Positions 1 through 64,000 of a stretch of 64,000 bases of DNA are shown here, in pieces. A program made the position numbers and the translations under genes. The DNA is from Rubritalea squalenifaciens DSM 18772 (GTDB lineage Bacteria; Verrucomicrobiota; Verrucomicrobiia; Verrucomicrobiales; Akkermansiaceae): the NCBI RefSeq assembly GCF_900141815.1, contig NZ_FQYR01000004.1:310001-374000 (forward strand). Reading direction: 5' to 3'. Within the stretch, counting starts at the first letter, position 1, and each line of letters begins with the position of its first letter. Below the pieces are notes generated by a model. It worked only from the letters and a program-made list of their open reading frames with translations, had not been told where the DNA came from and did no database searches.

Positions 1-597
1 CATCTCCGTGGTCATTTGCTCCACCAGGCCAGAGATTTCTTTTTTCACCGCCTCCGGCACATTGAGGTGGAGAACGATGTCGATGTTGTTCTCCGGATCC
101 GCATTCCAGATCGGGGCTTCCAGTCGGAGGCGTAGGTTGGCGAGAGCTGCCACAGAGAGTTCCTCTGAGTTGGGCTGGGTGGAGTCTAGCACGCGTTCCC
201 AGGCCAGCAGGGCAAAGTCGCTCAGCTTGTCATCCTCTAGTTGCTTGGCCAGCTGGATGTAGGAGGCTGCGCCGAGCTTGGCGTGCTCAATGAAGTGATC
301 CAGAGCTGGTGAAATTTCCAGATCGCCTCGAGGAACCGTAGCGATGACAGGGGTCTTTTCCTCCGGAGTTTCTGCTTCCTTGACGGGGTCTGGTATGGGC
401 TCCATCGGGCGCTTGCGAGGTGGTAATGGAGGGTGCTTGCGGCGCCAGTCTTTCACCGTGTCCGCCAATTCCTCATCACTGGGTGGCGTGGTGAAGTCTT
501 TGTCCTTGGCTCCCAGCCAGAGTACAAGCAGAGGAACCGCAATCAGCAGCGGTATAGCGAGATACTTTGGGATGCGTATGGAGCGTTCTGTTTTCAG
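1..597 (-). CDS. Membrane-anchored protein of unknown function (3' part outside window)
   Basis: The reverse strand carries an open frame that runs off the left edge. The readable part has one hydrophobic segment near its N-terminus (…IPKYLAIPLLIAVPLLVLWL…), then a proline- and charge-rich linker, then a helical region resembling a TPR-like helix pair (FALLAWERVLDSTQPNSEEL). This suggests a protein anchored in the inner membrane with a soluble domain outside. I do not recognise the family. The start is a problem: the frame is open up to about 666, but no ATG, GTG or TTG lies ahead of the membrane segment. Only CTG at 595-597 or ATC at 598-600 would keep it, and the first in-frame ATG (near 400) would remove it. 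Neighbouring rplS is on the same strand and is separated by two terminator hairpins, so this gene is probably transcribed independently. Confidence 0.6.
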   Translation of the reverse strand, partial: MKTERSIRIPKYLAIPLLIAVPLLVLWLGAKDKDFTTPPSDEELADTVKDWRRKHPPLPPRKRPMEPIPDPVKEAETPEEKTPVIATVPRGDLEISPALDHFIEHAKLGAASYIQLAKQLEDDKLSDFALLAWERVLDSTQPNSEELSVAALANLRLRLEAPIWNADPENNIDIVLHLNVPEAVKKEISGLVEQMTTEM

Positions 598-703
598 GAT
601 GTCTGGCGTGGTGGCTAGTAGTGAATGATTGGCGGGCGGGGATGATGTAGCAAGTTCCCGTGCATGCTAAAAGGACATACGTGCGGGAAGGGGCTGGTTT
701 ATG

Positions 704-734
704 CAAAAAAGAAGGCCAGCTTGCTAGCTGGCCT
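704..734 (-). terminator. Hairpin terminator, reverse strand
   Basis: A perfect stem GGCCAGC/GCTGGCC (714-733) is followed on the reverse strand by a T-rich run (complement of 704-713). It lies behind a second hairpin, both downstream of rplS. Confidence 0.6.
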
Positions 735-746
735 GGATGAGGGCAT

Positions 747-783
747 AAAAAATGGCCGCGACTCGAAGGCTGCGGCCATTTTT
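747..783 (-). terminator. rplS terminator
   Basis: A long perfect stem AAAAATGGCCGC / GCGGCCATTTTT with a 12-base loop lies 54 bases past the rplS stop. It has an A run on one side and a T run on the other, so it could work in both directions. Its position fits rplS. Confidence 0.8.
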
Positions 784-836
784 GAGGGGAATAGTTTACT
801 CCGGGGAGATCTTTTAAATCTGATCTGCGAGAGGAA

Positions 837-1187
837 TTACTTCTTCTCAGCGGATTTTACGAGGAGAGCACGCTTACCAACGCGGTCACGAAGGTAGTTA
901 AGCTTAGCGCGACGTACTTTACCTTTGTTGGTAACCTCGATCTTGGCGATACGTGGAGTGTGTACTGGGAATACACGCTCAACACCTTCACCATAGGAAA
1001 TCTTACGAACTGTGAAGGAAGCGTTTACGCCTGAGCCCTTCTTGCCGATGCAAAGACCAGCGTAGATCTGGATACGCTCTTTACCACCCTCGACAACGCG
1101 GGTGTGAACCTTGAGCGTGTCGCCTACGTTGAAGTCAGCAACTTCATCCTTAAGCTGCTCTTTTTCGATTTTATCAATGATGTTCAT
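837..1187 (-). CDS. rplS: 50S ribosomal protein L19
   Basis: This is the 116-residue large-subunit protein L19, which sits at the 30S-50S interface. The sequence has the family's usual length and layout: an N-terminal helix ([11 protein letters not shown]), the beta-rich core with [15 protein letters not shown], the typical Gxxxx[16 protein letters not shown] block near residues 57-75, then [10 protein letters not shown] and the basic C-terminus with [13 protein letters not shown]. It appears monocistronic here: the usual neighbours rpsP, rimM and trmD are not adjacent. A strong terminator follows at 747-783. The ATG at 1187 is the only sensible start. Confidence 0.98.
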
Positions 1188-1592
1188 CGGTCTGGTCCTA
1201 CTTTGAAAATTAGTCGTTTGTGCCGGATGGCACTTCGCGGGGGCGGATAGCTATAGGATTTCTAGGGGAAATGCAACTGGTTTTTTGTGAAATCGGTAGG
1301 GAAACCGAAGAAATGTTGATTTTTTTAGCATCTGCGTGGTGTGAGACTTCCATATAGATGGTTTGTGACTGTTCTGGAAATAAGAGTTTGAAGTAGTTTG
1401 GCTGAGCTGCTTTGTCGAAATGGGGTGAAGATAGCTTGTTATGCCATGGGTGTGAGATAAGCCCTCTATGAAAGCATAGAAATCGCGTTTGATATTGGAC
1501 AAATCAGGGGTTGCGCTTCGTTATATAGGTTATAGTGTGCGTGAAACAAAGCTTGGTTATAGAGATATAACCTGAAGATTTTATACCGAAAT
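1188..1592. other. 405-bp gap between divergent rplS and glutaredoxin genes
   Basis: This must hold the promoters of both divergent genes. The only structure I see is an 18-bp inverted repeat, GGTTAT-AGAGAT-ATAACC (1555-1572), just before the glutaredoxin start. A possible 83-codon reverse frame (1251-1502) has no recognisable features and is not called as a gene. Confidence 0.4.
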
Positions 1593-1964
1593 ATGAGCCA
1601 AGAGATCAAGATTGTAGCTTATTTGAAGACCTACTGTGGGTGGAGTGAAGGAGTCCGTGCGATCATGCGCAAGTATGGCCTGGACTACGAGGAGAAGGAT
1701 ATCATCAAGAATCCTGCACTTCGCTGGGAAATGGAACAAAAGAGCGGACAGCCACTGAGCCCCTGTGTGGAGGTGAATGGCACGATGCTTGCCGATGTTT
1801 CTGGTGAGGAAGTGGAGGCCTGGATGATCGAGCAAGGTCTTCTGCAAGGCAGCGATGCGGAGGCAGATGCGCCTACCAACTCAGCCTGCACTGACGAACA
1901 GCACGAGGCAATGGCCCGCGGCGAGTTCCCGGAAGGCGGAGCGAAGATCAAGTTTATCGACTGA
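1593..1964 (+). CDS. Glutaredoxin-like protein with CGWS active site
   Basis: A 123-residue thioredoxin-fold protein. Residues 1-80 follow the glutaredoxin pattern: strand IVAYLKTYCGWSEGV with active-site C15-G-W-S18, then helix and the SPC segment (residues 56-58) where the cis-proline loop lies, and VNGTMLADVSGEEVEAW replacing the usual GG-containing glutathione loop. A single active-site cysteine points to a monothiol type, possibly a thiol reductase or bacilliredoxin-like enzyme. The last ~35 residues (ADAPTNSACTDEQHEAMARGEF…) are an extension that I do not recognise in standard glutaredoxins. It is monocistronic, with a terminator at 2022-2062. Confidence 0.85.
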   Translation: MSQEIKIVAYLKTYCGWSEGVRAIMRKYGLDYEEKDIIKNPALRWEMEQKSGQPLSPCVEVNGTMLADVSGEEVEAWMIEQGLLQGSDAEADAPTNSACTDEQHEAMARGEFPEGGAKIKFID

Positions 1965-2021
1965 ATCTAAAAATTTCATGGGATCAAGCTCCTCCCAAAT
2001 GGGGACTTGATTGTATGTCAA

Positions 2022-2062
2022 GGGCCGCTTGCTAGTAGACGGGGCAGGCGGCCCATCTTTTT
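2022..2062 (+). terminator. Terminator after the glutaredoxin gene
   Basis: Stem GGGCCGC (2022-2028) pairs with GCGGCCC (2048-2054), followed by ATCTTTTT. Confidence 0.7.
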
Positions 2063-2093
2063 GCCCTAAAGCCGGGGATGCGGGGAGGCTTAA

Positions 2094-2948
2094 TTAAGCG
2101 TGGTGGGAGAAGCCGTAGCCGAGAACCTCTGAGGCATCCGAGATGATGGTGAAGGCCTGAGGATCGACGCGCAGGATATTGCGGCGCAAGCGGGCAGCCT
2201 TGGCTCTGGGGATGACGGTGAGGAAGACGGTTTTGTTCTGACCAGAGTAGGCGCCAGTGGCAGGTAGCTCGGTGGCGCCTGAGTCCAATTTTTCCAGAAG
2301 CATTTCACGCATTTCATCCGCTTTGTCGGTGATGATGGTGATCGACTTGGCAAGGCCCAGACCAGTTAGGACGATATCGATAGCTTTGCTGATGGCGAGA
2401 ATGCTGAGCATGGCGAGCATAGCCGCTTCAGGGCCGAAGAAGAATACGGTGGCGATGATGACCAGCCCATCCAGGATGAGCATGCTGTTGGCCATGGTGA
2501 TGCCGAGGTAGCGGTTGAGCATACGGGCGACCAGAGAGAAGCCACCTACGGTGAAGTTTGAGGCGAAGATCATGCCTAGACCGAGACCGATGATCAAGCC
2601 ACCGAAAAGTGAAGCGAGGATGGGCTCTTGGCATGGGACGACGGGTAGCCACTGGGCGATGTAGATGGCTGCAGGAAGAAGGATGGATCCAGCGATGGAG
2701 GCGAGTGCGGCCTTTTTCCCGAGGAGTGGCCAGGCGATGACAAGGATAGGAATACCGATGAGCCATTGGGTAATAGATGGGCTGAGCTCAAACAAGCGGA
2801 AGAGTAGTAGCGAGAGGCCTGGTACCCCACCAGAGAGAATGGAATTCTCCATCAGAAAGGCCCTGAAGCCCCAGGCCGTAATAAAGAGGCCTGTGGTGAA
2901 CTGGAGGAGCTTGAGAGCAGTGGGCTTGGCGTTACGAGATTCTGGCAT
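2094..2948 (-). CDS. YitT family membrane protein (DUF161 + DUF2179)
   Basis: A 284-residue inner-membrane protein. About five to six hydrophobic segments cover residues 10-190, beginning with LLQFTTGLFITAWGFRAFLM. The glycine-rich block SGGVPGLSLLLFRLFELSPS and the later NFTVGGFSLVARMLNRYLGI are typical of the YitT/DUF161 family. Residues ~195-280 form the soluble DUF2179-like domain (KSITIITDKADEMREMLLEKL… VLGYGFSHH). Function in this family is not established; a transporter-like role is usually assumed. It stands alone between the glutaredoxin and lemA genes, on the opposite strand to both. Confidence 0.88.
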   Translation of the reverse strand: MPESRNAKPTALKLLQFTTGLFITAWGFRAFLMENSILSGGVPGLSLLLFRLFELSPSITQWLIGIPILVIAWPLLGKKAALASIAGSILLPAAIYIAQWLPVVPCQEPILASLFGGLIIGLGLGMIFASNFTVGGFSLVARMLNRYLGITMANSMLILDGLVIIATVFFFGPEAAMLAMLSILAISKAIDIVLTGLGLAKSITIITDKADEMREMLLEKLDSGATELPATGAYSGQNKTVFLTVIPRAKAARLRRNILRVDPQAFTIISDASEVLGYGFSHHA

Positions 2949-3088
2949 GGTGTGTTGTTTCCAGTTTAGCGGTGCGGGGTGAGGAGTCTGTGTGTGCTAG
3001 TGCGCCAGAGTATTCTATCAGGTGCGCCAGCTAGTGCGGTAGAAATTTAAAGAAAACTTATCATCGCCGAGATCCAGAGAGATGAGGT

Positions 3089-3646
3089 ATGAGAATGTGC
3101 GTGATTTTCTTCCTCGTCATCTTAGCTGCGCCCTTGCTGGTGCTGGTGATCATTTACAATGGCCACGTCAGCCGCCGCAATGCGGTGGAGTACGCCTTTA
3201 GCTCGATCGATGTCCAGCTGAAGAAGCGCTGGGATCTGGTGCCTCAGTTGGTAGAGACGGTAAAGGGCTATGCGAAGCATGAGAAAGAGACCTTGGAGCG
3301 GATCGTGAGAGCCAGGCAGCTGGCCAAGGTGGCCGAGCATCGCATGGGAGAGCGCTTCATGCACGAGAGTGAGATTTCCAGAGATTTGCCGAATCTGATC
3401 GGCTTGGCGGAGCAGTATCCTGATTTGAAAGCGGACAAACAGTTTCTCTGGCTACAGAGGAATTTGACTGAAATCGAGAGTCAGATTTCTGCAGCGCGAC
3501 GTGCCTACAATGCTGCCGTGAATGCCTATAATGACGGGATACAAATGTTCCCAGGGAGTCTGGTGGCTGGAATGTTCCACTTTGAGCGTAAGGAGTACTT
3601 TGATAATGATGCGAGTGAGAGGGGGGTAAGAAATGTCCAGCTCTAG
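3089..3646 (+). CDS. lemA: LemA family protein
   Basis: A 185-residue protein with one N-terminal membrane segment (residues 3-22) followed by the LemA helical bundle. The family signature is clear: YNxxVxxRNxVExAFSxIDVQLKKRWDLVPQLVETVKGYAKHEKETLERIVRAR, then LPNLIGLAEQYPDLKAD and TEIESQISAARRAYNAAVNAYND. The usual place in the cell is the membrane with the bundle exposed. The next gene (DUF3137) overlaps it by 14 bases, a pairing often seen for lemA, so they are probably co-translated. The start ATG at 3089 follows a purine-rich GAGAGATGAGG. Confidence 0.95.
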   Translation: MRMCVIFFLVILAAPLLVLVIIYNGHVSRRNAVEYAFSSIDVQLKKRWDLVPQLVETVKGYAKHEKETLERIVRARQLAKVAEHRMGERFMHESEISRDLPNLIGLAEQYPDLKADKQFLWLQRNLTEIESQISAARRAYNAAVNAYNDGIQMFPGSLVAGMFHFERKEYFDNDASERGVRNVQL

Positions 3647-4601
3647 ATCGGATGTCTTTAGCCGCGCCGTGGCGAATCTGAATCCCTTGCTTTCGGAGTT
3701 AGAGCGGATGCGGGTGCATGCGCTGGGGCAGCGTGCCAAGGGTACTAAGTACATGTGGATCTCGGTCCTCTGCTGCTTGCCTTTGCTTATCTTGGGGCCT
3801 TTTGGGCTGGTGCTCGGGGGGATTGTGACGGCGATAGCCTGTGCGGTCATCTACAGCAGGTATTTTGCGAGTTTTCGTAAAGACTATGAACAGACTTTCA
3901 AGTACCGGGTGTTGACCCAGCTGACCAAGGAGGTGCAGCCGGGGCTGGAATATAGGCCTGGTGAGGGCCTGCCCCAATATGTCTTTGAGGCAGCTGGGCT
4001 ACACAGCGGGGATATCGATCGTTATCATACCGAAGATCTCTTTTGTGGAAAGATCGGGGACACAGACGTGTGGTTTGCAGAGGTGAAAGCGGAGGACAAG
4101 CGCACCCGTACAAACTCCAAAGGGAATACGGAAACCTATTGGGTGACGATCTTCGAAGGCATTTTGTTCATCGCGGATTTCCACAAGCATTTTGCCTCCG
4201 ATGTGACCGTGATGCCAGATGTGGGCGAGAAGCATTTTGGCTGGCTGGGTAAGATGATGCAGAACATCGGGGGCAATGTAATTCGTCTGGAGAGCCCTGA
4301 CTTTGAGCGGGAGTTCGTGGTGCGAGGTCGTGATCAGGTAGAAGCGCGCTATATCCTGACGCCCGACATGCAGGAGCGCATTTTGCAATTGAGATCGGTG
4401 CTGGGTGGCAGCCTATGTATGGCTTTCAGAAATTCGAAGTTGCATCTCAGCTTTGAGAATCACGGAAATTGGTTCGAGCCGGATTACTTCAGGCCCAGCG
4501 GGGATTTTAGCCAGCTGGCTCAGTTTGTGCGTGAGATGCAGTACTGCTGTGGCATCGTGGAGCAGATGAATCTGAACACCAGGATTTGGACTAAAGATTG
4601 A
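3633..4601 (+). CDS. DUF3137 domain membrane protein
   Basis: A 322-residue protein with a hydrophobic hairpin at about residues 40-77 (LCCLPLLILGPFGLVLGGI…AIACAVIYSRYF) and a large soluble C-terminal part. The central FEGILFIADFHKHF and C-terminal SFRNSKLHLSFE-like pattern (MAFRNSKLHLSFENH…FRPSGD) match DUF3137, a family commonly found next to LemA. The biochemical role is unknown. It overlaps lemA by 14 bases and so forms a two-gene unit with it. The first methionine (3633) is used because it gives the natural overlap. Confidence 0.88.
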   Translation: MSSSRSDVFSRAVANLNPLLSELERMRVHALGQRAKGTKYMWISVLCCLPLLILGPFGLVLGGIVTAIACAVIYSRYFASFRKDYEQTFKYRVLTQLTKEVQPGLEYRPGEGLPQYVFEAAGLHSGDIDRYHTEDLFCGKIGDTDVWFAEVKAEDKRTRTNSKGNTETYWVTIFEGILFIADFHKHFASDVTVMPDVGEKHFGWLGKMMQNIGGNVIRLESPDFEREFVVRGRDQVEARYILTPDMQERILQLRSVLGGSLCMAFRNSKLHLSFENHGNWFEPDYFRPSGDFSQLAQFVREMQYCCGIVEQMNLNTRIWTKD

Positions 4602-4674
4602 GATGGGTGGGTTTTAGATTGAAGTGCACAGAAATTTGCTCTTGAGTAGATGGCTACTACTCAATCACATCACT

Positions 4675-5337
4675 ATGAAATCCCGCTTTATCCCTCTATG
4701 TTTGTCCGTTTCTTTTGGAGCGGTGTGCTCTCTTCAGGCTGCTTCCATTAGCTGGAGCTCGCTCTTGGCGGAGGATAACCCAATTGATGGACTCATTGAT
4801 GAGGGTGAGGGTGCCATTTCTACGGCAGGTACTCTGGTAGTAGCGGAGAATCTCGGCGGGAATGCCATTACCTGGGATGGAGTAGATTTTGCCGCTGGGA
4901 CGACGAGCTTTGGGAGTACCTATGCTGATTTCTACAATAATAGCGCAGCCAACCAGCTGTTTGATACGGGTACCTATTCTGGAAGCGCCGCTAATTTGAA
5001 CCTGAGTGGTTTGGTGATTGATCAGACTTATCTGGTGGAATTGGTGTTGGCTGATGCACGAGCAGCCCAGGAGGGCCGTACAGTGGTGGTGGATGGCGAG
5101 GACCCGATCCAGTTTGCTTACAATGGGAATGATACTTTTTGGCCGGCTCGGATTATTCGTGGCACCTTTACCGCGGATGCGACCACGCAGCAAATTTCCA
5201 TCCAGACCTTCAATGTTGGCGGATCTTCCGCAGGTTCCCAGCTCAATGCCTACCAGCTTCGTGCCATTCCTGAGCCTTCTTCCTTTGCCCTGATCGGGTT
5301 GGGTGGGCTCGGCTTTATCCTGCGCCGTAGGCGCTAG
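4675..5337 (+). CDS. PEP-CTERM sorting domain protein
   Basis: A 220-residue secreted protein of the exosortase-sorted class. It starts with a signal peptide (MKSRFIPLCLSVSFGAVCSLQAAS) and ends with the tripartite tail: IPEPSSFALI, a short hydrophobic helix GLGGLGFIL, and RRRR. The body is beta-rich with many T, G, N and A residues and no catalytic motif that I can see. The likely fate is export, tail cleavage by an exosortase, and attachment to the surface or matrix. The start at 4675 is chosen over an upstream in-frame codon at 4624 because it gives a clean signal peptide. No exosortase gene is in the window. Confidence 0.88.
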   Translation: MKSRFIPLCLSVSFGAVCSLQAASISWSSLLAEDNPIDGLIDEGEGAISTAGTLVVAENLGGNAITWDGVDFAAGTTSFGSTYADFYNNSAANQLFDTGTYSGSAANLNLSGLVIDQTYLVELVLADARAAQEGRTVVVDGEDPIQFAYNGNDTFWPARIIRGTFTADATTQQISIQTFNVGGSSAGSQLNAYQLRAIPEPSSFALIGLGGLGFILRRRR

Positions 5338-5352
5338 CTTTATCCTACTCGG

Positions 5353-5784
5353 TTAAGCTATGGCGCCGAGCAACGCGAGCAGCATGAGGAAGCCCCAGAG
5401 GCATGCCAGGATACAGATGTAGCCCCAGAATAGGCTTTGGTTCTTGAGCGCCTTAACGAGATCTTCTTCCTTTAATGATTTGGTGACTCTGGTGACAGAT
5501 CTGGAGTAACGGAATGCAAAATAGGGTGCGAAGAAGCTGACGGTGGCGATCAGGAGAAGGATGGCGAATCCAGGCGCGTCATAGGGCATGGCTGTGAAGG
5601 CGGCCCAGAGCATCAGCCCCACAGCGATAAAGCCCGCAACCGAACAGATCATCGTGGTGATCTTGGTGGCGCCCAAGGCTTCGATCACGGCAAGGGGTAC
5701 CTCCTTTTGCTCCAGCGATTGGTGGACTGGATCCGAGGACGGGGTGGCGTAAGGTGCGAGGGGGCTTTCGTTTTCCTCAGCCAT
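5353..5784 (-). CDS. Small membrane protein, unknown function
   Basis: A 143-residue protein with a hydrophilic N-terminus (residues 1-38) and three hydrophobic segments: ATKITTMICSVAGFIAVGLM, FAILLLIATVSFFAPYFAF and the C-terminal GYICILACLWGFLMLLALLG. A short charged helix (VTKSLKEEDLVKALKNQ) separates the last two. I do not recognise the family. It starts six bases after the rlmN stop and on the same strand, so it is very probably co-transcribed with rlmN, though the pairing gives no clear functional hint. Confidence 0.75.
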   Translation of the reverse strand: MAEENESPLAPYATPSSDPVHQSLEQKEVPLAVIEALGATKITTMICSVAGFIAVGLMLWAAFTAMPYDAPGFAILLLIATVSFFAPYFAFRYSRSVTRVTKSLKEEDLVKALKNQSLFWGYICILACLWGFLMLLALLGAIA

Positions 5785-5790
5785 GATTGC

Positions 5791-6882
5791 TTAGACGGAT
5801 TTGATGATGCCTTCGGCAGTTTCCTGCTTGAGGCGGAGCTGGCCGCAGGCGGCATCGATATCGTGACCTTTCTCGATGCGTAAGGTGGTGACCACCCCGT
5901 GACTGCGCACGATATCGCGGAACTTGTAGCAATGCTCCTCCGCGGGGCGTTCCCAGTCGAGCCCCTCAACCTTGTTATAAGGGATAAGGTTGACCAGGCA
6001 GCCGAGAGCCTTGGCTCTCTTGGCAAGGATATGGGCCTCGTCGAGATTGTCATTGATGCCTTTGATCAGGATGTACTCAAAGGTGATGCGCTTCTTGCTG
6101 CGTTGTTTGTAGTATTGCAGGGCCTCGGTGAGTTCGGCGAGTTTCCACTTGGAGTTCACAGGCATGATCTTATCCCGTGTCTCATCTGTGGCACCATGCA
6201 GGGAAATAGCTAGGCGGATCTGCTGCGGGCGGTCCGCAAGCTTTTTGATCATAGGAGCCAGACCAGAGGTAGAAATGGTGATGTGGCGCGCGCCGATGTT
6301 CATGCCCCACTGGCCGGTGATGACGTCCAGAGCCTGGTTGAGGTTCTTGAAGTTGGCGAGAGGCTCTCCCATGCCCATGAAGACGATGTTATTGATGCGA
6401 CGATCGGCCAGTTCCTCGATGGCCATTAGCTGACCGACGATTTCGTCCGCAGTGAGGTTACGGGTGAAACCGTCCAAGCCGGAGGCGCAGAACTTGCAGC
6501 CGTAGGCGCAGCCTACCTGCGAGGAGACACAGACGGTGTGGCGGTCTGACTTCTCGCCATAGAGAGCCGGTGAAGCGGGAATGAGGACGGTCTCGACATA
6601 GCGTCCGTCATGAAGCTTAAAGAGGAACTTGCGGGTAGTGTCCTCTGAGCCTTGGGTGCGGACATGTTCTACGGTGCGCAGACGGAATCTCTCCTTCAGC
6701 GTATCACGCAGAGCAGCAGGGAGATTCAACATTTCGTCGAATTCCATCGTGCGGTGCTTGTAGATCCACTCGATTACCTGCTTGGCTCGATACGGCTTTT
6801 CACCGAATTCTGCGAAGAGTTCGTTCAGGTCGTCTTGGGTCAGTCCGAGGATGCCCGGGAGAGGTTGTTGCTTAAGGCTCAC
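5791..6882 (-). CDS. rlmN: Dual-specificity 23S rRNA/tRNA adenine-C2 methyltransferase
   Basis: A 363-residue radical-SAM enzyme that methylates C2 of A2503 in 23S rRNA and A37 in some tRNAs. The 4Fe-4S cluster motif CxxxCxxC is seen as C125-AYG-C129-KF-C132. The flanking cysteines needed for the ping-pong methyl transfer are present: C118 in TVCVSSQVGC and C346 in DAACGQL. Other family blocks are FMGMGEPLANF, HITISTSGLAPMI and RLAISLHGATDETR. The length is normal. A small membrane protein gene follows six bases later. Confidence 0.98.
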   Translation of the reverse strand: MSLKQQPLPGILGLTQDDLNELFAEFGEKPYRAKQVIEWIYKHRTMEFDEMLNLPAALRDTLKERFRLRTVEHVRTQGSEDTTRKFLFKLHDGRYVETVLIPASPALYGEKSDRHTVCVSSQVGCAYGCKFCASGLDGFTRNLTADEIVGQLMAIEELADRRINNIVFMGMGEPLANFKNLNQALDVITGQWGMNIGARHITISTSGLAPMIKKLADRPQQIRLAISLHGATDETRDKIMPVNSKWKLAELTEALQYYKQRSKKRITFEYILIKGINDNLDEAHILAKRAKALGCLVNLIPYNKVEGLDWERPAEEHCYKFRDIVRSHGVVTTLRIEKGHDIDAACGQLRLKQETAEGIIKSV

Positions 6883-6986
6883 GGTGTTGTGTGTTCGCCA
6901 GATTTAGCGATTTGTCCAGTAAATCCTGCGAGAATGTGCTGGGTTACAATCGCCGAGGGGATTCGTAATTGTCCTCCCAGATGGCT

Positions 6987-6992
6987 TATAAT
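6987..6992 (+). promoter_or_regulatory. Candidate -10 box (TATAAT)
   Basis: An exact TATAAT lies 12 bases before the ATG at 7005. No good -35 hexamer is seen at the right distance, so this is a weak call. Confidence 0.35.
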
Positions 6993-7004
6993 AGCTTAAT
7001 TTTC

Positions 7005-8546
7005 ATGTTCGTTAAGAAGCTCTGGGCAGGCGTGAAATGGGTGTTGAGAAAGGTCTTTAGTAAGCGGTTTCTTCTGACGGCGGCTTGTCTGCTTCTGCTG
7101 CTGGTGGCGACTGTGGTGATCACACATGTGGTATTCAATAAACAGGCGGAAGAGCGCTGGGTGGAGACGGAGAAGGCGTGGTCTGAGTATTTGGGTGAAG
7201 GAGACCGCGAGAAGCGATTCCCGGATGTGCAAGCGGAAGAGGATTTTCTCCTGCACCCTGCGGTTATTGCTCAATTAAAGCCTGACGAAGCAGGTTTGGC
7301 GACTATCTGGGATATGAAGTTTGAGGGCTTTGATTATCGCGATGACTATTTCCGTCCGAGATCAGAGGAAGATTGGAAGTATATGGTGGAGGGCCAGGAA
7401 TTTTCTTCACGCAGGGAAGCGGCTCAATTTTTGCTGGATGCACTCAAGGAGAAGGAAGAACAGATCATGGGGATAGAGGAAGCCCTGGATACTCGGGTAA
7501 AGTTACGGGCTAACCGTGCTGATGAGATGGATGTGAGAGAAATAGTGGACATGAGAATGGCTTCCATGGCTCTGATGCCGCTCAGCAGATTTTACGAGAG
7601 TCGTGCTAGGCTACATATATATGTGGGCGATGGTGAAGCTGCTATTCAGGATATGCGGAGACATGCACAGGTGTCAGATTTACAGAGGCAGGAGGGTAAT
7701 CTGGTTGCTTATCTTGTCACGGCCTCACTGGATGCGGGGTGGATGGATGTGTTAGAGATTGGCTTTGAGTCCCATGTCTGGGATTTGCAGCAGCTGAATA
7801 GGCTGGAGAAGCTTCTACCAGCGCGTGATTGGCACGCTTACTTCATCGAGTCGATCAAAGGTGAATACTACCATACCAAGGATATGATGGCTCTGGTTCG
7901 GGAGCACGGACAAAAGAAGCTACTGAAGATGGCTCATGAGTCATTTAAGGACACTCGGGATGAAGTGCTGGCGGCTGTGTTCGATCAAGAGGTAGTAGAA
8001 GAGGGGTATGGGCTTGAATATTTTATCGCAGATATGATGCTCCACTTGGTCCCTGAAAATTACTCAATGGATCAAACGAGTAAGGTGTACAGTCTCCTCT
8101 TGTCTCATTTCGAAAGTTTTCAGAATGATCGTTCCATTGTGGATTATCGTAATAGAGGTGCACAGCAATGGGCTTGGTATGATGATATGGCGGAATCATT
8201 GTATACAGCTTTGGCGAAGCAAGAGATGACTGCCTACAGAGCTCTCGCGATTCAGCAGATCGTGAAAGCTAGTTTAGCAGCAGAGAAATATTATCTGAAT
8301 CATGGCAGGTATCCAGATGAGCTATCTCAACTCATACCTGAGTATCTGAATGCTGAACTTGGCGACCCTTTTTCTGATGATGTGATTCAGTATAGGATAG
8401 ATGAAAAGGGAGCGCCCTTGTTATGGTCTGTGGGGCCGTCAGCGGTTGATCAAGGCTATGATCATATTCCCAGCCGTTTTGATGAAGATGAAAACTATAT
8501 TTATTTCGGTTGGGGGGAGAAACTCAATGAGTCTACGGAGAGGTAG
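7005..8546 (+). CDS. Membrane-anchored protein with pseudopilin-like C-terminal segment
   Basis: About 513 residues from the ATG at 7005. One membrane segment lies near the N-terminus (FLLTAACLLLLLVATVVITHVVF), and the rest is helical and charged, probably periplasmic. The last ~95 residues resemble the C-terminal half of type II secretion pseudopilins as seen in Verrucomicrobia and Planctomycetes: AAEKYYLNHGRYPDELSQLI, then DPFSDDVIQYRID and LLWSVGP. No catalytic motif is visible. A consensus TATAAT at 6987-6992 lies 12 bases ahead of 7005 and would leave almost no leader. An upstream TTG (6969) and ATG (6981) are less likely starts because they lie ahead of or overlap that box. Function unknown. 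Confidence 0.75.
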   Translation: MFVKKLWAGVKWVLRKVFSKRFLLTAACLLLLLVATVVITHVVFNKQAEERWVETEKAWSEYLGEGDREKRFPDVQAEEDFLLHPAVIAQLKPDEAGLATIWDMKFEGFDYRDDYFRPRSEEDWKYMVEGQEFSSRREAAQFLLDALKEKEEQIMGIEEALDTRVKLRANRADEMDVREIVDMRMASMALMPLSRFYESRARLHIYVGDGEAAIQDMRRHAQVSDLQRQEGNLVAYLVTASLDAGWMDVLEIGFESHVWDLQQLNRLEKLLPARDWHAYFIESIKGEYYHTKDMMALVREHGQKKLLKMAHESFKDTRDEVLAAVFDQEVVEEGYGLEYFIADMMLHLVPENYSMDQTSKVYSLLLSHFESFQNDRSIVDYRNRGAQQWAWYDDMAESLYTALAKQEMTAYRALAIQQIVKASLAAEKYYLNHGRYPDELSQLIPEYLNAELGDPFSDDVIQYRIDEKGAPLLWSVGPSAVDQGYDHIPSRFDEDENYIYFGWGEKLNESTER

Positions 8547-8599
8547 AATATTGATTGAATAGGCTTGATCAAAACCTTGGCCCAGCTTGGTATCCGGAC

Positions 8600-10165
8600 A
8601 TGCGTTTGCTTGCCCTCGTGTTTTCCGCTCTACTGATATTGCCTTCTCTCGCAAATCCGATCTTTTTGCGTAAGGGGGATGAGGTTAGTGAGTTGACTAC
8701 GAAGTCGGGCAAGGTCCACAAGGATGTCCGGGTTTCGACGATTTCCGCAAAGGGGGTAACGGTCATTTCTAGTACAGGGGTCACGAGGATTCCACGGGCC
8801 GAGCTTCCTGGATACGAGCATATTTTCAGGAAATTTGATACAGCAGCGGGGGAGGCTGAGAGGGAGATCGCCTCTGAAGAGTCGATCAAGCAAGGAGAGG
8901 TCAGTCACCCAGATCTGGAGGCCTTGGTTGCGGAGGATTTGCCGCTGGAGTGGGCGCCAAAATCACTGAATGATATAGTGACGGTTTGCCTGAAAGTTGA
9001 GATCAGCAAAGGAGTTGATGAGTTTGGGAGAAAAGTCAAATGGGTGGGGTCGGCTTTTCTGTGCAATGAGCAGGGGGTGACCTATATCTACAGTAACCTG
9101 CACAATTTTTTCGGAGCCAAGGAATTTCGATTTGTCTATCAGGACGGCAGGGTGATTCCTGAAGCTCATTTGGGGAGAGTGGAGGTGGCGGACGGCAAGT
9201 ATGGTCTGTTTGTGAAGTCCTATGGGTTACCGCATGGCTGGGGTGGTGATGTGGTCAGGATTCGGCTGAGAAAATTTTACCCTCAAGCCCTGCAACTGGA
9301 TCGCACGTTATTGAGTACGAGATTTGTGGGTAAGGATATTGCCGTGGTTGGCAATCAGGGGGGAAGAGGTGCGATTACCAAGCTAACTGGCAAGCTCACG
9401 GCGGTAGAGAAACATGATATCATTATGCACAATGCGCGTACTGAGCCGGGAAATAGTGGTAGTCCGATTATCGATCTGGATAGTATGAAGGTGATTGGGA
9501 TACTCACCTGGGGGATGCGCCTTCCTGATCCAGTGCGAAGAGTGTGGAGCAAGGTCGGGGAAGAGGAGCGTGAAGGGATTAATAGTGGAGCTTCCCTCTC
9601 GCGAATCACATTTTCCAGTTCCTCATTTGATAAGCTTTATGAAGAGCGTCTCTTGATCAACCGAATGAAAAGTAGTGTCAGGTTGTTAGGCTTGATGGAT
9701 GCACTGGTGCCGAGCGCCGAGGGCTTGTTTGTGGATACCTCTGTTGAGGTCATGGGTGGGTTTACCATTGAGGATTTGTTAGCAGAGTCTCCCGATCATT
9801 ACATTGTCAAACGTCTGCTGAAACTCGATAAAGAGATCCGGGAGGGGAACAGGGGAGTCCGGATAAGCAACATGGATCTACTCAAGCTCTATTCATCAGC
9901 TTATCGCGATTGCCTGGCGTATACTCAGCGCCAGACGCGTGCCATTAAAGATAGAATGTACACGCGTTCTTATTTCTTTGAGTGCAGCGTGAAGAATACC
10001 TTTATGCTAGAGATCAGCCGCGCCTATGAGAATGGTATTGCTCGGTCCATTCAGTGGTACAGGAAACAGGGAAGTTTGGGCAAAAAAGCGATACCTCTAA
10101 AGGAGAGAGTGAGGCTGCCTAGACTGGATTCGGGTCTCCAAGGCTTAGGGATTCAGAGGGAGTAG
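8600..10165 (+). CDS. Secreted trypsin-like serine protease
   Basis: About 521 residues from the ATG at 8600, which gives a clear signal peptide (MRLLALVFSALLILPSLANP). An SHD1-like segment follows (LTTKSGKVHKDVRV…GVTRIPRAELPG), resembling that in the lipoproteins at 10996 and 12101. The central domain looks like a two-barrel chymotrypsin fold: candidate catalytic His in YSNLHNFFG, Asp in GGDVVRIRL, and Ser in TEPGNSGSPIID, with GILTWG just after, as in typical S1/DegP-type proteases. No PDZ domain is visible; the C-terminal ~200 residues are unassigned. It probably acts in the periplasm. The upstream TTG-initiated extension (8555) is unlikely. Confidence 0.82.
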   Translation: MRLLALVFSALLILPSLANPIFLRKGDEVSELTTKSGKVHKDVRVSTISAKGVTVISSTGVTRIPRAELPGYEHIFRKFDTAAGEAEREIASEESIKQGEVSHPDLEALVAEDLPLEWAPKSLNDIVTVCLKVEISKGVDEFGRKVKWVGSAFLCNEQGVTYIYSNLHNFFGAKEFRFVYQDGRVIPEAHLGRVEVADGKYGLFVKSYGLPHGWGGDVVRIRLRKFYPQALQLDRTLLSTRFVGKDIAVVGNQGGRGAITKLTGKLTAVEKHDIIMHNARTEPGNSGSPIIDLDSMKVIGILTWGMRLPDPVRRVWSKVGEEEREGINSGASLSRITFSSSSFDKLYEERLLINRMKSSVRLLGLMDALVPSAEGLFVDTSVEVMGGFTIEDLLAESPDHYIVKRLLKLDKEIREGNRGVRISNMDLLKLYSSAYRDCLAYTQRQTRAIKDRMYTRSYFFECSVKNTFMLEISRAYENGIARSIQWYRKQGSLGKKAIPLKERVRLPRLDSGLQGLGIQRE

Positions 10166-10240
10166 TTGTTTTGTAATGATAACAAATAGAGTTGATTATG
10201 TTTTTGACTCTTGCTGGGTGATTGTTGTATGTTGAAAGCT

Positions 10241-10879
10241 ATGTCTACCCTGCACCCCCCTAGAAGCGTACGGCATGTTCTGTGTTTTTGTGGCGTATTG
10301 GCCACATCATCTCAGATGGCATGGTCGGCTTTGACATTGACGCTAGATGTTGAAAATTTGACCGCGACTTGGACTGGTTCTGCCGTTTTAGATATTAGGA
10401 CACTTGATGGCGATGTTGCTAATATCTACATAGCTAGTTCTCAGCTTGATATACCTGTGACTGCAGGTTATATCGATAATGATCCCAGTAGTTTCGCCGT
10501 TGATGTGACTATTAACGGTATATCAAATGGAAGTATCTCTGAGGCTCCAAATTCTGAACGAATCTATGTTGATGACTCTCCTATGTTGATTGGAGTTAGA
10601 GTCGTTGATATTATTGATAATGATGGGCCTGGTAATCGTGATTCTCAGATCACAGTCACAGGTAATGGAGTTACTTATAGTATCAATTTTAATAATCTCA
10701 GTCAGGCTCAGATAGATTACTTAAAAACGGCCGATGGTTCGGAGCTTAGGTTTTTTCGTGCGGATAGCCCTGAGAATGATCTTGGTGAAGCAGGGACAGT
10801 GGTTATCATTCCTGAACCGAGTCAGTTGACAATGCTTGGTCTGGCTGGCGCAGGTCTACTAGTCCGGAGACGAAGATAG
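10241..10879 (+). CDS. PEP-CTERM sorting domain protein
   Basis: About 212 residues. The N-terminus carries a signal peptide (HVLCFCGVLATSSQMAWSA) and the C-terminus the PEP-CTERM tail: IPEPSQLTML, GLAGAGLLV, RRRR. The body is rich in D, N, I and V and looks like a beta-sandwich, with no catalytic residues that I can name. An in-frame ATG at 10229 is also possible; 10241 is preferred because GAAAG sits just upstream. Base composition here is lower in G+C than in the neighbouring rlmN or gltB, which hints at a faster-evolving surface protein. Confidence 0.82.
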   Translation: MSTLHPPRSVRHVLCFCGVLATSSQMAWSALTLTLDVENLTATWTGSAVLDIRTLDGDVANIYIASSQLDIPVTAGYIDNDPSSFAVDVTINGISNGSISEAPNSERIYVDDSPMLIGVRVVDIIDNDGPGNRDSQITVTGNGVTYSINFNNLSQAQIDYLKTADGSELRFFRADSPENDLGEAGTVVIIPEPSQLTMLGLAGAGLLVRRRR

Positions 10880-10934
10880 TATCATGGGGAAAGCCGTCAG
10901 GATGACTGACGTGCAATAAAAGCGTGCGTGGGTA

Positions 10935-10966
10935 CAAAAAATCCCAGCCATTGGGATGGCTGGGAT
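10935..10966 (-). terminator. Terminator of the coiled-coil lipoprotein gene
   Basis: Stem ATCCCAGCCA / TGGCTGGGAT (10941-10966), followed on the reverse strand by a T run (complement of 10935-10940), 30 bases past the stop at 10996. Confidence 0.75.
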
Positions 10967-10995
10967 ATGCATATACTAATGATGGTCAGCGTGAA

Positions 10996-11973
10996 TCAGA
11001 GATTCGTCTTGGACTTGTCTGTTTCTTTGTCGAGGACACGGCCGGATTTCTTGTCTTTGAGAACGAGCTCATACTGCCCTTTGATCCAGGAATCCGTGGT
11101 GAAGGTGCGTCTCTCACCAGCCTTAATGCTGCCAAGCATAGATCCTCTAAAATAAAGGTTGGCATCTACATTGGCTACAACCTTCACGGAGAGAGTTTTT
11201 GTGTGGAACTCTGCGCCGTTATACTCAGGGTATCTTTTCTTGAACATCCGAGTCACTTTGACGGAAATGGAGCCACGAGGGATGATTTTCTTCTTTTTCG
11301 TGTCGTCCGAAGAGGGGCGTGAGTATGAGGAATCCTCTGATGGGGAGCTCTGAGGACGATTTGATTTGCTTGCCTCGATGGCGTGCACCTTGGCGTATTG
11401 GTTAGCAATACGCTTGGCCTCGAGTTTTTTTCTGCGGGCAGCGGCATCCGGGTCGTAGTGGCAGCGCTCCCGAATCTCTTCTGGGAGATTCGTGAAAGGA
11501 ATGCGTTTCAGGCCGTGCTCGTACATGATACTTACACCGATGGCATCGGCACTCGTCACCTTGACGTCGTTGTACTCAGTTCCATCGTTGAGAACGAGTT
11601 TCTTGAGTTTGGTTCCCTTGTAGCTTTTGCAGGCGGCGGCGCGCTGGGCTTCCCGTTCAGCTTCTGCCTTCTCTTGAGCTTCAATCTCTGCGAGTTCTCT
11701 GAGACGTTCTTCTTCAGCCAGGCGCTCAGCTTCGGCTTGGGCCTTTGCTTCTTCCTCTCGGGCTTTTGCTTCTGCCGCACGTTCGGCGGCTAGTCTTTCT
11801 TGTTCAGCAGCATATTCCTTGTTCGCTTGCTCTCTGGCTAATCTTCGTCTTTCTCGGATAGCTTCTTTTTCTGCCAGTCTTGCCTTCTTTTTGGGGTCTT
11901 CCTCCATACATGAGGAATTGATCAAGATAGCAGGGAGGAGCAGGGTGATAGGTAAAAGTTTACGCAACGACAT
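10996..11973 (-). CDS. Probable lipoprotein: coiled coil plus SHD1-like domain (paralog 1)
   Basis: A 325-residue exported protein. The N-terminus is a signal peptide ending at a cysteine (LLPAILINSSC22), a plausible though imperfect lipobox. Residues ~28-112 are an A/E/K/R-rich coiled coil. Residues ~115-170 form a compact domain, LVLNDGTEYNDVKVTSADAI and HGLKRIPFTNLPEEI, that recurs in the neighbouring paralog and, more weakly, in the protease at 8600. The C-terminal ~90 residues are beta-rich (SVKVVANVDANLYFRGSMLG). I do not know the function. The paralog lies 128 bases beyond its start on the same strand, so a tandem duplication is likely. Confidence 0.8.
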   Translation of the reverse strand: MSLRKLLPITLLLPAILINSSCMEEDPKKKARLAEKEAIRERRRLAREQANKEYAAEQERLAAERAAEAKAREEEAKAQAEAERLAEEERLRELAEIEAQEKAEAEREAQRAAACKSYKGTKLKKLVLNDGTEYNDVKVTSADAIGVSIMYEHGLKRIPFTNLPEEIRERCHYDPDAAARRKKLEAKRIANQYAKVHAIEASKSNRPQSSPSEDSSYSRPSSDDTKKKKIIPRGSISVKVTRMFKKRYPEYNGAEFHTKTLSVKVVANVDANLYFRGSMLGSIKAGERRTFTTDSWIKGQYELVLKDKKSGRVLDKETDKSKTNL

Positions 11974-12100
11974 AGGTAATCAGCAAAGTAAGTTGCACTA
12001 TTGCTAAAAGGGGGAGATGGAGAGGTCAATAAACTTTACATCTACTAAAGGGGAGAAGCATACCGGCTTTTAGGGGGGCGTGTGTGCTTTCTTATGGAGC

Positions 12101-13102
12101 CTATTCACCAGGAGAGTCTAACGATTGAGTTAGCGCCTTGGCTAGGATGTCCCCAGTCCTCCTGTCTCTGAGGGTTACTACAGAACCGCTTTTGTTGAAG
12201 ATGGAGGTTTTGAGTGTACGCGTTTTGCCTGGGGTGACAGATCCAAGTATCCTTTTGTTATCCAGATAGACAACTGCTTCTACAGTGGACGTGGCGTAAA
12301 TGATAAGCCGAGGCTTGGTGTATATGCGCATGTTCTGGCCATTGTTCAACACGATGTCTTGTTCTCCGCTAGTGATGTGCGCTGAAATGCTTCCTTTCTG
12401 GCTATTTTGAGTATGGGGTTTCTTGCGCAGCCTGGGTTTCTTGTCGGGGGACGAGGAGTTTGCTTCTCTCTTGGCCATAGCCTGTAGTTCTTCGATGGCC
12501 TCCATGGTAGCGTATTGGTTCTGGATGATTCTGGCTTCGAGTTGTTGTCGTCGGGTTGCAGCTTCCGGATCGTAGTGACATATTTTGCCAATCTCATCAG
12601 GGAGATTGGTGAACGGGATACGTTTGAGACCATGCTCGTACATGATGCTTACACCGATGGCATCTGCGCTGGTGACCTTGGCGTCCTTGTACTCAGTTCC
12701 GTCTTTAAGGGTGAGAGTTTCAAATGTGGTGCCTTTGTAATTTTGGCAAGCGGTTAGGCGCTTGGCCTCTTTCTCGGCTTCAGCTTGTTGCTTGGCGTCG
12801 ATAGCGGCTTCAATGGCAGCGAGCTCTTTGATATGCTCTTCTTTGGAGATACGCTCTGCTTCACGTTGGGCCTTCTCGGCTTCAGCTTTAGCTTGTGCTT
12901 TCGCTTTGCGCTCAGCAATCTGAGTATACTTTCTCTCAATATATTCGTTGGTGCCTCTGCTCGTTTCGAGTCTGCGTTCCTCGCGAATGGCCTCTTTTTC
13001 TTCGAGTCTGGCTTTCTTTTCAGGGTCTTGCTCCATGCAGGAGTTTGTTAGCAAAGCTAGTGGAATGAGGGTGGGGATAATTAGGGTTCTAAGCAGAGAC
13101 AT
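12101..13102 (-). CDS. Probable lipoprotein: coiled coil plus SHD1-like domain (paralog 2)
   Basis: A 333-residue paralog of the gene at 10996. The start at 13102 (MSLLRTLIIPTL…) aligns with its paralog's MSLRKLLPITLL; a longer in-frame extension to 13228 would cross the gltB terminator and is rejected. It shares the signal peptide with a Cys at LLTNSC, the opening MEQDPEKKARLEEKEAIRE, the coiled coil, and an almost identical core (TSADAIGVSIMYEHGLKRIP). The C-terminal domain has diverged (IYATSTVEAVVYLDNKRILG). High conservation of the core against a divergent tail suggests that the core is the functional or binding part. Confidence 0.8.
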   Translation of the reverse strand: MSLLRTLIIPTLIPLALLTNSCMEQDPEKKARLEEKEAIREERRLETSRGTNEYIERKYTQIAERKAKAQAKAEAEKAQREAERISKEEHIKELAAIEAAIDAKQQAEAEKEAKRLTACQNYKGTTFETLTLKDGTEYKDAKVTSADAIGVSIMYEHGLKRIPFTNLPDEIGKICHYDPEAATRRQQLEARIIQNQYATMEAIEELQAMAKREANSSSPDKKPRLRKKPHTQNSQKGSISAHITSGEQDIVLNNGQNMRIYTKPRLIIYATSTVEAVVYLDNKRILGSVTPGKTRTLKTSIFNKSGSVVTLRDRRTGDILAKALTQSLDSPGE

Positions 13103-13185
13103 GTTTGTGGGACGAAGTGAACAAGTTAATGGATAAATATTCCTGATAATTGGGTCAATGAACTTTGCTGCCGTTAATATGAGAT

Positions 13186-13217
13186 GAAAAAATCCCCGCC
13201 AGCTAGCTGACGGGGAT
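13186..13217 (-). terminator. gltB terminator
   Basis: Stem ATCCCCG…CAGC / GCTG…CGGGGAT (13192-13217) followed by a reverse-strand T run, 28 bases after the gltB stop. Confidence 0.8.
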
Positions 13218-13244
13218 GTAAAAAACAAATTTTAGTAAGGAAGC

Positions 13245-16200
13245 TTAGGCCTTTGCTTTCGGTGTAGAGGCTGCCTCGTGCTCTGACTCGGCTAGCTCCA
13301 GCATGGCGCGTGTCTTAGGAATGACGCGTACGATCTTGTGTACGGTGTTCTCCCAGTCGGCCAGAAGTTCCTTGGCGCGTGAGGAGCCAGTCAGCTCGGC
13401 GTGCTCCTCGATGAGGGCCTTGCACTCGGCGATGTCCTCAGGGCGTTTGATTGGTAGTGGAGCTACCATCTCGGTATTGATGCGGGACTGGAAGCGGCCG
13501 TCTTCGTCATAGACGTAGGCGGTGCCGCCGGACATGCCAGCGCCAAAGTTTTTGCCAGTCTTGCCAAGGATCACGGTGAGGCCGTTGGTCATGTACTCGC
13601 AACCGTGGTCGCCGACGCCTTCGACAACCGCTTGTGCTCCTGAGTTACGTACGCAGAAGCGTTCACCAGCACGGCCGTTGACGAAGAGTTTACCGTGAGT
13701 GGCACCATAGAGACAGGTGTTACCGACGATGGAATTCTTCGCAGCCTCAAACTTGTGGTTCTCAACAGGACGGACGGTGATGCGGCCGCCAGCCATGCCC
13801 TTGCCTACGTAGTCATTGCCTTCACCTACGAGGTTGAGGTGGATGCCTCCTGCTAGGAATGTACCGAATGACTGACCTGCTGATCCGCTGATATTGAGTG
13901 TGATGGTGCCGCATGGTAGGCCGGTGTTGCCATAGACCTCGGCGATGCGCCCGGAGAGGCGAGTGCCGATGTTACGGTCTGTATTGACCACCTTGTAGTC
14001 CAGGCAGATAGGTGCGCGGTCCATCAGGGCGCTGAAATCATCAGTAGCGAGTTCCTTCTTGAGGTCTTCAAGGATCTGTAGGTCGAGGGCTGGCTTGTCC
14101 AAGCCGTCGTTGCGTTCCTGCGTGCAAATGCGGGAGATCTGGTCCACAGGGGTGCCTGAGATCTTGGAGAGCTCTGGAGTGACGTCCTTGAGCACAGGGC
14201 CGAGGTCAATCATGTTGGCTTTCGGGTGCTCAGGTACGTGACGCTGTTTAAGGAATCCGGGGTGACCGATGAGCTCGTCGAGCTTGCGTACACCGAGAGA
14301 GGCCATGATCTCACGAGCTTCCTGGGAAACTGCGTTGAAGAAGTTGATGACCTGCTCTGGGGTGCCCTTGAACTTGGCACGCCACTTCGGATCGGTAGTG
14401 GCTACGCCCACTGGGCAGTTGTTGAGGTGGCACTTACGGACGTATACACAGCCCATGGCGATCATCGCGATGGTGCCGAAGTTGTATTCCTCAGCACCGA
14501 GGATAGCTGCGGTGATGATGTCCTTACCTGTGCGGAGGCCGCCGTCTGTACGCAGGGTGACCTTGTTGCGGAGGCCGTTGAGTAGGAGTGTCTGCTGTGC
14601 CTCTGAGAGACCGAGTTCCCATGGGAGACCACAGTGCTTGGTGGAGGAAAGCGGGGAAGCGCCTGTACCTCCGTCGTGACCGGAGATCAGAATGACGTCT
14701 GCACTGGCCTTGGCAACACCTGCTGCCACTGTGCCAACACCGTTCTCGGCAACGAGCTTCACAGTTACGCGGGCCTTCGGATTGATTTCCTTCAGGTCGT
14801 GGATGAGCTGAGCCAGATCCTCGATGGAGTAGATGTCGTGGTGAGGTGGAGGTGAGATGAGCTGGACACCTGGTTGGGTGTTGCGCAGGCGGGCGATGAT
14901 GCCGTTCACCTTGTGACCTGGCAGCTGGCCACCTTCGCCAGGCTTGGCGCCCTGGGCCATCTTGATTTCCAGTTCGTCCGCATTCACGAGGTAGTGAGCG
15001 GAGACACCGAAACGACCGGATGCAATCTGCTTGATGCGGGACTTCGCGAGGTCGCCGTTCGGGTATGGAGTGAAGCGCTTAGGATCTTCACCGCCTTCAC
15101 CAGAGTCAGAGCGGCCGCCAATGCGGTTCATGGCGATGGCAAGCGTTTCGTGAGCTTCTGGGGAGAGAGCGCCGATGGACATCGCTGCTGTGGTGAAGCG
15201 GCGGCGGATGTCTTCGATTGGCTCAACTTCTTCGATCGGTACTGGGCCACTGGAAAGTGGCACGAAGTCGAAGAGGTCCTTGATGGTTACCGGAGTAGTT
15301 TCAAGGGAGGCTTTCACGTAGTCTTCGTAGTCCTCAGCTTTGCCAGTCTTTACGAAGGTGTGGAAATTCTTGATCACGTCTGTGGTGAGAGCGTGGCGCT
15401 CACCTTGTTTACGGTAGCGGTTGTAGCCTGGGTCACCGAGAGTGAGTGGCTCGCCTTCAGTGAGGTCGCTGTGACCAGCCTTGTGGCGGATGATGGATTC
15501 TTCCGCGATTTCTGCGAAACCAATACCACCAATGCGGGACTTGGTTGCAGTGAAGCAGGTATCGACAACATCGGAACCGATGCCGACAGCCTCGAAGATC
15601 TGAGCACCCTGGTAGGAGTTGAGTACGGAGATACCCATCTTGGACATGATCTTCAGTAGGCCTTTTTCGAGTGCCTTGCGGTAGTTGGCCATGCCAATCT
15701 CTGGAGTGACGCCTTCGAGCTTGCCTTTGGTATCGTTCGCGATGACCTGACGGACAGTCGCATAGCCAAGGTATGGGCAGACGGCGGTAGCACCAAAGCC
15801 GAACAAGCAGGCAATCTGATGGGTGTCACGGGCTTCTGCTGTTTCAATCACGAGAGAGGCGCGGAGACGCTTGCGTGCGCGGTTGAGATGGTGGTGTACG
15901 GCGCCTGTAATGAGAAGTGTTGGAATGGCGACTCGCTCTGGGGCTGAGGCGCGGTCGGAGAGGATCAGGATGGAAATGTCTTCCTCAATGGCTTCTTCTG
16001 CTTCCTTGCAGACGCGCTGGATAGCTTTGAGCATGCCATCGGCACCTTCAGAGAGGTTCCAGGTGGTATCGAGTTGGCGGGATGGGTAGCCATGCTCGCC
16101 CATTTGTTTGATCTTCTCCATTTCCTGTTCGAGCAGGATAGCGGACTCGAGTTCGAGGACCGCGGCGTGCTCTGGAGTTTCATCAAGCATGTTGCGTTCT

Positions 16201-17858
16201 GCTCCAAGGCCGGCAGCCAAGGACATGACGGCCCACTCACGGATCGGATCGATCGGTGGGTTGGTTACCTGTGCGAAGAGTTGCTTGAAGTATGTGTAGA
16301 GGAGACGCGGGTAGGTGGAGAGAACTGCCAGAGGGATATCATCACCCATGGAGAAGACGGCTTCTTGAGCTCCCTTGATCATAGGAGGAAATACCATGTC
16401 CAGGTCTTCCTCACTGATGCCGTTCATGATCTGAAGGCGTGTCAGAGTTGTCTCATCAAAATCTACAGCTGGGACTTGAGGGTCCGGGGAAATGTAGTCA
16501 CGGAGGTTGAGTTGGTTCTCATCTACCCAGCGAGCGTAAGGAGCCTGCTTGGCGAGGGCTTCCTTGACTTCACGGTCATTCTTGAGCTCGCCAGTGGAGA
16601 GGTCGGCAAGAAGCATTTGGCCTGGTCCGAGGCGCCCCTTGCGGATGATGGTGGACTGATCGAGCTCGACCGCGCCGATTTCGGAGCCGATATAGAGTAG
16701 GCCGTCCTCAGTGAGGGCGTAGCGGGATGGGCGCAGGCCGTTACGGTCGAGAGAGGCGCAGACTTTGGTGCCATCTGTGTAGACGAGACCAGCTGGGCCG
16801 TCCCAAGGCTCTGCGAAGGAGCGGTGGTATGCGTAGAAACCGCGAAGCTCATCGGAGATGTCCGGGTCGTTACGGAAGGCCGGTGGCACGAGCATACACA
16901 TGGAGTGCTCGATGGAGCGGCCGGAAAGGGTGAGTAGCTCGAGCGCATGGTCGAGAGACGCGGAGTCGGACTCGTTATCAGAAAGGAGATTTTTGACGAG
17001 GTTTACGTCGTCGCCCCAGACGTCTGATTCGAAGAATTCTTCACGGGAAGCCATCCAGTTCCGGTTACCGCGGACGGTGTTGATTTCACCGTTGTGGCAC
17101 ATCATGCGGAATGGCTGACCGAGTGGCCAAGCTGGGAAAGTGTTAGTGGAGAATCGCTGGTGGTAGAGAGCGATTGCTGTCTCAAAGTCGTCGTCCTGCA
17201 TGTCCTTGTAGAAGGCGCGCAGGGTGGCTGGCATGGCAAGGCCTTTGTAGGAGATCAGGCGGCCAGAGAAGGAAGGCATGTAGAAGTTATCAATATCCTT
17301 GGTGCCGTGCTCGACAGCGCGGCGGCAGAGGTAGAGCTGGCGCTCAAACTGAAGTGAATCCCAGCCTGATGGCTTGGCCATGAGGAGGTGAAGGATGTGG
17401 GGCTGGGTCTTTTGGGCGAGTTCACCGAGTTCCTCAGGAACAACGGGGACTTCACGCCAGCCGATGATTGCAATACCGCGGTCGCTAACTGTCTTTTCCG
17501 CGAGGCTCTTGATCTGGGTCTCAGCATCGGCATTGCCACGTGGCATGAAGAATACGCCAACGGCGATGTCTTCAGCTGCTACGCTTGAATTACCAAGAGC
17601 TGCGGCTTCGCGAGCAAAAAGTTTGCGAGGGATTTGGGAGAGGATACCGGAACCGTCACCAGTCTTCATGTCTGCGTCCACGGCACCACGGTGTGTCATG
17701 TTACAGACGGACTCTACCGCTAGATCCAATATTTTCTTCGACGCTTTGCCGTGGATCTGGACGATGGCGCCCATGCCACAGTTGTCGCGTTCGTTGGAAA
17801 ATGAGTGGAGTGATCCGGTGGTATCCGGTGTGTATTGAGAGTCGTATGGTGACTTCAT
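13245..17858 (-). CDS. gltB: Glutamate synthase large subunit
   Basis: A 1537-residue enzyme that makes two glutamates from glutamine and 2-oxoglutarate. Residues 27 onward form the type II glutamine amidotransferase domain: ERDNCGMGA places the catalytic Cys at C27 after a 26-residue propeptide. The central and FMN-binding domains follow, with the 3Fe-4S ligands in CVYVRKCHLNNCPVGVAT and the loop GEGGEDPKRF. The C-terminal beta-helix domain has the repeated G-x-x-x-G-x-G pattern (GGRITVRPVENHKF, GNTCLYGATHGKLFVNGRAGERF). Length is normal for the large subunit. The NADPH-oxidising small subunit gltD is not adjacent or elsewhere in the window, so it must be encoded elsewhere, or the enzyme may use ferredoxin. 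Confidence 0.97.
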   Translation of the reverse strand: MKSPYDSQYTPDTTGSLHSFSNERDNCGMGAIVQIHGKASKKILDLAVESVCNMTHRGAVDADMKTGDGSGILSQIPRKLFAREAAALGNSSVAAEDIAVGVFFMPRGNADAETQIKSLAEKTVSDRGIAIIGWREVPVVPEELGELAQKTQPHILHLLMAKPSGWDSLQFERQLYLCRRAVEHGTKDIDNFYMPSFSGRLISYKGLAMPATLRAFYKDMQDDDFETAIALYHQRFSTNTFPAWPLGQPFRMMCHNGEINTVRGNRNWMASREEFFESDVWGDDVNLVKNLLSDNESDSASLDHALELLTLSGRSIEHSMCMLVPPAFRNDPDISDELRGFYAYHRSFAEPWDGPAGLVYTDGTKVCASLDRNGLRPSRYALTEDGLLYIGSEIGAVELDQSTIIRKGRLGPGQMLLADLSTGELKNDREVKEALAKQAPYARWVDENQLNLRDYISPDPQVPAVDFDETTLTRLQIMNGISEEDLDMVFPPMIKGAQEAVFSMGDDIPLAVLSTYPRLLYTYFKQLFAQVTNPPIDPIREWAVMSLAAGLGAERNMLDETPEHAAVLELESAILLEQEMEKIKQMGEHGYPSRQLDTTWNLSEGADGMLKAIQRVCKEAEEAIEEDISILILSDRASAPERVAIPTLLITGAVHHHLNRARKRLRASLVIETAEARDTHQIACLFGFGATAVCPYLGYATVRQVIANDTKGKLEGVTPEIGMANYRKALEKGLLKIMSKMGISVLNSYQGAQIFEAVGIGSDVVDTCFTATKSRIGGIGFAEIAEESIIRHKAGHSDLTEGEPLTLGDPGYNRYRKQGERHALTTDVIKNFHTFVKTGKAEDYEDYVKASLETTPVTIKDLFDFVPLSSGPVPIEEVEPIEDIRRRFTTAAMSIGALSPEAHETLAIAMNRIGGRSDSGEGGEDPKRFTPYPNGDLAKSRIKQIASGRFGVSAHYLVNADELEIKMAQGAKPGEGGQLPGHKVNGIIARLRNTQPGVQLISPPPHHDIYSIEDLAQLIHDLKEINPKARVTVKLVAENGVGTVAAGVAKASADVILISGHDGGTGASPLSSTKHCGLPWELGLSEAQQTLLLNGLRNKVTLRTDGGLRTGKDIITAAILGAEEYNFGTIAMIAMGCVYVRKCHLNNCPVGVATTDPKWRAKFKGTPEQVINFFNAVSQEAREIMASLGVRKLDELIGHPGFLKQRHVPEHPKANMIDLGPVLKDVTPELSKISGTPVDQISRICTQERNDGLDKPALDLQILEDLKKELATDDFSALMDRAPICLDYKVVNTDRNIGTRLSGRIAEVYGNTGLPCGTITLNISGSAGQSFGTFLAGGIHLNLVGEGNDYVGKGMAGGRITVRPVENHKFEAAKNSIVGNTCLYGATHGKLFVNGRAGERFCVRNSGAQAVVEGVGDHGCEYMTNGLTVILGKTGKNFGAGMSGGTAYVYDEDGRFQSRINTEMVAPLPIKRPEDIAECKALIEEHAELTGSSRAKELLADWENTVHKIVRVIPKTRAMLELAESEHEAASTPKAKA

Positions 17859-18077
17859 GTTTTGATATTTAGAAGGTTACGGTTTGAAAATTTCTAAAAT
17901 GTCTTGCGGTCCCGCTAGGGCTGCTGCCCGGGGGAGCGAATGTAATGCGCTTGTATAGCCTTGGAAAGAAGGAATTGTGGCAGTTTGTGCTTATGGGCAC
18001 ATATTCACATACCGCTTCGCTTTACGTCAAAAAACAGGGGCTAGAGGGCTTCTGCGCTGGTGAGAGCGGGGCTGGAT

Positions 18078-19031
18078 CTAGTAGGAGGATTTTTCCGGGA
18101 ATTCCTTGGTTTCGTGTACCCAGCGCATGGCCTCGGTGGCTGTTTTGGGTTCTGGAAGTTTGTGGCCTCCCTGAAAGTGGAACACTTTGATTTTTGCTCG
18201 TGTTTTCTTTCTTAGGAAATCTCCATCGGGCTCTTCGTAGTGTTGGGCATTCTTGTCGGAGTCTCCGTTGATCATCGCGACGGCCATTTTCTTGGAATAT
18301 TTGAGGTCGTAGTGATTGCCCATCCAGCCACCAAAAGAGAGTATGCCAGCGGCTTCAGTATTCAAAAAACTGGAGCTGATGAATGCCCATGATCCTCCGC
18401 CAGAGAATCCGCCGAAGACTACACGTGTGGTGTCATAGCTGACCTGCTTCTTGGCTTCAGCCTGTGCAGCGAGATTTTCTTTCTTGATGGTCTCGCTGTC
18501 CTTTTTGTTGCGATAGCAATCAACTCCAATAAGTACCCAGCCTAGCTCGTCCGCTCCAGGCTTCATCATGTTCACAAGGCTCTTGGAGTGACCTCCAGGG
18601 GAGTAGACGTATGCAGCTGGTCGCTTCTTGTTAGATTCGTCGCCCTTGATGTAACCAGCTGGATAGTAGATGTGAATCTTATGTCCGCCGCCACCTTCAG
18701 GGGTGAAGGTCTCCATTCTGCCATTTTTGGCGGCTTCTCTTTTTTTAGCCATCTCCTCGGCGTGTTTCGCCATTTCTTTTGCGTACTCCTCGAGGCGATT
18801 TTGGTGCTCAGCAATGAGTACGGATTTCTCGATCACGACTTCCTTATCGTTTTTTAGCTTCAGAGTTAGCTTCCCGGTCTCGGTGTCGTACTTGATAATT
18901 TCGGCAGAGATGGTGGCGGAGTCTTTTTCTCTAGTCCAATCTTGGAATTCAGCTTTGACGGAAGATAGCGTCAGTAGAAGACAGCTGGCAGAGAGGAGTG
19001 AGAGGGAGTTGAGTTTGTTTGTGCGATGCAT
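18078..19031 (-). CDS. Secreted alpha/beta hydrolase with SHD1-like N-terminal domain
   Basis: A 317-residue exported protein. A signal peptide (residues 1-27) is followed by FQDWTREKDSATISAEIIKY and a KLTLKLKNDKEVVIEKSVL segment, which looks like the SHD1-type beta domain common in Verrucomicrobia and Planctomycetes. A short charged helix then leads to an alpha/beta-hydrolase domain: AYVYSPGGHSKS near the oxyanion region, GVDCYRN, nucleophile elbow GFSGGGSWAF, INGDSDKN as the acid region, and FQGGHKLPEP for the catalytic His. It is probably a periplasmic esterase or peptidase-like hydrolase; the substrate is unknown. It lies behind gltB's promoter region on the same strand as gltB. Confidence 0.8.
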   Translation of the reverse strand: MHRTNKLNSLSLLSASCLLLTLSSVKAEFQDWTREKDSATISAEIIKYDTETGKLTLKLKNDKEVVIEKSVLIAEHQNRLEEYAKEMAKHAEEMAKKREAAKNGRMETFTPEGGGGHKIHIYYPAGYIKGDESNKKRPAAYVYSPGGHSKSLVNMMKPGADELGWVLIGVDCYRNKKDSETIKKENLAAQAEAKKQVSYDTTRVVFGGFSGGGSWAFISSSFLNTEAAGILSFGGWMGNHYDLKYSKKMAVAMINGDSDKNAQHYEEPDGDFLRKKTRAKIKVFHFQGGHKLPEPKTATEAMRWVHETKEFPEKSSY

Positions 19032-19161
19032 GAAGGTTAAGGTTTATGGTGAGGTTATATAGAGGGGGTGCGTTGTCAGACTTGCAATGCTTTTTGTGAT
19101 GCCTGCAGCTTATACTTGGATTTAGAATTGAGTTTTGTTCGTTAGGTTGGAGGATTGGGCT

Positions 19162-19854
19162 ATGAATGAAGTTGCTGAAAACTTGGCGGAAGTGAAGGAG
19201 AGGATGGCAATTGCGGCGCAGAGCAGTGGTCGTGGAGTTGACGAGGTGAGTTTGGTGGCTGTCTCCAAGACTTGGCCTGCCGAGCATGTTCAGCAGGCGG
19301 TGGATGCCGGGCAACGTGTCTTTGGTGAGAACAAGCTTCAGGAAGGCCAAGACAAGATTCCGGCGATGAGTGATGAGCTGGAGTGGCATTTCATCGGTGG
19401 ATTACAGCGTAACAAAGTGCGTAAAGTCTTTGGTCTTTTTCACTGGGTACACAGTATCGATTCCTTGAAGCTGGCCCGTTATGCGAACGGGGTGGCTACA
19501 GACATGGGAATTCGTCCGAAGGTGCTGTTGCAGGTGAACATTGGCCGCGAGTTGAGCAAGGGAGGATTTGAGGTTGATGAGTTGGAGGACAGCTTCGCTG
19601 AAATCCTGCAGTTGGAGCATCTGGACCTCAGGGGATTGATGTGTATTCCGCCTGCGGTGGAGAATCCGGATGATGCTAGAATCTATTTTAAAGAGATGGT
19701 GGCATTGCGTGTACGTCTTCAGGAGCAGTATGGGATGAATCTGCCTGAGCTGAGTATGGGAATGAGTGGGGATTTTGAGGTGGCTATCCAGGAGGGCGCT
19801 ACGATGGTGCGTGTGGGGAGTTCTATCTTTGGGGCTAGGAACTATTCTCGCTGA
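19162..19854 (+). CDS. YggS/PLPBP family PLP-dependent protein
   Basis: A 230-residue single-domain alanine-racemase-like barrel that binds pyridoxal phosphate and helps PLP homeostasis. The PLP lysine is in LVAVSKTWP, followed by the family blocks FGENKLQEGQDKI, WHFIGGLQRNKVRKV and HSIDSLKLA; then QVNIGRELSKGGF, GLMCIPP, and the C-terminal LSMGMSGDFEVAIQEGATMVRVGSSIFG. All are normal for the family. The start at 19162 follows GGAGG at 19150; an upstream TTG (19135) is rejected. Convergent with the FecR gene, with a shared hairpin between them. Confidence 0.95.
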   Translation: MNEVAENLAEVKERMAIAAQSSGRGVDEVSLVAVSKTWPAEHVQQAVDAGQRVFGENKLQEGQDKIPAMSDELEWHFIGGLQRNKVRKVFGLFHWVHSIDSLKLARYANGVATDMGIRPKVLLQVNIGRELSKGGFEVDELEDSFAEILQLEHLDLRGLMCIPPAVENPDDARIYFKEMVALRVRLQEQYGMNLPELSMGMSGDFEVAIQEGATMVRVGSSIFGARNYSR

Positions 19855-19871
19855 TCGTCTGCCGAATGATA

Positions 19872-19906
19872 TAAAAAACCAGCACCGCGAGATCCGCAGT
19901 GCTGGT
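19872..19906 (-). terminator. Terminator between convergent genes
   Basis: Stem ACCAGCAC / GTGCTGGT (19878-19906) with a T run on the reverse strand (complement of 19873-19878). It would end the FecR gene and may also stop transcripts from the YggS gene. Confidence 0.7.
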
Positions 19907-19964
19907 TGGTTAATGCAGTGTTTTTGAAAGTGTTTCGGGCTTCGCCTTTGGTAGTCAGCTTGGT

Positions 19965-21548
19965 CTATTGTGGTCCCTCGTAGGTATTGTAGCGGTAGAG
20001 GTTTTGGATCTGCTCAGCTGAGAGTGCGGCGGCGAAAATGTAGATCTCATCCATGCTGGGTTGGAAGGGCCAGCCGTGGCGAGTGTCGTCCCAAGAATGT
20101 GCTAGAAGAGAGAGTGGTTTAGAGTCTTTGTCGTAAATGTTGGTATTGACTGGGATGTTGCCGTTGCTGTGCCTGATTAGGTGTTCGTTTGTGTTGCGTT
20201 GGATGTGCTCAGGTTCTCCATCGACATAGCTGTAGATTTCAGGGTTTCCGTCTTCCAGGTGTTTACCTGTGAATACATGGGCTATGTGGTGCCACTCTCC
20301 ATCTCCAATATTGGTGTATCCCCCCACCCAGTGGCCGCCCAGGGAGACTCCGCTGATACTGGTTCCGTCATCGAAAGAGCAAATGTAAGAGTAGAATTGA
20401 TTGGTGGTGAGATCGTGGTGTCCCCAGAATCTGCCCCAGCCGATAGTTTGATAGCTGATACCGTAGTTTTCTTCCTTAGGTAGCTTGATCCAGTAGGCCA
20501 TCGTACGAGGGGAGTCATCACCGATGCCTTTCCAGTCGGTCTCAATAAAGGCGCATGTGCCTGTAGCCTGCATCGCTTTGCCGAATTTGCCTTCAACGGC
20601 TTGGAAGTCATTCCCGTCATAGGAATCAATGACTTTGGTTGTGGTGTTGGCGGCGGATGGGTGGGTGCCAGAACATGCTAGTTGATCGTCTCCATCAAAT
20701 GACCAGTGCATGTAAGGAAGTTGATCAGGAAGGGTTGTGAGGAAGCGGGAGGGTTGTGTGGTGATGGAGTCAAGAGTGCCAACATTGCTGACTCGGCAGG
20801 CTTCATCGGCGATCAGTTTCTGTGAGTCTTTTCGGTGGTGTCTGGCGCTTACCTGGACTTTGCCTTTGAATACGTGGACTTCTTCCTGGCCGCCGGGGGT
20901 GTTGATGACTCCAAACTCGGTGCCTAAATCAACAATGTTCAGGTCATTGGTGATGACGCTGAAGCCTTTGGCTTGTTTGGAAACGTTAAACCAGGCAGAG
21001 CCCTCTCTCATTTGGATGCTGTTCTCTGTGAGAAGGGTGATGTCTGCTGGAGCCTGAAGAATGGATTGTACACCGCTCTCAAAATTGAGTTCGACGGTGC
21101 CTTGGTTCACGATGAGTCTGGATCCAGGTTTGAGGGTTAGTTCATGGTGCTTTTGGGCGTTGTCCGCATGAGTGATGGCAAAGTCGGTTCCAGGGGAAGC
21201 CCTCAAAGTGAGGGGTCTGTCCGTTGGGGAGACAAAGATGAACTGCATCACTGCCAAAGTCAGGAGAACCATCGCTGCGGCTGCCATTGAGGAGTAGGCT
21301 ACAAGCTTTTTGCGCCTTTTCTTGATGATTTCCTGTACGGAGATGGTCGGAACGGGAGTGGTCAGGGCTCTAATGCCCTTCGCGTTCTGACCGAGAAGGC
21401 TGTGAATGCGTGCGTGCTTGCAATAGAGGGCGCGGGCTTCCTCGGAGTTATCTAGCTCATGCATGAGTTCCGGCCATAGTTCCTCTGACAGGGATCCATC
21501 TAGGAGTTCCTGTATGCGAGTTTCCAGCTGAATAGGGCTCATGGGCAT
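19965..21548 (-). CDS. FecR-domain protein with LamG-like domain (anti-sigma partner)
   Basis: A 527-residue membrane protein. The N-terminal ~85 residues lie inside the cell; one membrane segment follows (AYSSMAAAAMVLLTLAVMQFIF, residues ~84-106). Outside is a FecR domain (GSRLIVNQGTVELNFESGV, EGSAWFNVSKQAKGFSVITND, VDLGTEFGV), then from ~275 a concanavalin-like/LamG domain (YMHWSFDGDD, MAYWIKLPKEENYG, GDGEWHHIAHVFTG, SMDEIYIFAAALSAEQIQNL). The start overlaps the sigma stop (TAATG at 21548). The layout is that of a sigma-linked FecR protein of Planctomycetes and Verrucomicrobia, probably signalling outer-envelope or glycan status to the sigma factor. Confidence 0.9.
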   Translation of the reverse strand: MPMSPIQLETRIQELLDGSLSEELWPELMHELDNSEEARALYCKHARIHSLLGQNAKGIRALTTPVPTISVQEIIKKRRKKLVAYSSMAAAAMVLLTLAVMQFIFVSPTDRPLTLRASPGTDFAITHADNAQKHHELTLKPGSRLIVNQGTVELNFESGVQSILQAPADITLLTENSIQMREGSAWFNVSKQAKGFSVITNDLNIVDLGTEFGVINTPGGQEEVHVFKGKVQVSARHHRKDSQKLIADEACRVSNVGTLDSITTQPSRFLTTLPDQLPYMHWSFDGDDQLACSGTHPSAANTTTKVIDSYDGNDFQAVEGKFGKAMQATGTCAFIETDWKGIGDDSPRTMAYWIKLPKEENYGISYQTIGWGRFWGHHDLTTNQFYSYICSFDDGTSISGVSLGGHWVGGYTNIGDGEWHHIAHVFTGKHLEDGNPEIYSYVDGEPEHIQRNTNEHLIRHSNGNIPVNTNIYDKDSKPLSLLAHSWDDTRHGWPFQPSMDEIYIFAAALSAEQIQNLYRYNTYEGPQ

Positions 21549-22096
21549 TAGCTTGGGATAATCTTGTCTAAAGTTTGTCGTTCGTCGATGCAGCGTCTGA
21601 GTGCTGTCCTCAGGCGGCTCAGGGTGACTTTCAGAGAGCCTACGCTTTTACCTGAGCTTTGTGCGTATTCTTTGAGGGGGGTTTCTGAGTAGTATCGATG
21701 GGTAATCAGCTCGCGCTCGCTGGGGTTTAGTTTTTGGAGGCAGTGGTCTAGGGCGACACGGAGATCGTGTGTGGGGGTTTCCTCGGTGGATTCTTCCATG
21801 GACTCCGTGATTTTCTTCGCTAGATCATCATGGATCACCAGCCAGTCCTTGCGCTGACACTCCTTGAGGTAGGATTTTACCTCCCAGCGGGCAATGCTAT
21901 ATGCCCATGCGCGGAAATTGGTGCCTTTCTCAAAGTTTTTACGCTTTTTCCATATCACGAGATTAGTGCGCTGAAGCACATCTTGCACTGAGGGGTCACC
22001 GGGGAGGAGCGAATGGATATAGGCAAGCAGTTCTGCCTGGTGGACTGCTATTTGCGTGACAATAGCATCGTCGGTGCTGCCGGAGAATATACCCAT
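21548..22096 (-). CDS. ECF sigma factor (Rhodopirellula/Verrucomicrobium-type)
   Basis: A 182-residue group IV sigma factor. Region 2 includes LLAYIHSLLPGDPSVQDVLQRTNLVIWKK and FRAWAYSIARWEVKSYL; region 4 includes LDHCLQKLNPSERELITHRYYS and the HTH KEYAQSSGKSVGSLKVTLSRLRTALRRCI. The pattern matches the subfamily paired with FecR proteins in this phylum. The start at 22096 (MGIFSGST) is preferred over an upstream TTG at 22114. Its stop overlaps the start of the FecR gene by one base, implying coupled translation. Confidence 0.92.
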   Translation of the reverse strand: MGIFSGSTDDAIVTQIAVHQAELLAYIHSLLPGDPSVQDVLQRTNLVIWKKRKNFEKGTNFRAWAYSIARWEVKSYLKECQRKDWLVIHDDLAKKITESMEESTEETPTHDLRVALDHCLQKLNPSERELITHRYYSETPLKEYAQSSGKSVGSLKVTLSRLRTALRRCIDERQTLDKIIPS

Positions 22097-22187
22097 CAGG
22101 GTATACTGGCACAAAATGGGCCAAGGTTACAAAAAACTTTATCAAATTACGCTCACTTCTGCAGGGGTGGCATCTACGCGTGCTGAA

Positions 22188-22219
22188 TAAAAAAACGCCT
22201 CCTGCTGATAGGAGGCGTT
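22188..22219 (-). terminator. Terminator of the NUDIX gene
   Basis: Perfect stem AACGCCTCCT / AGGAGGCGTT (22194-22219) with a reverse-strand T run, 28 bases past the stop at 22247. Confidence 0.8.
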
Positions 22220-22246
22220 TGGTTAAAAGGATAGGATTCGTGATAA

Positions 22247-22861
22247 TTAAAGTTCCTTCAAGATATCAGCGCAAATCTGAGACCAGCTCTCGAGATTTTC
22301 GTGCATTTCGCCCTGGAGTTCTTCGATGGTGTTGAACTTGAGATCGGCAATGGCTTCCTCGTTGGAGGTGACTTGGTCCGTCTCGAGTTCGAAGAGGTGG
22401 ACGACGCCGAGGTGGACCTTGCCTACTTCGTTTGAGTCATCGTTGAGAAGGGCCACAATCTTCTGGGTGTAGTTGCCCTGGATATTAAGCTCCTCGTTTA
22501 TTTCGCGTTCCACGCCGGCTAGGTAGGTTTCCATGCCGAGGTGGTCTTCACGTTCGTCCTCTGGATTGATGTGGCCACCGATACCCATGGAGCGCTTGGC
22601 GTGCAGGCGGGCTTCACCGCCTGATTTGCTGCGCATGTAGTTGATGATTTTTCCGTTGTGGCGGAAAAGGGCGTAAGGAATGAGCTGCTTGTGAGTTGGG
22701 TCCTCTTCGGCCTCTGCCCTGTCCATAAAGAAGTTATTGGATGGGTTGATGATGGTGGAGAGGTACTTCTCGACGTCTGTCTGGATGCCTTGGAAGGAAC
22801 CGAGGGAGTCGAAGAGTTCGCGCTTGATGACGAGGATTTGTTCGCCTGCGTATTTGGACAT
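22247..22861 (-). CDS. NUDIX-type hydrolase-like protein
   Basis: A 204-residue protein. A NUDIX-like core lies at residues ~60-165: IPYALFRHNGKIINYMR, SMGIGGHINPED, then a Nudix-box variant ending in REINEELNI. The box keeps REIxEE but lacks the usual leading glycine and the glycine after EE, so activity cannot be assumed. The C-terminal part (VGKVHLGVVHLFELET) fits the rest of the fold. The N-terminal ~55 residues (EQILVIKRELFDSLGSFQGI) are an extension. Possible substrate: a nucleoside diphosphate linked to another group, or none. Single gene with its own terminator. Confidence 0.75.
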   Translation of the reverse strand: MSKYAGEQILVIKRELFDSLGSFQGIQTDVEKYLSTIINPSNNFFMDRAEAEEDPTHKQLIPYALFRHNGKIINYMRSKSGGEARLHAKRSMGIGGHINPEDEREDHLGMETYLAGVEREINEELNIQGNYTQKIVALLNDDSNEVGKVHLGVVHLFELETDQVTSNEEAIADLKFNTIEELQGEMHENLESWSQICADILKEL

Positions 22862-22888
22862 TGTGTTAAAAATGTTAGATGGGTGCTA

Positions 22889-23410
22889 CTAGTCTTGGTT
22901 TGGCTGGGACTTCACGTAATCCAGAATGTGGTCGTGGTCGCCATCAGCGGCCCAGACGTGGCGGAGGAAGTCAGCGGGGTGGATGTTCCCATGGCGACGG
23001 AAAAAATTGCGGTCGCCGCCGCAGCCGAACATGATGTTAGGATCGAGTTCGCCGCGCAGCTTGTGCTCAGCCTTGGCGATGATGCGTGGTAGATAGGCGA
23101 TGCCATCCGTCTCTTCCTGCTTGCCTGGTAGTTCATCCATGGTGATTTCGTACTCACTGAGGATGTTGTTTTGAACGACCATGAGGTAGTCGCGGCGTAC
23201 TGCGGCGATGAGCAGAGCGGTGGACTCTGTAGGCTCGCCGTCATCTGCTAGGTCTTCGACAAAGTCAAAAAGTTCGCGTGGCTTATAGCCGATAGAAGCG
23301 AGAAAGGTGAGGTCGTCATCGCTGTAGTAAGTGTTAAAGTCGGAGTTGCCTCCACGGTAGGCTTCCAGGCATCTGCGGAACAGTTTCAGAAAGTGGTCAT
23401 TCCAAGTCAT
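22889..23410 (-). CDS. DUF5069-like conserved protein
   Basis: A 173-residue cytosolic protein with the start at 23410 (MTWNDHFLKLF) chosen over an upstream alternative start at 23461. Blocks seen: FLKLFRRCLEAYRGG, PRELFDFVEDLADDGEP, ALLIAAVRRDYLMVV, IAYLPRIIAKAEHKLRGELD, MFGCGGDRNFFRRHG, HPADFLRHVWAADGD. The layout 'LPRxIxKAxxKLxGEL…GxDxxFxxxxxxxxxxFLxxV' is what I recall of DUF5069, a small family of unknown function in Verrucomicrobia and Planctomycetes. It lies 27 bases upstream of the NUDIX gene on the same strand, so they may be co-transcribed. Confidence 0.6.
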   Translation of the reverse strand: MTWNDHFLKLFRRCLEAYRGGNSDFNTYYSDDDLTFLASIGYKPRELFDFVEDLADDGEPTESTALLIAAVRRDYLMVVQNNILSEYEITMDELPGKQEETDGIAYLPRIIAKAEHKLRGELDPNIMFGCGGDRNFFRRHGNIHPADFLRHVWAADGDHDHILDYVKSQPNQD

Positions 23411-23626
23411 GACGGCAGATTGGATGGCGCGGGGGAGTGTGTCAAATACGCAGCTTTTCAAAGCTAAAAAAATACCTGAAAATCGGTTAGGAATGTCACA
23501 AAACTCCTTGGGTACAGTCGATTTAGCTTGAAGATAATAAAAGAATGTCTATTTGAAGCTCGCCTATTGTGTTAATGTAATGGGCGATATTTCTAATAAA
23601 ACCAAACTACTGAACCATCTAAGTCC

Positions 23627-24628
23627 ATGGCAGCCAAAAAGAAACAGGTGAAAAAGGGCGCTAAAAAAGCTCCCAAGAAAGCACCTGCAAAGAAAACCTC
23701 CAAGAAATCTGCAGCAAAAAAAGTAGCCAAGAAGACGGTTGCGAAAAAGGCCGCTAAGAAAGTCGCTAAAAAAGCGGTGAAAAAGACTGCCAAGAAGGTG
23801 GCTAAAAAGGCGGTGAAGAAAGCCGCTAAAAAGACCGCCAAGAAAGCTCCTGCCAAAAAATCAGCCAAGAAAGTGGTGAAGAAGGCAGCCAAGAAAGTGG
23901 CAAAGAAAGCCAAAAAGGTAGCTCCTAAAAAGAAGGTGGTGAAGAAGCCTGCTAAGAAGACCGCAAAGAAAGCGGTGAAGAAGGTGGTCAAAAAGGCGAC
24001 TAAGAAAGCTGCCAAGAAGGTAGTGAAAAAGGTCGCCAAGAAGGTGGCTAAGAAAGCGCCCGCCAAAAAGGCCACGAAGAAAGTTGTGAGTAAGACAGAA
24101 AAAAAAGCCCCTAAAAAGGTAGCGAAGAAGGTGGTAGCCAAGAGCTCGGCTGCCAAAGCCAAGAAGGCCCCAGCGAAAGCTGATCCTAAGAAGCCAGTGA
24201 AACTGAGTGCGTTTGTGAAGAAGCAGCGCGAACGTTTGCTGGAGCTTCTGGATGAGTTGCTGGATACGACTCATGGCATGGCCCAGGACACCCTGAAGTC
24301 CGGCCCTGAGGGTAGTGAGGCAAACGGTTCGGGAATGCACCAAGGTGATGCGGGTAGCGATGCCTATGACCGCGACTTGGCCCTGAATATCCTCTCCAAG
24401 GAGCAAGACGCCCTCTATGAGGTGCAAGATGCGCTGGGCAGGGTCGAGAAGGGTGTCTACGGCATCTGTGAGTTGTCCGGAAAGCGTATCCCGAACGCAC
24501 GACTGGAAGCCATCCCGTTCTGTCGTCTGACCGTGGAGTGTCAGGAAAAGTGGGAAGAAAAATACGGCAAGCAGCGCTATCGCCGTGAAGACGAGCCAGG
24601 CTACATTGGTGGTCTGGAGGGTTTCTAA
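23627..24628 (+). CDS. DksA/TraR-type zinc-finger protein with histone-H1-like lysine tail
   Basis: A 333-residue fusion. Residues 1-190 are an Ala/Lys/Val tail of AKK, VAKK and AVKK repeats resembling the C-terminus of histone H1 and of bacterial H1-like DNA-binding proteins. Residues ~190-333 form a DksA/TraR-like domain: LSAFVKKQRERLLELLDEL helix, GDAGSDAYDRDLALNILS at the coiled-coil tip, and the finger region GVYGICELSGKRIPNARLEAIPFCR. The usual CxxC…CxxC is reduced: C281 and C299 remain in place, S284 and T302 occupy the second and fourth positions, and C305 lies near by. It may bind DNA or RNA polymerase, or both. Start at 23627; terminator at 24655. Confidence 0.9.
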   Translation: MAAKKKQVKKGAKKAPKKAPAKKTSKKSAAKKVAKKTVAKKAAKKVAKKAVKKTAKKVAKKAVKKAAKKTAKKAPAKKSAKKVVKKAAKKVAKKAKKVAPKKKVVKKPAKKTAKKAVKKVVKKATKKAAKKVVKKVAKKVAKKAPAKKATKKVVSKTEKKAPKKVAKKVVAKSSAAKAKKAPAKADPKKPVKLSAFVKKQRERLLELLDELLDTTHGMAQDTLKSGPEGSEANGSGMHQGDAGSDAYDRDLALNILSKEQDALYEVQDALGRVEKGVYGICELSGKRIPNARLEAIPFCRLTVECQEKWEEKYGKQRYRREDEPGYIGGLEGF

Positions 24629-24654
24629 GGCTTAGAATATCATTAGGAAACGTA

Positions 24655-24686
24655 AACCTCCGCTCGTGAAGGGTGGAGGTTTTTTA
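24655..24686 (+). terminator. Terminator of the DksA-like gene
   Basis: Stem AACCTCC / GGAGGTT with TTTTTT after it, 27 bases past the stop. Confidence 0.8.
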
Positions 24687-24809
24687 CTCTCAGCAGGCAG
24701 TTTCAATGGCAATAAGGCGAGGGAGAGTGTTAAAAAAATCACGGTTTGGCTTGACGCTGGCCCCAAATTGAGTAGCTTCCGCCTCCCGATTTCAACCATT
24801 TAAGAAACC

Positions 24810-24983
24810 ATGCCACGCGATATCATCATCCTCGAATGCACCGAAGCACGCGCCGAAGGTAAGTCTCCTTCCCGCTACGTGACTACACGCAACAAGAAGA
24901 GCCTTCGTACACCAGGCCGCCTTGAGAAGGTTAAGTTCAACCCAGCTCTCAAGCGCCGTACTGTACACCGCGAGCTTCGCTAA
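24810..24983 (+). CDS. rpmG: 50S ribosomal protein L33
   Basis: A 57-residue protein, below the usual length cut-off for automatic frames. The translation starts [18 protein letters not shown] and continues with [36 protein letters not shown], the standard L33 pattern. The zinc-binding cysteine pairs of some L33 forms are absent (one Cys, in LECTEA), so it is the zinc-free form. It is followed 35 bases later by rpsR on the same strand, and both are probably in one transcript. The ATG at 24810 is the only start. Confidence 0.95.
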
Positions 24984-25018
24984 TCACGCATTCAAGATAC
25001 ATCACAGATTTTCTTATT

Positions 25019-25261
25019 ATGTCCGAGCCTAAAACAATCGAACGCCGCATCGCCTTCCGTAAGGCCAACCGTACGATGCCACGTCGTCGTATCGACCTTC
25101 CTGCAGAGCAGATCGACTACAAGAACACAGAGATTCTTAGCAAGTTTACTTCTGAGACTGGCAAGATCCTCCCACGTCGTGTGACTGGAGTTTCCGCCAA
25201 GCTTCACCGCAAGATTACACGCGAGATCAAGCGTGCACGTTCTTGCAACCTTCTTCCATAA
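25019..25261 (+). CDS. rpsR: 30S ribosomal protein S18
   Basis: An 80-residue small-subunit protein. The C-terminal half is the canonical S18 core: [49 protein letters not shown]. The N-terminus ([18 protein letters not shown]) is basic and variable as usual. It lies 35 bases after rpmG; the more common neighbours rpsF, ssb and rplI are not present here, so this organism splits the two ribosomal protein groups differently. Confidence 0.97.
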
Positions 25262-25299
25262 TTGGAAGACGGGATGCTGATCTCACATAGATGGTTTTT

Positions 25300-25339
25300 C
25301 GAGCTTGCCTAGTCAATTCTGGGCAGGCTCGTTTTGTTT
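25300..25339 (+). terminator. Terminator of the rpmG-rpsR unit
   Basis: Stem CGAGCTTGCC / GGCAGGCTCG (25300-25331, one mispair) followed by TTTTGTTT. Confidence 0.7.
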
Positions 25340-25393
25340 CCCTAATGGCTTTGTGAAATCGGTTTACTGAGAAACCAAGATCTAGTTTTTAAG

Positions 25394-26191
25394 ATGCCAG
25401 AACAAATCATGCCGCTGAAGGATACCCAGAACGAGCGCGATCACCGCAATATCGCGATCGACAGGGTAGGGGTGAAAGCGCTTCGCTTTCCTGTAGAGGT
25501 TCGAGAGAAAGAAGGCGGATCCCAGCGTACCGTGGCTACCACCGCGCTTGCCGTGGACTTGCCGGAACATTTCAAAGGCACACACATGAGCCGCTTCGTG
25601 GAGGTGCTGAACTCCCATGGCAACTGCCTGGATGTACGTGAAATGAAGAAGGTTCCCGAGGAACTTCTAGAGCGCTTGGAAGCTTCCAAGGCTCACGTGG
25701 AATTTGAGTTCCCGTTCTTCCGAACCAAGCCGGCTCCTGTGACGGGCAAAGGTGGCGTGCTGGACTACACCGTGCGTTTCGAGGTCGAGGCCTGTGCTAA
25801 CGGTGATTCAGATTTCGTCTGCACCGTGATGGTGCCTGTGGCGACGCTTTGCCCATGCTCCAAGGCGATCAGCGACTACGGTGCCCACAACCAGCGCGGT
25901 CTGGTGACTTTCGCTGTGCGTGCCAAGCGTCCGATCTGGGTGGAAGACCTCATTGACCTCGTAGAGTCTTCAGCCAGCTGTGAGCTCTATAGTCTACTGA
26001 AGCGCCCGGATGAAAAGTACGTGACCGAGCGTGCCTACGATAATCCAGTCTTCGTAGAGGACTTGGTGCGTAACGTGGCCAGTAAGGCAAACGCTCAGGA
26101 TAACATCGTGTGGTACCGCGTGGAGGCGGAGAACTTTGAGTCTATCCACAACCACAATGCCTACGCGATGATCGAGAAGCACGCGGAGTAG
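25394..26191 (+). CDS. folE2: GTP cyclohydrolase IB (FolE2)
   Basis: A 265-residue enzyme that opens the GTP ring in the first step to tetrahydrofolate and to queuosine-type precursors. The start MPEQIMPLKDTQNERDHRNI and the block VGVKALRFPVEVRE fit the family. The metal/catalytic Cys region is CPCSKAISDYGAHNQRGLV, and HMSRFVEVLNS and YDNPVFVEDLVRNV are also typical. Length normal. It lies on its own after the ribosomal genes. FolE2 replaces the zinc-dependent FolE in many marine bacteria; no other folate gene is near. Confidence 0.97.
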   Translation: MPEQIMPLKDTQNERDHRNIAIDRVGVKALRFPVEVREKEGGSQRTVATTALAVDLPEHFKGTHMSRFVEVLNSHGNCLDVREMKKVPEELLERLEASKAHVEFEFPFFRTKPAPVTGKGGVLDYTVRFEVEACANGDSDFVCTVMVPVATLCPCSKAISDYGAHNQRGLVTFAVRAKRPIWVEDLIDLVESSASCELYSLLKRPDEKYVTERAYDNPVFVEDLVRNVASKANAQDNIVWYRVEAENFESIHNHNAYAMIEKHAE

Positions 26192-26257
26192 TGCTTTTGC
26201 TTAGTTCTTATCAAAAGGGCTTTCGTTGATATCAGATTTGGTCTTGTTTCATAAGGT

Positions 26258-26689
26258 ATGGAGCAAGACCGCATCGACGAGCATTTCAGAAAACCCTATA
26301 TCAGTCTTCCTGGGGCCACCCATGGTATCCCTAATTTGAAAGACATCCTTTCTTCGGTGCCCAAGGAAAGGGAGCACCGTTTCGAGTCGGCCGGGGAGTT
26401 TATCCGCCGTCTTGCTGACCGTGTGGTGAAATGGCGCGATAGCCTGCCTGAGGGAGAGACGCCCGTCGTACTGACATTCCTGCAGACAGGAGACGTGGTG
26501 GAAGTCATGACCATCGGTGAAGATGGCCACTCAGGTGTGGTGATCGAAGGTATGGTGGGGGATTCCCCCTGCATGTTCATCTCGCACCAGGCGAGTTTGC
26601 AGATTCTCTGCTACACTCGTACCATTGAGGAGGAGAAGCCTAGGCGTACCATCGGCTTCCACGTGGGTGGAGAGACCATCGAGGCCTAG
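26258..26689 (+). CDS. Conserved hypothetical protein
   Basis: A 143-residue protein that I do not recognise. It has no signal peptide or membrane segment. The order is a polar start (MEQDRIDEHFRKPYISLPGA), a helix around REHRFESAGEFIRRLADRVV, and a beta-rich C-terminal half (PVVLTFLQTGDVVEVMTI, GHSGVVIEGMVG, CMFISHQASLQILCYTRT). Probably cytosolic. It lies 66 bases after folE2 on the same strand and could share its transcript. Confidence 0.6.
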   Translation: MEQDRIDEHFRKPYISLPGATHGIPNLKDILSSVPKEREHRFESAGEFIRRLADRVVKWRDSLPEGETPVVLTFLQTGDVVEVMTIGEDGHSGVVIEGMVGDSPCMFISHQASLQILCYTRTIEEEKPRRTIGFHVGGETIEA

Positions 26690-26861
26690 GGGAAATAGAT
26701 TGACTCTCGCGTCAGAATTTTCTATAAAATGAGTCCCTAGCGATATGCTAAACCCCTTGGTGATTAGTGGATGAACTTCTAAATGTGAAGAAAGATTACA
26801 ATTTTTTCATTGAAACTTTGAGGAAGTCTGCTGGAATCCCAATGTATATTTTTCCCGTCTA

Positions 26862-27380
26862 ATGAAGAGATACACTCAAAACCCTACAAACCGCGGCCAG
26901 CGGAAGGATTTGCTTGGCCGCGCGCTCCTAAGAAAGCGCAAAGGTGACTTTCTGGTAGAAGGCACGATTGCTCTCTTCGTACTGGTTTCTCTGATGCTTG
27001 TCATGCTGCAGGGCTCCCTAACGATCGTAAAACCTCGAGCCCAAACGATTGGCCACAACATGGCAGACGCCTATCTATCCTACGAGCTTGCCTATGCAAA
27101 CCGAGTGGACTTTGACAGCATCAGTGATAGCGGTGAGTGGCCTGAGTATCCGCTATACCAAGAAACCCAAGTCAATCTGGGAACCTTGCCGAATTCCGGT
27201 ATCGTGCTTACTGGGGATGTCCGCCGTACCAGAAGTGCCTATGATTGGACTCCTACGGGGACAGGCGCCATCAGCTTCACTGACTTAGGTATCCAAGTAT
27301 GGAAGCTTCAGAGTCACCTCGTGTACACCGTCAACGGTGATACTTTTGTTAAATCCAGAATAGTCATCAGATCGCAATGA
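26862..27380 (+). CDS. Pseudopilin-like protein 1
   Basis: A 172-residue protein with a basic N-terminus and a prepilin-type segment: GDFLVEGTIALFVLVSLMLV, in which the position after Gly is D instead of F but the +5 Glu is present. The rest is small and beta-rich. It begins a three-gene unit whose next gene overlaps by four bases (ATGA at 27377). The set resembles the minor pseudopilins of type II secretion or type IV pili, and the three-or-four-pilin cassettes seen in Verrucomicrobia. No ATPase or secretin is in the window. Confidence 0.72.
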   Translation: MKRYTQNPTNRGQRKDLLGRALLRKRKGDFLVEGTIALFVLVSLMLVMLQGSLTIVKPRAQTIGHNMADAYLSYELAYANRVDFDSISDSGEWPEYPLYQETQVNLGTLPNSGIVLTGDVRRTRSAYDWTPTGTGAISFTDLGIQVWKLQSHLVYTVNGDTFVKSRIVIRSQ

Positions 27381-27934
27381 AAATTTCATGCCAAAAAAAC
27401 ACCCGCTTAATGAGAGGTCTGCGCAAGGGCTACACCCTCATCGAGCTTGTTGTCGTGATGATGCTGGGACTCTTGTTGGCTACGACGAGCACCATGATGC
27501 TCAGCCAGCAGGTCAATTTCTATACCATGCTGAACTCCCAGAAGTTCGTGCTTGAAGAGGCTCCTGTGGCCAACAGCATGATGGTGCGCATCCTCTCTCA
27601 GGCAGATGCGTTCCGCATTCACGGCAGTCAGGCGGATGCGCTGTCTGATACAAATGGCCTGGTCGCCAATGGTTCCACCATGGTCATTGGTTTTGCCCAG
27701 CCGGACGGCTCGCGCGAATTTGGACTTATCGAATTTACCAAGGCTGACGGAGCTAGCACGGGGACATTAAAGTTCCATAAGTTGAGCCCGGACGCTTCTA
27801 CCATTATTTCCAGTTGGACCATCACCGGTGGTGCGAGTAACGTTACGTTTGGAATCCAGAACGGGATTCTGATCATGACTTTGACAGGCCCTTACGGGGG
27901 ACAAATTCAATACGCAGCAAGTTCATCGCTATGA
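27377..27934 (+). CDS. Pseudopilin-like protein 2 with methylation motif
   Basis: A 185-residue protein with the classical prepilin N-terminal motif: RKGYTLIELVVVMMLGLLLA, giving G|YTLIE with Glu at +5. This is the recognition site of a type IV prepilin peptidase. The C-terminal part is beta-rich (LVANGSTMVIGFAQPDGS, SWTITGGASNVTFGIQNG). It overlaps its upstream partner by four bases and its downstream partner by four bases, so all three are translated in concert. Confidence 0.85.
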   Translation: MKISCQKNTRLMRGLRKGYTLIELVVVMMLGLLLATTSTMMLSQQVNFYTMLNSQKFVLEEAPVANSMMVRILSQADAFRIHGSQADALSDTNGLVANGSTMVIGFAQPDGSREFGLIEFTKADGASTGTLKFHKLSPDASTIISSWTITGGASNVTFGIQNGILIMTLTGPYGGQIQYAASSSL

Positions 27935-30018
27935 AGATTACCACTTATCCATTCAAGACTCAGCGAAAAGGTTTTGTAAACATTACCGTTGTCGTCGTTG
28001 TCGGGATTTTCTGTTTGGGCCTCATGGCGGCTACATTCCAGTCTACGGTCCGCAGCCTAGATACCCAGCGTAAGGTTCAGCTGCAGTTGGACTACGAGGC
28101 TCGAGAGCAGGCCTTTCTCAGGGCTGTAGTGAGCTTAGCTCCCGTCGTTGCTGCAAACTCCATGGTAGACGGTTCACAGGATTCAACCTTTTCGAAGAAC
28201 GCGACCTCTTTTGAGGCCTTGTACACTGAGGCAGGCAAACTCTCGAGCTTTGCCAAAACCATCGATACGGACAGTTACCCGGCTATCAAGACCAAGCTAA
28301 ACCTGACTGAAGCTCGGTCTCTGAACGTAGCAGATGCAACTTACACTTCGGTACTCGATTACGTAGGTGCGGCAGCAGATAGCTACAGTACTCCCGGTGC
28401 AGTGGAATCCACGGCCCAGGGAAACTACCCTCCGCCACTCTATGCTCGTGGACAAGGCTCCAGCGGTCTGACGAGTCGTACTACCGTGGACACGTCTTCC
28501 AAGACATACGCCTCAAACAATCTTTTGCTGTCTTCAGCTCTGGCGTATAGCACCACGGGTACTCCACATGAAGGCCTGTTTGCTAACGACGATGTGTACA
28601 ATCAGTATAACGTCATCAACTATCCAAACATTCACTTTGGCTATGGTGAGGCAGGAAAACCTATTGTGGGCAAGCACAACTGGTGGAGGCTTTTCCTTCA
28701 TCCGGAGATCAAGCACATGAATGCGACCGGGCTCACTCGTGAAGTCAATAACGGTTACTACCTGGACCGCGAGTATGTCCTATCTATTTATGAACTGCCA
28801 GCTCAGTTGCCCATCAACGCAGCGACAGCGATTACTCTTGGACAGATTGGCGCAGAAGCTTGGGCGGATGTGACGATCTCTGGGGGTATCTCAGCCAACA
28901 AGGTCACAACCGTCAATACCGTGACAGCTGATCGTTTGGCTGTTAGGAAGGGTGCCACCATCTCTGGTGGGACAACTCTGGGTACTAACGGTGAGACTTA
29001 TACAGGGGGTAGTGGGGTAGACCGAGAAACCTTCGAGGCTACTTCTAAAGGATTCTACCCAATCTCTAAATCATCAGACACGGCACGTGCTATGTTCATT
29101 GCCATCAATCCTGGAAACGAGTTCTTTGACCGCTACGCGACAGTGAATGATTTTGAGGAATCTCCTGTTTCGGGCAAAGGCAGCCGTCTGAGTGCCGAGA
29201 GCTGGTACCAGTACTCCATGGGTTGTCATCGCTGTGCAATGAAGCTCGATGTGATTACCGTTCGTGATTCGACTGATCAGACACCTACCGAAATTCTCTT
29301 CACCTACAAATCCGGAGGTTCTGATGTCTCGTACAAATTTTCCAAAACAGATGGCAACTGGCCTGAGCCTGGAACAGACGAAGGGGATGCGTTCCCGTTC
29401 CATGTTCTCTCGACGGTGCCAGGTAGACCTTCTCTGGAACTGAATATGGCTAGACTCTGGCCTTGGATGCAGACTTTGGCATCAGCTCCAGATGCTACCA
29501 GTGTGAACAACTCGATCGTCATCAACGCGGATTACACTCAGTCTGGCAACAATGTAGCCGTTCCTAATATTCCGACACAAAGCGGAGACATTTCACTTTT
29601 GTTAGCAGAGGCTGATGATTTCACCGATTTTGCGACAGGTCTTTCTATTGTCACGAATTTCAGAACCTATCTGATGAGTGATGTAAATACGGTAACTACA
29701 ACACCTCCACTTAACTCTGGTTTGACTGGAGAGTTCAGACCTCCATTCTCCCTGTTTTGTCCCGAGATGCGTGTCGGTTTGGATGCCTCCAATACCCGAT
29801 TCACTCTCACAGGCCAGGTTGGTTCCTTTGGTGATGAAACAACAGCTGGTATCAATGTGCTCGACTTTAAGCTCGGTACCACTGAGCAGGTCAAGGCAAG
29901 CAAGATCAAGGCGAACCTGACTCAGATTACTCACCCGGCGGAGCTGCCACCGATCAACCTGATGAACTGGCTCGTCGTGGTACAACGCGTCATGGATAGT
30001 GAGCACGCTGACTACTAA
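27931..30018 (+). CDS. Large pilin-like protein (GspK/PilX-like N-terminus)
   Basis: A 695-residue protein whose N-terminus has a prepilin-like start RKGFVNITVVVVVGIFCLGLM: G|FVNIT, with Thr in place of Glu at +5, as in GspK-type tip pseudopilins. A short helix of the type RKVQLQLDYEAREQAFLRAVV follows. The remaining ~630 residues are a large soluble domain with no motif that I recognise, with repeats of S, T, G and N. It completes the pseudopilin operon: two small subunits and one large tip- or adhesin-like subunit. The terminator at 30031 ends the unit. Confidence 0.75.
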   Translation: MKITTYPFKTQRKGFVNITVVVVVGIFCLGLMAATFQSTVRSLDTQRKVQLQLDYEAREQAFLRAVVSLAPVVAANSMVDGSQDSTFSKNATSFEALYTEAGKLSSFAKTIDTDSYPAIKTKLNLTEARSLNVADATYTSVLDYVGAAADSYSTPGAVESTAQGNYPPPLYARGQGSSGLTSRTTVDTSSKTYASNNLLLSSALAYSTTGTPHEGLFANDDVYNQYNVINYPNIHFGYGEAGKPIVGKHNWWRLFLHPEIKHMNATGLTREVNNGYYLDREYVLSIYELPAQLPINAATAITLGQIGAEAWADVTISGGISANKVTTVNTVTADRLAVRKGATISGGTTLGTNGETYTGGSGVDRETFEATSKGFYPISKSSDTARAMFIAINPGNEFFDRYATVNDFEESPVSGKGSRLSAESWYQYSMGCHRCAMKLDVITVRDSTDQTPTEILFTYKSGGSDVSYKFSKTDGNWPEPGTDEGDAFPFHVLSTVPGRPSLELNMARLWPWMQTLASAPDATSVNNSIVINADYTQSGNNVAVPNIPTQSGDISLLLAEADDFTDFATGLSIVTNFRTYLMSDVNTVTTTPPLNSGLTGEFRPPFSLFCPEMRVGLDASNTRFTLTGQVGSFGDETTAGINVLDFKLGTTEQVKASKIKANLTQITHPAELPPINLMNWLVVVQRVMDSEHADY

Positions 30019-30030
30019 GATTTCAAAAGC

Positions 30031-30062
30031 AAAAACCCGGGCCGCATAGCCCGGGTTTTTTT
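30031..30062 (+). terminator. Bidirectional terminator
   Basis: Stem AAAAACCCGGGC / GCCCGGGTTTTT with further T. It lies between the pilin operon and convergent aroB. Confidence 0.85.
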
Positions 30063-30122
30063 GTGTCTGGAAAGTACGCTCAGCCCGCAGTGTTAGACTG
30101 CGAGGTGATGGCAGATGATCGA

Positions 30123-31202
30123 CTAGGAGCGCAGTAGCTCCACGGTGTCGCGGAGCTCGTCGAGGGTGAGGTCTGGGCTCACAAAGGCGCTGCCTGCTGC
30201 ATCGAGCAGGACGAAGTGGATGGCACCGGCGCTGAACTTTTTGTCGCGTAGGAGTTTCTCCATCACGGTCTCCGTGCTGATGTGCTGCGGGAGCACGAGC
30301 GGAAGCTGGAATTTCTCGAAGAGGGCAAGGATGCGGTCGGCATCTTCTTGGGAAAGGGTGCTGTGCTTCACGGAGAGAAGCAGCGCGGCGCGGGTGCCCA
30401 GTGAGATGGCTTCACCGTGGAGAAGCTCGCCGTAGGGCACTGAGGCCTCGATTCCGTGGCCGATGGTGTGGCCGAAATTCAGCAGGGCGCGTGTGCCGGA
30501 GGTCTCTTGTTCGTCCTCTTCCACCACGCGGGCCTTGATGGCGATGTTCCGGGCGATGAGTTCAGCTGGTGGTGCCTTGTCGGCGGGGTCGAGCTTGTCG
30601 ATCTCAGCCAGCATGGCTTCGTCGCGGATCGCGGCGTGCTTGATCACCTCGGCAAAGCCCTCGCGGTACTCGCGGTCTTCCAGAGTAGCCAGAGTGGCCG
30701 GATCAGCAATCACCAGACGCGGCTGATGGAAGGCGCCGACGAGGTTCTTGCCCTCGGCGATGTTGACACCGGTCTTGCCGCCCACAGAGCTGTCCACGAG
30801 AGAAACGATGGTCGTCGGGATCTGCACGAAGGGAACGCCACGGTAGAAAATGGAAGCCACAAATCCGGCCAGGTCACCGATCACGCCACCGCCGAGCGCG
30901 ATGACGAAAGACTTGCGGTCATGGCCTGCCTGGGTCATTTCGCGGCAGAGCAACTCGACTTGAGTCATCGACTTGGAGGCCTCACCCGCAGGTACGGTGT
31001 GCAGGCTCGGGTCAAAGCCAGCGGTCTTTAGATTCGCTAGTAGACCGTCGGAATAGTGAGGAGCCACATTGCTATCAGAAATGACGGCTACCTTGCCCTT
31101 CAGGCCGGTGGCAGAGATGAGTTCGGCGGCCTGATTCAGGACCCCGTATTCACAGATCACATCGTAGGAGCGGTCTCCCAGGTTCACATGGACAGTCGGC
31201 AT
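30123..31202 (-). CDS. aroB: 3-Dehydroquinate synthase
   Basis: A 359-residue NAD- and zinc-dependent enzyme that turns DAHP into 3-dehydroquinate in the shikimate pathway. It shows the family blocks: VISDSNVAPHYSDGL, HTVPAGEASKSMTQVE, IALGGGVIGDLAGFVASIFY, RGVPFVQIPTTIVSLVDSSV and GGKTGVNIAEGKNLVGAFH. The zinc/acid region YREGFAEVIKHAAI and the later HTIGHGIEA with its LHGEAIS follow. It is a typical AroB and not the ebo-cluster cyclase, since it lies 19 kb from the ebo genes. Divergent from the lipoprotein at 31318. Confidence 0.97.
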   Translation of the reverse strand: MPTVHVNLGDRSYDVICEYGVLNQAAELISATGLKGKVAVISDSNVAPHYSDGLLANLKTAGFDPSLHTVPAGEASKSMTQVELLCREMTQAGHDRKSFVIALGGGVIGDLAGFVASIFYRGVPFVQIPTTIVSLVDSSVGGKTGVNIAEGKNLVGAFHQPRLVIADPATLATLEDREYREGFAEVIKHAAIRDEAMLAEIDKLDPADKAPPAELIARNIAIKARVVEEDEQETSGTRALLNFGHTIGHGIEASVPYGELLHGEAISLGTRAALLLSVKHSTLSQEDADRILALFEKFQLPLVLPQHISTETVMEKLLRDKKFSAGAIHFVLLDAAGSAFVSPDLTLDELRDTVELLRS

Positions 31203-31317
31203 ACGCTCGAAATAGGGGAATACGCCCCGTTCGTAAACAGGGAAGTGTGTTATTTAAAATGCTGGATTTTTAACATTCGCTCTTGTGCTGCTGGATCAAG
31301 TGTTGTAAAAGTAGCAC

Positions 31318-31704
31318 ATGAAGCGGATCGTCGTACGAAATGTAGCGCTGGCAGTCTGTATGCTGACTGGCCTGAACTCGTGTGCCTGGCTGAGCAAAGT
31401 GTTCAGACCTTACCCGGCTCATACCTGGGAAAATCCCCACGGTACGCAGCCTAGTGGTCATGGTACCACGGGGGCTGGCATCGTCGATCCACCGAATAAA
31501 CCTGACGGAGACAAGCCTGTCGATCCAGGCAATCCTGCGGTCGATAAGCCAAAGTACCCGGTAGCCGTGGCTGTGGAGGGCAGACCCGGCTTTGTGCTGA
31601 ATCCCTACACGGGAAATTTGGTCGACGTCAGGGACATCCAGTCGATGACCTTGGTCCGTGATCCTGCGGACCCCGATGAGACCCACCTTTTCAGGGTCCC
31701 GTAG
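31318..31704 (+). CDS. Small proline-rich lipoprotein
   Basis: A 128-residue lipoprotein with signal peptide and lipobox LTGLNSC22. The mature part is short and proline-, glycine- and aspartate-rich in the middle (IVDPPNKPDGDKPVDPGNPA), then a small strand region (PGFVLNPYTGNLVDVRDIQS). It looks like a peptidoglycan- or surface-linked spacer protein; I do not recognise a family. It comes before the ECF sigma gene at 31815, with a 110-bp gap that probably contains the sigma promoter. Confidence 0.65.
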   Translation: MKRIVVRNVALAVCMLTGLNSCAWLSKVFRPYPAHTWENPHGTQPSGHGTTGAGIVDPPNKPDGDKPVDPGNPAVDKPKYPVAVAVEGRPGFVLNPYTGNLVDVRDIQSMTLVRDPADPDETHLFRVP

Positions 31705-31814
31705 GTGGAAGAGACGTTTTTCTACGGTCGTGAACAGACTGGAGGTTCCTGACGTCGGATAAGTTTTCAAATAGGATGGAATAAACTCCTGCTTGAGGTA
31801 CTCTCATCAAAGCA

Positions 31815-32372
31815 GTGAGTAACAGTGAATTCCAAGACTTAGTCGACCAGCATTATCAGGCGCTCTATCGTTTCGCCTATTCTCTGGCGAAGAGCCCTGA
31901 CAGAGCGGCGGACCTCGTCCAGCAGACCTATTGTATCTGGGCCCAGAAGGGGCACCAGCTCAAGGACAAGTCCAAGGCAAAGACCTGGCTTTTCACCACA
32001 CTTTACCGCGAGCACTTGGGCCATGCGCGGAGACAGACCCGTTTTCCAGAGACTGATCTGGATGATGTGGACTACCAGCTCTCCACGGATGACGGTGAAC
32101 GCGAGACGGCGAGAAAGATGGACGGCCAGCGTGCCGTGGAGCTTCTCTCCCAGCTTGACGAGACCTTCCGTGCGCCTTTGACGCTCTTTTATCTCCAGCA
32201 GCATAGCTACAAGGAGATCGCCGAGATTCTGGACGTGCCCATGGGCACCGTGATGTCCCGTATCTCCCGGGGTAAGGAACAGCTTCGCTCTAAAATGCGT
32301 GACGAGGCTAATGACGTCCCGACCAAAATCATTTCCATTCAACAGCAAACCAACAAAAAAAGCCATGGATAA
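31815..32372 (+). CDS. ECF sigma factor
   Basis: A 185-residue group IV sigma factor. Region 2: YRFAYSLAKSPDRAADLVQQ and KAKTWLFTTLYREHLGHARR. Region 4: LLSQLDETFRAPLTLFYLQQ and the HTH HSYKEIAEILDVPMGTVMSR, ISRGKEQLRSKM. The GTG start at 31815 (agcaGTGagtaac) leads into SNSEFQDLVDQHYQALYRF. Its stop overlaps the start of the next gene by eight bases, which places it in an operon with a transmembrane anti-sigma protein. Neither the target promoter nor the signal is visible here. Confidence 0.92.
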   Translation: MSNSEFQDLVDQHYQALYRFAYSLAKSPDRAADLVQQTYCIWAQKGHQLKDKSKAKTWLFTTLYREHLGHARRQTRFPETDLDDVDYQLSTDDGERETARKMDGQRAVELLSQLDETFRAPLTLFYLQQHSYKEIAEILDVPMGTVMSRISRGKEQLRSKMRDEANDVPTKIISIQQQTNKKSHG

Positions 32373-33330
32373 GGAGAAAGCCAAATTTATGCTTCAGTGT
32401 TTCCGCCCGGACGGTGCGGATGCCAATGCCCCTGAATTTGCAGAGGCTCTCAAGCTGGCGGTCGAGGACCGTGAGCTCGGAGACTGGTTAGCCCATGAAC
32501 GCGCCCAGGATGCGGAGTTTGCCGCTGCTCTCAGCGGAGCACCGATTCCCGAGGGCCTGAGGCAGGAAATACTCGCTGTGTTAGAATTTGACGGTAGTCC
32601 GGCGAATCTGGATGAAGACCTGGATGCTTCCTTCGTAGGAGCGCTGGCCAGCATCGCACCGCCGGCAGGATTCCGTGAGCAGCTCGTGGCTGCCATGGAA
32701 ATGGAGACCGCAGAAAAGCCTTCCGTGGCAGACAAGGTTTCAGACATTTCCATGTGGCGCTGGATCACGGCCGCTGCAGTAGCCGCCGTATTGGCTGTCG
32801 GTGTCTTTGTCAGCCTGGACACTCCGGGCGGAGCCATCAATGACAGTGACCCGATCGTGGCTACCACTACTCCGGTGAGCATCGCCCCGCGCATCCCTAT
32901 GCAGTCGGCTCAGATCGAGCTGGCCCAGGTGATGAACAGCACCACCAAGGTGAAGCTGGAGGCCCAGGGCCTCAGTAGGCAAGACGCCTACGCATGGTTG
33001 GAGAGCGAGTCCCTCCCGGTACCAAGACAGGTTCCTGCTGGTCTGGAGAATGCCACTATCATCGGTTGTAAGGAAGTCACCCTGAAGTGCGGTGCCCAGG
33101 CTTCACTCCTCTGCTTTGAGAAAGAAGGCGTGGGTGTTGTCCACCTCTTCGTCTTCGACCAGGAAAACATCGATGGCTTTGAGAAGCTCGCCAGCAAGAA
33201 GACCATCTGCATGAAGTCCTGCAAATCCTGCAGCACGACGAAGTTCAATATCGTCAGCTGGAAGGAAGAGGACCGTGCCTACCTCATGCTGACCAAGGCG
33301 AACAAGGAAGCCCTCGTCACGCTCTTCTAA
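32365..33330 (+). CDS. Anti-sigma-factor-like membrane protein
   Basis: A 321-residue protein with the start at 32365 inside the sigma 3' end. The cytosolic N-terminal ~130 residues have two DUF-like repeats (PIPEGLRQEILAVLEF, APPAGFREQLVAAMEM). One membrane segment follows (WITAAAVAAVLAVGVFVSL, residues ~152-170), then an extracytoplasmic domain with GLENATIIGCKEVTLKCG and a cysteine-rich run TICMKSCKSCSTTKF. The Cys pattern suggests redox sensing or metal binding. By position it is the sigma regulator, although no standard zinc anti-sigma (HxxxCxxC) motif is present. Confidence 0.8.
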   Translation: MDKEKAKFMLQCFRPDGADANAPEFAEALKLAVEDRELGDWLAHERAQDAEFAAALSGAPIPEGLRQEILAVLEFDGSPANLDEDLDASFVGALASIAPPAGFREQLVAAMEMETAEKPSVADKVSDISMWRWITAAAVAAVLAVGVFVSLDTPGGAINDSDPIVATTTPVSIAPRIPMQSAQIELAQVMNSTTKVKLEAQGLSRQDAYAWLESESLPVPRQVPAGLENATIIGCKEVTLKCGAQASLLCFEKEGVGVVHLFVFDQENIDGFEKLASKKTICMKSCKSCSTTKFNIVSWKEEDRAYLMLTKANKEALVTLF

Positions 33331-33520
33331 GCCATGGTATAGATCATTTTAGTACACATATGGGTTGTGTGAGAAAAGGCTTGGAACCTGAACAGGGTTC
33401 CGGGCCTTCTTTGCGTCTGGGAGCAGGGGATTTGTGGAGGCACAGAAAAAAGAGTGCTACATTGTGAATGGATCTGCTGTGTTTTGCGTCCAAGTGACAA
33501 CGAAACCCAATAAACCAACC

Positions 33521-36031
33521 ATGTACCCTTTAAAACGTTTTGCCTTGGTTCTCTGTGCCGGCGGTCTGATGACCTCTTGTGATGAGATGCCCAATAAGTT
33601 GCCCGAGGACAGTCACAGCCCGGACGACTCAGCGGAAGTCATCGCCAGCCAGCAGGCTGAGCTGGATGCGCTGAAAGATGAGAAACTTGTCCTCGAGGAA
33701 GAGCTGAGACTCCAGCGAGAGCGCCTGGACGGCATTGATAGCCGCTTGGCTGAAATGGACCGCGAGCCGCTCCCTGAGCCCATGCCGCAGCCACTTCCAG
33801 AGCCGGAGCCTGAACCTTACGTGGAAGAGCCTGCGCCGGAGCCCACACCTCCCCGGGCCATCGTCGTGGAGGAGGAGACTTACCCGGTAGTCGAGGATGG
33901 TCTGGGCATGTTCTATCGTGATCTCGCCCCCTACGGTGTCTGGTTTTATACCGATGAGTTGGGCTACGTCTGGCAGCCCCATGAGGCGCAGAACCCTGAA
34001 TGGCAGCCCTATGTTGATGGCTACTGGGTGTGGACCGATGAAGGCTGGACCTGGATATCTAACGAACCTTTCGGCTGGGCCGTCTATCACTATGGCCGCT
34101 GGGCTTTGTTAGTCGACGACGGCTGGGTCTGGATACCCGGTGAAGTCTGGGGACCTGCCTGGGTGGACTGGCGCTATAGCGATGACTACATCGGCTGGGC
34201 ACCCTTGCCTCCGGAGACGCTCGATTACAATGTCTACGTCACTTACAATGACTACGGCCTGAGCTGGAATTCTTACTGCTACGTGGAGACCCGTTACTTC
34301 GGTGTCGGCCGCAAGTACTCTAGGATCTCACGCCATCGCAATAGTCTGCTCTACAGGCTGACCCGCCACCTGCATGGCAACCGCCGCCACTATCACGAAT
34401 GTGGTCCTCGTCTGGACTGGCTGAGCCATCGTCACGGAGGCCGCAGGGTAGCCCACTACAGGCTGGACCGTGAGCACCGCCATGACTGGCGCGGAGACCG
34501 TCGCCACCGTGTGGAGAATGGAGTCGTCCACCAGTACGCCCCGCAGCTCAAAGTCGACCACGACCGCAAGAAGCTTGATGGCGTGAAGCGCAAGCTGGAC
34601 AAAGTCCGTCTGGAGCGCCGCAAGGACTACGCAGACAAACTGCGTGCCCAGTACAAGGATGACAACAGCAGCCTGACCAAGAACCGCTTCCACCGCAGTG
34701 ATTGGGACAAAGGTGAGCGCAAGCACCGCGAAGCCCGCCATGCCAATCTCGTGAATCTGAAACGCGAGCAAGACGAGCGCCGTCGTGGTGATCGCGATGA
34801 CCGCAACCGCTCAGACCGCGATGCCGACCGCATCCGCCGTGAAGCTGCGGCCAGAGAAAGCAAGCTGCGTGAAGCTCGAGATAAACGTGAGCGCGAAGCC
34901 AGAGAGCGTGCTGAGCGTGAGCGCCGTGCTCGCGAGATCGCAGAACGTGAGAACCGAGAAGCCAAGGAGCGTGCCGAACGTGAGCGCAAGATGCGCGAAG
35001 AACGTGCGAACAAAGACGCCCGAGAGAAGAACGACCTGCGTGCCCTGATCAAAAAGAAACAGGAAGAAGAAAAGCGTAAGCTCGAGGAGAAACTCAATCG
35101 CGAAAAACGCGATAGCGATCGCCGCAAGGAAATGGAGCGCAACCAGCGCGAGGAAGACGAGAAACGTAAGCGTGGCGAAGAAGAACGCCGTGCCCGCGAA
35201 GAAGATGCCAGAAAGCGCGGCGAGGATAGACGCAAGCGCGAGATGGAGGACCGTCAGCGTGAAGGCCGTGAGAAAGCTGAGCGTGACCGCGAAGGCAGAG
35301 AGAAAGCCCAGCGCGAACGCGCCGAACGTGAGCGTGCTGAGAAAATCCGCGCCGAGCGTGAGGCCCGTGAAAAGGCAGCCCGCGAAGCCAAGGAAAACGC
35401 CGCCCGCGAAGCCGAGATGAAGCGCAAGGCCCAGGAAGAACGCGAACGCAAGATGCGCGAGGAACAAGAGGCCAAAAAGCAGAAAGAGGTGAAGAGTATT
35501 CGTGAGCTGTTAGAGCGAAAGAAGGAAGAGGAGAAACGTCAGCGCATGGAGAAGCTCGAGCGTGAGCGCCAGCAAAAGGCAGAGCGTGAGGAACGCGCCA
35601 AGGCGGAACGCAAGGCACAGGAGCGCGCCCAGCGCGAGCAGCAAGAGCGCGCCGAGAAAGCCCAGAGTGCCCGTGAAGCCCGGGAACGTCAGGCCCGCGA
35701 ACAAGCAGAGCGCGCCGCCAAGGAACAAGCCATGAAAGCCGAGCGCGCCAAGGCGGAGCAAGAGCGCCGCGAACGCGCAGCCAAAGAGCAGGCCGCCCGT
35801 GAGGCCCAGGAGCGTGCCGCCCGGCAGAGAGCGGAGCGCGAGCGCCAGCAGCGTGAGGAACAGCAGCGCCGTGCCCGCGAACAGCAGGAGCAGCGCGAAC
35901 GCGCCGAACGTGCCCGCCAGGAGCAGCAGCGCAAAGCCGCCGAAGAACAGGCCCGCCGTCGCCAAGAACTTGAGCAGAAGAAACAAGAAGCCCGCGAGCG
36001 CCTCAGGAATAAACTCAAGAAGACACGCTAA
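33521..36031 (+). CDS. DUF6600-like lipoprotein with very long R/E-rich helical region
   Basis: An 836-residue protein. The start at 33521 gives a signal peptide ending at C20 (GGLMTSC); a longer in-frame start at 33434 is unlikely. After a coiled coil (residues 45-83) and a Pro/Glu linker comes an aromatic domain: APYGVWFYTDELGYVWQP, WQPYVDGYWVWTDEGWTWIS, FGWAVYHYGRWALL, WGPAWVDWR, IGWAPLPP, the DUF6600 pattern (tandem YGxW…GWxP). From about 235 the chain is basic and then an arginine/glutamate-rich helix of ~450 residues (ERERREIAE-type heptads). It is probably outer-membrane anchored with a long helical rod. The last 51 bases recur at 38660. Confidence 0.82.
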   Translation: MYPLKRFALVLCAGGLMTSCDEMPNKLPEDSHSPDDSAEVIASQQAELDALKDEKLVLEEELRLQRERLDGIDSRLAEMDREPLPEPMPQPLPEPEPEPYVEEPAPEPTPPRAIVVEEETYPVVEDGLGMFYRDLAPYGVWFYTDELGYVWQPHEAQNPEWQPYVDGYWVWTDEGWTWISNEPFGWAVYHYGRWALLVDDGWVWIPGEVWGPAWVDWRYSDDYIGWAPLPPETLDYNVYVTYNDYGLSWNSYCYVETRYFGVGRKYSRISRHRNSLLYRLTRHLHGNRRHYHECGPRLDWLSHRHGGRRVAHYRLDREHRHDWRGDRRHRVENGVVHQYAPQLKVDHDRKKLDGVKRKLDKVRLERRKDYADKLRAQYKDDNSSLTKNRFHRSDWDKGERKHREARHANLVNLKREQDERRRGDRDDRNRSDRDADRIRREAAARESKLREARDKREREARERAERERRAREIAERENREAKERAERERKMREERANKDAREKNDLRALIKKKQEEEKRKLEEKLNREKRDSDRRKEMERNQREEDEKRKRGEEERRAREEDARKRGEDRRKREMEDRQREGREKAERDREGREKAQRERAERERAEKIRAEREAREKAAREAKENAAREAEMKRKAQEERERKMREEQEAKKQKEVKSIRELLERKKEEEKRQRMEKLERERQQKAEREERAKAERKAQERAQREQQERAEKAQSAREARERQAREQAERAAKEQAMKAERAKAEQERRERAAKEQAAREAQERAARQRAERERQQREEQQRRAREQQEQRERAERARQEQQRKAAEEQARRRQELEQKKQEARERLRNKLKKTR
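35981..36031 (+). repeat. 51-bp direct repeat, copy 1 (3' end of DUF6600-like gene)
   Basis: Covers the last 16 codons and stop of the DUF6600-like gene. It matches 38660-38710 with three differences in 51 bases, in the same frame and orientation. Confidence 0.9.
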
Positions 36032-36126
36032 GCCCAATCAAGAGGCGCATCCCAGCCGTCCACGATACATCTAACAATCAAATCTCCAGTAGAGATCAAT
36101 GGAGCTTTTTGCCAGTGAAGGGATAG

Positions 36127-36161
36127 AATAAAAGCCTCTGGTTAGACCAGAGGCTTTTATT
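36127..36161. terminator. Bidirectional terminator between convergent genes
   Basis: A 15-bp perfect stem (AATAAAAGCCTCTGG and its complement) with five loop bases, and T-rich tails on both strands. It separates the DUF6600-like gene and the PDZ gene. Confidence 0.9.
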
Positions 36162-36185
36162 ATGAAGTGAAGAGCTTGCGGCTGT

Positions 36186-37562
36186 TTACTCGTTCTCTTG
36201 TGGCCTGGCTGAAGGGAGACTGAAGACGGGGCCGAGTGCCTTGGCCAGCTCCTTGCTGAGTTGCTCAGCGTTTGCCACCTCTTTCTCCTTGAGTACTTTC
36301 AAGAGCGTTTCCTGCACCGTTTGGTTTTGAATCACCATCGGGGTCACTGAGTCCGTAGTGAAGGCTGCGATTCCTGAATGCACCATGACTTCAGAATCTC
36401 CGGTACCCCAGTTCAGGGCATTGGCCTGGCCTAGGGGGATGACTCGTCCGCGCTGGTTCTGGATCTTGCCATCGGGTGTGACGAGGGAGAAGAGAGTCTC
36501 ATCTTGTATATTTGTGTAGTTCTTGGTGAACTGGCCATTCTCATCTACGAGCTGATGCTCGCGTAGGATCTTGCGGTACTGATTTGGAAGAGCGAGGAAT
36601 TGTGTCTGGTTATTGAGTTCGAATGTTTTCTCTCCCTTGGCCGACCGGATGATCACGTTGTTTTTGTCATCTGTGGACTCAATGATGAGCATTTCTTGCT
36701 CGATTCCGGGGACTCGGAACATAGCAGACTTTGGAATCACCTGCGTCATTGCGTTCTGATTGGTGCTGATCTCCTTCAGGGCTACGGTGGCCAGGGACTT
36801 ATTGCCCTCTCGTAGGTACTCCACCTGCACCGTGTCGTCGGCCTTGAGGCGCTGCAAGACGGAGATGATGGTTTCCAGCTTATCAGTTGGTACCTGATTG
36901 ACTGAGGTGATGATGTCTCCGGCTTGGAGTCCGGCCTTATCGGCAGGGAGACCTGGAGATACCGAGTCGATAATCACCCCGGACTGGATACCCAGATGCT
37001 GCTTCAGCTTTGGTTCGATCTCATTGATCGCCACGCCCATGACCAGTCGCTTGCTATCGATCGCGTTGAGCCGGATCGTAGGCTGTGGGGTAGCTGGCTT
37101 GACCTCATGCAGGGAGACGGAGACCGTGGATTGCTTGCCTGAGCGCAGGTAGGTCAGCTGCAGGGTGTCTTCGGGTTTGTGCTTCTTGGTGAGTGAGGTG
37201 ATGTCTACGAGCTTGTTGATCTTTGTCTGGTCAATGGCGGTGATGATGTCCCCGGCCATGATTCCGGCCTTGGCGGCGGGCATTCCCGGAGCGACTTGTT
37301 CTACCAGGACGCCAGAATCAATACCGAGTTGCTGTTTCAGTCTTTGGTCGATTTCAGAGGTGTTGACTCCTATGATCAAACGCTGGCTGCTGGCATCGTC
37401 GAGCTGGACGGCAGCGGCGTAGTAGGTGGCATCACCTGGCTGTACTTGCTGGAGGGCCACAGAGCCGTCCTGCAGTATTGTGTACTGGATAGTAGGCTCC
37501 TCGGCGTGAAGCATCGGGCTCAGGGCCGCGAGCGTGAGTGCGATTTTGTGAGATGTCTTCAT
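36186..37562 (-). CDS. Periplasmic protein with two PDZ domains
   Basis: A 458-residue exported protein. A signal peptide (MKTSHKIALTLAALSPMLHA) is followed by a beta-rich region and two similar PDZ domains: domain 1 near LKQQLGIDSGVLVEQVAPGM, PAAKAGIMAGDIITAIDQ; domain 2 near LKQHLGIQSGVIIDSVSPGL, PADKAGLQAGDIITSVNQ. Both lack any fused protease domain, so it resembles the binding half of a DegP/RseP-type system. The C-terminal ~180 residues (VIIRSAKGEKTFELNNQTQF…) are unassigned. It follows a sigma/anti-sigma pair on the same strand; a role in sensing envelope proteins is a reasonable inference. Confidence 0.85.
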   Translation of the reverse strand: MKTSHKIALTLAALSPMLHAEEPTIQYTILQDGSVALQQVQPGDATYYAAAVQLDDASSQRLIIGVNTSEIDQRLKQQLGIDSGVLVEQVAPGMPAAKAGIMAGDIITAIDQTKINKLVDITSLTKKHKPEDTLQLTYLRSGKQSTVSVSLHEVKPATPQPTIRLNAIDSKRLVMGVAINEIEPKLKQHLGIQSGVIIDSVSPGLPADKAGLQAGDIITSVNQVPTDKLETIISVLQRLKADDTVQVEYLREGNKSLATVALKEISTNQNAMTQVIPKSAMFRVPGIEQEMLIIESTDDKNNVIIRSAKGEKTFELNNQTQFLALPNQYRKILREHQLVDENGQFTKNYTNIQDETLFSLVTPDGKIQNQRGRVIPLGQANALNWGTGDSEVMVHSGIAAFTTDSVTPMVIQNQTVQETLLKVLKEKEVANAEQLSKELAKALGPVFSLPSARPQENE

Positions 37563-37604
37563 GGTTCTAGTTTTTGGTTGCTGGTTGTTTGTTTGGGTTG
37601 GTGA

Positions 37605-38060
37605 TTAGTAGATAGTCACCGGGTTGGCGGTGACGGTATCGATCTGTTTGTCCACCTGGATGGTCTCTTTGGTAGCTGGATTTTCGAAGGTGATCCGGTA
37701 GGTTGTGGCCTGCTGCTGCAGGTGGATGGGAGTACTGTTCTGCAGGCGTACGTAGCGATGGCTGGTCTCGGTGGAAATCGGCTCATAGGATACGGGGCGG
37801 AAGCCGGAGGTCTCCGCTTCTTGCTGGCTGATCTGCACGGGCTGAGCCGGGGCTGGATCTGTAGCCGGATCGCTGAGGAACAGGGCAAGGGTGAGGGCGG
37901 CGGCCACGGCGGCGATCCAGGGGAGGAAGGGCAGCACCTTGCTTTCTTTCCGGGGTGCTTGCATTACCTCCAGGATGGTCTGGCGCAGCTGGGGGGGCAG
38001 CTGCTTCGGGGCAGCGGCCTGGATGCGTTTTTCCAGTTCGGATAAATGGTCTGAGTTCAT
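37605..38060 (-). CDS. Small anti-sigma-like membrane protein
   Basis: A 151-residue single-pass protein. The cytosolic N-terminus (MNSDHLSELEKRIQAAAPKQ, LPPQLRQTILEVMQAP) resembles that of the anti-sigma proteins of this phylum. The membrane segment is LPWIAAVAAALTLALFL (~residues 46-62), and a short extracytoplasmic part follows (YRITFENPATKETIQVDKQI). It overlaps the sigma stop by four bases (ATGA), which supports translational coupling. The PDZ gene follows after 42 bases. The three genes form a sigma, anti-sigma, periplasmic sensor cassette. Confidence 0.75.
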   Translation of the reverse strand: MNSDHLSELEKRIQAAAPKQLPPQLRQTILEVMQAPRKESKVLPFLPWIAAVAAALTLALFLSDPATDPAPAQPVQISQQEAETSGFRPVSYEPISTETSHRYVRLQNSTPIHLQQQATTYRITFENPATKETIQVDKQIDTVTANPVTIY

Positions 38061-38566
38061 GTGGTCAGTGGTTTGAGAGCAGATTCTAGATGCAGCAGCG
38101 CCAGCTGGTAGCGCGCGGCAGCGGTGGATTTCGGGATGTCGAGAATCTCGGCAATGTGCTGGAAGGTGAGTTCCCCCCAGAGCTTGAGGCTGATGATTTC
38201 GCGTAGCGGTTGGTCGAGCTCGGCAATGGCGCGGTTTACGAGATCGTGTTCCTCGCTCTGGGAAAGCTGTGGCGTGGTGAACTCTGGCTGCAGTGCGGGA
38301 TCCTGCTGCCAGGTCTCCTCCCGCTGGCTCCGGCTCTGGGATGAGCGGCCCAGATCGATGGCGCGTTGGCTGATTTTCCGGTAGGCGAGGGGGAGATCAG
38401 GTGTGGCGCTGGGAGTGGCTTTCCATAGTTCCAGGATGACATTCTGCAGCAGGTCCTCGGCATCCTGGTCGGATCGGGTGATCTGTCTGGCGTGGGCGAG
38501 AAGTCGCCAGCCGAACTCGTCGATCCAGGTGGTCCAGGCATGGTGATGGTGCGTCGCGTCAGTCAT
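38057..38566 (-). CDS. ECF sigma factor
   Basis: A 169-residue sigma factor from the ATG at 38566, which follows GAAGAG. Region 2: WIDEFGWRLLAHARQITRSD and QDAEDLLQNVILELWKATPS; region 4: AIAELDQPLREIISLKLWGE and LTFQHIAEILDIPKSTAAAR, YQLALLHLESAL. The HTH is complete. A start at 38611 would add 15 residues without support. It heads the three-gene cassette and lies inside the 2.6-kb segment bracketed by the 51-bp repeat. Confidence 0.9.
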   Translation of the reverse strand: MTDATHHHHAWTTWIDEFGWRLLAHARQITRSDQDAEDLLQNVILELWKATPSATPDLPLAYRKISQRAIDLGRSSQSRSQREETWQQDPALQPEFTTPQLSQSEEHDLVNRAIAELDQPLREIISLKLWGELTFQHIAEILDIPKSTAAARYQLALLHLESALKPLTT

Positions 38567-38659
38567 GATCTCTTCACCCTTAGAAGCGTAGCCCTGAGCG
38601 ATCTGTCCCAAAGAAAGGCGAAAAAAAGTTTTCCTGAGTGGTTTCTAGGGTGATTCGGG

Positions 38660-38710
38660 AAACAAGGAGCCCGCGAGCGCCTCAGGAATAAACTCAAGAA
38701 GACACGTTAG
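38660..38710 (+). repeat. 51-bp direct repeat, copy 2 (orphan gene tail)
   Basis: A near-copy (three differences) of 35981-36031. In the same frame it reads KQGARERLRNKLKKTR and stops, so it is an orphan 3' gene end with no upstream gene body. It sits between the sigma cassette's start and the hydrolase stop at 38714. Confidence 0.9.
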
Positions 38711-38713
38711 GGA

Positions 38714-39676
38714 TCAGGAGTTGAGGAACTCCAGCACCCGGGCCTCGGCCCAATTCTGCCTTTGCCAGGGACTGCCGAATCCCACGTGCCCGCCCTGGCG
38801 GGTCACCTCCAGATAGAAGTGCTCGCTCCGGAGTGCCTCCTCATGGGGATAGCATCGCTCGCCGAGGAAGGGATCATTCGCCGCCTGCACCAGCAGGGTG
38901 GGGATGCGGATGTTTTCGATGAATGGGCGCGAGCTGCAGCGCTCCCAGTACTCCCGCGCATCGCGGAAGCCATGCAGGGGCGCCGTGTAGGCATCGTCAA
39001 ACTGTTGAAAAGTTTCCATACGCAGCCCGGCATCGTGCTCGGGCAGCCCGGGGTGCAGCTCCCGCTTGTGCTCCACCTTCTCCATCAGGCTGCGGAGGAA
39101 GCGCCGCATGTACAGTTTCCGGTTCCACCAGGACTCCAGGCTCTTGGACGAGCAGCTCAGATCACAGGGCACGGAGAAAGTCACCGCCCGGTGCAGCTGC
39201 GGCGGCAGTTTTTCTCCCAGTTCGCCCAGCAGCTTGAGCGTGATGTTTCCCCCCAGGCTGAATCCCACCAGATCCACCTGCTTGGCAGGGTGCGTGGCCA
39301 GCGCATGATCCAGCACCCGCTTCAGGTCGTCGCTCACCCCGCTGTGGTAGAAGCGCATCAGCCGGTTCATCTCGCCACTGCAGCTGCGGAAGTTCCAGGC
39401 CAGCACATCCCAGCCCGCCTGCCACAGCGCCTCCGCCATCGCCTGGACGTACATCACCTTGGAGGAACTCTCCAAGCCGTGGGAAAGAATTGCCAGCTTG
39501 CCGCGGCCCTCGCGCCGCCAATCCAGATCCAGAAAATCCCCGTCCTCCAGCTCCAGCCTCTCCCGCTCCCTCGTCACCAGCCTTGGCCTCCTCAGCACCG
39601 CCGGAAGGATCGTCTGCAAATGCCCCCCCGGCATCCACCAAGGCGACTGATAAGCAGAACGTTCAACAATCGGCAT
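38714..39676 (-). CDS. YheT-type alpha/beta hydrolase
   Basis: A 320-residue cytosolic protein of the YheT/COG0429 type (esterase- or lipase-like, true substrate unclear). Key blocks: QSPWWMPGGHLQTILPAVLR, FLDLDWRREGRGKLAILSHG, LAWNFRSCSGEMNRLMRFYH, nucleophile elbow VGFSLGGNITLKLL, acid region VQAANDPFLGERCYP, and catalytic His in TRQGGHVGFGSP. The length is normal and the triad seems complete, so it is probably active. A second, broken copy of its first ~25 codons is at 40725-40802. Its start is 4 kb or less from several insertion remnants. Confidence 0.93.
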   Translation of the reverse strand: MPIVERSAYQSPWWMPGGHLQTILPAVLRRPRLVTRERERLELEDGDFLDLDWRREGRGKLAILSHGLESSSKVMYVQAMAEALWQAGWDVLAWNFRSCSGEMNRLMRFYHSGVSDDLKRVLDHALATHPAKQVDLVGFSLGGNITLKLLGELGEKLPPQLHRAVTFSVPCDLSCSSKSLESWWNRKLYMRRFLRSLMEKVEHKRELHPGLPEHDAGLRMETFQQFDDAYTAPLHGFRDAREYWERCSSRPFIENIRIPTLLVQAANDPFLGERCYPHEEALRSEHFYLEVTRQGGHVGFGSPWQRQNWAEARVLEFLNS

Positions 39677-39830
39677 ACCCTATGCCTTACTGCGCGGAAG
39701 AAGGAAGGGCAAGGGTAAGGTGGGGGAGGTAAATTTCAACAGGACGATGAAACGCGCTGTTCTGGACGCGCATCTGTTTGGTTCACGACAGGATGACCAA
39801 CTATAGCAAGGTATGGACACACAGACCTCT
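39594..39830 (+). repeat. Long direct repeat, copy A (hydrolase start + IS3 transposase fragment)
   Basis: About 230 bases nearly the same as 40725-40980. It holds the first ~28 codons of the YheT gene (reverse strand) and, beyond them, a forward-strand fragment of an IS3-type transposase (39735-39806, FNRTMKRAVLDAHLFGS, then broken by an internal deletion). Confidence 0.85.
39735..39806 (+). pseudogene. IS3-family transposase fragment (copy A)
   Basis: Forward frame reads FNRTMKRAVLDAHLFGSRQD then a stop. It matches the C-terminal transposase piece at 40860-40988 but lacks about 30 bases of it. It is a dead remnant. Confidence 0.7.
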
Positions 39831-39909
39831 CCCTCAGTCACCTCGTTCTCGTGATGAAGAGCCTGTGAATGGTGGCGAGCCAGTTTCATAGTTTTTTTTC
39901 CCGGGCACT

Positions 39910-40626
39910 CTATCTCGTTAGCGTGTGACGGCATTTCGGATAGGCTGAGCATCCCCAGAATGTTTGTCCGGAATTTGGTCCGCGCTTCGCCATACGTTCA
40001 AGCATCGGACTACCGCATCGTTCACACGCAGGTGCAGTCTCGGCGTCCGCTTGGTTTCCCTCGGCATAGGCTTCCTCGTTGATTGGAGTGGAATCAGTCG
40101 TCCCCAGAGGAGAAGGTGGAGATGATTCTGCTTGTGGATCCATGGAGAGGTGTGGCGCAAGCTGGAGGCGTATCTGTTCCGGGTTATAGGCTCTCGCTGC
40201 CGGGATACGAATCAAGGGAAGCCCGGCAGTCACAAAGACTTGATCGACAAAGGTGTCACGTGCCTGCCTGTCTGGCTTTTGGTGTGATGCATCATCCAGT
40301 TCAATGGCGACGAGTGGATTCATCGTGGCTGTGTCGCAGATGACGAAGTCGATATGCTTCTGACTGATCTTACCACGGGCACTCAAGTTGATGTGCGGCT
40401 GCCGGACGAAGAATAGGTCGGCCAGATTGACCTTGGTGAGTAGGTGGTGATCGGGAGAGAGGGTATTGCGAACGACATGGAAAAATGAAATCTCAGCGTG
40501 GCTGAGGAAGTCGTCACGCCTTGCATAGGGAAGTTCTTCTTGAGCAGAGGCATCTACAGCTTTCCTACCAAGAAAAGGTGCGAGTAGTATACCAAGGCAG
40601 CCAGATTTATTCTCGTTAGCGGGCAT
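39910..40626 (-). CDS. DUF2726 nuclease-like protein with topoisomerase-type zinc ribbon
   Basis: A 238-residue protein. The N-terminal part holds a helix (FLSHAEISFFHVVRNTLSPD) and the DUF2726 core: LLTKVNLADLFFVRQ, KHIDFVICDTATMNPLVAIE, LDDASHQKPDRQARD, LPLIRIPAARAYNPEQIRLQ. The DFxxxD…hAIELDDxSH pattern is that of a restriction-endonuclease-like fold. After a low-complexity linker (residues ~165-200) comes a single zinc ribbon: CERCGSPMLERMAKRGPNSG, FWGCSAYPKCRHT (zf-C4_Topoisom type). The gene is bracketed by the long repeat and is the whole content of that insertion. Possible role in DNA processing or defence; unproved. Confidence 0.85.
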   Translation of the reverse strand: MPANENKSGCLGILLAPFLGRKAVDASAQEELPYARRDDFLSHAEISFFHVVRNTLSPDHHLLTKVNLADLFFVRQPHINLSARGKISQKHIDFVICDTATMNPLVAIELDDASHQKPDRQARDTFVDQVFVTAGLPLIRIPAARAYNPEQIRLQLAPHLSMDPQAESSPPSPLGTTDSTPINEEAYAEGNQADAETAPACERCGSPMLERMAKRGPNSGQTFWGCSAYPKCRHTLTR

Positions 40627-40724
40627 ACAGTACAGTTATTTTTTTCTAACAATATTGGCAAGCTGAACTTGATGAGGCCTGTAAAGTGGAGGTTCAGAAC
40701 CCGCTTAGTTGACTCGTCCCTCAC

Positions 40725-40802
40725 GCCACCGGCAAGATCGTCTGCAAACGCCCCCGGCATCCACCAAGGCGACTGATAAGCAGAACGTTCAACAAGCGGC
40801 AT
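40725..40802 (-). pseudogene. Broken 5' end of the YheT hydrolase gene
   Basis: The reverse strand reads MPLVERSAYQSPWWMPG, which matches the first 17 residues of the gene at 39676, then shifts frame (AFADDLAGG in place of GHLQTILPA). It is a duplicated gene start without a gene body. Confidence 0.8.
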
Positions 40803-40980
40803 ACCCTATGCCTTACTGTGGGGAAGTAGGAAGGGCTAGAGTAAGGTGGGGGAGTAAGTTTCAACAGGACGATGAGACGCGCTGTTCTGGACGCGCACCT
40901 GTTCGGTTCAATGACGGAGGTTCGTGACATGGTCCACGTCTGGATGACCAACTACAGCGAGGAATGGATACACAGAACGC
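40725..40980 (+). repeat. Long direct repeat, copy A' (hydrolase start remnant + IS3 transposase fragment)
   Basis: Similar to 39594-39830 (by eye about 88-90 %), with indels including a ~30-base stretch missing from copy A. Its distal half is the intact end of the transposase. Confidence 0.85.
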
Positions 40981-40988
40981 TCAACTAA
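40860..40988 (+). pseudogene. IS3-family transposase C-terminal fragment
   Basis: The forward frame reads FNRTMRRAVLDAHLFGSMTE, VRDMVHVWMTNYSEEWIHRT, LN and a stop. The pattern (hxDxxLFxSxxEVRxxVxxWxxxYxxxxxHxxL) is that of the end of the IS3 OrfB catalytic domain, including the final conserved Glu region. No upstream transposase remains, and the IS ends are not identifiable. Confidence 0.75.
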
Positions 40989-41006
40989 CAGAAAAAGAGA
41001 AAACTC

Positions 41007-41225
41007 TCATTTTAATCTACCCCCTTGGCGGGGAAGTTTACACGTCCAAATCATATCGGGGTTTGAGGCTATCAATGAACGATCCATCGCCCTGTGATGA
41101 TTCTTACAGAGGGCGATGCCGTTACGTGGGTGGTCATCTTGGCTTTCGGCAAAAGGAATGATGTGGGCGGTATCGACAACGGTATGGCCTCCTGGGAGGC
41201 GAATACGTAATCCACAGGGGGCCAC
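41007..41225 (-). pseudogene. HNH endonuclease fragment
   Basis: The reverse frame contains VDTAHIIPFAESQDDHPRNG, IALCKNHHRAMDRSLIA, which is the HNH signature (AHI…N G xxLCxxHHxxxD) of McrA-type and other restriction-like endonucleases. The frame is closed upstream (TGA at about 41320) and the N-terminal part of such proteins is missing. It is therefore a remnant, not a full gene. The GTG at 41225 may be an artefactual start. Confidence 0.65.
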
Positions 41226-41241
41226 CGATTCACCTGAATGA

Positions 41242-41505
41242 AACTGGTTGGAAGCCCTGAAAGCGGGGCTTGTGGACTCATCGACCGAAATTTCAGAAAT
41301 AACAGGATTTTCATCGGGACGGGTGCGTCAAATTATCAGATTGATCAATTAACCACCTGAAATCCTTGCCCACTTCAAGTCTTTGGAGGGGGCAAAATCG
41401 TTAAGGGGCTTCTCAGAAAACAAGCTGAGAAGGATTGTTGCGATGAAGTCAGAGGATAAGCTGGAATATTTTGAGAGTGCTTTCGGGGTCAAAATCAGGG
41501 GCTAA
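41242..41505 (+). pseudogene. Remnant of a recombinase-associated HTH gene (in-frame stop)
   Basis: The forward strand reads NWLEALKAGLVDSSTEISEI, TGFSSGRVRQIIRLIN, a TAA stop, then PPEILAHFKSLEGAKSL, RGFSENKLRRIVAMKSEDKL, EYFESAFGVKIRG and a final stop, all in one frame. The EIxxxTGxSxGRVxQIIxLI…PEIL…LxxxxLRxI pattern resembles the small HTH proteins often found beside site-specific serine recombinases. The internal stop and the missing N-terminus show that it is dead. It overlaps the upstream end of the HNH fragment on the other strand. Confidence 0.5.
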
Positions 41506-41520
41506 CTTGGTTCACTCGGT

Positions 41521-43221
41521 TCAACGAGTGAAACCAAGCACTTCCTGTTCAGGATCGTAAATTTCATAACCCATGGAGGAATAACCTTTCATCCGTTTTC
41601 TGAACATAGAGGCAAACATAGGAGCATTATCATCCACAATATCCTTTACGGCTCCCTTACGATTGAGACTTTGGATGATGGCAATATCAACTTTCTTTGT
41701 TGGCTTATTCTTTCCTCCGCCAATTTGACCAATTTCTTTGGGATCAATGTCCAGAAATGTTGAAATGCGGGCTTTCCATTGATCTAGGAGCTGTCTGCGA
41801 TGCACGATAATGAGAGTATTTGTTTTTCTCCGCGCGATGATATTTGCCGCTACGACTGTTTTACCAAAAGCAGTTGCTGCACAGATGATACCCTCGTCAT
41901 ATTTCATTACCGCTCTGACAGCTCTTGTTTGATCCGAACGAAGCTCTCCTTGGAATTTTATACTAAGAGGTTCTCCCCCAAAGCGTTTGTCTTCTGTTAA
42001 TACCTTTATCTCGTGAGTTTCGCAAAGTGTTTGGAGATCTTGAAGGCAACCACGGGGTAGAGCAATATGCTCAGAAAAATCCTCAGCACGGTGGACAAGC
42101 CGAGGTATGTTGGAGGTGGAAAATTTCATCGCCTGAGCTTGGTAGAATTCCGGATTATGAAATGCAGCAAGACGAATGATCCTGTTGATCAGAGCTGGAG
42201 GTAAGCTGGCTTTTTCAATGAAGAGCAGATTTGCCCGAATTGCTTTCACCTCTTCAGGCAGAATGCCGTCCAATGGTTCAGAGCAAAAATGCTCGGAAGG
42301 TTTTAGCTCCCAAGGTCTCTCAATTTTATCTCCATCTTCAAATCGATGACGCAGTCCGAGGAGATCTCCTGAAATATTGGCGACAATATCTTCAATCTGA
42401 AACGCAGTCATTTTTCTGACACCACCCAGATAAGCCCACTGGTCCTCGTAAGGAGTAAGATTTCGGTCAATGAAGACGCTACCTCCTTGTTGCCTTGGAA
42501 TTTTTTGTAATGGTAATGCAATGAGGTTGCCGAAGCCACCTTTGGGCAAGGTGTCCTGGCTGGGAAAAAATCGGTCATAGGAATCAAGCCCCATTTCGGG
42601 ACGTGATTCCATGGCATGGGTTAGGATCGCCGATCCCAGTTTACGAGCAAGTGAAGATTGAATAGGTTCACGAAAGAAAATCCACACGTGGCCTCCATTT
42701 CCGGAGCGTGATCGTTCCAAAGATGCAGAAACCCCCAAAGCATCGCATGAATTCAAAAACGCTAAACAGTCTTGTTGCCAAGATTTCTTGTCAAAATCAG
42801 CAGCAAGAAACCAACACCTGTCATCTTCTAAAATAGCGTATATTCCCATCGTGATCTTACCACTGAGGTGGTTGTGGATTACATGATTATCGACAGGTAA
42901 ATACTGCCGTTCCTCCTTGGGCACAACTTCTCCCCAGTTTCTGTGATAGACAGGTGCATATCCGGCAGTGCCTTTCTGAGGGTTTTCCCAGCGAACGGAA
43001 TAAACATCTTCCCGTCCACGAAAGAGTTGTCTGAAAAATTTGACCTTCTCATCTGAAGAAGAATGATTGTCTATAGACGAAGCACAGGTTTTATGCGGAG
43101 GCTGGGCTGTTGTCTTGGATTGGTAGTGGTTCAATTGCCTGTGAAGATCAGAATTTTCCTTCGTCAGACGTTTACACTCGGCTTCGAGCTCACGAATTCT
43201 GGCTTTTAATGGCTCGAACAT
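41521..43221 (-). CDS. TOTE-type AEP primase-helicase, internally deleted
   Basis: A 566-residue protein. Residues 1-35 are a coiled coil; residues ~60-290 form an archaeo-eukaryotic-primase (AEP) domain of the kind found in TOTE conflict systems, with the catalytic DxD (D142-F-D144) and the SGNGGHVWIF histidine (H178) intact. Residues ~415-530 are the start of a superfamily-2 helicase with Walker A AATAFGKT (448-455) and VHRRQLLDQW. At residue ~530 the chain jumps to APMFASMFRKRMKGYSSMGY, which is normally the far C-terminal tail. The DEAD/H box and all C-terminal helicase motifs are missing (the family is usually about 900 residues). It lies 18 bases behind the Fic gene, in one operon. Confidence 0.85.
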   Translation of the reverse strand: MFEPLKARIRELEAECKRLTKENSDLHRQLNHYQSKTTAQPPHKTCASSIDNHSSSDEKVKFFRQLFRGREDVYSVRWENPQKGTAGYAPVYHRNWGEVVPKEERQYLPVDNHVIHNHLSGKITMGIYAILEDDRCWFLAADFDKKSWQQDCLAFLNSCDALGVSASLERSRSGNGGHVWIFFREPIQSSLARKLGSAILTHAMESRPEMGLDSYDRFFPSQDTLPKGGFGNLIALPLQKIPRQQGGSVFIDRNLTPYEDQWAYLGGVRKMTAFQIEDIVANISGDLLGLRHRFEDGDKIERPWELKPSEHFCSEPLDGILPEEVKAIRANLLFIEKASLPPALINRIIRLAAFHNPEFYQAQAMKFSTSNIPRLVHRAEDFSEHIALPRGCLQDLQTLCETHEIKVLTEDKRFGGEPLSIKFQGELRSDQTRAVRAVMKYDEGIICAATAFGKTVVAANIIARRKTNTLIIVHRRQLLDQWKARISTFLDIDPKEIGQIGGGKNKPTKKVDIAIIQSLNRKGAVKDIVDDNAPMFASMFRKRMKGYSSMGYEIYDPEQEVLGFTR

Positions 43222-43239
43222 GACTTCACTCCAGCAATT

Positions 43240-44286
43240 TTATGGGGCCACCTTGTAGCGTGTGGATCTTCCTTTCCCTTCAAGAATAAGCAGACGTTTA
43301 TCGACCAGAGAAGAAAGTGTTCTTTTCATTGTGTTTCTGTTGGAATCCGTCAAAGCAACCATTTCACGGTTACTCAAACTATTGTGCTGCTCAAAAAGTG
43401 ACAGGATTTCAAGTGCCAGAGGAGATAAGTCACTCGCCTGCATGATGCGATGGTCTTCCACTTTCCGAGCTAGAACCTCGCATTGTTTTGACAAAGTCCG
43501 CAGGAAGAAGACGATCCAAGCGTTCCAGTCTGGCGTAGTCTTAAATGATGTTTGCGTTGTTCTCAACGCTCTGTAATAGCTGTCTTTATTTTCTTCAATA
43601 ATCCTCTCAATCGAGGCATATGGAACATACTCATACCCTGATTGAAGCAGAAAAAGTGTGGTGAGTGCCCGCGAAAGTCTGCCGTTTCCATCTTGGAAAG
43701 GGTGGATTGCTAGAAACCGGACAATAAAAACACCAATCCTCAGCAAAGAGTGAAGCTCATTGGACTGCCGCGTAGCTAGCTCCCATGCAAGGAGTTTCTT
43801 CATGTGTGCAGGAGTGTCGAAGGGGCTTGAAGTCTCAAAGACAATGCCTATCTGCTTACCATCGGGGTCGAAGGCTGCGACATGGTTATCCAGAGTTTTG
43901 TATGCTCCTCGATGGCGTTCATCCTTTGTAGAGTGTACTAACAAAGTCGAGTGTAGCTGAAGCAAATGATTTTCATCTACATTGAGAAATTCCCAAGAGT
44001 CAAAGATCAGATCCATGACCTTGGCGTAACCAGCGACTTCCTGTTCATCCCGGGAAGTGAATTTCTCAATTTCAATGTTAGCCAGCAGGGTTTCCACCTG
44101 AGCATCAGACATTTTGGAGCCTTCGATCCTTGTGGATGAACCCACACTCTCAATGGTGGCTGTTTTTCTGAGTTGTGTCAGACGATCACGGTCAATAGCT
44201 CCCAATGCCTGCCAACGTCCCTTGAACTCATCAATCGAAGCGATCAACTGGAGGATTTCTGGTGTGATATTAACTGTGACTTCCAT
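43240..44286 (-). CDS. Fic family protein (class II, with winged-helix C-terminus)
   Basis: A 348-residue Fic protein, which usually attaches AMP to target proteins. The active-site motif HPFQDGNGRLSR is complete (H195 to R203). The inhibitory motif SxxxEG (S51-T-R-I-E55-G) lies in the N-terminal helix, so it is an autoinhibited class II form. Residues ~285-345 look like a winged-helix (LSNREMVALTDSNRNTMKRT, LSSLVDKRLLILEGKG), which suggests autoregulation or DNA binding. It is the first gene of an operon with the primase-helicase. No antitoxin gene is near; the inhibitory helix is part of the protein. Confidence 0.93.
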   Translation of the reverse strand: MEVTVNITPEILQLIASIDEFKGRWQALGAIDRDRLTQLRKTATIESVGSSTRIEGSKMSDAQVETLLANIEIEKFTSRDEQEVAGYAKVMDLIFDSWEFLNVDENHLLQLHSTLLVHSTKDERHRGAYKTLDNHVAAFDPDGKQIGIVFETSSPFDTPAHMKKLLAWELATRQSNELHSLLRIGVFIVRFLAIHPFQDGNGRLSRALTTLFLLQSGYEYVPYASIERIIEENKDSYYRALRTTQTSFKTTPDWNAWIVFFLRTLSKQCEVLARKVEDHRIMQASDLSPLALEILSLFEQHNSLSNREMVALTDSNRNTMKRTLSSLVDKRLLILEGKGRSTRYKVAP

Positions 44287-44402
44287 GATGAACCATTAAA
44301 TGACCCAATTATGCCCAAATAAACTCTATAATCAAGAGTTCAGCAGCGAAAAGAGGTTGTTACGGAGAAAGCAGGTGTGAGCTTCGTAATTGTAGGTAAA
44401 AA

Positions 44403-44507
44403 GGAATAAATTGGCCATTGAAACAAATGAAACTGATCCAGCGACGCGCCTACGGATTTAGAAACTTCGAAAACTACCGGCTGCGGGTCATCGCCCAATG
44501 CGGATAA
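44403..44507 (+). pseudogene. ISL3-family transposase C-terminal remnant
   Basis: The forward frame reads PLKQMKLIQRRAYGFRNFEN, YRLRVIAQCG and a stop. The block KLIxRRAYGFRNFxNYRxRV is the characteristic end of ISL3-type (DDE) transposases. No upstream part remains. Sequence after the stop, ending near GGTGTAGACCC, could be an inverted-repeat end of the element. Confidence 0.75.
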
Positions 44508-44584
44508 ACTAACAAACAATGAATCACAAAATGCCCTGTCCCCAAACTTTGGTGTAGACCCCCACAGCGTGCTGCAGTCGGGTC

Positions 44585-44604
44585 ATGGCGGGCCGGGAGG
44601 GATT
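44585..44604 (+). repeat. 20-bp copy of the tRNA-Ser 3' end (att-like site)
   Basis: An exact copy of 44763-44782, which holds the CCA end, the acceptor stem and part of the T stem of tRNA-Ser(GCU). Such copies arise when elements integrate at tRNA 3' ends. Confidence 0.8.
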
Positions 44605-44728
44605 GCCAGTGATCCTCACAGGCTCTGCGGTTTGCATGTTGCGCCTCACGCAACATGGGAGGGAGGATTTGGCGTGATGCACGCCATGGCAGTCGAACTG
44701 CGTTCTCATCCCTCAGGCCCGTATACCA

Positions 44729-44757
44729 AAAAAGCCATCCAGATGGATGGCTTCTTT
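44729..44757 (-). terminator. tRNA-Ser terminator
   Basis: Stem AAGCCATCC / GGATGGCTT (732-753) with T-rich tails on both sides, just past the tRNA 3' end on the reverse strand. Confidence 0.7.
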
Positions 44758-44763
44758 TGGAAA

Positions 44764-44853
44764 TGGCGGGCCGGGAGGGATTCGAACCCTCGATACCGTT
44801 TCCGGTATACTCCCTTAGCAGGGGAGCGCTTTCGACCACTCAGCCACCGGCCC
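44764..44853 (-). tRNA. tRNA-Ser(GCU)
   Basis: A 90-base class II tRNA on the reverse strand. Acceptor GGGCCGG pairs with CCGGCCC, followed by G and an encoded CCA. The anticodon stem CTCCC/GGGAG carries loop CTGCTAA, giving anticodon GCU (serine, AGC/AGU). A long variable arm (TACCGGAAACGGTA) is present as expected for serine. The T loop GTTCGAATC is intact. It lies at the right end of the disturbed region, and its last 20 bases are repeated at 44585. Confidence 0.97.
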
Positions 44854-44983
44854 TCGGGGTTCGTCGTCGAACTGCCGAGAAAAGATCATATGCGCTGGGA
44901 TACGTCAACCCTACGAATGGGAAAATGCTCATTTTTCGGTGACGGGGCTTGCTGGGGCGGGGGATGCTGGTTAGATTGCGGGC

Positions 44984-45421
44984 ATGCGTTTGAGGCTACA
45001 ATTTTTGGTCCTGGGTGTACTGGCGGGTTTGTTCGCGTCTTGTGCTCAGGATGTTGTGGAGGTGGAGGAGAAGAAGCCGGAGGTGAAGCAGGATAAACTG
45101 GTGGGCCGGGTGGCGTCTGTCTACGGTCAGGAGGGGGATGGCTATATTTTGATCCAGCGCTACGGCTCGATCGCGGTGGAGGGCGACAAGGTCTTTTATG
45201 TGCGCAGTGCGGCCAACCAGATGACGAGCCTGAAAATGACAGGCGAGCGGCTGGGGCAGTACGTGGCGGCGGACATTGTGAAGGGTGCTCCCACGGTGGG
45301 CGACCCGGTGTATCTGCGCGAATTTGAGGATACGGGGGCGGCGAGCTCGTTGGATCACTCGGCCACGGGCTTCACGGCGGATGCGCCGGAGAAGAGCCCG
45401 TTCAAGCCAGCGGGGCAGTAG
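44984..45421 (+). CDS. Small lipoprotein
   Basis: A 145-residue lipoprotein. The signal peptide ends in GLFASC20 (lipobox FASC). The mature part has a small beta-rich region (LVGRVASVYGQEGDGYILIQ, YGSIAVEGDKVFYV), similar in style to short secreted proteins of this phylum, and a polar C-terminus. I know no family name. It stands alone between the tRNA and the MarR region. Confidence 0.7.
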   Translation: MRLRLQFLVLGVLAGLFASCAQDVVEVEEKKPEVKQDKLVGRVASVYGQEGDGYILIQRYGSIAVEGDKVFYVRSAANQMTSLKMTGERLGQYVAADIVKGAPTVGDPVYLREFEDTGAASSLDHSATGFTADAPEKSPFKPAGQ

Positions 45422-45827
45422 CCGGTAGTGCCACGATCAGGAGGCTACAAGGCCCGCTTTAGGCAGATGTGCGGGGATCCTGTGTCCATGACGCTGGTTT
45501 TTTTACTGGCTCGCTCCTGTGTTTGCAAGGCATTTAGGATGATCGTGTTCTCTATTTTTTGTCCTCTGGGAAGAGATTTTTTTATTTCGGCTTTGCGTAG
45601 CTCAAAATTTTGAGCCGGGTGGGGGTCTAAAAAAAAATATTTTGTGTAAGTGAGCGCCAAAACTTTAAAAATTAGGGGTTTGGAGCGCTTCAGATATTAA
45701 TTGGATATGAATATTTTGTTAAAATTAACAAATGATATTGATTTTTTTTAAAACTTAAGGGTAGTATGGGCCAGCTTCGAAATGGTTTCGGAGCCAAAAA
45801 AGGAAAAAACCTAACGAAAGCGCTAAC
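45422..45827. other. 406-bp AT-rich gap before the MarR gene
   Basis: The left half has a forward sequence that reads like a short frame (ARFRQMCGDPVSMTLVF) but without a supportable gene, and a 16-bp palindrome GCTCAAAATTTTGAGC (45600-45615). The right half is very A+T-rich and holds the palindrome at 45715. It probably carries the marR promoter. Confidence 0.5.
45715..45732. promoter_or_regulatory. Candidate MarR operator palindrome
   Basis: TTTGTTAA-AA-TTAACAAA, an 18-base dyad 95 bases before the MarR gene. MarR proteins commonly bind 16-20 base dyads near their own promoters. Confidence 0.4.
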
Positions 45828-46274
45828 ATGAAATCACCCTCCACTACGAACATGGTCTCGGGTCTGGCAGAAGCTGAAAGGCTCGCGGATTTTGTTCTCT
45901 TCACGCAGCGCTCTTGCATACTAAATCTGGCCTCCGAGCTGAACCGAGGAAACATTTCTTTCCCGCAGTTCTTCCTGATGGCGTATCTCTCCAGTGAGGA
46001 TTACCTCACGATGTCAGATATCGCCAAGAAGATGGGCCATTCCACGGCGGCCGCGACAGGTCTAGTGGACCGTCTCCAAAAGCTGGGATACGTAGAGCGT
46101 GTGCATGCAGCTGAGGACCGCCGTAAGATCATGGTACGCATTACCAACAAGGGCACCGAACTGGTGGCCCGCATGCGCCGTGAAATTGCGATGAACCTCG
46201 CGGATATCATGTCCGAAATGGATGAAGAGGAAGCAGACACATTCCGTCTGGCGAAGTCTAAGCTCGCCCTGTAG
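45828..46274 (+). CDS. MarR family transcriptional regulator
   Basis: A 148-residue regulator. Helices 1-2: LAEAERLADFVLFTQRSCIL, NLASELNRGNISFPQFFLMA. The winged HTH is clear: YLTMSDIAKKMGHSTAAATG, LVDRLQKLGYVERVHAAEDR, RKIMVRITNKGTELVARMRR, with the DR wing residues in AEDRRK. The end of the chain (DIMSEMDEEEADTFRLAKSK) is the dimerisation helix. Single gene with its own terminator and a candidate operator; the ligand and targets are not visible. Confidence 0.93.
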   Translation: MKSPSTTNMVSGLAEAERLADFVLFTQRSCILNLASELNRGNISFPQFFLMAYLSSEDYLTMSDIAKKMGHSTAAATGLVDRLQKLGYVERVHAAEDRRKIMVRITNKGTELVARMRREIAMNLADIMSEMDEEEADTFRLAKSKLAL

Positions 46275-46305
46275 ACCGAAGTCTGATTTCACTAGTTTTG
46301 AAATC

Positions 46306-46341
46306 AAAGCGCACTTGCTCGGAAGCATGTGCGCTTTTTTC
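46306..46341 (+). terminator. MarR gene terminator
   Basis: Stem AAAGCGCAC / GTGCGCTTT then TTTTTC, 32 bases after the stop. Confidence 0.8.
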
Positions 46342-46398
46342 GTATCTGGGCGGTGGGGTGATTGCTTTTTGTTGGGAATGCCAATACCTTGACTGGAG

Positions 46399-47058
46399 AT
46401 GAGTGAGCCCTACCTGAAGCATTTGAATGAACACCCAGCTGTGGACGCCTGCTTTGTGGGCAGGATTCCGGGGGTCGAGGTGGATCACGATCGTGGCATG
46501 ACGCTGCAGCGGCTGAAGCCCTATCACCAGGAGAAGGTGAAGGCGCTGGGCTACGACTGGGACAAGTGCTGGCGCGCCGAGCAGGTGCACGGCGGCGGTG
46601 TGGCGGTAGTCCGTGGTACCGGAGCCCATGAGGTGGCCGGGGTGGATGGCATTATTTCCAATGAGCCTGGCGTGATGCTGGGGATCTATGTGGCGGACTG
46701 CGGGCCGGTGTATCTCTACGATCCGGTGAAAAAGGTGATCGGCCTGGTGCACTCCGGCAAGAAGGGGACGGAGCTGAATATCGTGCGCCATGCGATGGCG
46801 CTGATGCGCGATGAGTTTGGCTGCGACGTGACGAAGATGCGGGGAGCCCTGGGCCCTTGTATCCGCCCGCCGAAGTACGATGTGGATTTCGCGGCGGAGA
46901 TCGTCCAGCAGGTGAAGGAGGCCGGCATGCCGGCGGCGAATTTTGTGGATTGCGGGATCTGTACGGGCAGCGACCTGGAGCACTACTACAGCTACCGGAT
47001 AGAGAAGGGAGCGACGGGCCGCATGCTGGCGCTGCTTGGTCTCAAGGACCAAGCATAG
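46399..47058 (+). CDS. YfiH/laccase-domain protein (purine nucleoside phosphorylase-like)
   Basis: A 219-residue protein of the YfiH (DUF152, LACC1-like) family; members have been linked to purine nucleoside phosphorylase or polyphenol oxidase-like activity. Metal- and active-site regions: RAEQVHGGGVAV (His), GIYVADCGPVYLYDP (Cys), GLVHSGKKGTEL (His) and ALGPCIRPPKYDVD. The usual HAGWRG is HSGKKG here, so substrate specificity may differ. Length is a little short for the family. Single gene after the MarR gene; no clear partner. Confidence 0.85.
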   Translation: MSEPYLKHLNEHPAVDACFVGRIPGVEVDHDRGMTLQRLKPYHQEKVKALGYDWDKCWRAEQVHGGGVAVVRGTGAHEVAGVDGIISNEPGVMLGIYVADCGPVYLYDPVKKVIGLVHSGKKGTELNIVRHAMALMRDEFGCDVTKMRGALGPCIRPPKYDVDFAAEIVQQVKEAGMPAANFVDCGICTGSDLEHYYSYRIEKGATGRMLALLGLKDQA

Positions 47059-47184
47059 AGGCTGAGCTGAGGATCAGCTGTAGCCGCTTGCCCCTGAGGC
47101 TGTAAGGACTGTGCGTAAATTGTTCTCAGGGCAGCAGCCGGTGGTGGCCAAATGCCCTAACATGCTGTATAGAACTAATGAGAT

Positions 47185-48012
47185 ATGGCGACGCACAAGG
47201 AGACAGCTAGGGCGAAGGTGAATTTAACTCTCAGAGTTTTAGGTAAGCGTGAGGATGGATTCCACGCGCTTGAGACCCGCATGGCCCCTGTCAGCGTAGC
47301 CGACGAGCTTCTCATCACTCCGGCGGATGCCTATGAGCTGGTCTGCGATGTGGAGGGAGTGCCGCTGGACGAGACGAATCTGGTCACGATGGCGGTGCGC
47401 ATTTTCCAGCGCGAGACGGGCAAGGACTGCGCCTACCGGGTAGAGCTGGTGAAGCGTATCCCGCACGGGGCTGGACTGGGCGGCGGCAGCAGCGATGCGG
47501 CGGCTATGCTGCGCGCGCTGAATACCCTGGAGGGGACGAATCTCCCGCACACCGCGTTGGCGGACATGGCGGCGGAGATCGGCAGTGATGTGGCTTTCTT
47601 TGTCTTTGATTCCGTCTGCGACTGCGTGGGCCGCGGTGAGCTGGTGACTCCGGTGCAGTGGGACTACAAGGTGGATGCGCTACTGCTGAAGCCGAGCTTT
47701 GGCGTATGTACGCCGCATGCCTATCAGGGCTGGCAGCAATCCCAGGAGATCAAGGGGATCGACTACGCGCCGCAGCACTTCGATTGGGGGGAATTTTTTA
47801 ATGATCTGGAGCGTCCGGTGTATGAGAAGCATCGCTTCCTGCCGGAGCTGAAGATGTGGCTGCTGGAGCAGCCGGAGGTGGAGGGCGCGCTGATGAGCGG
47901 GTCCGGCTCCACGATGATCGCCATTTTGAAAGGCGATGCCGAGGCACTGAAGAAACGCGCGCTCAAGGAGATGGATCCTACGATGTGGGTGGAAAAAGTC
48001 GTCATCGGCTAG
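47185..48012 (+). CDS. ispE: 4-Diphosphocytidyl-2-C-methyl-D-erythritol kinase
   Basis: A 275-residue GHMP kinase of the non-mevalonate isoprenoid pathway. Start region TARAKVNLTLRVLGKREDGF and the glycine-rich ATP motif KRIPHGAGLGGGSSDAAAML are typical. Then ADMAAEIGSDVAFFVF, and the C-terminal EGALMSGSGSTMIAIL, which is the last GHMP motif. Length normal. The next gene (DNA polymerase III delta') lies 57 bases on; they may share a transcript, though the roles differ. Confidence 0.96.
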   Translation: MATHKETARAKVNLTLRVLGKREDGFHALETRMAPVSVADELLITPADAYELVCDVEGVPLDETNLVTMAVRIFQRETGKDCAYRVELVKRIPHGAGLGGGSSDAAAMLRALNTLEGTNLPHTALADMAAEIGSDVAFFVFDSVCDCVGRGELVTPVQWDYKVDALLLKPSFGVCTPHAYQGWQQSQEIKGIDYAPQHFDWGEFFNDLERPVYEKHRFLPELKMWLLEQPEVEGALMSGSGSTMIAILKGDAEALKKRALKEMDPTMWVEKVVIG

Positions 48013-48069
48013 CTTGGGGAGTTTTACGATTGTTATTTCCCGGGTTCATGGTGAGCATGTGCAGCGAAG

Positions 48070-49089
48070 ATGGCTTACACGGAAGAGAGAGCATTTGAAC
48101 TGGTCAGTGCCGCGCATGAGCGAGGCAGGTTGGGACATGCTTTTTTGATCACTGGGGATGCAGTGGCTGGCGGCGAAAGGCTGGTGGCGCGCATGATCGA
48201 GATGGTCAATGGCGGTGATGATGATGTGACCTCCGGACTGGATCTCTTTGGTGAAGCTCCACCGCCGGAGCCGAAGACTCTGGATGAGCTGGAGGGCGAT
48301 CTGGTCAGTGTAGTCAGACCGGAAATGAAGTCCCGCCGCATCAGTGTGAAGCAGATGCGTGAGCTGGAGAAGCGCATGTATCAGTCCTCCGAGCGCGACA
48401 AGTGGAAGATCGGCGTGGTGATCGATGCCGACCGCATGGGCGTGGAGGCCGAGAATGCTTTCCTCAAGACTTTAGAAGAACCACCGGACCGCTGTCTGAT
48501 GCTGCTGGTGACCAGCAGCCCTGAGCGTCTGCTGCCGACCATCCTTTCCCGCTGCGTGCGTCTGCCGCTGATGACAGAAGAGGCGCGCGAGGAATACGAA
48601 GGCGAGCGCGATCTGGTAGAGGCGCTTTCCCGCATTGCCAAGAATGGCCTGGGCTCCGTATCCGGTGCGCTGACCATCAAGGCGGCCTTTTCCAAGCTGC
48701 TCGACAAGCGCAAGTCCGCAATTTCCAAGGCGAATGATTCCGCCTACAAGGATGAGGTAGCGACCTACAAGCAGACCACCGAAGGTGACTGGCTGAAGCG
48801 CCGCGAGGAATACTACAAGGCGCTCACCGAGAGTGAGTATTTGTTAGAGCGTTCCCGCTACATCGATATTTTGATCGGCTGGCTGGGCGACGTGGTCCGC
48901 GCCAAGGTGGACGTGGAGACTCTGGACTATCCCAAGCAAGCCGCCGTGACCAAGGCCGTGGCCGAGACTGAGGATCTGGAAACCCTGCTGCGCCGCATGG
49001 AGGCACTGGAGAAACTGCGTGGCCTGCTAGAGACCAACGTCAGTGAGCAGCTCGCGCTGGAAGTCGGCTTCATGAAAGCCTTTGGCTAG
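48070..49089 (+). CDS. holB: DNA polymerase III delta' subunit (clamp-loader)
   Basis: A 339-residue AAA+-type protein. The start HERGRLGHAFLITGDAVAGG keeps the outline of the family but lacks a true Walker A (GxxxxGKT is replaced by GDAVAGGERL), as expected for delta', which does not bind ATP. The partner blocks are RRISVKQMRELEKRM, WKIGVVIDADRMGVEAENAF, LKTLEEPPDRCLMLLVTSSP and LPTILSRCVRLPL. No zinc cysteines are present. The C-terminal half is helical. It lies after ispE and before a PP-loop enzyme. Confidence 0.85.
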   Translation: MAYTEERAFELVSAAHERGRLGHAFLITGDAVAGGERLVARMIEMVNGGDDDVTSGLDLFGEAPPPEPKTLDELEGDLVSVVRPEMKSRRISVKQMRELEKRMYQSSERDKWKIGVVIDADRMGVEAENAFLKTLEEPPDRCLMLLVTSSPERLLPTILSRCVRLPLMTEEAREEYEGERDLVEALSRIAKNGLGSVSGALTIKAAFSKLLDKRKSAISKANDSAYKDEVATYKQTTEGDWLKRREEYYKALTESEYLLERSRYIDILIGWLGDVVRAKVDVETLDYPKQAAVTKAVAETEDLETLLRRMEALEKLRGLLETNVSEQLALEVGFMKAFG

Positions 49090-49121
49090 ACTTTCCTAGC
49101 AGCTTACCTAGCTTCAGCCTT

Positions 49122-49844
49122 ATGAGTACGGCGTGGATGCATTGGAGTGGCGGCAAGGATTCGGCCTTTGCCTTGGCGAAGGTTTTGGAAGCAGCGCCGG
49201 GCAGTGTGGCTGGATTGGTGACTTCGATGAGCGAAGAATTCCGCCGGGTGTCCATGCACGGGGTGAGGGAGGAATTGCTGGATGCGCAGGCCGAGCGCCT
49301 GGGCTTGCCGCTGCAAAAGCTGCTGATTCCGAAGGATGCCAGCATGGCGGCTTATGGTGAGATGATGCAGCGGGAAATGGCCGCACTGCGTGAGCTAGGC
49401 GCGGAGACTTGCGTCTTCGGCGATATTTTTCTGGAGGATCTCAAGGCCTACCGCGAGAAGGAAATGGAAGGCTGCCAGCTGAAGTGCGAGTTCCCGATCT
49501 GGAAGCTGACGGATACGCAGGAGCTGGCGCGGCAGATCATCGAGAGTGGCGTGAAGGCGAAGATCGTCTGTGTGAGTGGCAAGTACTTTGACCGCAGCTT
49601 CCTCGGCCGCGATTACGATCTAGATTTCCTCAACGCGCTTCCCGAGGGAGTAGATCCCTGCGGGGAGAACGGCGAGTTCCATACCTTTGTCTACGACAGC
49701 CCGCTCTACCACTCAACGATCGAAATTCGTGAAGGCGAGGTGAGCGACCGCAGCTACACGCCGGGTGAGGGGGACGAGGATTGCGACTGCTGCAAGACCT
49801 GGGATACCGAGTTTTATTTCCAGGATCTGCAGCTTGTTAGGTAG
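49122..49844 (+). CDS. Dph6-type ATP-dependent amide ligase (diphthine-ammonia ligase family)
   Basis: A 240-residue PP-loop ATPase of the DUF71/Dph6 family. The PP-loop is WMHWSGGKDSAFALAKVL (residues 6-23); the C-terminal signature is LPEGVDPCGENGEFHTFVYD and SPLY. Archaeal and eukaryotic members make diphthamide on EF-2; bacteria lack diphthamide, so the substrate here is unknown (roles in B12-like or other amidation are speculated). The C-terminus has a CDCC cluster (EDCDCCKTWDTEF) seen in related bacterial proteins. It ends with an 8-base overlap with the convergent eboC gene. Confidence 0.85.
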   Translation: MSTAWMHWSGGKDSAFALAKVLEAAPGSVAGLVTSMSEEFRRVSMHGVREELLDAQAERLGLPLQKLLIPKDASMAAYGEMMQREMAALRELGAETCVFGDIFLEDLKAYREKEMEGCQLKCEFPIWKLTDTQELARQIIESGVKAKIVCVSGKYFDRSFLGRDYDLDFLNALPEGVDPCGENGEFHTFVYDSPLYHSTIEIREGEVSDRSYTPGEGDEDCDCCKTWDTEFYFQDLQLVR

Positions 49845-50871
49845 CCGGAGCCCAGCGCTGCAAGAGGAGCGCGAGCAGGAAGAGACCAAGTACGATGAAG
49901 AAATTCTCCCAGCCTGAGAGGGCGATGAAGAAGGCATCGAGCAGGCAGAAACCGGCCAGAGACATGGAGACGAATGCGCCTTTGTTAGGCTTCAGCTTGA
50001 TGAAGGAGCAGGTGTTCCAGATAAGGTAGTTCGCCAGAGCTACGAGGATGATGGGTAACGTCTCTACATGGAGAAGCAATTCGGCTGCTTGCGGGAGCTT
50101 CTCCCAGAAGTCGCTCTCGAACATCGCCGGGATGAGCATCCAGAGCGGGAGGATCAGCATGGTCGGGATGAGGACCTTGCGCCAGGTGATCGGCTTGGGC
50201 GAAGACTCGCTACGCGCCACGGAAGCGAAGCAGATCGTGTAGGCGGCGACGGTGGCGGCGAAGGTAACGAGGATGCCGTCTAGCATTTCTGTCAATGGAT
50301 GCCAGCCGGAGTTAGGAATGAAGCTGGCTTCCTGATCGATGCAACTTGCTGCCATGGCCCCGCCAAAGATGACCAGGCAGAAACGGCAGGCTCCAATGAG
50401 CGGTAGTCCGTACCAGGGGGATTTCTTGTGCAGCCAAGAATAAAGAACGATGGCGGCCACCAACAAGGGAATGGCAAGCAGGTGCAGCCAGGATTCCGCG
50501 CGTTGCTCGGCCGGGATGAGGCCGTGGGTGATGATGAAAGGAATCACGGACCCCAGAGCCAGCATGGCGATGGCTCCGGTGAAGACGCCTTTGCGGGAGA
50601 GCACGCCGCTGGGGATAGGGCGGTCTGGCTTGTGCTGCTCATCAAACTTGGCATCGATGGCATCGCCAAGGAAGCAACCGCCGACGTAGAGTAGCGAGGC
50701 TGCGATGCAGGTGATTAACAGCGGAAGCCACATGTCGAGGGTGTGGGTGACAGTGACGAGGTCTTTGCGTTCGGGGTTTAACCCGAAGATGATGACGAAG
50801 GCGACGAGGACATTGCTCCAGACTGTTGGCAGGTTGGAGATGCGACCGGTGGCTAGAAGTGCTTTGAACAA
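49837..50871 (-). CDS. eboC: UbiA-type prenyltransferase (EboC-like)
   Basis: A 344-residue membrane protein of the UbiA superfamily. The first prenyl-diphosphate site reads NLPTVWSNVLVAFVI and CFLGDAIDAKFDEQHKPDRPIP (D-x-x-D with two Asp-rich turns). About eight to nine hydrophobic segments follow. In the ebo clusters of bacteria and some algae, EboC sits with an EboB-type TatD hydrolase and EboE, as here, and the cluster is thought to help export prenyl-linked metabolites. Last gene of the four-gene unit. Confidence 0.8.
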   Translation of the reverse strand: MFKALLATGRISNLPTVWSNVLVAFVIIFGLNPERKDLVTVTHTLDMWLPLLITCIAASLLYVGGCFLGDAIDAKFDEQHKPDRPIPSGVLSRKGVFTGAIAMLALGSVIPFIITHGLIPAEQRAESWLHLLAIPLLVAAIVLYSWLHKKSPWYGLPLIGACRFCLVIFGGAMAASCIDQEASFIPNSGWHPLTEMLDGILVTFAATVAAYTICFASVARSESSPKPITWRKVLIPTMLILPLWMLIPAMFESDFWEKLPQAAELLLHVETLPIILVALANYLIWNTCSFIKLKPNKGAFVSMSLAGFCLLDAFFIALSGWENFFIVLGLFLLALLLQRWAPAT

Positions 50872-50892
50872 AACAGGGAGAAGCTGTTCGGT

Positions 50893-52080
50893 TTAGGCGA
50901 GCTGGTCAAGCGTCCAGAGGTATTCCTCAGTCAGCTGGTCTTCGATCGGCTTCTGCATGTCCTGCGGCAGTACACCCCAGGTGTAGGTCTCCATTTCCAG
51001 ATGGGAGCAGGTGAGCGGGTGATCCTTGAGGTAGGCGAGGGTGGCCTCCGCGTAGTCGCGGGTGGAGCCGAGTGGCTTGGCGGGGTCTGCGTAGAGCGGG
51101 ATGTGGAAATGGACGCGGGCCTCGCATTCCTCGCCAAGTACGAGCTTGCCGGAATCGAGTTCTTCAAAGAACTCAGGCAGGTCGCGGTGGCGAGTGATTT
51201 GCCCACTGTCATCGCGGGTGATGACCTGGTGCAGGTAGGTTGGCTCGTCGAAGGACTTGATGGCCTGCAGGGCTTCGGCGTCGCTGGCATTGATGGCGAT
51301 CGCGTTGCTGAGGTGGATTTTGGAAATGCGGATCTTGGCGTCGTGCAACTTTTTTAGGGAAGAGGCCGCGTCCTCGTACTCGAGGGCAAAGTGGCAGGTG
51401 TCGTAGTTCAGGCCGATGCGGCGGTGAATGAGGGTGACGTCGTGATTGTGCGAGAGAGCCCAGTCATTGAAGCGATGGAAGAAGTCGAGCGTCTCCTGCA
51501 GGTTCTCGAAATGGCCGAGAGGTTCCGGCTCGAGCCCGAGATGGAGATCTTTCTCATACTCGTGGGCGAGGAGGTCGATGTGCTTGGCGCAGGCGTAGAG
51601 GTTCTCGAAAATGATTTTCTCCTTGGCACCGAATTCCTTGAAGGAGCCCGGCAGGGTGGAGACGGAGCCGCCGCATTCCTGCGGGGCGAGCTCGGCAATG
51701 ATATTGAAAAGCTGAAGCGTGTAGCTGAGGCGCTCGGGTGTGGTCCAGTCCGGCTGATAGACTTTCTCTTTCACGCGGGTGCCGTGGAAAGCGCCGTAAG
51801 GAAAGCCATTGATCGTGTAGACGTAGGTGTTGGTCTCCTTCAGCCAATCGATAAAGCAGTCCAGGTTGTCTCCCTCTAGCAGCTCGTCAGCAGCCTCGGC
51901 TGAGAGGCGTAGTCCGAGTGCGAATCCGGCGTCCTTGTCCGGCACCTTGCCAGTGGCTTCCACCTGGTCCCTGACCTTGAGCGCGTGAGTTTCCAGCGCA
52001 TTGAAGGTCGCCAACCAGGATTCGGCCGGGTGGATGTTGGTGCAGTAGGAGAGGTGGAACTTGGACTGGTAGACTTTCAA
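50893..52080 (-). CDS. eboE: EboE-like sugar-phosphate-isomerase-fold protein
   Basis: A 395-residue TIM-barrel-type protein with the features of EboE (metabolite traffic): start MKVYQSKFHLSYCTNIHPAE, GFALGLRLSAEAADEL, YVYTINGFPYGAFHGTRVKE, VYQPDWTTPERLSYT, LGLEPEPLGHFEN, GLNYDTCHFALEYED, HLSNAI and CSHLEMETYTWGVLP. The many histidines and acids fit a metal-binding isomerase or hydrolase. It lies 21 bases before eboC and after eboB in the same direction. Confidence 0.82.
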   Translation of the reverse strand: MKVYQSKFHLSYCTNIHPAESWLATFNALETHALKVRDQVEATGKVPDKDAGFALGLRLSAEAADELLEGDNLDCFIDWLKETNTYVYTINGFPYGAFHGTRVKEKVYQPDWTTPERLSYTLQLFNIIAELAPQECGGSVSTLPGSFKEFGAKEKIIFENLYACAKHIDLLAHEYEKDLHLGLEPEPLGHFENLQETLDFFHRFNDWALSHNHDVTLIHRRIGLNYDTCHFALEYEDAASSLKKLHDAKIRISKIHLSNAIAINASDAEALQAIKSFDEPTYLHQVITRDDSGQITRHRDLPEFFEELDSGKLVLGEECEARVHFHIPLYADPAKPLGSTRDYAEATLAYLKDHPLTCSHLEMETYTWGVLPQDMQKPIEDQLTEEYLWTLDQLA

Positions 52081-52237
52081 AGCGAGAGATTCTGGTTGTT
52101 AGCAGGGCTGAGGTGATTCTAGCACCAGATACGCAGAATACAGATCGTTTTTTCCAGTCCTTGTCCAAGATCTGCGTCTGCATCCGCTAAGCGGCAGGCC
52201 TGCGCTTGCTAAACAGTCGGTGAGAAAAACTTCGACC

Positions 52238-53035
52238 CTAGAGATCGAAGTTCTTGCACTGGCGCAGGAAGGTGCGCGGGTTGTCGTAGATGACTTTTTC
52301 GATGCGATCGTCAGTGTACTGGCGCTTGCGCATTTCCATGGCAGCCTTGGCGACGGCGAGGGGATCCGAGATGCCCCAGTCGCAGGCGGAGTTCATCCAG
52401 ATGGTTTCGTTGCCGAATTCCTCAAGGATATCGATGGCGCGGGCCGGGGTGCACTTGGACTCAGGATAGAGGGTCATGCCTGCCCAGAATCCGGCGTCGA
52501 GCACGAGTCCGGCGGTGTGCTCCTCCACGTGGTCGATGATGATGCGGGTCGGGTCGACCTGCGCATTTTTGAGGGAATCGATGATGAGCTTGGTGCCCTT
52601 CAGCTTGTCCTCAAGGTGCGGGGTGTGGATGAGGATGGGGAGATCGTACTTCTTGGCGAGCTCCACGTGCTCTTCAAAGATGGCGAGTTCGCTGCGGGTG
52701 TTTTTGTTCAGACCGATCTCACCGATGCCGAGGACGGTCTCGCGGTCCAGGAATTCCGGGATGATCTGCATGACTTCACGGGCGAAGCCTGCGTCTTCCG
52801 CCTCCTTCGGGTTGATGCAGAGCCAGCAGAAATGCTTGATGCCGAACTTGGCCGCGCGGGCGGGTTCATACTGGGTGAGCTGGCAGTAGTAGTCGTAAAA
52901 TCCCTGAGGTGATGAGCGGTCGAATCCGGCCCAGAAGGCTGGCTCACAGATGGCTTCGCAGCCAGCCATGGCCATTTTCTGGTAGTCGTCCGTGGTTCTG
53001 GAAACCATGTGACCGTGTGGCTCAATGTACTTCAT
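52238..53035 (-). CDS. eboB: EboB-like TatD-type metallohydrolase
   Basis: A 265-residue amidohydrolase-fold protein. Metal sites: IEPHGHMVSRTTDD (H-x-H), GEIGLNK (E), LPILIHTPHLEDK (H), TRIIIDHVEEHTAG (H), and SACDWGISDPLAVAKA (D). These match the TatD-like family and the EboB member of ebo clusters. 157 bases separate it from eboE on the same strand; 20 bases separate it from the small gene upstream. Confidence 0.85.
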   Translation of the reverse strand: MKYIEPHGHMVSRTTDDYQKMAMAGCEAICEPAFWAGFDRSSPQGFYDYYCQLTQYEPARAAKFGIKHFCWLCINPKEAEDAGFAREVMQIIPEFLDRETVLGIGEIGLNKNTRSELAIFEEHVELAKKYDLPILIHTPHLEDKLKGTKLIIDSLKNAQVDPTRIIIDHVEEHTAGLVLDAGFWAGMTLYPESKCTPARAIDILEEFGNETIWMNSACDWGISDPLAVAKAAMEMRKRQYTDDRIEKVIYDNPRTFLRQCKNFDL

Positions 53036-53055
53036 ATCAAAATCTTTGTTAGCGA

Positions 53056-53325
53056 TTAGCTGTTCTGAGGAGCTCCCCAGGCGGCCTTCATATTGGATTT
53101 CTCGGCTGGTTCCTCGCTGTGGTCTGAGAGGGCTTCCAGGACGGCGGCGGCTTTCTTGCCGGGCTTGGCATCCAGCATGGCCTGCAGCGCTTTTTCAAAT
53201 GCCTGGGCGCGGAAATCAGGCTCTCCAGCGTGGCGCTCAAGGCGGTCCAGATAGGCGGCAATCTCGATCAGATCGCGCCTTGCGGGCATGAAATAGAGGT
53301 CAAGGATGTCCTTTTTGTCAGGCAT
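53056..53325 (-). CDS. Small ebo-cluster-associated protein
   Basis: An 89-residue cytosolic protein, first gene of the unit with eboB, eboE and eboC. It reads LDLYFMPARRDLIEIAAYLD and RLERHAGEPDFRAQAFEKAL, then VLEALSDHSEEPAEKSNMKA. I recall similar short proteins beside TatD/EboE/UbiA genes in other bacteria, but know no function. It is too short to be EboA (about 220 residues). It may be a regulatory or scaffold protein. Confidence 0.6.
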   Translation of the reverse strand: MPDKKDILDLYFMPARRDLIEIAAYLDRLERHAGEPDFRAQAFEKALQAMLDAKPGKKAAAVLEALSDHSEEPAEKSNMKAAWGAPQNS

Positions 53326-53471
53326 GTGGAAAACCTAAGCGTGATAGAGCGGCTGCGCACGTAAGAATTTCGGGAATTCGGTCATTTTTGGAATCCGAAA
53401 CATAAAATGCTAAAAAAACAGCAAATAGGGTGTTGACGGGTGATAGGTTTATGTGCTGAATTTCTAGCACT

Positions 53472-54155
53472 ATGAAGTGGATCTTAGCCAGCTTAATGTG
53501 TGTGTGTTTAGCCTCCTGTGGAGTGGATGGGTTATCCGGAGCGGCTGCGTATTCGCCTGCGCCTGCCCCAGTGGCGTCTATGGAGTACGCAAATAGCCGC
53601 TCCAGGGATGCCGCGCCCGTGAGCCGCAAGTTGATCGAGACAGGGCGTCTGAGTCTGGAAACGCCGCATGTCAGTGAGGTGGCGAAAAATGCCGAGGGCA
53701 TCGTAAAGAAGCACGGTGGCTATGTGGAAAACAAGAATGAGGATGAAGATGAGGTGGGCCTCTCCGTACGTGTGCCAGCCGGTAAGCTGAAGACCAGCAT
53801 GGAGGAGCTGGAGACGCTGGGCAAGGTGAGCTACAGCAAAATCCGGACAAAGGATGTGACGGACCAGTACATCGATATGGAGGCTAAAATAAGGAACCTC
53901 CGCGTGCTGCGTGAGCGCCTGCGCAAGGTCTATGAAAAGGCCACCAAGGTGGAGGAGATGCTGGAAATTGAAAAGGAGCTGGCGCGAGTGCAGACGGAGC
54001 TGGATTCCATCGAGGGAAGGATGCGCGCCATGCAGAAGAACATCGCTTACTCCGAACTGGATATTTCAATCGAGAGAAAATCCGTGCCGGGTCCACTGGG
54101 TGCCGTAGCCAAGGGAACTGGCTGGGTATTCAAGAAACTCTGGGTGCTGAACTAG
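53472..54155 (+). CDS. DUF4349 lipoprotein
   Basis: A 227-residue lipoprotein (signal peptide, lipobox CLASC16). The mature part is the DUF4349 domain: KLIETGRLSLETPHVSEVAK, KHGGYVENKNED, LSVRVPAGKLKTSMEELETL, GKVSYSKIRTKDVTDQYIDM, then a long coiled coil (LRERLRKVYEKATKVEEMLE) and a C-terminal hydrophobic/amphipathic end (GPLGAVAKGTGWVFKKLW). Outer- or inner-membrane anchoring is likely. The role is unknown; members often lie beside other lipoproteins, as here (next gene starts 2 bases on). Confidence 0.85.
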   Translation: MKWILASLMCVCLASCGVDGLSGAAAYSPAPAPVASMEYANSRSRDAAPVSRKLIETGRLSLETPHVSEVAKNAEGIVKKHGGYVENKNEDEDEVGLSVRVPAGKLKTSMEELETLGKVSYSKIRTKDVTDQYIDMEAKIRNLRVLRERLRKVYEKATKVEEMLEIEKELARVQTELDSIEGRMRAMQKNIAYSELDISIERKSVPGPLGAVAKGTGWVFKKLWVLN

Positions 54156-54156
54156 C

Positions 54157-54624
54157 ATGAAAATTTTGTGTCGTGTGCTACTGCTTCCCACACTGTCTTT
54201 AGTCGGCTGCGTGCTGCCTGTGCCGAATAAGACAGTGTACCAGGAAGGCTACCAAGGCCGTGTCGTCGAGGGCTTGACGGCGCGGCCTGTCAGTGGCGCG
54301 AGGGTGAGTATCCACCGCAGCTCATCATGGAGCAATGGCAGTGGAGGTGAGTACTTTCAGGAAGAAACGACCACGACGACTCCCAGCGGTTTTATGTTTG
54401 CCGAGGACGCCAAGTGGCATTGGGGGTATCTGATTGGCCCGGTTTCCTATCCTTTGCCCTATGATGGGATGAGGCTAAAGACCTCGATCTCGCGAGTCGA
54501 GGTGCGGGCGGATGGTTATGCTCCTTATGTCTGGATCAAAGGAAGCAGGGAGCGGCAGAACAAACCTCCCAAGGAGATCCGGTTGCAGAGGAGCCCTGAA
54601 TATTCTGCTGGTGAAGTAAATTAA
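54157..54624 (+). CDS. Lipoprotein of unknown function
   Basis: A 155-residue lipoprotein (LSLVGC18 lipobox). The mature chain holds GRVVEGLTARPVSGARVSIH and a TTTTTPSGFMF stretch, reminiscent of carboxypeptidase-regulatory-like (Ig-type) domains, followed by SRVEVRADGYAPYVWIKGSR. No catalytic motif. It begins two bases after the DUF4349 gene, so the two are probably one operon. Confidence 0.7.
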   Translation: MKILCRVLLLPTLSLVGCVLPVPNKTVYQEGYQGRVVEGLTARPVSGARVSIHRSSSWSNGSGGEYFQEETTTTTPSGFMFAEDAKWHWGYLIGPVSYPLPYDGMRLKTSISRVEVRADGYAPYVWIKGSRERQNKPPKEIRLQRSPEYSAGEVN

Positions 54625-54663
54625 TCATTTCAATTTGCGGGGGTTTCTGAATAGGAAGGGGGT

Positions 54664-55023
54664 ATGGAAGACCAAAAGGATTTTATGGAGGAAAGAGAAT
54701 TCGGTTCTCAGCCTCTGGATGCAATGATGACCGCCTGGGGCATCGATAACCATGACATGGTGGAAGTCTCCACCGAGCAGCTGAATCACAAGCAGATCCA
54801 GCGTGCGCGCAAGGGCCGCCGCCTGACACTCAAGATGATGATGAAGGTGACCCGTGCCTTCAACGTGACCATTTGGTTCCGCCTCAATGATGAGCAGAAG
54901 GAGAAGTACTTCGAGTACATGCACAAGCACCTCTTCAACTATGCCAAGGGCTACGATGCTAGTTTCGTAGATCCTAACGACAGCCTCCGTCAGGAGCTGC
55001 TGGCTGGCGACGAAGAAGAATAA
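54664..55023 (+). CDS. Small conserved protein, possibly nucleic-acid binding
   Basis: A 119-residue cytosolic protein. The block NHDMVEVSTEQLNHKQIQRA, RKGRRLTLKMMMKVTRAFNV looks like an XRE-type HTH (helix, turn, helix), with KYFEYMHKHLFNYAKGYDAS after it. I recall a conserved family in Verrucomicrobia with this form; its function is not known. The next gene (oxidoreductase) starts within a few bases (55029), so an operon is likely. Confidence 0.65.
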   Translation: MEDQKDFMEEREFGSQPLDAMMTAWGIDNHDMVEVSTEQLNHKQIQRARKGRRLTLKMMMKVTRAFNVTIWFRLNDEQKEKYFEYMHKHLFNYAKGYDASFVDPNDSLRQELLAGDEEE

Positions 55024-55028
55024 GGGTG

Positions 55029-56069
55029 ATGACGAAGGTGGATTTTCTGATCGTAGGGCAGGGACTCGCCGGCAGTGCGCTGGCGATGGCCATGCTCAGG
55101 CGCGGCAAGAAAATCCTCATGGTGGATCGAGCAGATCCGAATGCCGCCTCTCGTGTGGCGGCGGGACTGGTGACTGCGCTGGCGGGCAAGGGAATGAATC
55201 CGGCCTGGCGGCAGGCTGAGTATTTGCCGGAGGCGATGGCCTACTATGCCGCGCTGGAAGAATGCAGTGGAAAGAAACTGTTTCACGCTATGCCCGTGCT
55301 GCGCTTGTTTGCGGATAAGAAGGAACGTGAGAAGTTTGGCCGCAAGCAGGAGGAGGTCAGTGAGTGGGTAGGAAGTGCTGAGCCATCCATTGATCTCAGC
55401 ATGCTGTACGGTGAGGAAGGGGGCTTTGAAATGGCTCGTGGTGGCAGGCTGGATACCAAGGCGTATCTGGGGGTAGTACGCGATTTGTTAGAGGCGGAGG
55501 GAAGCTATCTGCAGGCGGATTTTGATCCGGCAGATCTGGAGCTCCGTGAGGACTCCGTGGTGTGGAAAGATGTGGAGGCCGAACGCTTGATTCTCTGTCA
55601 AGGCTACTGGGGGCTGGATGCCGGATGGCTCTCCCAAGTGCAGCACCGCAGTGCCAAGGGGCAGATGCTAACGGTGCGCAGTGAAGAGCTGGCGAGTGAT
55701 CGCATCATTAACCGGAATGGGTGGATGGTGCCACTCGGCGATGGCCTGTGGAGAACGGGTGCGACCTATGAGTGGGACGAGCTGCTGAGCGGTGTCAGTG
55801 CCGAGGGTAGGGCTGAACTGGAGCAGAAGATCCGTAGTCTGGTGAAAGTAGATTTTGAAGTGCTAGAGCATGAGGCCGGAGTCAGGCCGATTGTGAACCG
55901 CAGCCAACCGATCATCGGGATGCACCCGGAGCTGGAGCGGCTTGGATTTTTTAACGGGCTTGGTTCCAAGGGAGTGATCACTGCTCCGAGTGTGGCCGAG
56001 CATTTTGCGGGTTTCCTCTGTGGGGAAAATGAACTTGATCCGGAGCTGGATCTGAACCGAGTCTGGTAA
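55029..56069 (+). CDS. FAD-dependent oxidoreductase (DAO/MnmC-like)
   Basis: A 346-residue protein with an N-terminal Rossmann/FAD motif VDFLIVGQGLAGSALAMAML (GxGxxG) and the DAO-type second region RVAAGLVTALAGKGMNPAWR. The C-terminal flavin block GVRPIVNRSQPIIGMHPELE, FFNGLGSKGVITAPSVAEHF is typical of D-amino-acid-oxidase-like proteins, including the MnmC C-terminal half. The substrate is unknown. The start at 55029 (ATG after GTG) is used. Confidence 0.82.
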   Translation: MTKVDFLIVGQGLAGSALAMAMLRRGKKILMVDRADPNAASRVAAGLVTALAGKGMNPAWRQAEYLPEAMAYYAALEECSGKKLFHAMPVLRLFADKKEREKFGRKQEEVSEWVGSAEPSIDLSMLYGEEGGFEMARGGRLDTKAYLGVVRDLLEAEGSYLQADFDPADLELREDSVVWKDVEAERLILCQGYWGLDAGWLSQVQHRSAKGQMLTVRSEELASDRIINRNGWMVPLGDGLWRTGATYEWDELLSGVSAEGRAELEQKIRSLVKVDFEVLEHEAGVRPIVNRSQPIIGMHPELERLGFFNGLGSKGVITAPSVAEHFAGFLCGENELDPELDLNRVW

Positions 56070-56078
56070 GGTAATTCT

Positions 56079-56645
56079 ATGAGTTTTCCAAAACCATTGA
56101 TGATGGCGCAGCAAATTGTCCGCAGTGCAGTCCGCGAGGGCGGCGTGGCGGTGGATGCCACGCTGGGCAATGGGCACGACGCACTTTTTTTAGCGAAGCT
56201 CGTTGGTAAGGAAGGCAAGGTCTATGGCTTCGATGTGCAGGAGGAAGCCATCACGACCTCCAACCTGAAAGTACAAGAGGCCGGCGTGGAATGTGAGCTC
56301 TCCTTTCATTGCCGCGGTCATGAGCATCTGGCTGAGACCGTACAGGAACCGGTGCAGGCGGTGATGTTCAATCTAGGCTATCTGCCTCGTGCTGATAAGG
56401 CCGTGATTACGACGGTGGAGACGACCTTGCCCGCACTCGGGCAAGCCTGTGATCTGCTGGAGAAGGGGGGAGTCATTTCGGTGATGTGCTATCCCGGCCA
56501 TGAAGGTGGCGACGTAGAAGCTCAAGAAGTGCTGAAGTGGGCATCCAGCCTGCCGCGTGAAGGCTGGCGGGTGATCCAGTACGGCTTCATCAATGCCCCT
56601 AACAATCCACCGTTTTTAGTGGCTATAGAGAAGCTCTCTGCTTAG
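56079..56645 (+). CDS. Class I SAM methyltransferase (YtqB / rRNA-methylase-like)
   Basis: A 188-residue methyltransferase of the rRNA_methylase (YtqB) type. SAM-binding blocks: VAVDATLGNGHDALFLAKLV, KVYGFDVQEEAITTSNLKVQ. Motif IV reads FNLGYLPRADKAV and the later VISVMCYPGHEGG, NAPNNPPFLVAIEKL are also typical. The RNA target is unknown. It starts 9 bases after the oxidoreductase, and marC follows within 10 bases, so all three are probably one operon. Confidence 0.85.
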   Translation: MSFPKPLMMAQQIVRSAVREGGVAVDATLGNGHDALFLAKLVGKEGKVYGFDVQEEAITTSNLKVQEAGVECELSFHCRGHEHLAETVQEPVQAVMFNLGYLPRADKAVITTVETTLPALGQACDLLEKGGVISVMCYPGHEGGDVEAQEVLKWASSLPREGWRVIQYGFINAPNNPPFLVAIEKLSA

Positions 56646-56655
56646 GATTCCGCGC

Positions 56656-57240
56656 ATGGATCTGCTCGGCCTTATTGTGACTCTCTTCATTGTGATCGAC
56701 CCATTCGGGAACATCCCGATTTTCACCAATGTCCTGCAGAATGTCCCTGAGGAGCGACGCCAGAAAATTCTGGTAAGGGAGCTTTTGATTGCTCTGGCCG
56801 TGATGCTGATCTTCCTGTTCATCGGCAAGAATGTGATGGATTTCCTCGAGCTCAAGCCTGCGACCTTACGGGTATCGGGTGGCGTGGTGCTGTTTGTGAT
56901 TGCGCTGGGGATGATCTTCCCCGCGAAATCCATGCTCGGTGAGTCAGATGAAGATGAGCCTTTTATCGTTCCGCTCGCTGTTCCCTTGATGGCAGGTCCG
57001 TCTGCCCTAGCGCTGATCATGCTGTTTTCCGTGAAGTATCACGATCAGTTGGCTTCACTCAGTGTGGCTGTATTCTCGGCTTGGTTGATCAGTGCTGTCG
57101 TCCTGTTTTTCTCCACGGCTCTGATGAAGCAACTGGGGAGAAAAGGAATGCGTGCCATCGAGCGACTGATGGGAATGGTGCTCATTATGATCGCCGTCCA
57201 GATGCTGCTGGAAGGGATCGCCACCTTCTTTATGAAGTAG
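56656..57240 (+). CDS. MarC family membrane protein
   Basis: A 194-residue inner-membrane protein of the MarC/YchE type. About six hydrophobic segments; family blocks LFIVIDPFGNIPIFTNVLQN, RELLIALAVMLIFLFIGKNV, LRVSGGVVLFVIALGMIFPA, PLAVPLMAGPSALALIM, and RAIERLMGMVLIMIAVQMLL. Function is not established (not itself multidrug resistance). It ends with an 11-base overlap with the convergent Bat gene. Confidence 0.92.
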   Translation: MDLLGLIVTLFIVIDPFGNIPIFTNVLQNVPEERRQKILVRELLIALAVMLIFLFIGKNVMDFLELKPATLRVSGGVVLFVIALGMIFPAKSMLGESDEDEPFIVPLAVPLMAGPSALALIMLFSVKYHDQLASLSVAVFSAWLISAVVLFFSTALMKQLGRKGMRAIERLMGMVLIMIAVQMLLEGIATFFMK

Positions 57241-59605
57241 GCTTGATGGCCTCTACCTTGTCTGATGGGAGCCAGCCACGGGTGAAGTCTCCTAGCTCAA
57301 TGTAGGTCCAGTCATTGCGGCGCGCGATGATGCGGCATGGAGATGCCGGAGTGGCTTGGATCAAGGTCTTGGCAGAGAGTTCATCGGGGAGCGGTTCGAA
57401 TGGCTCTGTGAAGAGGGGGACGCTCTGAATCACCACGCCAGCCGTTGTCTCCGAAGTCGGTTTGCGTAGCGGATGGTGATAGTAGAGGATGAGAGCAGCC
57501 GTCAGGATGATCGGCGATAGCACCTGAATGGTGATGAGGCCTCCCAGGCTCCAGCCTCTTGGCTTCTTGATAAACAAGGTAAGCGTGCTCAGAAGAATTC
57601 CCCAGCCAGCCAGAAAGGCGATGTCCTTATACGACTGTGGATTGAGCCAGGCGATCCACTTGGTGTTGTCCTCTAAATCCGATGGCAGGATGCTGGCTTG
57701 ATGGGATTGCACAAAGCCAAGGTTTTTGCGTGCTTCAATGTGATAAGGGTCGAGCTCCAGCGCACGGTAGTAGTGCAAGGCTGCTTCACCTGGTTGATCG
57801 AGGCGATAGTAGCAGTTGGCAACATTGTATTCCAGGTCGGCAGACTTGGGAGATTTGGCAAGTTCTTGCTGATAGAGCTCCAGTGCCTTGCTGTAGTCCT
57901 TGGAGGTCCAAGCTTTGTACGCAGCTTCGCTGGCTCTGAGGGATGTCGGTGCGGTCACGGCTAGGAAGACGGTGAACAGAGCCAGTTTCTTCAGAATGCT
58001 CAGGATCTCCTTGCGGCGAGCTTGGCTGATGCCGGATTTTTCGGCCGGGAGATAGCAGGTCTGATCGCGCTCTAGCAGAATCTGTTGAAGTTCCTCACTG
58101 CGCTTATGCGGGTACCAGCGTTCGATGTAGGTTCCGGCATTTTTGAGGAAGTCGCTCTTGCTATTTTCGATTTTGCTCAACGCATCCAGGCGGATTCTAC
58201 GTTCGGCATTGTTGAACTGATACTGCCTGAAAGAGCGAACTGCCGTCGTGCACAGAAGCCAGAGTAGCAGCGCACCAGGAATGACATGGATGCTCCAGCT
58301 GGGGATCATGGCAACGAGGGCGCGGCCATCGCTCTCAGGATCTTGAATAGGCCCGAGAATATCTCTCATTGTTTCTTCGGGGACTTCCGGGTTCTCCGCA
58401 GAGGTGCCCTCGATAGCGCTGATACCACTGACGCCTTCTACCTCGATAGGCTGGTTGGTGCTGATCAGGGTGTTAAAGGTTTCGGTATCCGGATTGAAAT
58501 AGGTAAGACTAAAACGTGGTGTGGCGCTTGCCGTGGTTTTGGGTTTGATGATGAATTTGAATTCGATGGTTCCCTTGAGTTTTTTTCGCTCTTCTCCTTG
58601 CTGAGTACGTGAGGAATCGATTAATTCCCAATGCTTACTGTCCAGCATTCTAGGAGGTGTTAGGTTGGGGAGATTGCCCTCTCCTGATACGTAGATGCTG
58701 GTGCTGATCGATTCGCTTTCTTTGATCTTATCTTTCGCATTGATGGTGGTAGCCATCTGGAAATTACCTACTGCACCTTCGAAATCTTTTGGGGGTGTCT
58801 CGGGGAACTGGCGAACCTCAAAAGATGTAGCAGGGTGGGTGGGGAGTAGATCTACCCGAACGTTATTGGGGCCTCGTCGTGGATCAGTCACCGTGACTGC
58901 AGAAACAATGCGGGACTCAAGTTTTCCTATAGTCGCTGTGCCGGGGTTGAGAGCTGTCAGGACAGTACGGTAATTCGCCACGATAAACTCTTGCCCATCA
59001 ATGCGCGCGTAGCCTGCACTGGTTCCAGACTCCGGAGGTTCAAACCGCCATGCTGTGCAGTTATCTAGTTTCTCCGGTGCGGGGATGCCCCACTGAAGTA
59101 CACGTGAATAGTTGGGCAAGTAGACTTTGTACTCGAGCTCCATGGTCTCACCTGGATAGAGCGTCTTCTTTTTTGAGAACAAGTAGGAGTAGAAGGTGTA
59201 TTGGCGCTTATTGACTTCCTGGGAACTCTTGTGCAGTAAGTTACGATCGACCACCTTGATGTCAACGGCATCGGATTTGATCGTTTGACCGTAATAGTTG
59301 AAGCTCAGAGCGGGGATCGTGTATTCACCTGGATTGACGCCCACGTACTTGAACTCATAGACGTAGATCTTGTGCCCATTAATCCGGGTCGGGTAGTGGC
59401 GGGCGAGTTGGATATTCAGACCTTTGACCTGAATCTCTGGGAATTCCGTATCGAGATCTCGATCTACAAAGAAATAGCTGACGTAGCCAACTTCGCCAGT
59501 AACGTAATTGTTAGACTCTGTTCTGGTGTAGAGGTTTTTCAGTCCCTGAGCGGTAAGTAGGGGGCTGAGTATGGCTAGAAATAATGCTGTAAGGAGAATA
59601 CGCAT
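57230..59605 (-). CDS. BatD/BatE fusion (aerotolerance operon)
   Basis: A 791-residue protein. Signal peptide (residues 1-19), then a BatD-type extracellular part with repeated beta domains: YVTGEVGYVSYFFVDRDLDT, GEYTIPALSFNYYGQ, LYPGETMELEYKVYLPNY, GEGNLPNLTPPRML. A membrane segment near residue ~430-450 is followed by a cytosolic stretch. The C-terminal third looks like BatE: membrane segment, TPR units (YSKALELYQQELAKSPKSAD, YNVANCYYRLDQPGEAALHY), two further membrane segments, and an SH3-like end (IIARRNDWTYIELGDFTRGW). BatD and BatE are separate genes in most species; here they are joined. Last gene of the operon. Confidence 0.88.
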   Translation of the reverse strand: MRILLTALFLAILSPLLTAQGLKNLYTRTESNNYVTGEVGYVSYFFVDRDLDTEFPEIQVKGLNIQLARHYPTRINGHKIYVYEFKYVGVNPGEYTIPALSFNYYGQTIKSDAVDIKVVDRNLLHKSSQEVNKRQYTFYSYLFSKKKTLYPGETMELEYKVYLPNYSRVLQWGIPAPEKLDNCTAWRFEPPESGTSAGYARIDGQEFIVANYRTVLTALNPGTATIGKLESRIVSAVTVTDPRRGPNNVRVDLLPTHPATSFEVRQFPETPPKDFEGAVGNFQMATTINAKDKIKESESISTSIYVSGEGNLPNLTPPRMLDSKHWELIDSSRTQQGEERKKLKGTIEFKFIIKPKTTASATPRFSLTYFNPDTETFNTLISTNQPIEVEGVSGISAIEGTSAENPEVPEETMRDILGPIQDPESDGRALVAMIPSWSIHVIPGALLLWLLCTTAVRSFRQYQFNNAERRIRLDALSKIENSKSDFLKNAGTYIERWYPHKRSEELQQILLERDQTCYLPAEKSGISQARRKEILSILKKLALFTVFLAVTAPTSLRASEAAYKAWTSKDYSKALELYQQELAKSPKSADLEYNVANCYYRLDQPGEAALHYYRALELDPYHIEARKNLGFVQSHQASILPSDLEDNTKWIAWLNPQSYKDIAFLAGWGILLSTLTLFIKKPRGWSLGGLITIQVLSPIILTAALILYYHHPLRKPTSETTAGVVIQSVPLFTEPFEPLPDELSAKTLIQATPASPCRIIARRNDWTYIELGDFTRGWLPSDKVEAIKPTS

Positions 59606-59611
59606 GTTGCT

Positions 59612-61720
59612 TTACCAGTCTATTTTAGGTCTGCGCCTCCAGGAACGGTAATTCTTTCCCGGTGGTTTCTGGAGATCGGAGTGAAGTTCGAGTAGCTCTC
59701 TGGCCCGTTCTTCCTTGCTGAGGTTGGGATCGAGCTGTTTAGCGAGTTCTTCAGGGGTGAGGGGACGTTCTTGGGGGGGCTTGCGGCCATCCTTTGATTG
59801 TTCTGAGTTCGTGGATGGTTCCTGTTGGTCGTCCTTCTGCTGGTCGTCCTTCTGTTGGTCGTCCTTCTGTTGGTCGTCCTTCTGCTGGTCGTCCTTCTGT
59901 TGGTCGTCCTTCTGCTGGTCGTCCTTCTGCTGGTCGTCCTTCTGCTGGTCGTCCTTCTGCTGGTCGTCCTTCTGCTGGTCGTCCTTCTGCTGGTCGTCCT
60001 TCTGCTGGTCGTCCTTCTGTTGGTCGTCCTTTTGTTGGTCGTCCTTTTGTTGGTCGTCCTTCTGCTGTTCGTCCTTCTGCTGTTCGTCCTTCTGCTGGCC
60101 GCCGTCACCCCCTGTTTGAGTGAGTTGTTTTCGAGCATTTTTGATATCCCGGATATTCTGCTCAGTCAGCTTTTTGTTATTAAGTGTAGCTTCGTCTTCA
60201 GGGCGGATGCTGAGTGAGTCATTGTATTTGGCCAAGGCGTTGGTGAAGCCTTTTTCCAATGTATCCAGATCCTTCAGTTCAAGAGGCGGAATATTCTCGG
60301 GGTCTGTTTCTTCAACAGCTTTGATCAGATAGTCTTCGAGAGATTGCTCTTCAGCTACCTTAAGCTGAGACCATTGCTGTTGGTAGAGAGAGTTGCCGAT
60401 GTTGTAGTAGGCCTTTTGCTGAGTGTCCGCTTTTTCAGAAAGGAGTGAGGAACTGTATTCTCTGGCTGCTTGTGGATAGTTGCCGAGCCGGAACTGAATC
60501 TCGCCAATCGCTTGTGAGAGTTCGGCATGCTTTTGTCCACTAGAGAGGCTACGGGCACGTCGCAGGTCAGCCAGCGCATCTTCGAATTCTTCTTTTTGAA
60601 GCTTCTTGTATCCTTGTTGCTCTCTCGCAGGGCGTTCGATGAACTTGGCCTTAGCTTCGTCCCACCATTCACCTCCATAGCTTGATTCAGGAACGCAGAG
60701 CATGAGCGCAGCCAGAGCGGGGACGGCTGACTTAGGCAGTCTCCATTTAGCTCTCACCAGACATGACAGGAGTAAGATGAAAGCCCCCGGAGCCAAAAAC
60801 CACATGTAGAGTTCATTGGGGATGACTCTTTCTCTGCCGTCTTGTTCGAATTGCTCCATTTTATTGAGTGCTGCCGCGATGGTTTTATCAGGACTACTAT
60901 TAATAGACGTATAAATGCCGGAGGTACTTTCTGCAAGTTGTCGTAAGACTTGGGCTTCGAGTTTGGTGTGGACGACCTGACCTTCCTGATTGCGATGTTT
61001 GCCTGATGGGTCTTCTTCCGAGGGAATGATGCCCCCCGCCGGGGTGCCGGCACCTACACAGAAGATTTGCACGCCAGACGCCTCGGCAGTTCTGGCAACC
61101 TTATCAATCCCTTCATCACTCTCCGTTCCGTCGCTGAAAATGACGAGAGCATTGGCCCGTTGGCCTGTGGCTTTGAGTGCTTCGACTCCCTTGATGGCAG
61201 CTTCGGACAAGTTGGATCCATCAATGGCAACACTATCCGAGTCTAGCTGGGAGAGCGAATCATGGACCGCTGCGTGGTCGATGGTCAAAGGGGCAATAAT
61301 GTGGCTGCTACCAGCAAAGGCGATAACTCCAACATGGTCGTTTGGAAAGGATTCAAGTAGCTGCAGGGAGAGTGATTTAGCAGCGGTAAGGCGATCCGGG
61401 CTGACGTCCTGGCAGAGCATGGATTTGGAGACGTCCATCATGATCATGATGTTACGGCTCTTGATCTTGTCGAAACTTTTGGATTCTCCTTTATAAGGGC
61501 GGGCCAATGCCAGAATGAAGCAGACGAAAGCTAGCATCAGCAGGGCATAGGATATCCAGAAGAGGTAGGCTTTCTTCTTGCTGACCAAATCCTCGCTAAG
61601 GCGCGGAGCTACGAATTTTCTCCAAGCCTGTCTCTTGGATCTTCGCGCTAAGATACAGCCCACGACCAAGAAGGGAATGAGTAGCACCAAATAGAGCAAA
61701 TATGGATTCAGAAAAGACAA
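59612..61720 (-). CDS. BatB/BatC fusion with (QQKDD)n repeat
   Basis: A 702-residue protein. The N-terminal half is BatB: two membrane segments and a von Willebrand A domain with MIDAS motif [41 protein letters not shown] third membrane segment near 330 follows. The C-terminal half is BatC: TPR units ([54 protein letters not shown]) and then 18 copies of Q-Q-K-D-D/E (from 15-base DNA repeats at 59822-60091), and a basic Pro-rich end ([20 protein letters not shown]). BatB and BatC are separate in most species. It lies 6 bases ahead of the BatD/E gene. Confidence 0.88.
59822..60091 (-). repeat. 15-bp tandem repeat, 18 copies, in the BatB/C gene
   Basis: Unit CTGCTGGTCGTCCTT on the forward strand (with CTGTTGG and CTGCTGTTC variants). 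It encodes QQKDD (16 units) and QQKDE (2 units) in the protein; the number of units probably varies between strains. Confidence 0.95.
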
Positions 61721-61727
61721 GCTGCGA

Positions 61728-62732
61728 TTAGTTTGGGGATGGAGGAACCGTGAATGTGGTGAGCACGGTGTAGATAAGCAAGAAGGAGATAGCAGCGACT
61801 ATGAAGTAGAAATGGAGGTCTTTCTTTTCCGTGATGACGTTACGTTTCACTTCTGTTTTTTCCAATTGGTCGATCGTGCTGAAGGTGGATTGTAAGTCTT
61901 CTGTGCTCTTGGCCCGGTAGTACTGGGCGTCAGTGATCTCGGCTATTTGCTCGAGTGTTTTGGTATCAAACTCTTGGCTGGGGAAACGCTGTTTGAAGTT
62001 GGGTAGTCGGCCTTCCTTAGTGCCAATCGCGACCGTGTAGACGCGGATCCCCAGTTCTTTGGCTAGCTCAGCCGCAGTGATAGGAGACATACGGCCGGAA
62101 TTGTTGGAGCCGTCTGTGATGAGAATAATGATTCGTGATTTGGAGTCTTCACGTTTGTCCAAGCGGACAGCTGAAGCGGCGATTGCGGAGCCGATTGCGG
62201 TGCCTTGTGAAAGTTCCTGATTCGGTCTCACCGAGTCGAGCTTGGAGAGCAGCCAATCATGTTCCAGTGTAATGGGGGATTCCTGATAAGGCTGACCAGC
62301 AAAGGGGATGAGGCCGATGCGGTCATTGGGTCTTAGCTGGATGAAGTTTCTGACGACTAATCTGGCGGCAGTGGTGCGGTCGACTCTCCGGCCATTGATG
62401 ATGAAGTCATCGATCTCCATGGAAGTGGAGACGTCCATGGCGACGACAATATCGATGCCGCTGGCTTTTCTCTCTGTGTAGGTGTTAGAGAGCTGAGGGC
62501 GTGCCAAGGCGATGGCTGCTGCAGTGATAGTTAGGATCAGGAAGGTGGAGGCAAAGGCCCCTGCTAGATTGCGTGGCTTTGAACCCAGAGTTCCCAGAAT
62601 GGAAAGCGAGGAAAAGACGATGCTATTCTGCGTTCCGGCTCTATTTCTGAGCAACACCACGGGAATGATGGCCAGAAGCAGCAGAAGCCACCACGGGTTA
62701 GCAAAGCTGAAGCGTTGGAAGAAATCGTCTAT
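61728..62732 (-). CDS. BatA (vWFA membrane protein) with non-standard start
   Basis: A BatA-type protein of about 334 residues if the expected N-terminus is included. The von Willebrand A domain: IDIVVAMDVSTSMEIDDFI (MIDAS DxSxS), LRPNDRIGLIPFAG, RIIILITDGSNNSGRMSP. Membrane segments lie near the N- and C-termini (FYFIVAAISFLLIYTVLTTF). The standard Bat start FxNPWWLLLLLAIIPVVLLR is present just ahead, but the only canonical start codons are GTGs at 62660 or so, which would cut it. The place of the start, overlapping the previous stop as ATAG (62729-62732), holds ATA. The next codons (DDFFQRFSFANPWW) are coding in character. Confidence 0.85.
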   Translation of the reverse strand: MDDFFQRFSFANPWWLLLLLAIIPVVLLRNRAGTQNSIVFSSLSILGTLGSKPRNLAGAFASTFLILTITAAAIALARPQLSNTYTERKASGIDIVVAMDVSTSMEIDDFIINGRRVDRTTAARLVVRNFIQLRPNDRIGLIPFAGQPYQESPITLEHDWLLSKLDSVRPNQELSQGTAIGSAIAASAVRLDKREDSKSRIIILITDGSNNSGRMSPITAAELAKELGIRVYTVAIGTKEGRLPNFKQRFPSQEFDTKTLEQIAEITDAQYYRAKSTEDLQSTFSTIDQLEKTEVKRNVITEKKDLHFYFIVAAISFLLIYTVLTTFTVPPSPN

Positions 62733-63271
62733 GGTTGTGAGGTGTCTGGTAGTGGAGGAGGTCCTTGTGAGGGGAGCTCTGAGGAGATGGGCCGCGGGTT
62801 GGTCGAATCCAAGCCTCTGAGCAGAGCATCCGTCATCTCGAGTAGAGAGCTTTGAATGGCCTTGGCGTCTATGGTAGGCGCGTACTTAAGATCAGAAAGT
62901 TCTCCTAGGTAGATGGTGAGGCGGGAGGCTGCTTCGGGGGGGAGTCTTTTGAGGTGACTGGAGCGGGCATGGAACTCTTCATGAGTCTCGAACAATGCCG
63001 GATCCTCAAATTGTTTTTGTAGGTATGCCCTGATGATGATCGACAGCTGGATTGCCAGATCCTTGGTGGGTATACTCTGGTCCCGGAGTCGAGCGAGGCG
63101 ATCCAGGGCGTCCTTCAAGTTATCAGGCTTCGGGGGAGAGATCTTTTTGTTCTTCAGGAAGAAACGCAGTAAGAGTAGGAGACTGATGAAAATAATCGCA
63201 ATGCCGAGCCACTGCCACCACAAGAGGAGGGCAGGTTTTTGGGAGGTTTCGACAATGTCTTCGAGTTTCAA
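62729..63271 (-). CDS. Small membrane protein of the Bat operon (DUF4381-like)
   Basis: A 180-residue protein with one membrane segment (LLLWWQWLGIAIIFISLLLL, residues ~15-40). The cytosolic part: LKDALDRLARLRDQSIPTKD, LAIQLSIIIRAYLQKQFEDP, FETHEEFHARSSHLKRLPPE, and YLGELSDLKYAPTIDAKAIQ. These blocks resemble DUF4381, which often lies between DUF58 and BatA genes. It starts 21 bases after the DUF58 gene and its stop overlaps the BatA start region. Confidence 0.8.
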   Translation of the reverse strand: MKLEDIVETSQKPALLLWWQWLGIAIIFISLLLLLRFFLKNKKISPPKPDNLKDALDRLARLRDQSIPTKDLAIQLSIIIRAYLQKQFEDPALFETHEEFHARSSHLKRLPPEAASRLTIYLGELSDLKYAPTIDAKAIQSSLLEMTDALLRGLDSTNPRPISSELPSQGPPPLPDTSQP

Positions 63272-63292
63272 AAGTGTCTGGTGTTGGGTTGA

Positions 63293-64000
63293 TTAAGCGT
63301 GTCTACTTGAGCGAGTTTTGAAAAGTTTGTGGAGATCGGGAAGGTAGTCCTGATCGGTAGGGGCATCGATGGAATCGATCTGGTATTTACGCAAAGTTTT
63401 CTGCAGCGCTTCAAGCCTGCGCTTGGTCAGCTTTTCGAATGCTTGGCGTACATTGTTGTTAGAGGTGTTGACCATGGTTTGCCAGCCCGTTTCTGGATCG
63501 GTGAGGTTGATCTTACCAACGTTAGGGAGATGTTCTTCTACAGGGTCAAACACCCGAATGGCGATGGTCTCATGTTTCTGGGCGAGGGTGCCGAGCTTTT
63601 TGTGGAAATCATGGTCGATGAAATCCGAAATCATGAAGACCAGCGACTTGCGTTTCAGGGTGCGATTGATGAAATCGCATGCCGTGCCGATGGAGGTGTC
63701 TCGCTTGGCAGGTGTGGTGGCGAGGATTTCCCGGATGATTCGCAAAGTGTGCTTGGTTCCCTTCTGAGGCGGGAGAAAAAGCACCGGCTCCGAGGTGAAG
63801 AGAAGAAGGCCGACCTTGTCGCCATTGTGCTTGGCTGAGAACGCGAGAACGGCAGCAATCTCCGCTGCCAGCTCCCGCTTGGAAAGATGTTGGGAGCCGA
63901 ATACGGAGGAGCCGGATATATCCACGGCGATGAGGACATTGAGTTCCCGCTCCTCGCGGAAGGTGCGGATGAAGGGGGCATTCATCCTGGCAGTTACATT
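63293..64000 (-). CDS. DUF58 protein (5' end outside window)
   Basis: The last ~236 residues of a DUF58-type protein. The DUF58 core is clear: NVTARMNAPFIRTFREEREL, LNVLIAVDISGSSVFGS (vWFA-like DxSxS), VLAFSAKHNGDKVGLLLFTS, LVFMISDFIDHD. It continues past the right edge; the readable ATG at 63985 is internal because NVTAR precedes it in frame. In Bat operons the gene before it is usually a MoxR-type AAA ATPase. The Bat system is a set of membrane and periplasmic proteins linked to oxidative stress or cell-envelope assembly. Confidence 0.92.
   Translation of the reverse strand, partial: NVTARMNAPFIRTFREERELNVLIAVDISGSSVFGSQHLSKRELAAEIAAVLAFSAKHNGDKVGLLLFTSEPVLFLPPQKGTKHTLRIIREILATTPAKRDTSIGTACDFINRTLKRKSLVFMISDFIDHDFHKKLGTLAQKHETIAIRVFDPVEEHLPNVGKINLTDPETGWQTMVNTSNNNVRQAFEKLTKRRLEALQKTLRKYQIDSIDAPTDQDYLPDLHKLFKTRSSRHA

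Follow-up and report, generated by a model that had tools for sequence, protein, structure and literature searches.

Gene Ends as Sites of Insertion

The 3′ ends of protein-coding genes serve as attachment sites for many bacterial ICEs and IMEs. That integrative elements restore the gene end at which they insert is also known, and the integrase is then usually found inside the element. Among the thaumarchaeal integrative elements, 14 of 68 use the 3′ ends of protein-coding genes, and the repeats quoted for crenarchaeal elements are 29–69 bp long (PMC6563490). The tRNA islands and tycheposons combine 3′-end scars with stacked cargo, over a quoted size range of 4–200 kb (PMC10872708). For the effector/immunity arrays of the V. 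cholerae T6SS, displaced effector ends and homology-facilitated recombination have been proposed (PMC5361080).

Consider now a locus in Rubritalea squalenifaciens DSM 18772, where an operon for an ECF sigma factor, an anti-sigma factor-like protein and a PDZ protein is bracketed by two copies of the 3′ end of a DUF6600 lipoprotein gene. The window analysed is the whole stretch of 64,000 nucleotides between positions 310,001 and 374,000 of contig NZ_FQYR01000004.1, and positions refer to the window except where a contig is named. The locus resembles the elements at protein-gene 3′ ends in its direct repeat of a gene 3′ end, in the restored gene end and in the repeat length of 52 bp, which lies inside the range of 29–69 bp, but its 2.6 kb contain no integrase, mobility or replication gene. 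Because the defining recombinase is absent, the locus is not classed as an integrative element, though its layout is element-like. Scars at 3′ ends with stacked cargo, as in tycheposons, are likewise found at four tRNA genes of this genome; the locus itself differs from tycheposons in that its target is a protein gene, in that no recombinase accompanies the module and in that its size is below their quoted range. With the V. cholerae arrays it shares a conserved portion of a gene that is followed by a new module, and an old 3′ end moved downstream, but here only a tail of 17 codons is stranded, the DUF6600 protein is hardly changed, and the operon is no effector/immunity pair.

Anatomy of the Bracketed Operon

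The direct repeat consists of the copies R1 (35980–36031, plus strand) and R1′ (38659–38710, plus strand), which are identical at 49 of 52 positions and hold the final 17 codons, stop codon included, of the DUF6600 gene. R1 is the gene's own, attached 3′ end with TAA, and R1′ is a stranded gene tail with TAG at its end; as in elements that restore their target, both copies run in frame to the stop. The other two differences are an E-to-G replacement (GAA/GGA) and a silent CGC/CGT, so that two of the three are silent. A repeat of 51 bp with three differences had been reported in the first-pass annotation; the repeat and its differences are real, but the true length is 52 bp and the left edge had been placed one base short. 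A 30-base core of the repeat has two matches in the window, with 0.00 expected from shuffled sequences, and a search for a 41-base pattern, at most three mismatches being allowed, gives R1 and R1′ as its sole matches in the whole genome of 4.32 Mb. This rules out a dispersed repeat family, of which the genome would hold more than two copies. The core was not found in viral contigs.

The DUF6600 gene (33434–36031, plus strand) is an open reading frame of 865 codons with a lipobox-like stretch and a tail rich in R, E, K and A; its likely start is the internal Met of MYPLKRFALVLCAGGLMTSC, and its earlier assignment to DUF6600 is upheld by the match to PF20245 (E = 5.3e-35). Directly 5′ of this gene, a further pair of an ECF sigma factor and an anti-sigma-like protein is seen (within 31815–36031), and two ECF systems are thus opposed across R1.

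Between the copies lies module M (36032–38658, 2627 bp), which has no full-length DNA match in relatives or plasmids. All three of its operon genes are on the minus strand, 154 and 92 bp separating the outer genes from the repeat copies, and the set of ECF sigma, putative anti-sigma and double-PDZ genes that had been read from the sequence is found again. The ECF sigma factor (38057–38566) has 169 residues from its ATG, which lies 92 bp from R1′, or 184 residues from a TTG start; regions 2 and 4 (Sigma70_r2 and r4_2, above cut-off) occur in this short protein with no other sigma region, as expected of an ECF factor. The gene for the anti-sigma factor-like protein of 151 residues (37605–38060) overlaps with its start the end of the sigma gene. 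Near residue 45 the protein has a single transmembrane segment (hydropathy of 2.1 across 19 residues); it aligns, at no more than 28%, with the product of the operon's middle gene in relatives; in a profile search it matched no Pfam anti-sigma domain. The third gene (36186–37562) encodes an exported double-PDZ protein of 458 residues, with PDZ_2 matches in two stretches (E = 2.6e-34). Its C-terminal 188 residues have no relative among 260 genomes of the family. Judged from its parts, the operon may respond to an envelope signal, perhaps sensed via the PDZ protein, at which the membrane protein would release the sigma factor that it had been holding.

The 3′ ends of the DUF6600 and PDZ genes converge on a hairpin, AAGCCTCTGGTTAGACCAGAGGCTT (36127–36161, an opposite-strand self match), which is likely a bidirectional terminator. 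At the other border the stranded tail adjoins, as had been noted, the gene of a YheT-like alpha/beta hydrolase (38714–39676, minus strand; Abhydrolase_1, E = 2.7e-14; relatives up to 74%), whose convergent stop codon is 3 bp beyond that of R1′.

No recombinase reading frame occurs in 36032–38658, in agreement with the first reading of the sequence, and the five PF00589 matches of the genome all lie outside the window; the two with the best scores are probably Xer genes, and the other recombinases are at 401602 of contig 4 and at 18910 and 119145 of contig 3. A composite transposon was rejected, since neither border of module M carries an IS gene or an inverted repeat. A diversity-generating retroelement was rejected as well: no reverse transcriptase reading frame lies between the repeats, and at most of the sites where the copies differ R1′ carries G and not A.

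A Divergent Second Copy of a Widespread Operon

Operons of this type are widespread among relatives: the order of sigma factor, small membrane protein and PDZ protein is seen there too, and relatives of the sigma factor are present in 57 of 58 genomes. The genome has another copy of the operon, beside uvrA on contig 5, which in the tree groups with sequences from the same genus and the same family and is the vertically inherited one; the copy in the window is a second, divergent one. With operons of this kind from the same order, such as the uvrA-linked one, it shares the gene order, the sigma domains, the putative membrane anti-sigma factor and the exported PDZ protein, while differing in its two PDZ domains, its unrelated C-terminal part of 188 residues, a sigma identity of about 40% and its place. 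The window's sigma factor falls outside a well-supported clade (97/96) that contains the uvrA-linked copy; its branch is long (2.03), and its position in the tree and its nearest kin are thus unsure.

A recent duplication of the genome's own operon is ruled out by a DNA search, in which module M had no second copy in the genome, together with the tree. Searches with DNA and protein found no close copy of the module elsewhere. An origin from a plasmid or a virus was rejected, as the sole plasmid match covers 50 bases, in Ensifer plasmids, and the repeat core is absent from the viral contigs searched. In two scans of a species collection there was no close strain, no relative of the C-terminal part of the PDZ protein and no close relative of this YheT.

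It had been asked whether the module is always flanked by a copy of its neighbour's gene end. It is not: at seven other ECF/anti-sigma/PDZ loci no flanking gene-end duplicates occur, and the repeat is therefore no constant companion of the operon. Because the copies of the operon in relatives lack such duplicates, the repeat marks this insertion and not the operon.

Comparable Scars in the Genome

A self-comparison of 2.04 Mb of this one genome (contig 4 in whole, contigs 3 and 5 in part), in which the genes outside the window were open reading frames called by script, gives about 20 non-tandem direct repeats, many of which are gene ends. Duplicated 3′ ends that bracket a module come from four protein genes and four tRNA genes in these 2.04 Mb. 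The end of a DHQ-synthase-like gene, over 69 bp, brackets an HTH regulator and a DUF6428 gene (contig 4, 297222/298194); that of a NADAR gene, over 73 bp, brackets a block of 7.5 kb with VTC, DUF4956 and porin genes (contig 5, 504170/496621); and that of a gene for 106 residues, over 195 bp, brackets a gene with RCC1 repeats (contig 4, 384250/389678). The stranded tail at the DHQ-synthase-like locus (contig 4, 296115–298262) reads EKCMEMLKGYSKAEDKAGLVWK-stop, and at the NADAR locus (contig 5, 496621–504242) the stranded tail has a short palindrome around its stop.

Two of the tRNA scars enclose islands without a visible integrase, 5.6 kb at tRNA-Phe (contig 4, 557694–563376) and 6.1 kb at tRNA-Thr (contig 5, 104899–111111), and these share a kind of cargo, with an amidohydrolase and a DUF3299-NicO protein. 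The island at the 3′ end of tRNA-Met measures 20.8 kb and has a weak integrase match near its far end, and the 3′ end of the window's tRNA-Ser recurs in part 46 kb off, where its neighbour is an integrase gene (contig 4, 400805 and 401314). Furthermore, the terminator by a uroporphyrinogen-decarboxylase-like gene is duplicated around a sulfatase gene.

When the three protein tails with gap-free alignments are pooled, 15 of their 23 differences are at third codon positions, where one third would be expected (P = 0.0017); the DUF6600 pair contributes only three differences, and the codon-position argument is that of the other two loci. Since the differences pile up at third positions, both tails of a pair have probably evolved inside working genes, and this favours an element that arrived with a tail of its own over duplication in place. 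The tails of DHQ-synthase-like genes diverge strongly between species, from which follows that the donor of that tail should be a close relative. One recombination core common to all gene tails was rejected, the pairwise similarity being within chance: two of 21 tail pairs are exceptions at P ≈ 0.015, a number nearly explained by multiple testing.

A Proposed Insertion by Single Crossover and Its Alternatives

The reading we prefer, with a probability of roughly one half, is that foreign DNA bearing the operon and its own DUF6600 tail entered by one reciprocal crossover. In this scheme the piece would have carried the ECF/anti-sigma/PDZ operon together with the tail of its own DUF6600 gene, and would have recombined once with the resident DUF6600 gene, at its 3′ end. 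That gene would thereby take on the incoming tail, and its former tail would end up beyond the module, next to yheT; R1′ is presumably this old resident tail. The foreign piece was probably circular, and the crossover may have been site-specific, by a tyrosine recombinase that acted in trans or has since been lost. A single crossover with a circle that carries a tail of its own accounts for the layout in one step.

That an insertion of the module rebuilt the gene end had been proposed in the first-pass annotation. The divergent operon copy, the unique repeat, the other scars and the tail differences agree with this, if indirectly; such repeats are not tied to the module elsewhere. In two protein-gene cases, DUF6600 and DHQ-synthase-like, the repeat ends exactly at the stop codon. 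Because the chance that a repeat ends within 1 bp of such a stop is about 0.003 per repeat, these ends suit a target-restoring element and not random recombination. Against insertion stand the module's want of a recombinase and that no relative presents an empty site: the DUF6600 gene occurs in 0 of 11 same-genus genomes, and in none of the relatives examined does it stand beside yheT. The absence of a common tail core argues, moreover, against a single integrase.

If one genome holds several modules that have a stranded gene tail and no recombinase, this would suggest that regulatory operons can be added behind working genes, without breaking them, by a trans-acting factor or by recombination. 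Stranded tails ending at a stop codon would be a simple signature of such events where no mobility gene remains. That small recombinase-free modules (about 1–7.5 kb) have been placed in trans behind many genes of this genome, or perhaps of its lineage, each with a matching tail, and that ordinary operons thus travel between strains as cassettes that restore gene ends, is a generalization that we consider unlikely as it stands.

The same layout would arise if RecA-type homologous recombination, with no dedicated recombinase, had brought in DNA from a related strain that already had the operon downstream of its DUF6600 gene. The DNA would have entered through one crossover if circular or, if linear, with illegitimate joining at its far end, and would have moved the old gene end downstream, much as was proposed for the displaced effector ends of V. 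cholerae (PMC5361080). Such an event, which we take as a serious rival though on the whole somewhat unlikely, needs no integrase, is consistent with both the coding-type divergence of the tails and the absence of a shared core, and has a parallel in E. coli, where single crossovers with incomplete circles gave duplicated lacZ 3′ ends of 109–950 bp (PMC3240628). It is also fitted by the neighbouring repeat R2, which does not look like an attachment site. R2 (39590–39831) comprises the yheT 5′ end, the stretch upstream of it and a broken 3′ remnant of an IS3-type transposase; over 196 bp it is 90% identical to 40719–40910, with a further matching block, and its counterpart R2′ (40719–40990) holds a truncated yheT 5′ end and a remnant of the same transposase type, the longer copy of the remnant matching rve_3 (E = 2.7e-7). 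A DUF2726/topoisomerase zinc-ribbon gene (39910–40626, minus strand; PF10881, E = 3.8e-29; PF01396) lies between the two. The layout is like that of the DUF6600 repeat, but R2 is a misfit as a gene-restoring attachment site because the 5′ end of a gene is involved; it is a sign that the region has recombined, and it makes a reading by integrase alone less convincing. Homologous recombination has, on the other hand, no reason to respect a stop codon, yet identity ends there in two cases. Lengths of 52–73 bp are short homologies for RecA, which counts against it, and the described outcome of true homology-facilitated illegitimate recombination is deletions.

With no foreign insertion at all, the gene end and older downstream DNA may have been duplicated in tandem and a subsequent deletion may have left the orphan tail. 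The R2 duplication nearby shows that the region rearranges, but two or more steps are required, the repeat ends at a stop codon, and the operon is a divergent extra copy. Duplication in place predicts, furthermore, neutral decay of the orphan tail, while the pooled differences favour third positions; we regard it as improbable.

Still more doubtful is that the repeat has nothing to do with the arrival of the operon and that other rearrangements joined the operon and yheT within an accessory region by the tRNA-Ser gene. The DUF6600 gene, this YheT gene and this operon, within 31.3–44.3 kb, are indeed without close same-genus counterparts, and a tRNA-Ser 3′-end scar is found at 44585–44604, but the two copies of the repeat lie close to the outer genes of the operon, at 154 and 92 bp. 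An assembly artefact or chance is very improbable, given the 0.00 matches expected by shuffling and the three fixed differences between the copies.

Other Features of the Window

The scar at the tRNA-Ser gene is an exact 20-bp copy of the tRNA 3′ end (44585–44604 and 44763–44782), 178 bp off on the 3′ side, with two matches found where 0.02 are expected. Low-GC DNA (about 45%) at 41007–43221 holds an HNH-like fragment and what looks like a truncated TOTE primase-helicase gene, and a Fic gene follows. Farther downstream, 59612–61720 encodes a protein in which QKDDQ repeats form a long run close to the C terminus.

What the first reader, a model, noticed from the sequence alone, without database searches (positions are those of the whole stretch)
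41521..44286. Fic + TOTE-type primase-helicase operon with the helicase centre deleted
The two genes are 18 bp apart on one strand. The primase domain keeps its DxD (142-144) and H178; the helicase keeps Walker A but jumps from about residue 530 straight to the extreme C-terminal tail, losing the DEAD/H box and the whole second RecA domain. The join is in frame, which is unusual for a decaying gene. A Fic protein as partner of a TOTE-type primase is a pairing that I do not know as a described system.
Basis: partly seen in the sequence, partly recalled or inferred. Interest (0 to 1): 0.75.

Follow-up and report, generated by a model that had tools for sequence, protein, structure and literature searches.

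The report
Toxin gene paired with truncated primase-helicase
A mobile two-gene unit, a Fic-type AMP-transferring toxin followed by a primase-helicase, belongs to a recurring arrangement in which this primase-helicase is preceded by interchangeable toxin genes; this particular copy has lost most of its helicase by one ordinary in-frame deletion.

Summary
A Fic gene (43240-44286, -) is followed after 18 bp by an AEP-TOTE primase/XPB-like helicase gene (41521-43221, -). Compared with five close relatives the helicase lacks exactly 231 codons (motif II through RecA2) and keeps its C-terminal tail in frame. The missing part is nowhere else in the genome. No relative shares the junction, so the short form is a single deletion that leaves a dead helicase; the primase domain stays as conserved as in relatives.

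The pairing is not chance. Nine of 152 AEP-helicase loci (window included) have a Fic gene within about 200 bp on the same strand, eight upstream and one downstream. These Fics are polyphyletic, so they were captured repeatedly. The commoner partner at the same place is AbiEii nucleotidyltransferase, in six inspected loci within an AbiEi-AbiEii-AEP/helicase operon; the window's closest AEP relatives have it. So toxin modules are swapped in front of one primase-helicase. Where tRNA genes lie nearby, 20 of 21 point their 3' end at the operon, as here (tRNA-Ser), indicating a mobile island.

Known parts in a combination I found undescribed in the open-access papers searched. The defence role is inferred, not shown.

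The parts
43240..44286 (-). Fic/AMPylase gene, 348 aa, Fido domain plus C-terminal winged helix; HPFQDGNGR motif and class II inhibitory motif S51-T-R-I-E55-G56 intact
   Evidence: PADLOC SoFic 9e-46; best solved relative 8uqu, 5e-31
41521..43221 (-). AEP-TOTE primase-helicase gene with internal in-frame deletion, 566 aa
43114..43218 (-). N-terminal helix (residues 2-36), probably coiled coil, found in relatives
42388..43050 (-). AEP primase-polymerase domain (residues 58-278), catalytic D142, D144, H178 kept; fold of CAPP
41635..41946 (-). remnant of helicase RecA1 (residues 426-529): Walker A and motif Ia only
41629..41640 (-). deletion junction (about residues 528-531, KDIV|DDNAP): 231 codons missing against relatives
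41524..41634 (-). retained C-terminal tail (residues 530-566), homologous to the last residues of full-length relatives; model confidence below 50
41505..41539 (-). strong hairpin overlapping the stop codon, possible terminator without a T run
   Evidence: z -5.6
44764..44853 (-). tRNA-Ser(GCT), 3' end facing the operon; likely integration site
44585..44604 (+). 20-bp direct copy of the tRNA-Ser 3' end (other copy 44763-44782), att-like repeat
41100..44500 (.). low-GC block (about 0.45 against about 0.55-0.63 on both sides) holding the operon

Best explanation
This is a horizontally acquired conflict operon at a tRNA-Ser site: a self-inhibited Fic AMP-transferase (toxin-type effector) made together with a CAPP-like primase-polymerase fused to an XPB-like helicase. 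It is the Fic version of a wider arrangement in which the same primase-helicase follows an interchangeable toxin module (most often AbiEi-AbiEii; also Fic, sometimes PIN or HEPN). Proposed working of intact members: the primase-helicase engages foreign DNA or stalled forks, and the linked toxin modifies a host target if that fails. In the window copy one deletion removed helicase motif II through RecA2, so ATP-driven unwinding must be lost, while the Fic and the primase domain look intact. Shown by sequence: the parts, the deletion, the recurrence, the swapping, the tRNA context. Inferred: the defence role, functional coupling of the two proteins, and that the truncation is recent decay.
For: Pairing recurs: 9 same-strand adjacent Fic loci including the window. 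Fic at the adjacent position is enriched over other ORFs of the same loci with the window left out (7 of 84 against 7 of 724, p 1.9e-4; with ORFs of at least 200 aa, 7 of 57 against 7 of 378, p 8e-4), AbiEii far more (18 of 84 against 2 of 724, p about 5e-17). Linked Fics fall in about 7-8 separate lineages. The AEP tree places the window in a clade mostly preceded by AbiEii; its sister L089 has an AbiEi/AbiEii-like pair. Fic remnants beside L210, L211 and L212 show replacement in place. tRNA 3' ends face the operon in 20 of 21 cases, p 2e-5. The primase domain departs from the consensus at 2 of 77 conserved columns, equal to the mean of relatives.
Against: Most AEP-helicase loci have no recognisable toxin neighbour, and the window Fic's nearest relatives (50-59% identity) stand alone, so functional dependence is not shown. 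No experiment links this primase-helicase subfamily to phage defence; plasmid copies sit with transposases and integrases. The Fic count is modest and 'adjacent' includes gaps up to 200 bp.
Confidence: 0.55

Rival explanations
1. The primase-helicase is a replication or maintenance module of the integrated element, and the Fic or AbiE gene is an addiction (toxin-antitoxin) cassette that stabilises the element; no immune function.
For: tRNA 3' ends face the operons; plasmid copies neighbour integrases and transposases; another AEP supergroup (PrimPol-PV1) lies in tRNA-integrated elements (PMC5862659); AbiEi-AbiEii is a known type IV toxin-antitoxin pair.
Against: No integrase lies next to the window operon; the toxin is tightly and repeatedly linked to this one gene rather than to an integrase; a Thermus PrimPol encoded with a helicase in an integrative element was not needed for replication of the element but lowered DNA uptake (PMC7693054).
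Confidence: 0.28
2. The truncated protein is a functional, selected helicase-less primase-polymerase that works with the Fic.
For: The join is in frame; the primase domain is conserved as in relatives and modelled with high confidence.
Against: No other genome searched has this form; the remnant and tail show no confident packing (residues 518-566 below pLDDT 50); a recent deletion explains the same facts.
Confidence: 0.12
3. The Fic lies next to the primase by chance.
For: Closest Fic relatives are solitary; most AEP-helicase loci have no Fic.
Against: Eight other same-strand Fic neighbours, enriched even within the same loci.
Confidence: 0.06
4. The deletion is an assembly or strain-mixture artefact.
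For: No reads are available; some other metagenome copies of the gene are frameshifted.
Against: Exact 231-codon in-frame junction on a 723,705-base contig; the missing part is not found elsewhere in the genome.
Confidence: 0.08

Closest known systems
AEP-TOTE primase domain (PF22548) and TOTE conflict systems (TPR, OB, TBP, Effector)
   Same: The primase domain matches the Pfam family at 6e-90.
   Different: No TPR, OB or TBP gene beside it; the partner is a Fic gene.
CRISPR-associated primase-polymerase (CAPP, Marinitoga, PDB 7nqd/7nqe/7p9j)
   Same: Closest solved relative by sequence (1e-15) and by fold; the same catalytic D-x-D and H.
   Different: No cas gene among the neighbours scanned; here fused to an XPB-like helicase.
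XPB/XPBII (Rad25-type) SF2 helicases
   Same: The helicase part of full-length relatives aligns with XPBII (about 1e-24).
   Different: In the window only the first part of RecA1 and the tail remain.
SoFic, anti-phage AMPylating toxin
   Same: PADLOC SoFic model 9e-46; Fido domain with C-terminal winged helix; N-terminal inhibitory motif.
   Different: Closer to 8uqu than to SoFic structures; the E. coli SoFic studied has a 47-aa downstream antitoxin (PMC12249575), here the primase-helicase follows.
AbiE (AbiEi-AbiEii) type IV toxin-antitoxin
   Same: Occupies the same upstream position in the window's closest AEP relatives.
   Different: A single Fic gene stands there in the window.
Thermus ICETh2 PrimPol plus helicase
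   Same: PrimPol encoded with a helicase in an integrative element; lowers uptake of environmental DNA (PMC7693054).
   Different: I did not test sequence relatedness; no Fic partner is mentioned in its abstract.

Membership tests
TOTE conflict system | AEP domain of the TOTE family | tested here: met
   PF22548 6e-90
TOTE conflict system | accompanying TPR, OB (cold-shock) and TBP proteins | tested here: not met
   genes scanned between about 36.2 and 48 kb are PDZ, sigma factor, hydrolase, DUF2726, HNH_2, MarR, laccase-type, GHMP kinase or without a match
CAPP | AEP catalytic residues and fold | tested here: met
CAPP | encoded with CRISPR-Cas | tested here: not met
   no cas gene among the neighbours; CRISPR arrays were not searched for specifically
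active SF2 helicase | motif II (DEAD/H) and second RecA domain | tested here: not met
Fic AMP-transferase, class II | HPFxDGNGR motif and N-terminal (S/T)xxxE(G/N) inhibitory motif | tested here: met
   S51-T-R-I-E55-G56 read directly from the translation
SoFic defence toxin | anti-phage activity by AMPylation | not testable with these tools
   needs experiment
SoFic defence toxin | small antitoxin gene directly downstream (AS1 type) | tested here: not met
   the next gene starts 18 bp later and is the primase-helicase
AbiE type IV TA | AbiEi and AbiEii genes | tested here: not met
   no such gene beside the window operon; AbiEii and AbiEi present beside AEP relatives such as L055, L063, L110 by Pfam

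The most novel reading that the evidence does not exclude
CAPP-like primase/XPB-like helicases are the shared sensor-controller of an unnamed, widespread family of tRNA-borne abortive-infection operons whose toxin module (AbiE nucleotidyltransferase, Fic AMP-transferase, PIN, HEPN) is exchanged freely, the primase-helicase restraining or triggering the toxin according to the state of DNA replication.
Probability: 0.3. Interest if true: 0.75.

Novelty: new variant of a known kind. Interest (0 to 1): 0.5.

Why it matters
If the linkage is functional, a primase-polymerase/helicase would be coupled to several unrelated toxin chemistries, two of which (Fic and AbiEii) transfer nucleotides. That points to a common trigger at DNA and makes the role of AEP-TOTE proteins testable in a simple two- or three-gene operon. 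It also warns against reading the window's short form as a designed variant: it is a deletion derivative of such an operon.

Tried and rejected
Second deletion (loss of the Cys cluster near residue 100): rejected, most of the window's subclade lacks it. Recurrence of the short form: not found; L110 ends at 586 aa after motif III with no downstream remainder and L107 at 625 aa, both at other points, while L060, L125 and L166 look frameshifted. Missing helicase part elsewhere in the genome: no. One co-inherited Fic-AEP pair: rejected, linked Fics are polyphyletic. Empty site in the genus: not resolved, the flanking hydrolase is only 42% identical in two genomes and no tRNA lies near it. Viral contigs gave only three relatives, one with Fic (L198). 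Phage records gave only weak partial matches. Literature: no paper found on Fic or AbiE with AEP-TOTE helicases in open-access searches.

Full report
OBSERVATION. The two genes lie on the minus strand exactly as described: Fic 43240-44286 (348 aa), an 18-bp gap, then a 566-aa primase-helicase at 41521-43221. Pfam finds Fic (3e-15) in the first and AEP-TOTE (6e-90, residues 58-278) plus only the first two thirds of the ResIII helicase model in the second. D142, D144 and H178 are invariant among up to 39 relatives, and the Walker A GKT at 453-455 is kept. The Fic has HPFQDGNGR and an N-terminal S-T-R-I-E-G that fits the class II inhibitory motif. The operon sits in a low-GC block (about 0.45 against about 0.55-0.63 around it).

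THE DELETION. Full-length relatives are about 790-830 aa, or about 935-1010 aa with a C-terminal DUF559 (nuclease-type) domain. The window protein follows them to about residue 529 and resumes at their last residues. The spacing between the conserved blocks QSLxRK..V.D and KRxxGY is 245 aa in five close relatives and 14 aa in the window: 231 codons, in frame. The whole-genome search shows the tail (residues about 520-564) as a separate match about 660-700 bp downstream in many relatives. The lost part includes motif II and all of RecA2. A full-length query finds only this place in the genome, matching as far as its residue 540. None of 388 genomes of the phylum or 396 of a second phylum shows the same short form; other incomplete copies end elsewhere. 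I conclude that this is a single deletion in this lineage; the in-frame join needs no special cause (one chance in three). The primase domain departs from the consensus at 2 of 77 highly conserved columns, the average of 138 relatives; the helicase remnant at 3 of 33, slightly high but within their range. The AlphaFold model is confident for the primase domain and below 50 for residues 518-566; its primase part matches CAPP (7nqe, E 5e-14) and its helicase remnant XPBII (5tnu).

THE PAIRING. Among 152 AEP-helicase loci gathered, a same-strand Fic gene lies within about 200 bp in nine: the window, L073, L082, L102, L146, L172, L177 and L198 upstream, L120 downstream. With the window left out, Fic makes 7 of 84 immediately upstream same-strand ORFs against 7 of 724 other ORFs of the same loci (p 1.9e-4; p about 8e-4 to 9e-4 with ORFs of at least 200 or 250 aa). 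The comparison inside the same loci controls for these being defence or mobile islands. The linked Fics are scattered over the Fic tree (8 label changes for 9 rows), and the window Fic's nearest relatives (50-59%) are solitary. So the pairing arose repeatedly; it is not one inherited pair.

THE WIDER PATTERN. The commonest adjacent gene is AbiEii nucleotidyltransferase: 18 of 84 against 2 of 724 (p about 5e-17), and 14 of 46 adjacent upstream genes by Pfam. In six of the AbiEii loci inspected (L055, L057, L058, L063, L070, L074) the order is AbiEi-like gene, AbiEii, AEP-helicase; AbiEi was confirmed by Pfam in L055, L063 and also L110. PIN (2) and HEPN (1) also occur. The AEP tree puts the window in a clade lacking the Cys cluster in which AbiEii is the usual partner, with L089 as sister, itself preceded by an AbiEi/AbiEii-like pair (support 88/77, and both branches are long, so this placement is moderate). 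In L210 a remnant of an L177-like Fic precedes the present Fic, L212 has a fused Fic remnant upstream and an intact Fic downstream, and L211 carries a window-like Fic fragment downstream. The toxin module therefore appears to be exchanged in place.

MOBILITY. A tRNA-Ser lies upstream of the window operon with a 20-bp copy of its 3' end 180 bp further in. Across all loci with a detectable tRNA, 20 of 21 have the tRNA 3' end facing the operon (sign test 2e-5), as expected for elements integrated at tRNA 3' ends.

MECHANISM. Shown: domain content, catalytic residues, the deletion, recurrence, exchange, tRNA context. Inferred from family knowledge: Fic transfers AMP to proteins and SoFic is an abortive-infection toxin (PMC12249575); AbiEii is a nucleotidyltransferase toxin; PrimPols start and extend primers, and one encoded with a helicase in a Thermus element lowers DNA uptake (PMC7693054). 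I think it most likely that these are conflict operons in which a DNA-engaging primase-helicase is combined with a toxin. The main rival is a mobile-element maintenance unit with an addiction cassette; present data do not separate the two. In the window the helicase must be inactive, while Fic, self-inhibited and elsewhere solitary, may still act alone.

KNOWN OR NEW. The parts are known. 'TOTE' means TPR, OB, TBP, Effector (PMC12458937); the window has only the primase domain family and none of the other three, so it should not be filed as a TOTE system. I found no paper on Fic or AbiE with these primase-helicases, but only open-access text was searched. I rate it a new variant of a known kind.

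Noticed in passing
window 39598-39831 and 40726-40982: A diverged direct repeat (about 83-94% identical in pieces) holding the promoter side and first codons of the alpha/beta hydrolase gene flanks a DUF2726/zinc-ribbon gene (39910-40626), as if an insertion duplicated the target.
   Followed up: partly
window 41007-41225: A 72-aa HNH_2 nuclease fragment just downstream of the operon.
   Followed up: no
window 41505-41539: A very stable hairpin overlaps the stop codon of the primase gene (z -5.6).
   Followed up: no
L139 1-2541: A close relative of the window Fic overlaps a gene with a NACHT/AAA ATPase domain, another possible Fic partner.
   Followed up: no
L211 71-4258: A PIN-domain gene, Fic and AEP-helicase follow one another on one strand, with a window-like Fic fragment downstream.
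   Followed up: partly
L110 3651-8932: AbiEi, AbiEii and a 586-aa AEP-helicase that stops after motif III, then a further co-directional gene: a second, differently truncated form.
   Followed up: partly
152 AEP-helicase loci: tRNA genes near these operons point their 3' ends at them in 20 of 21 cases.
   Followed up: yes
G000 contigs C2, C3, C7: Three further, distant Fic genes in the same genome (28-30% identity), none beside an AEP gene found by the search.
   Followed up: no
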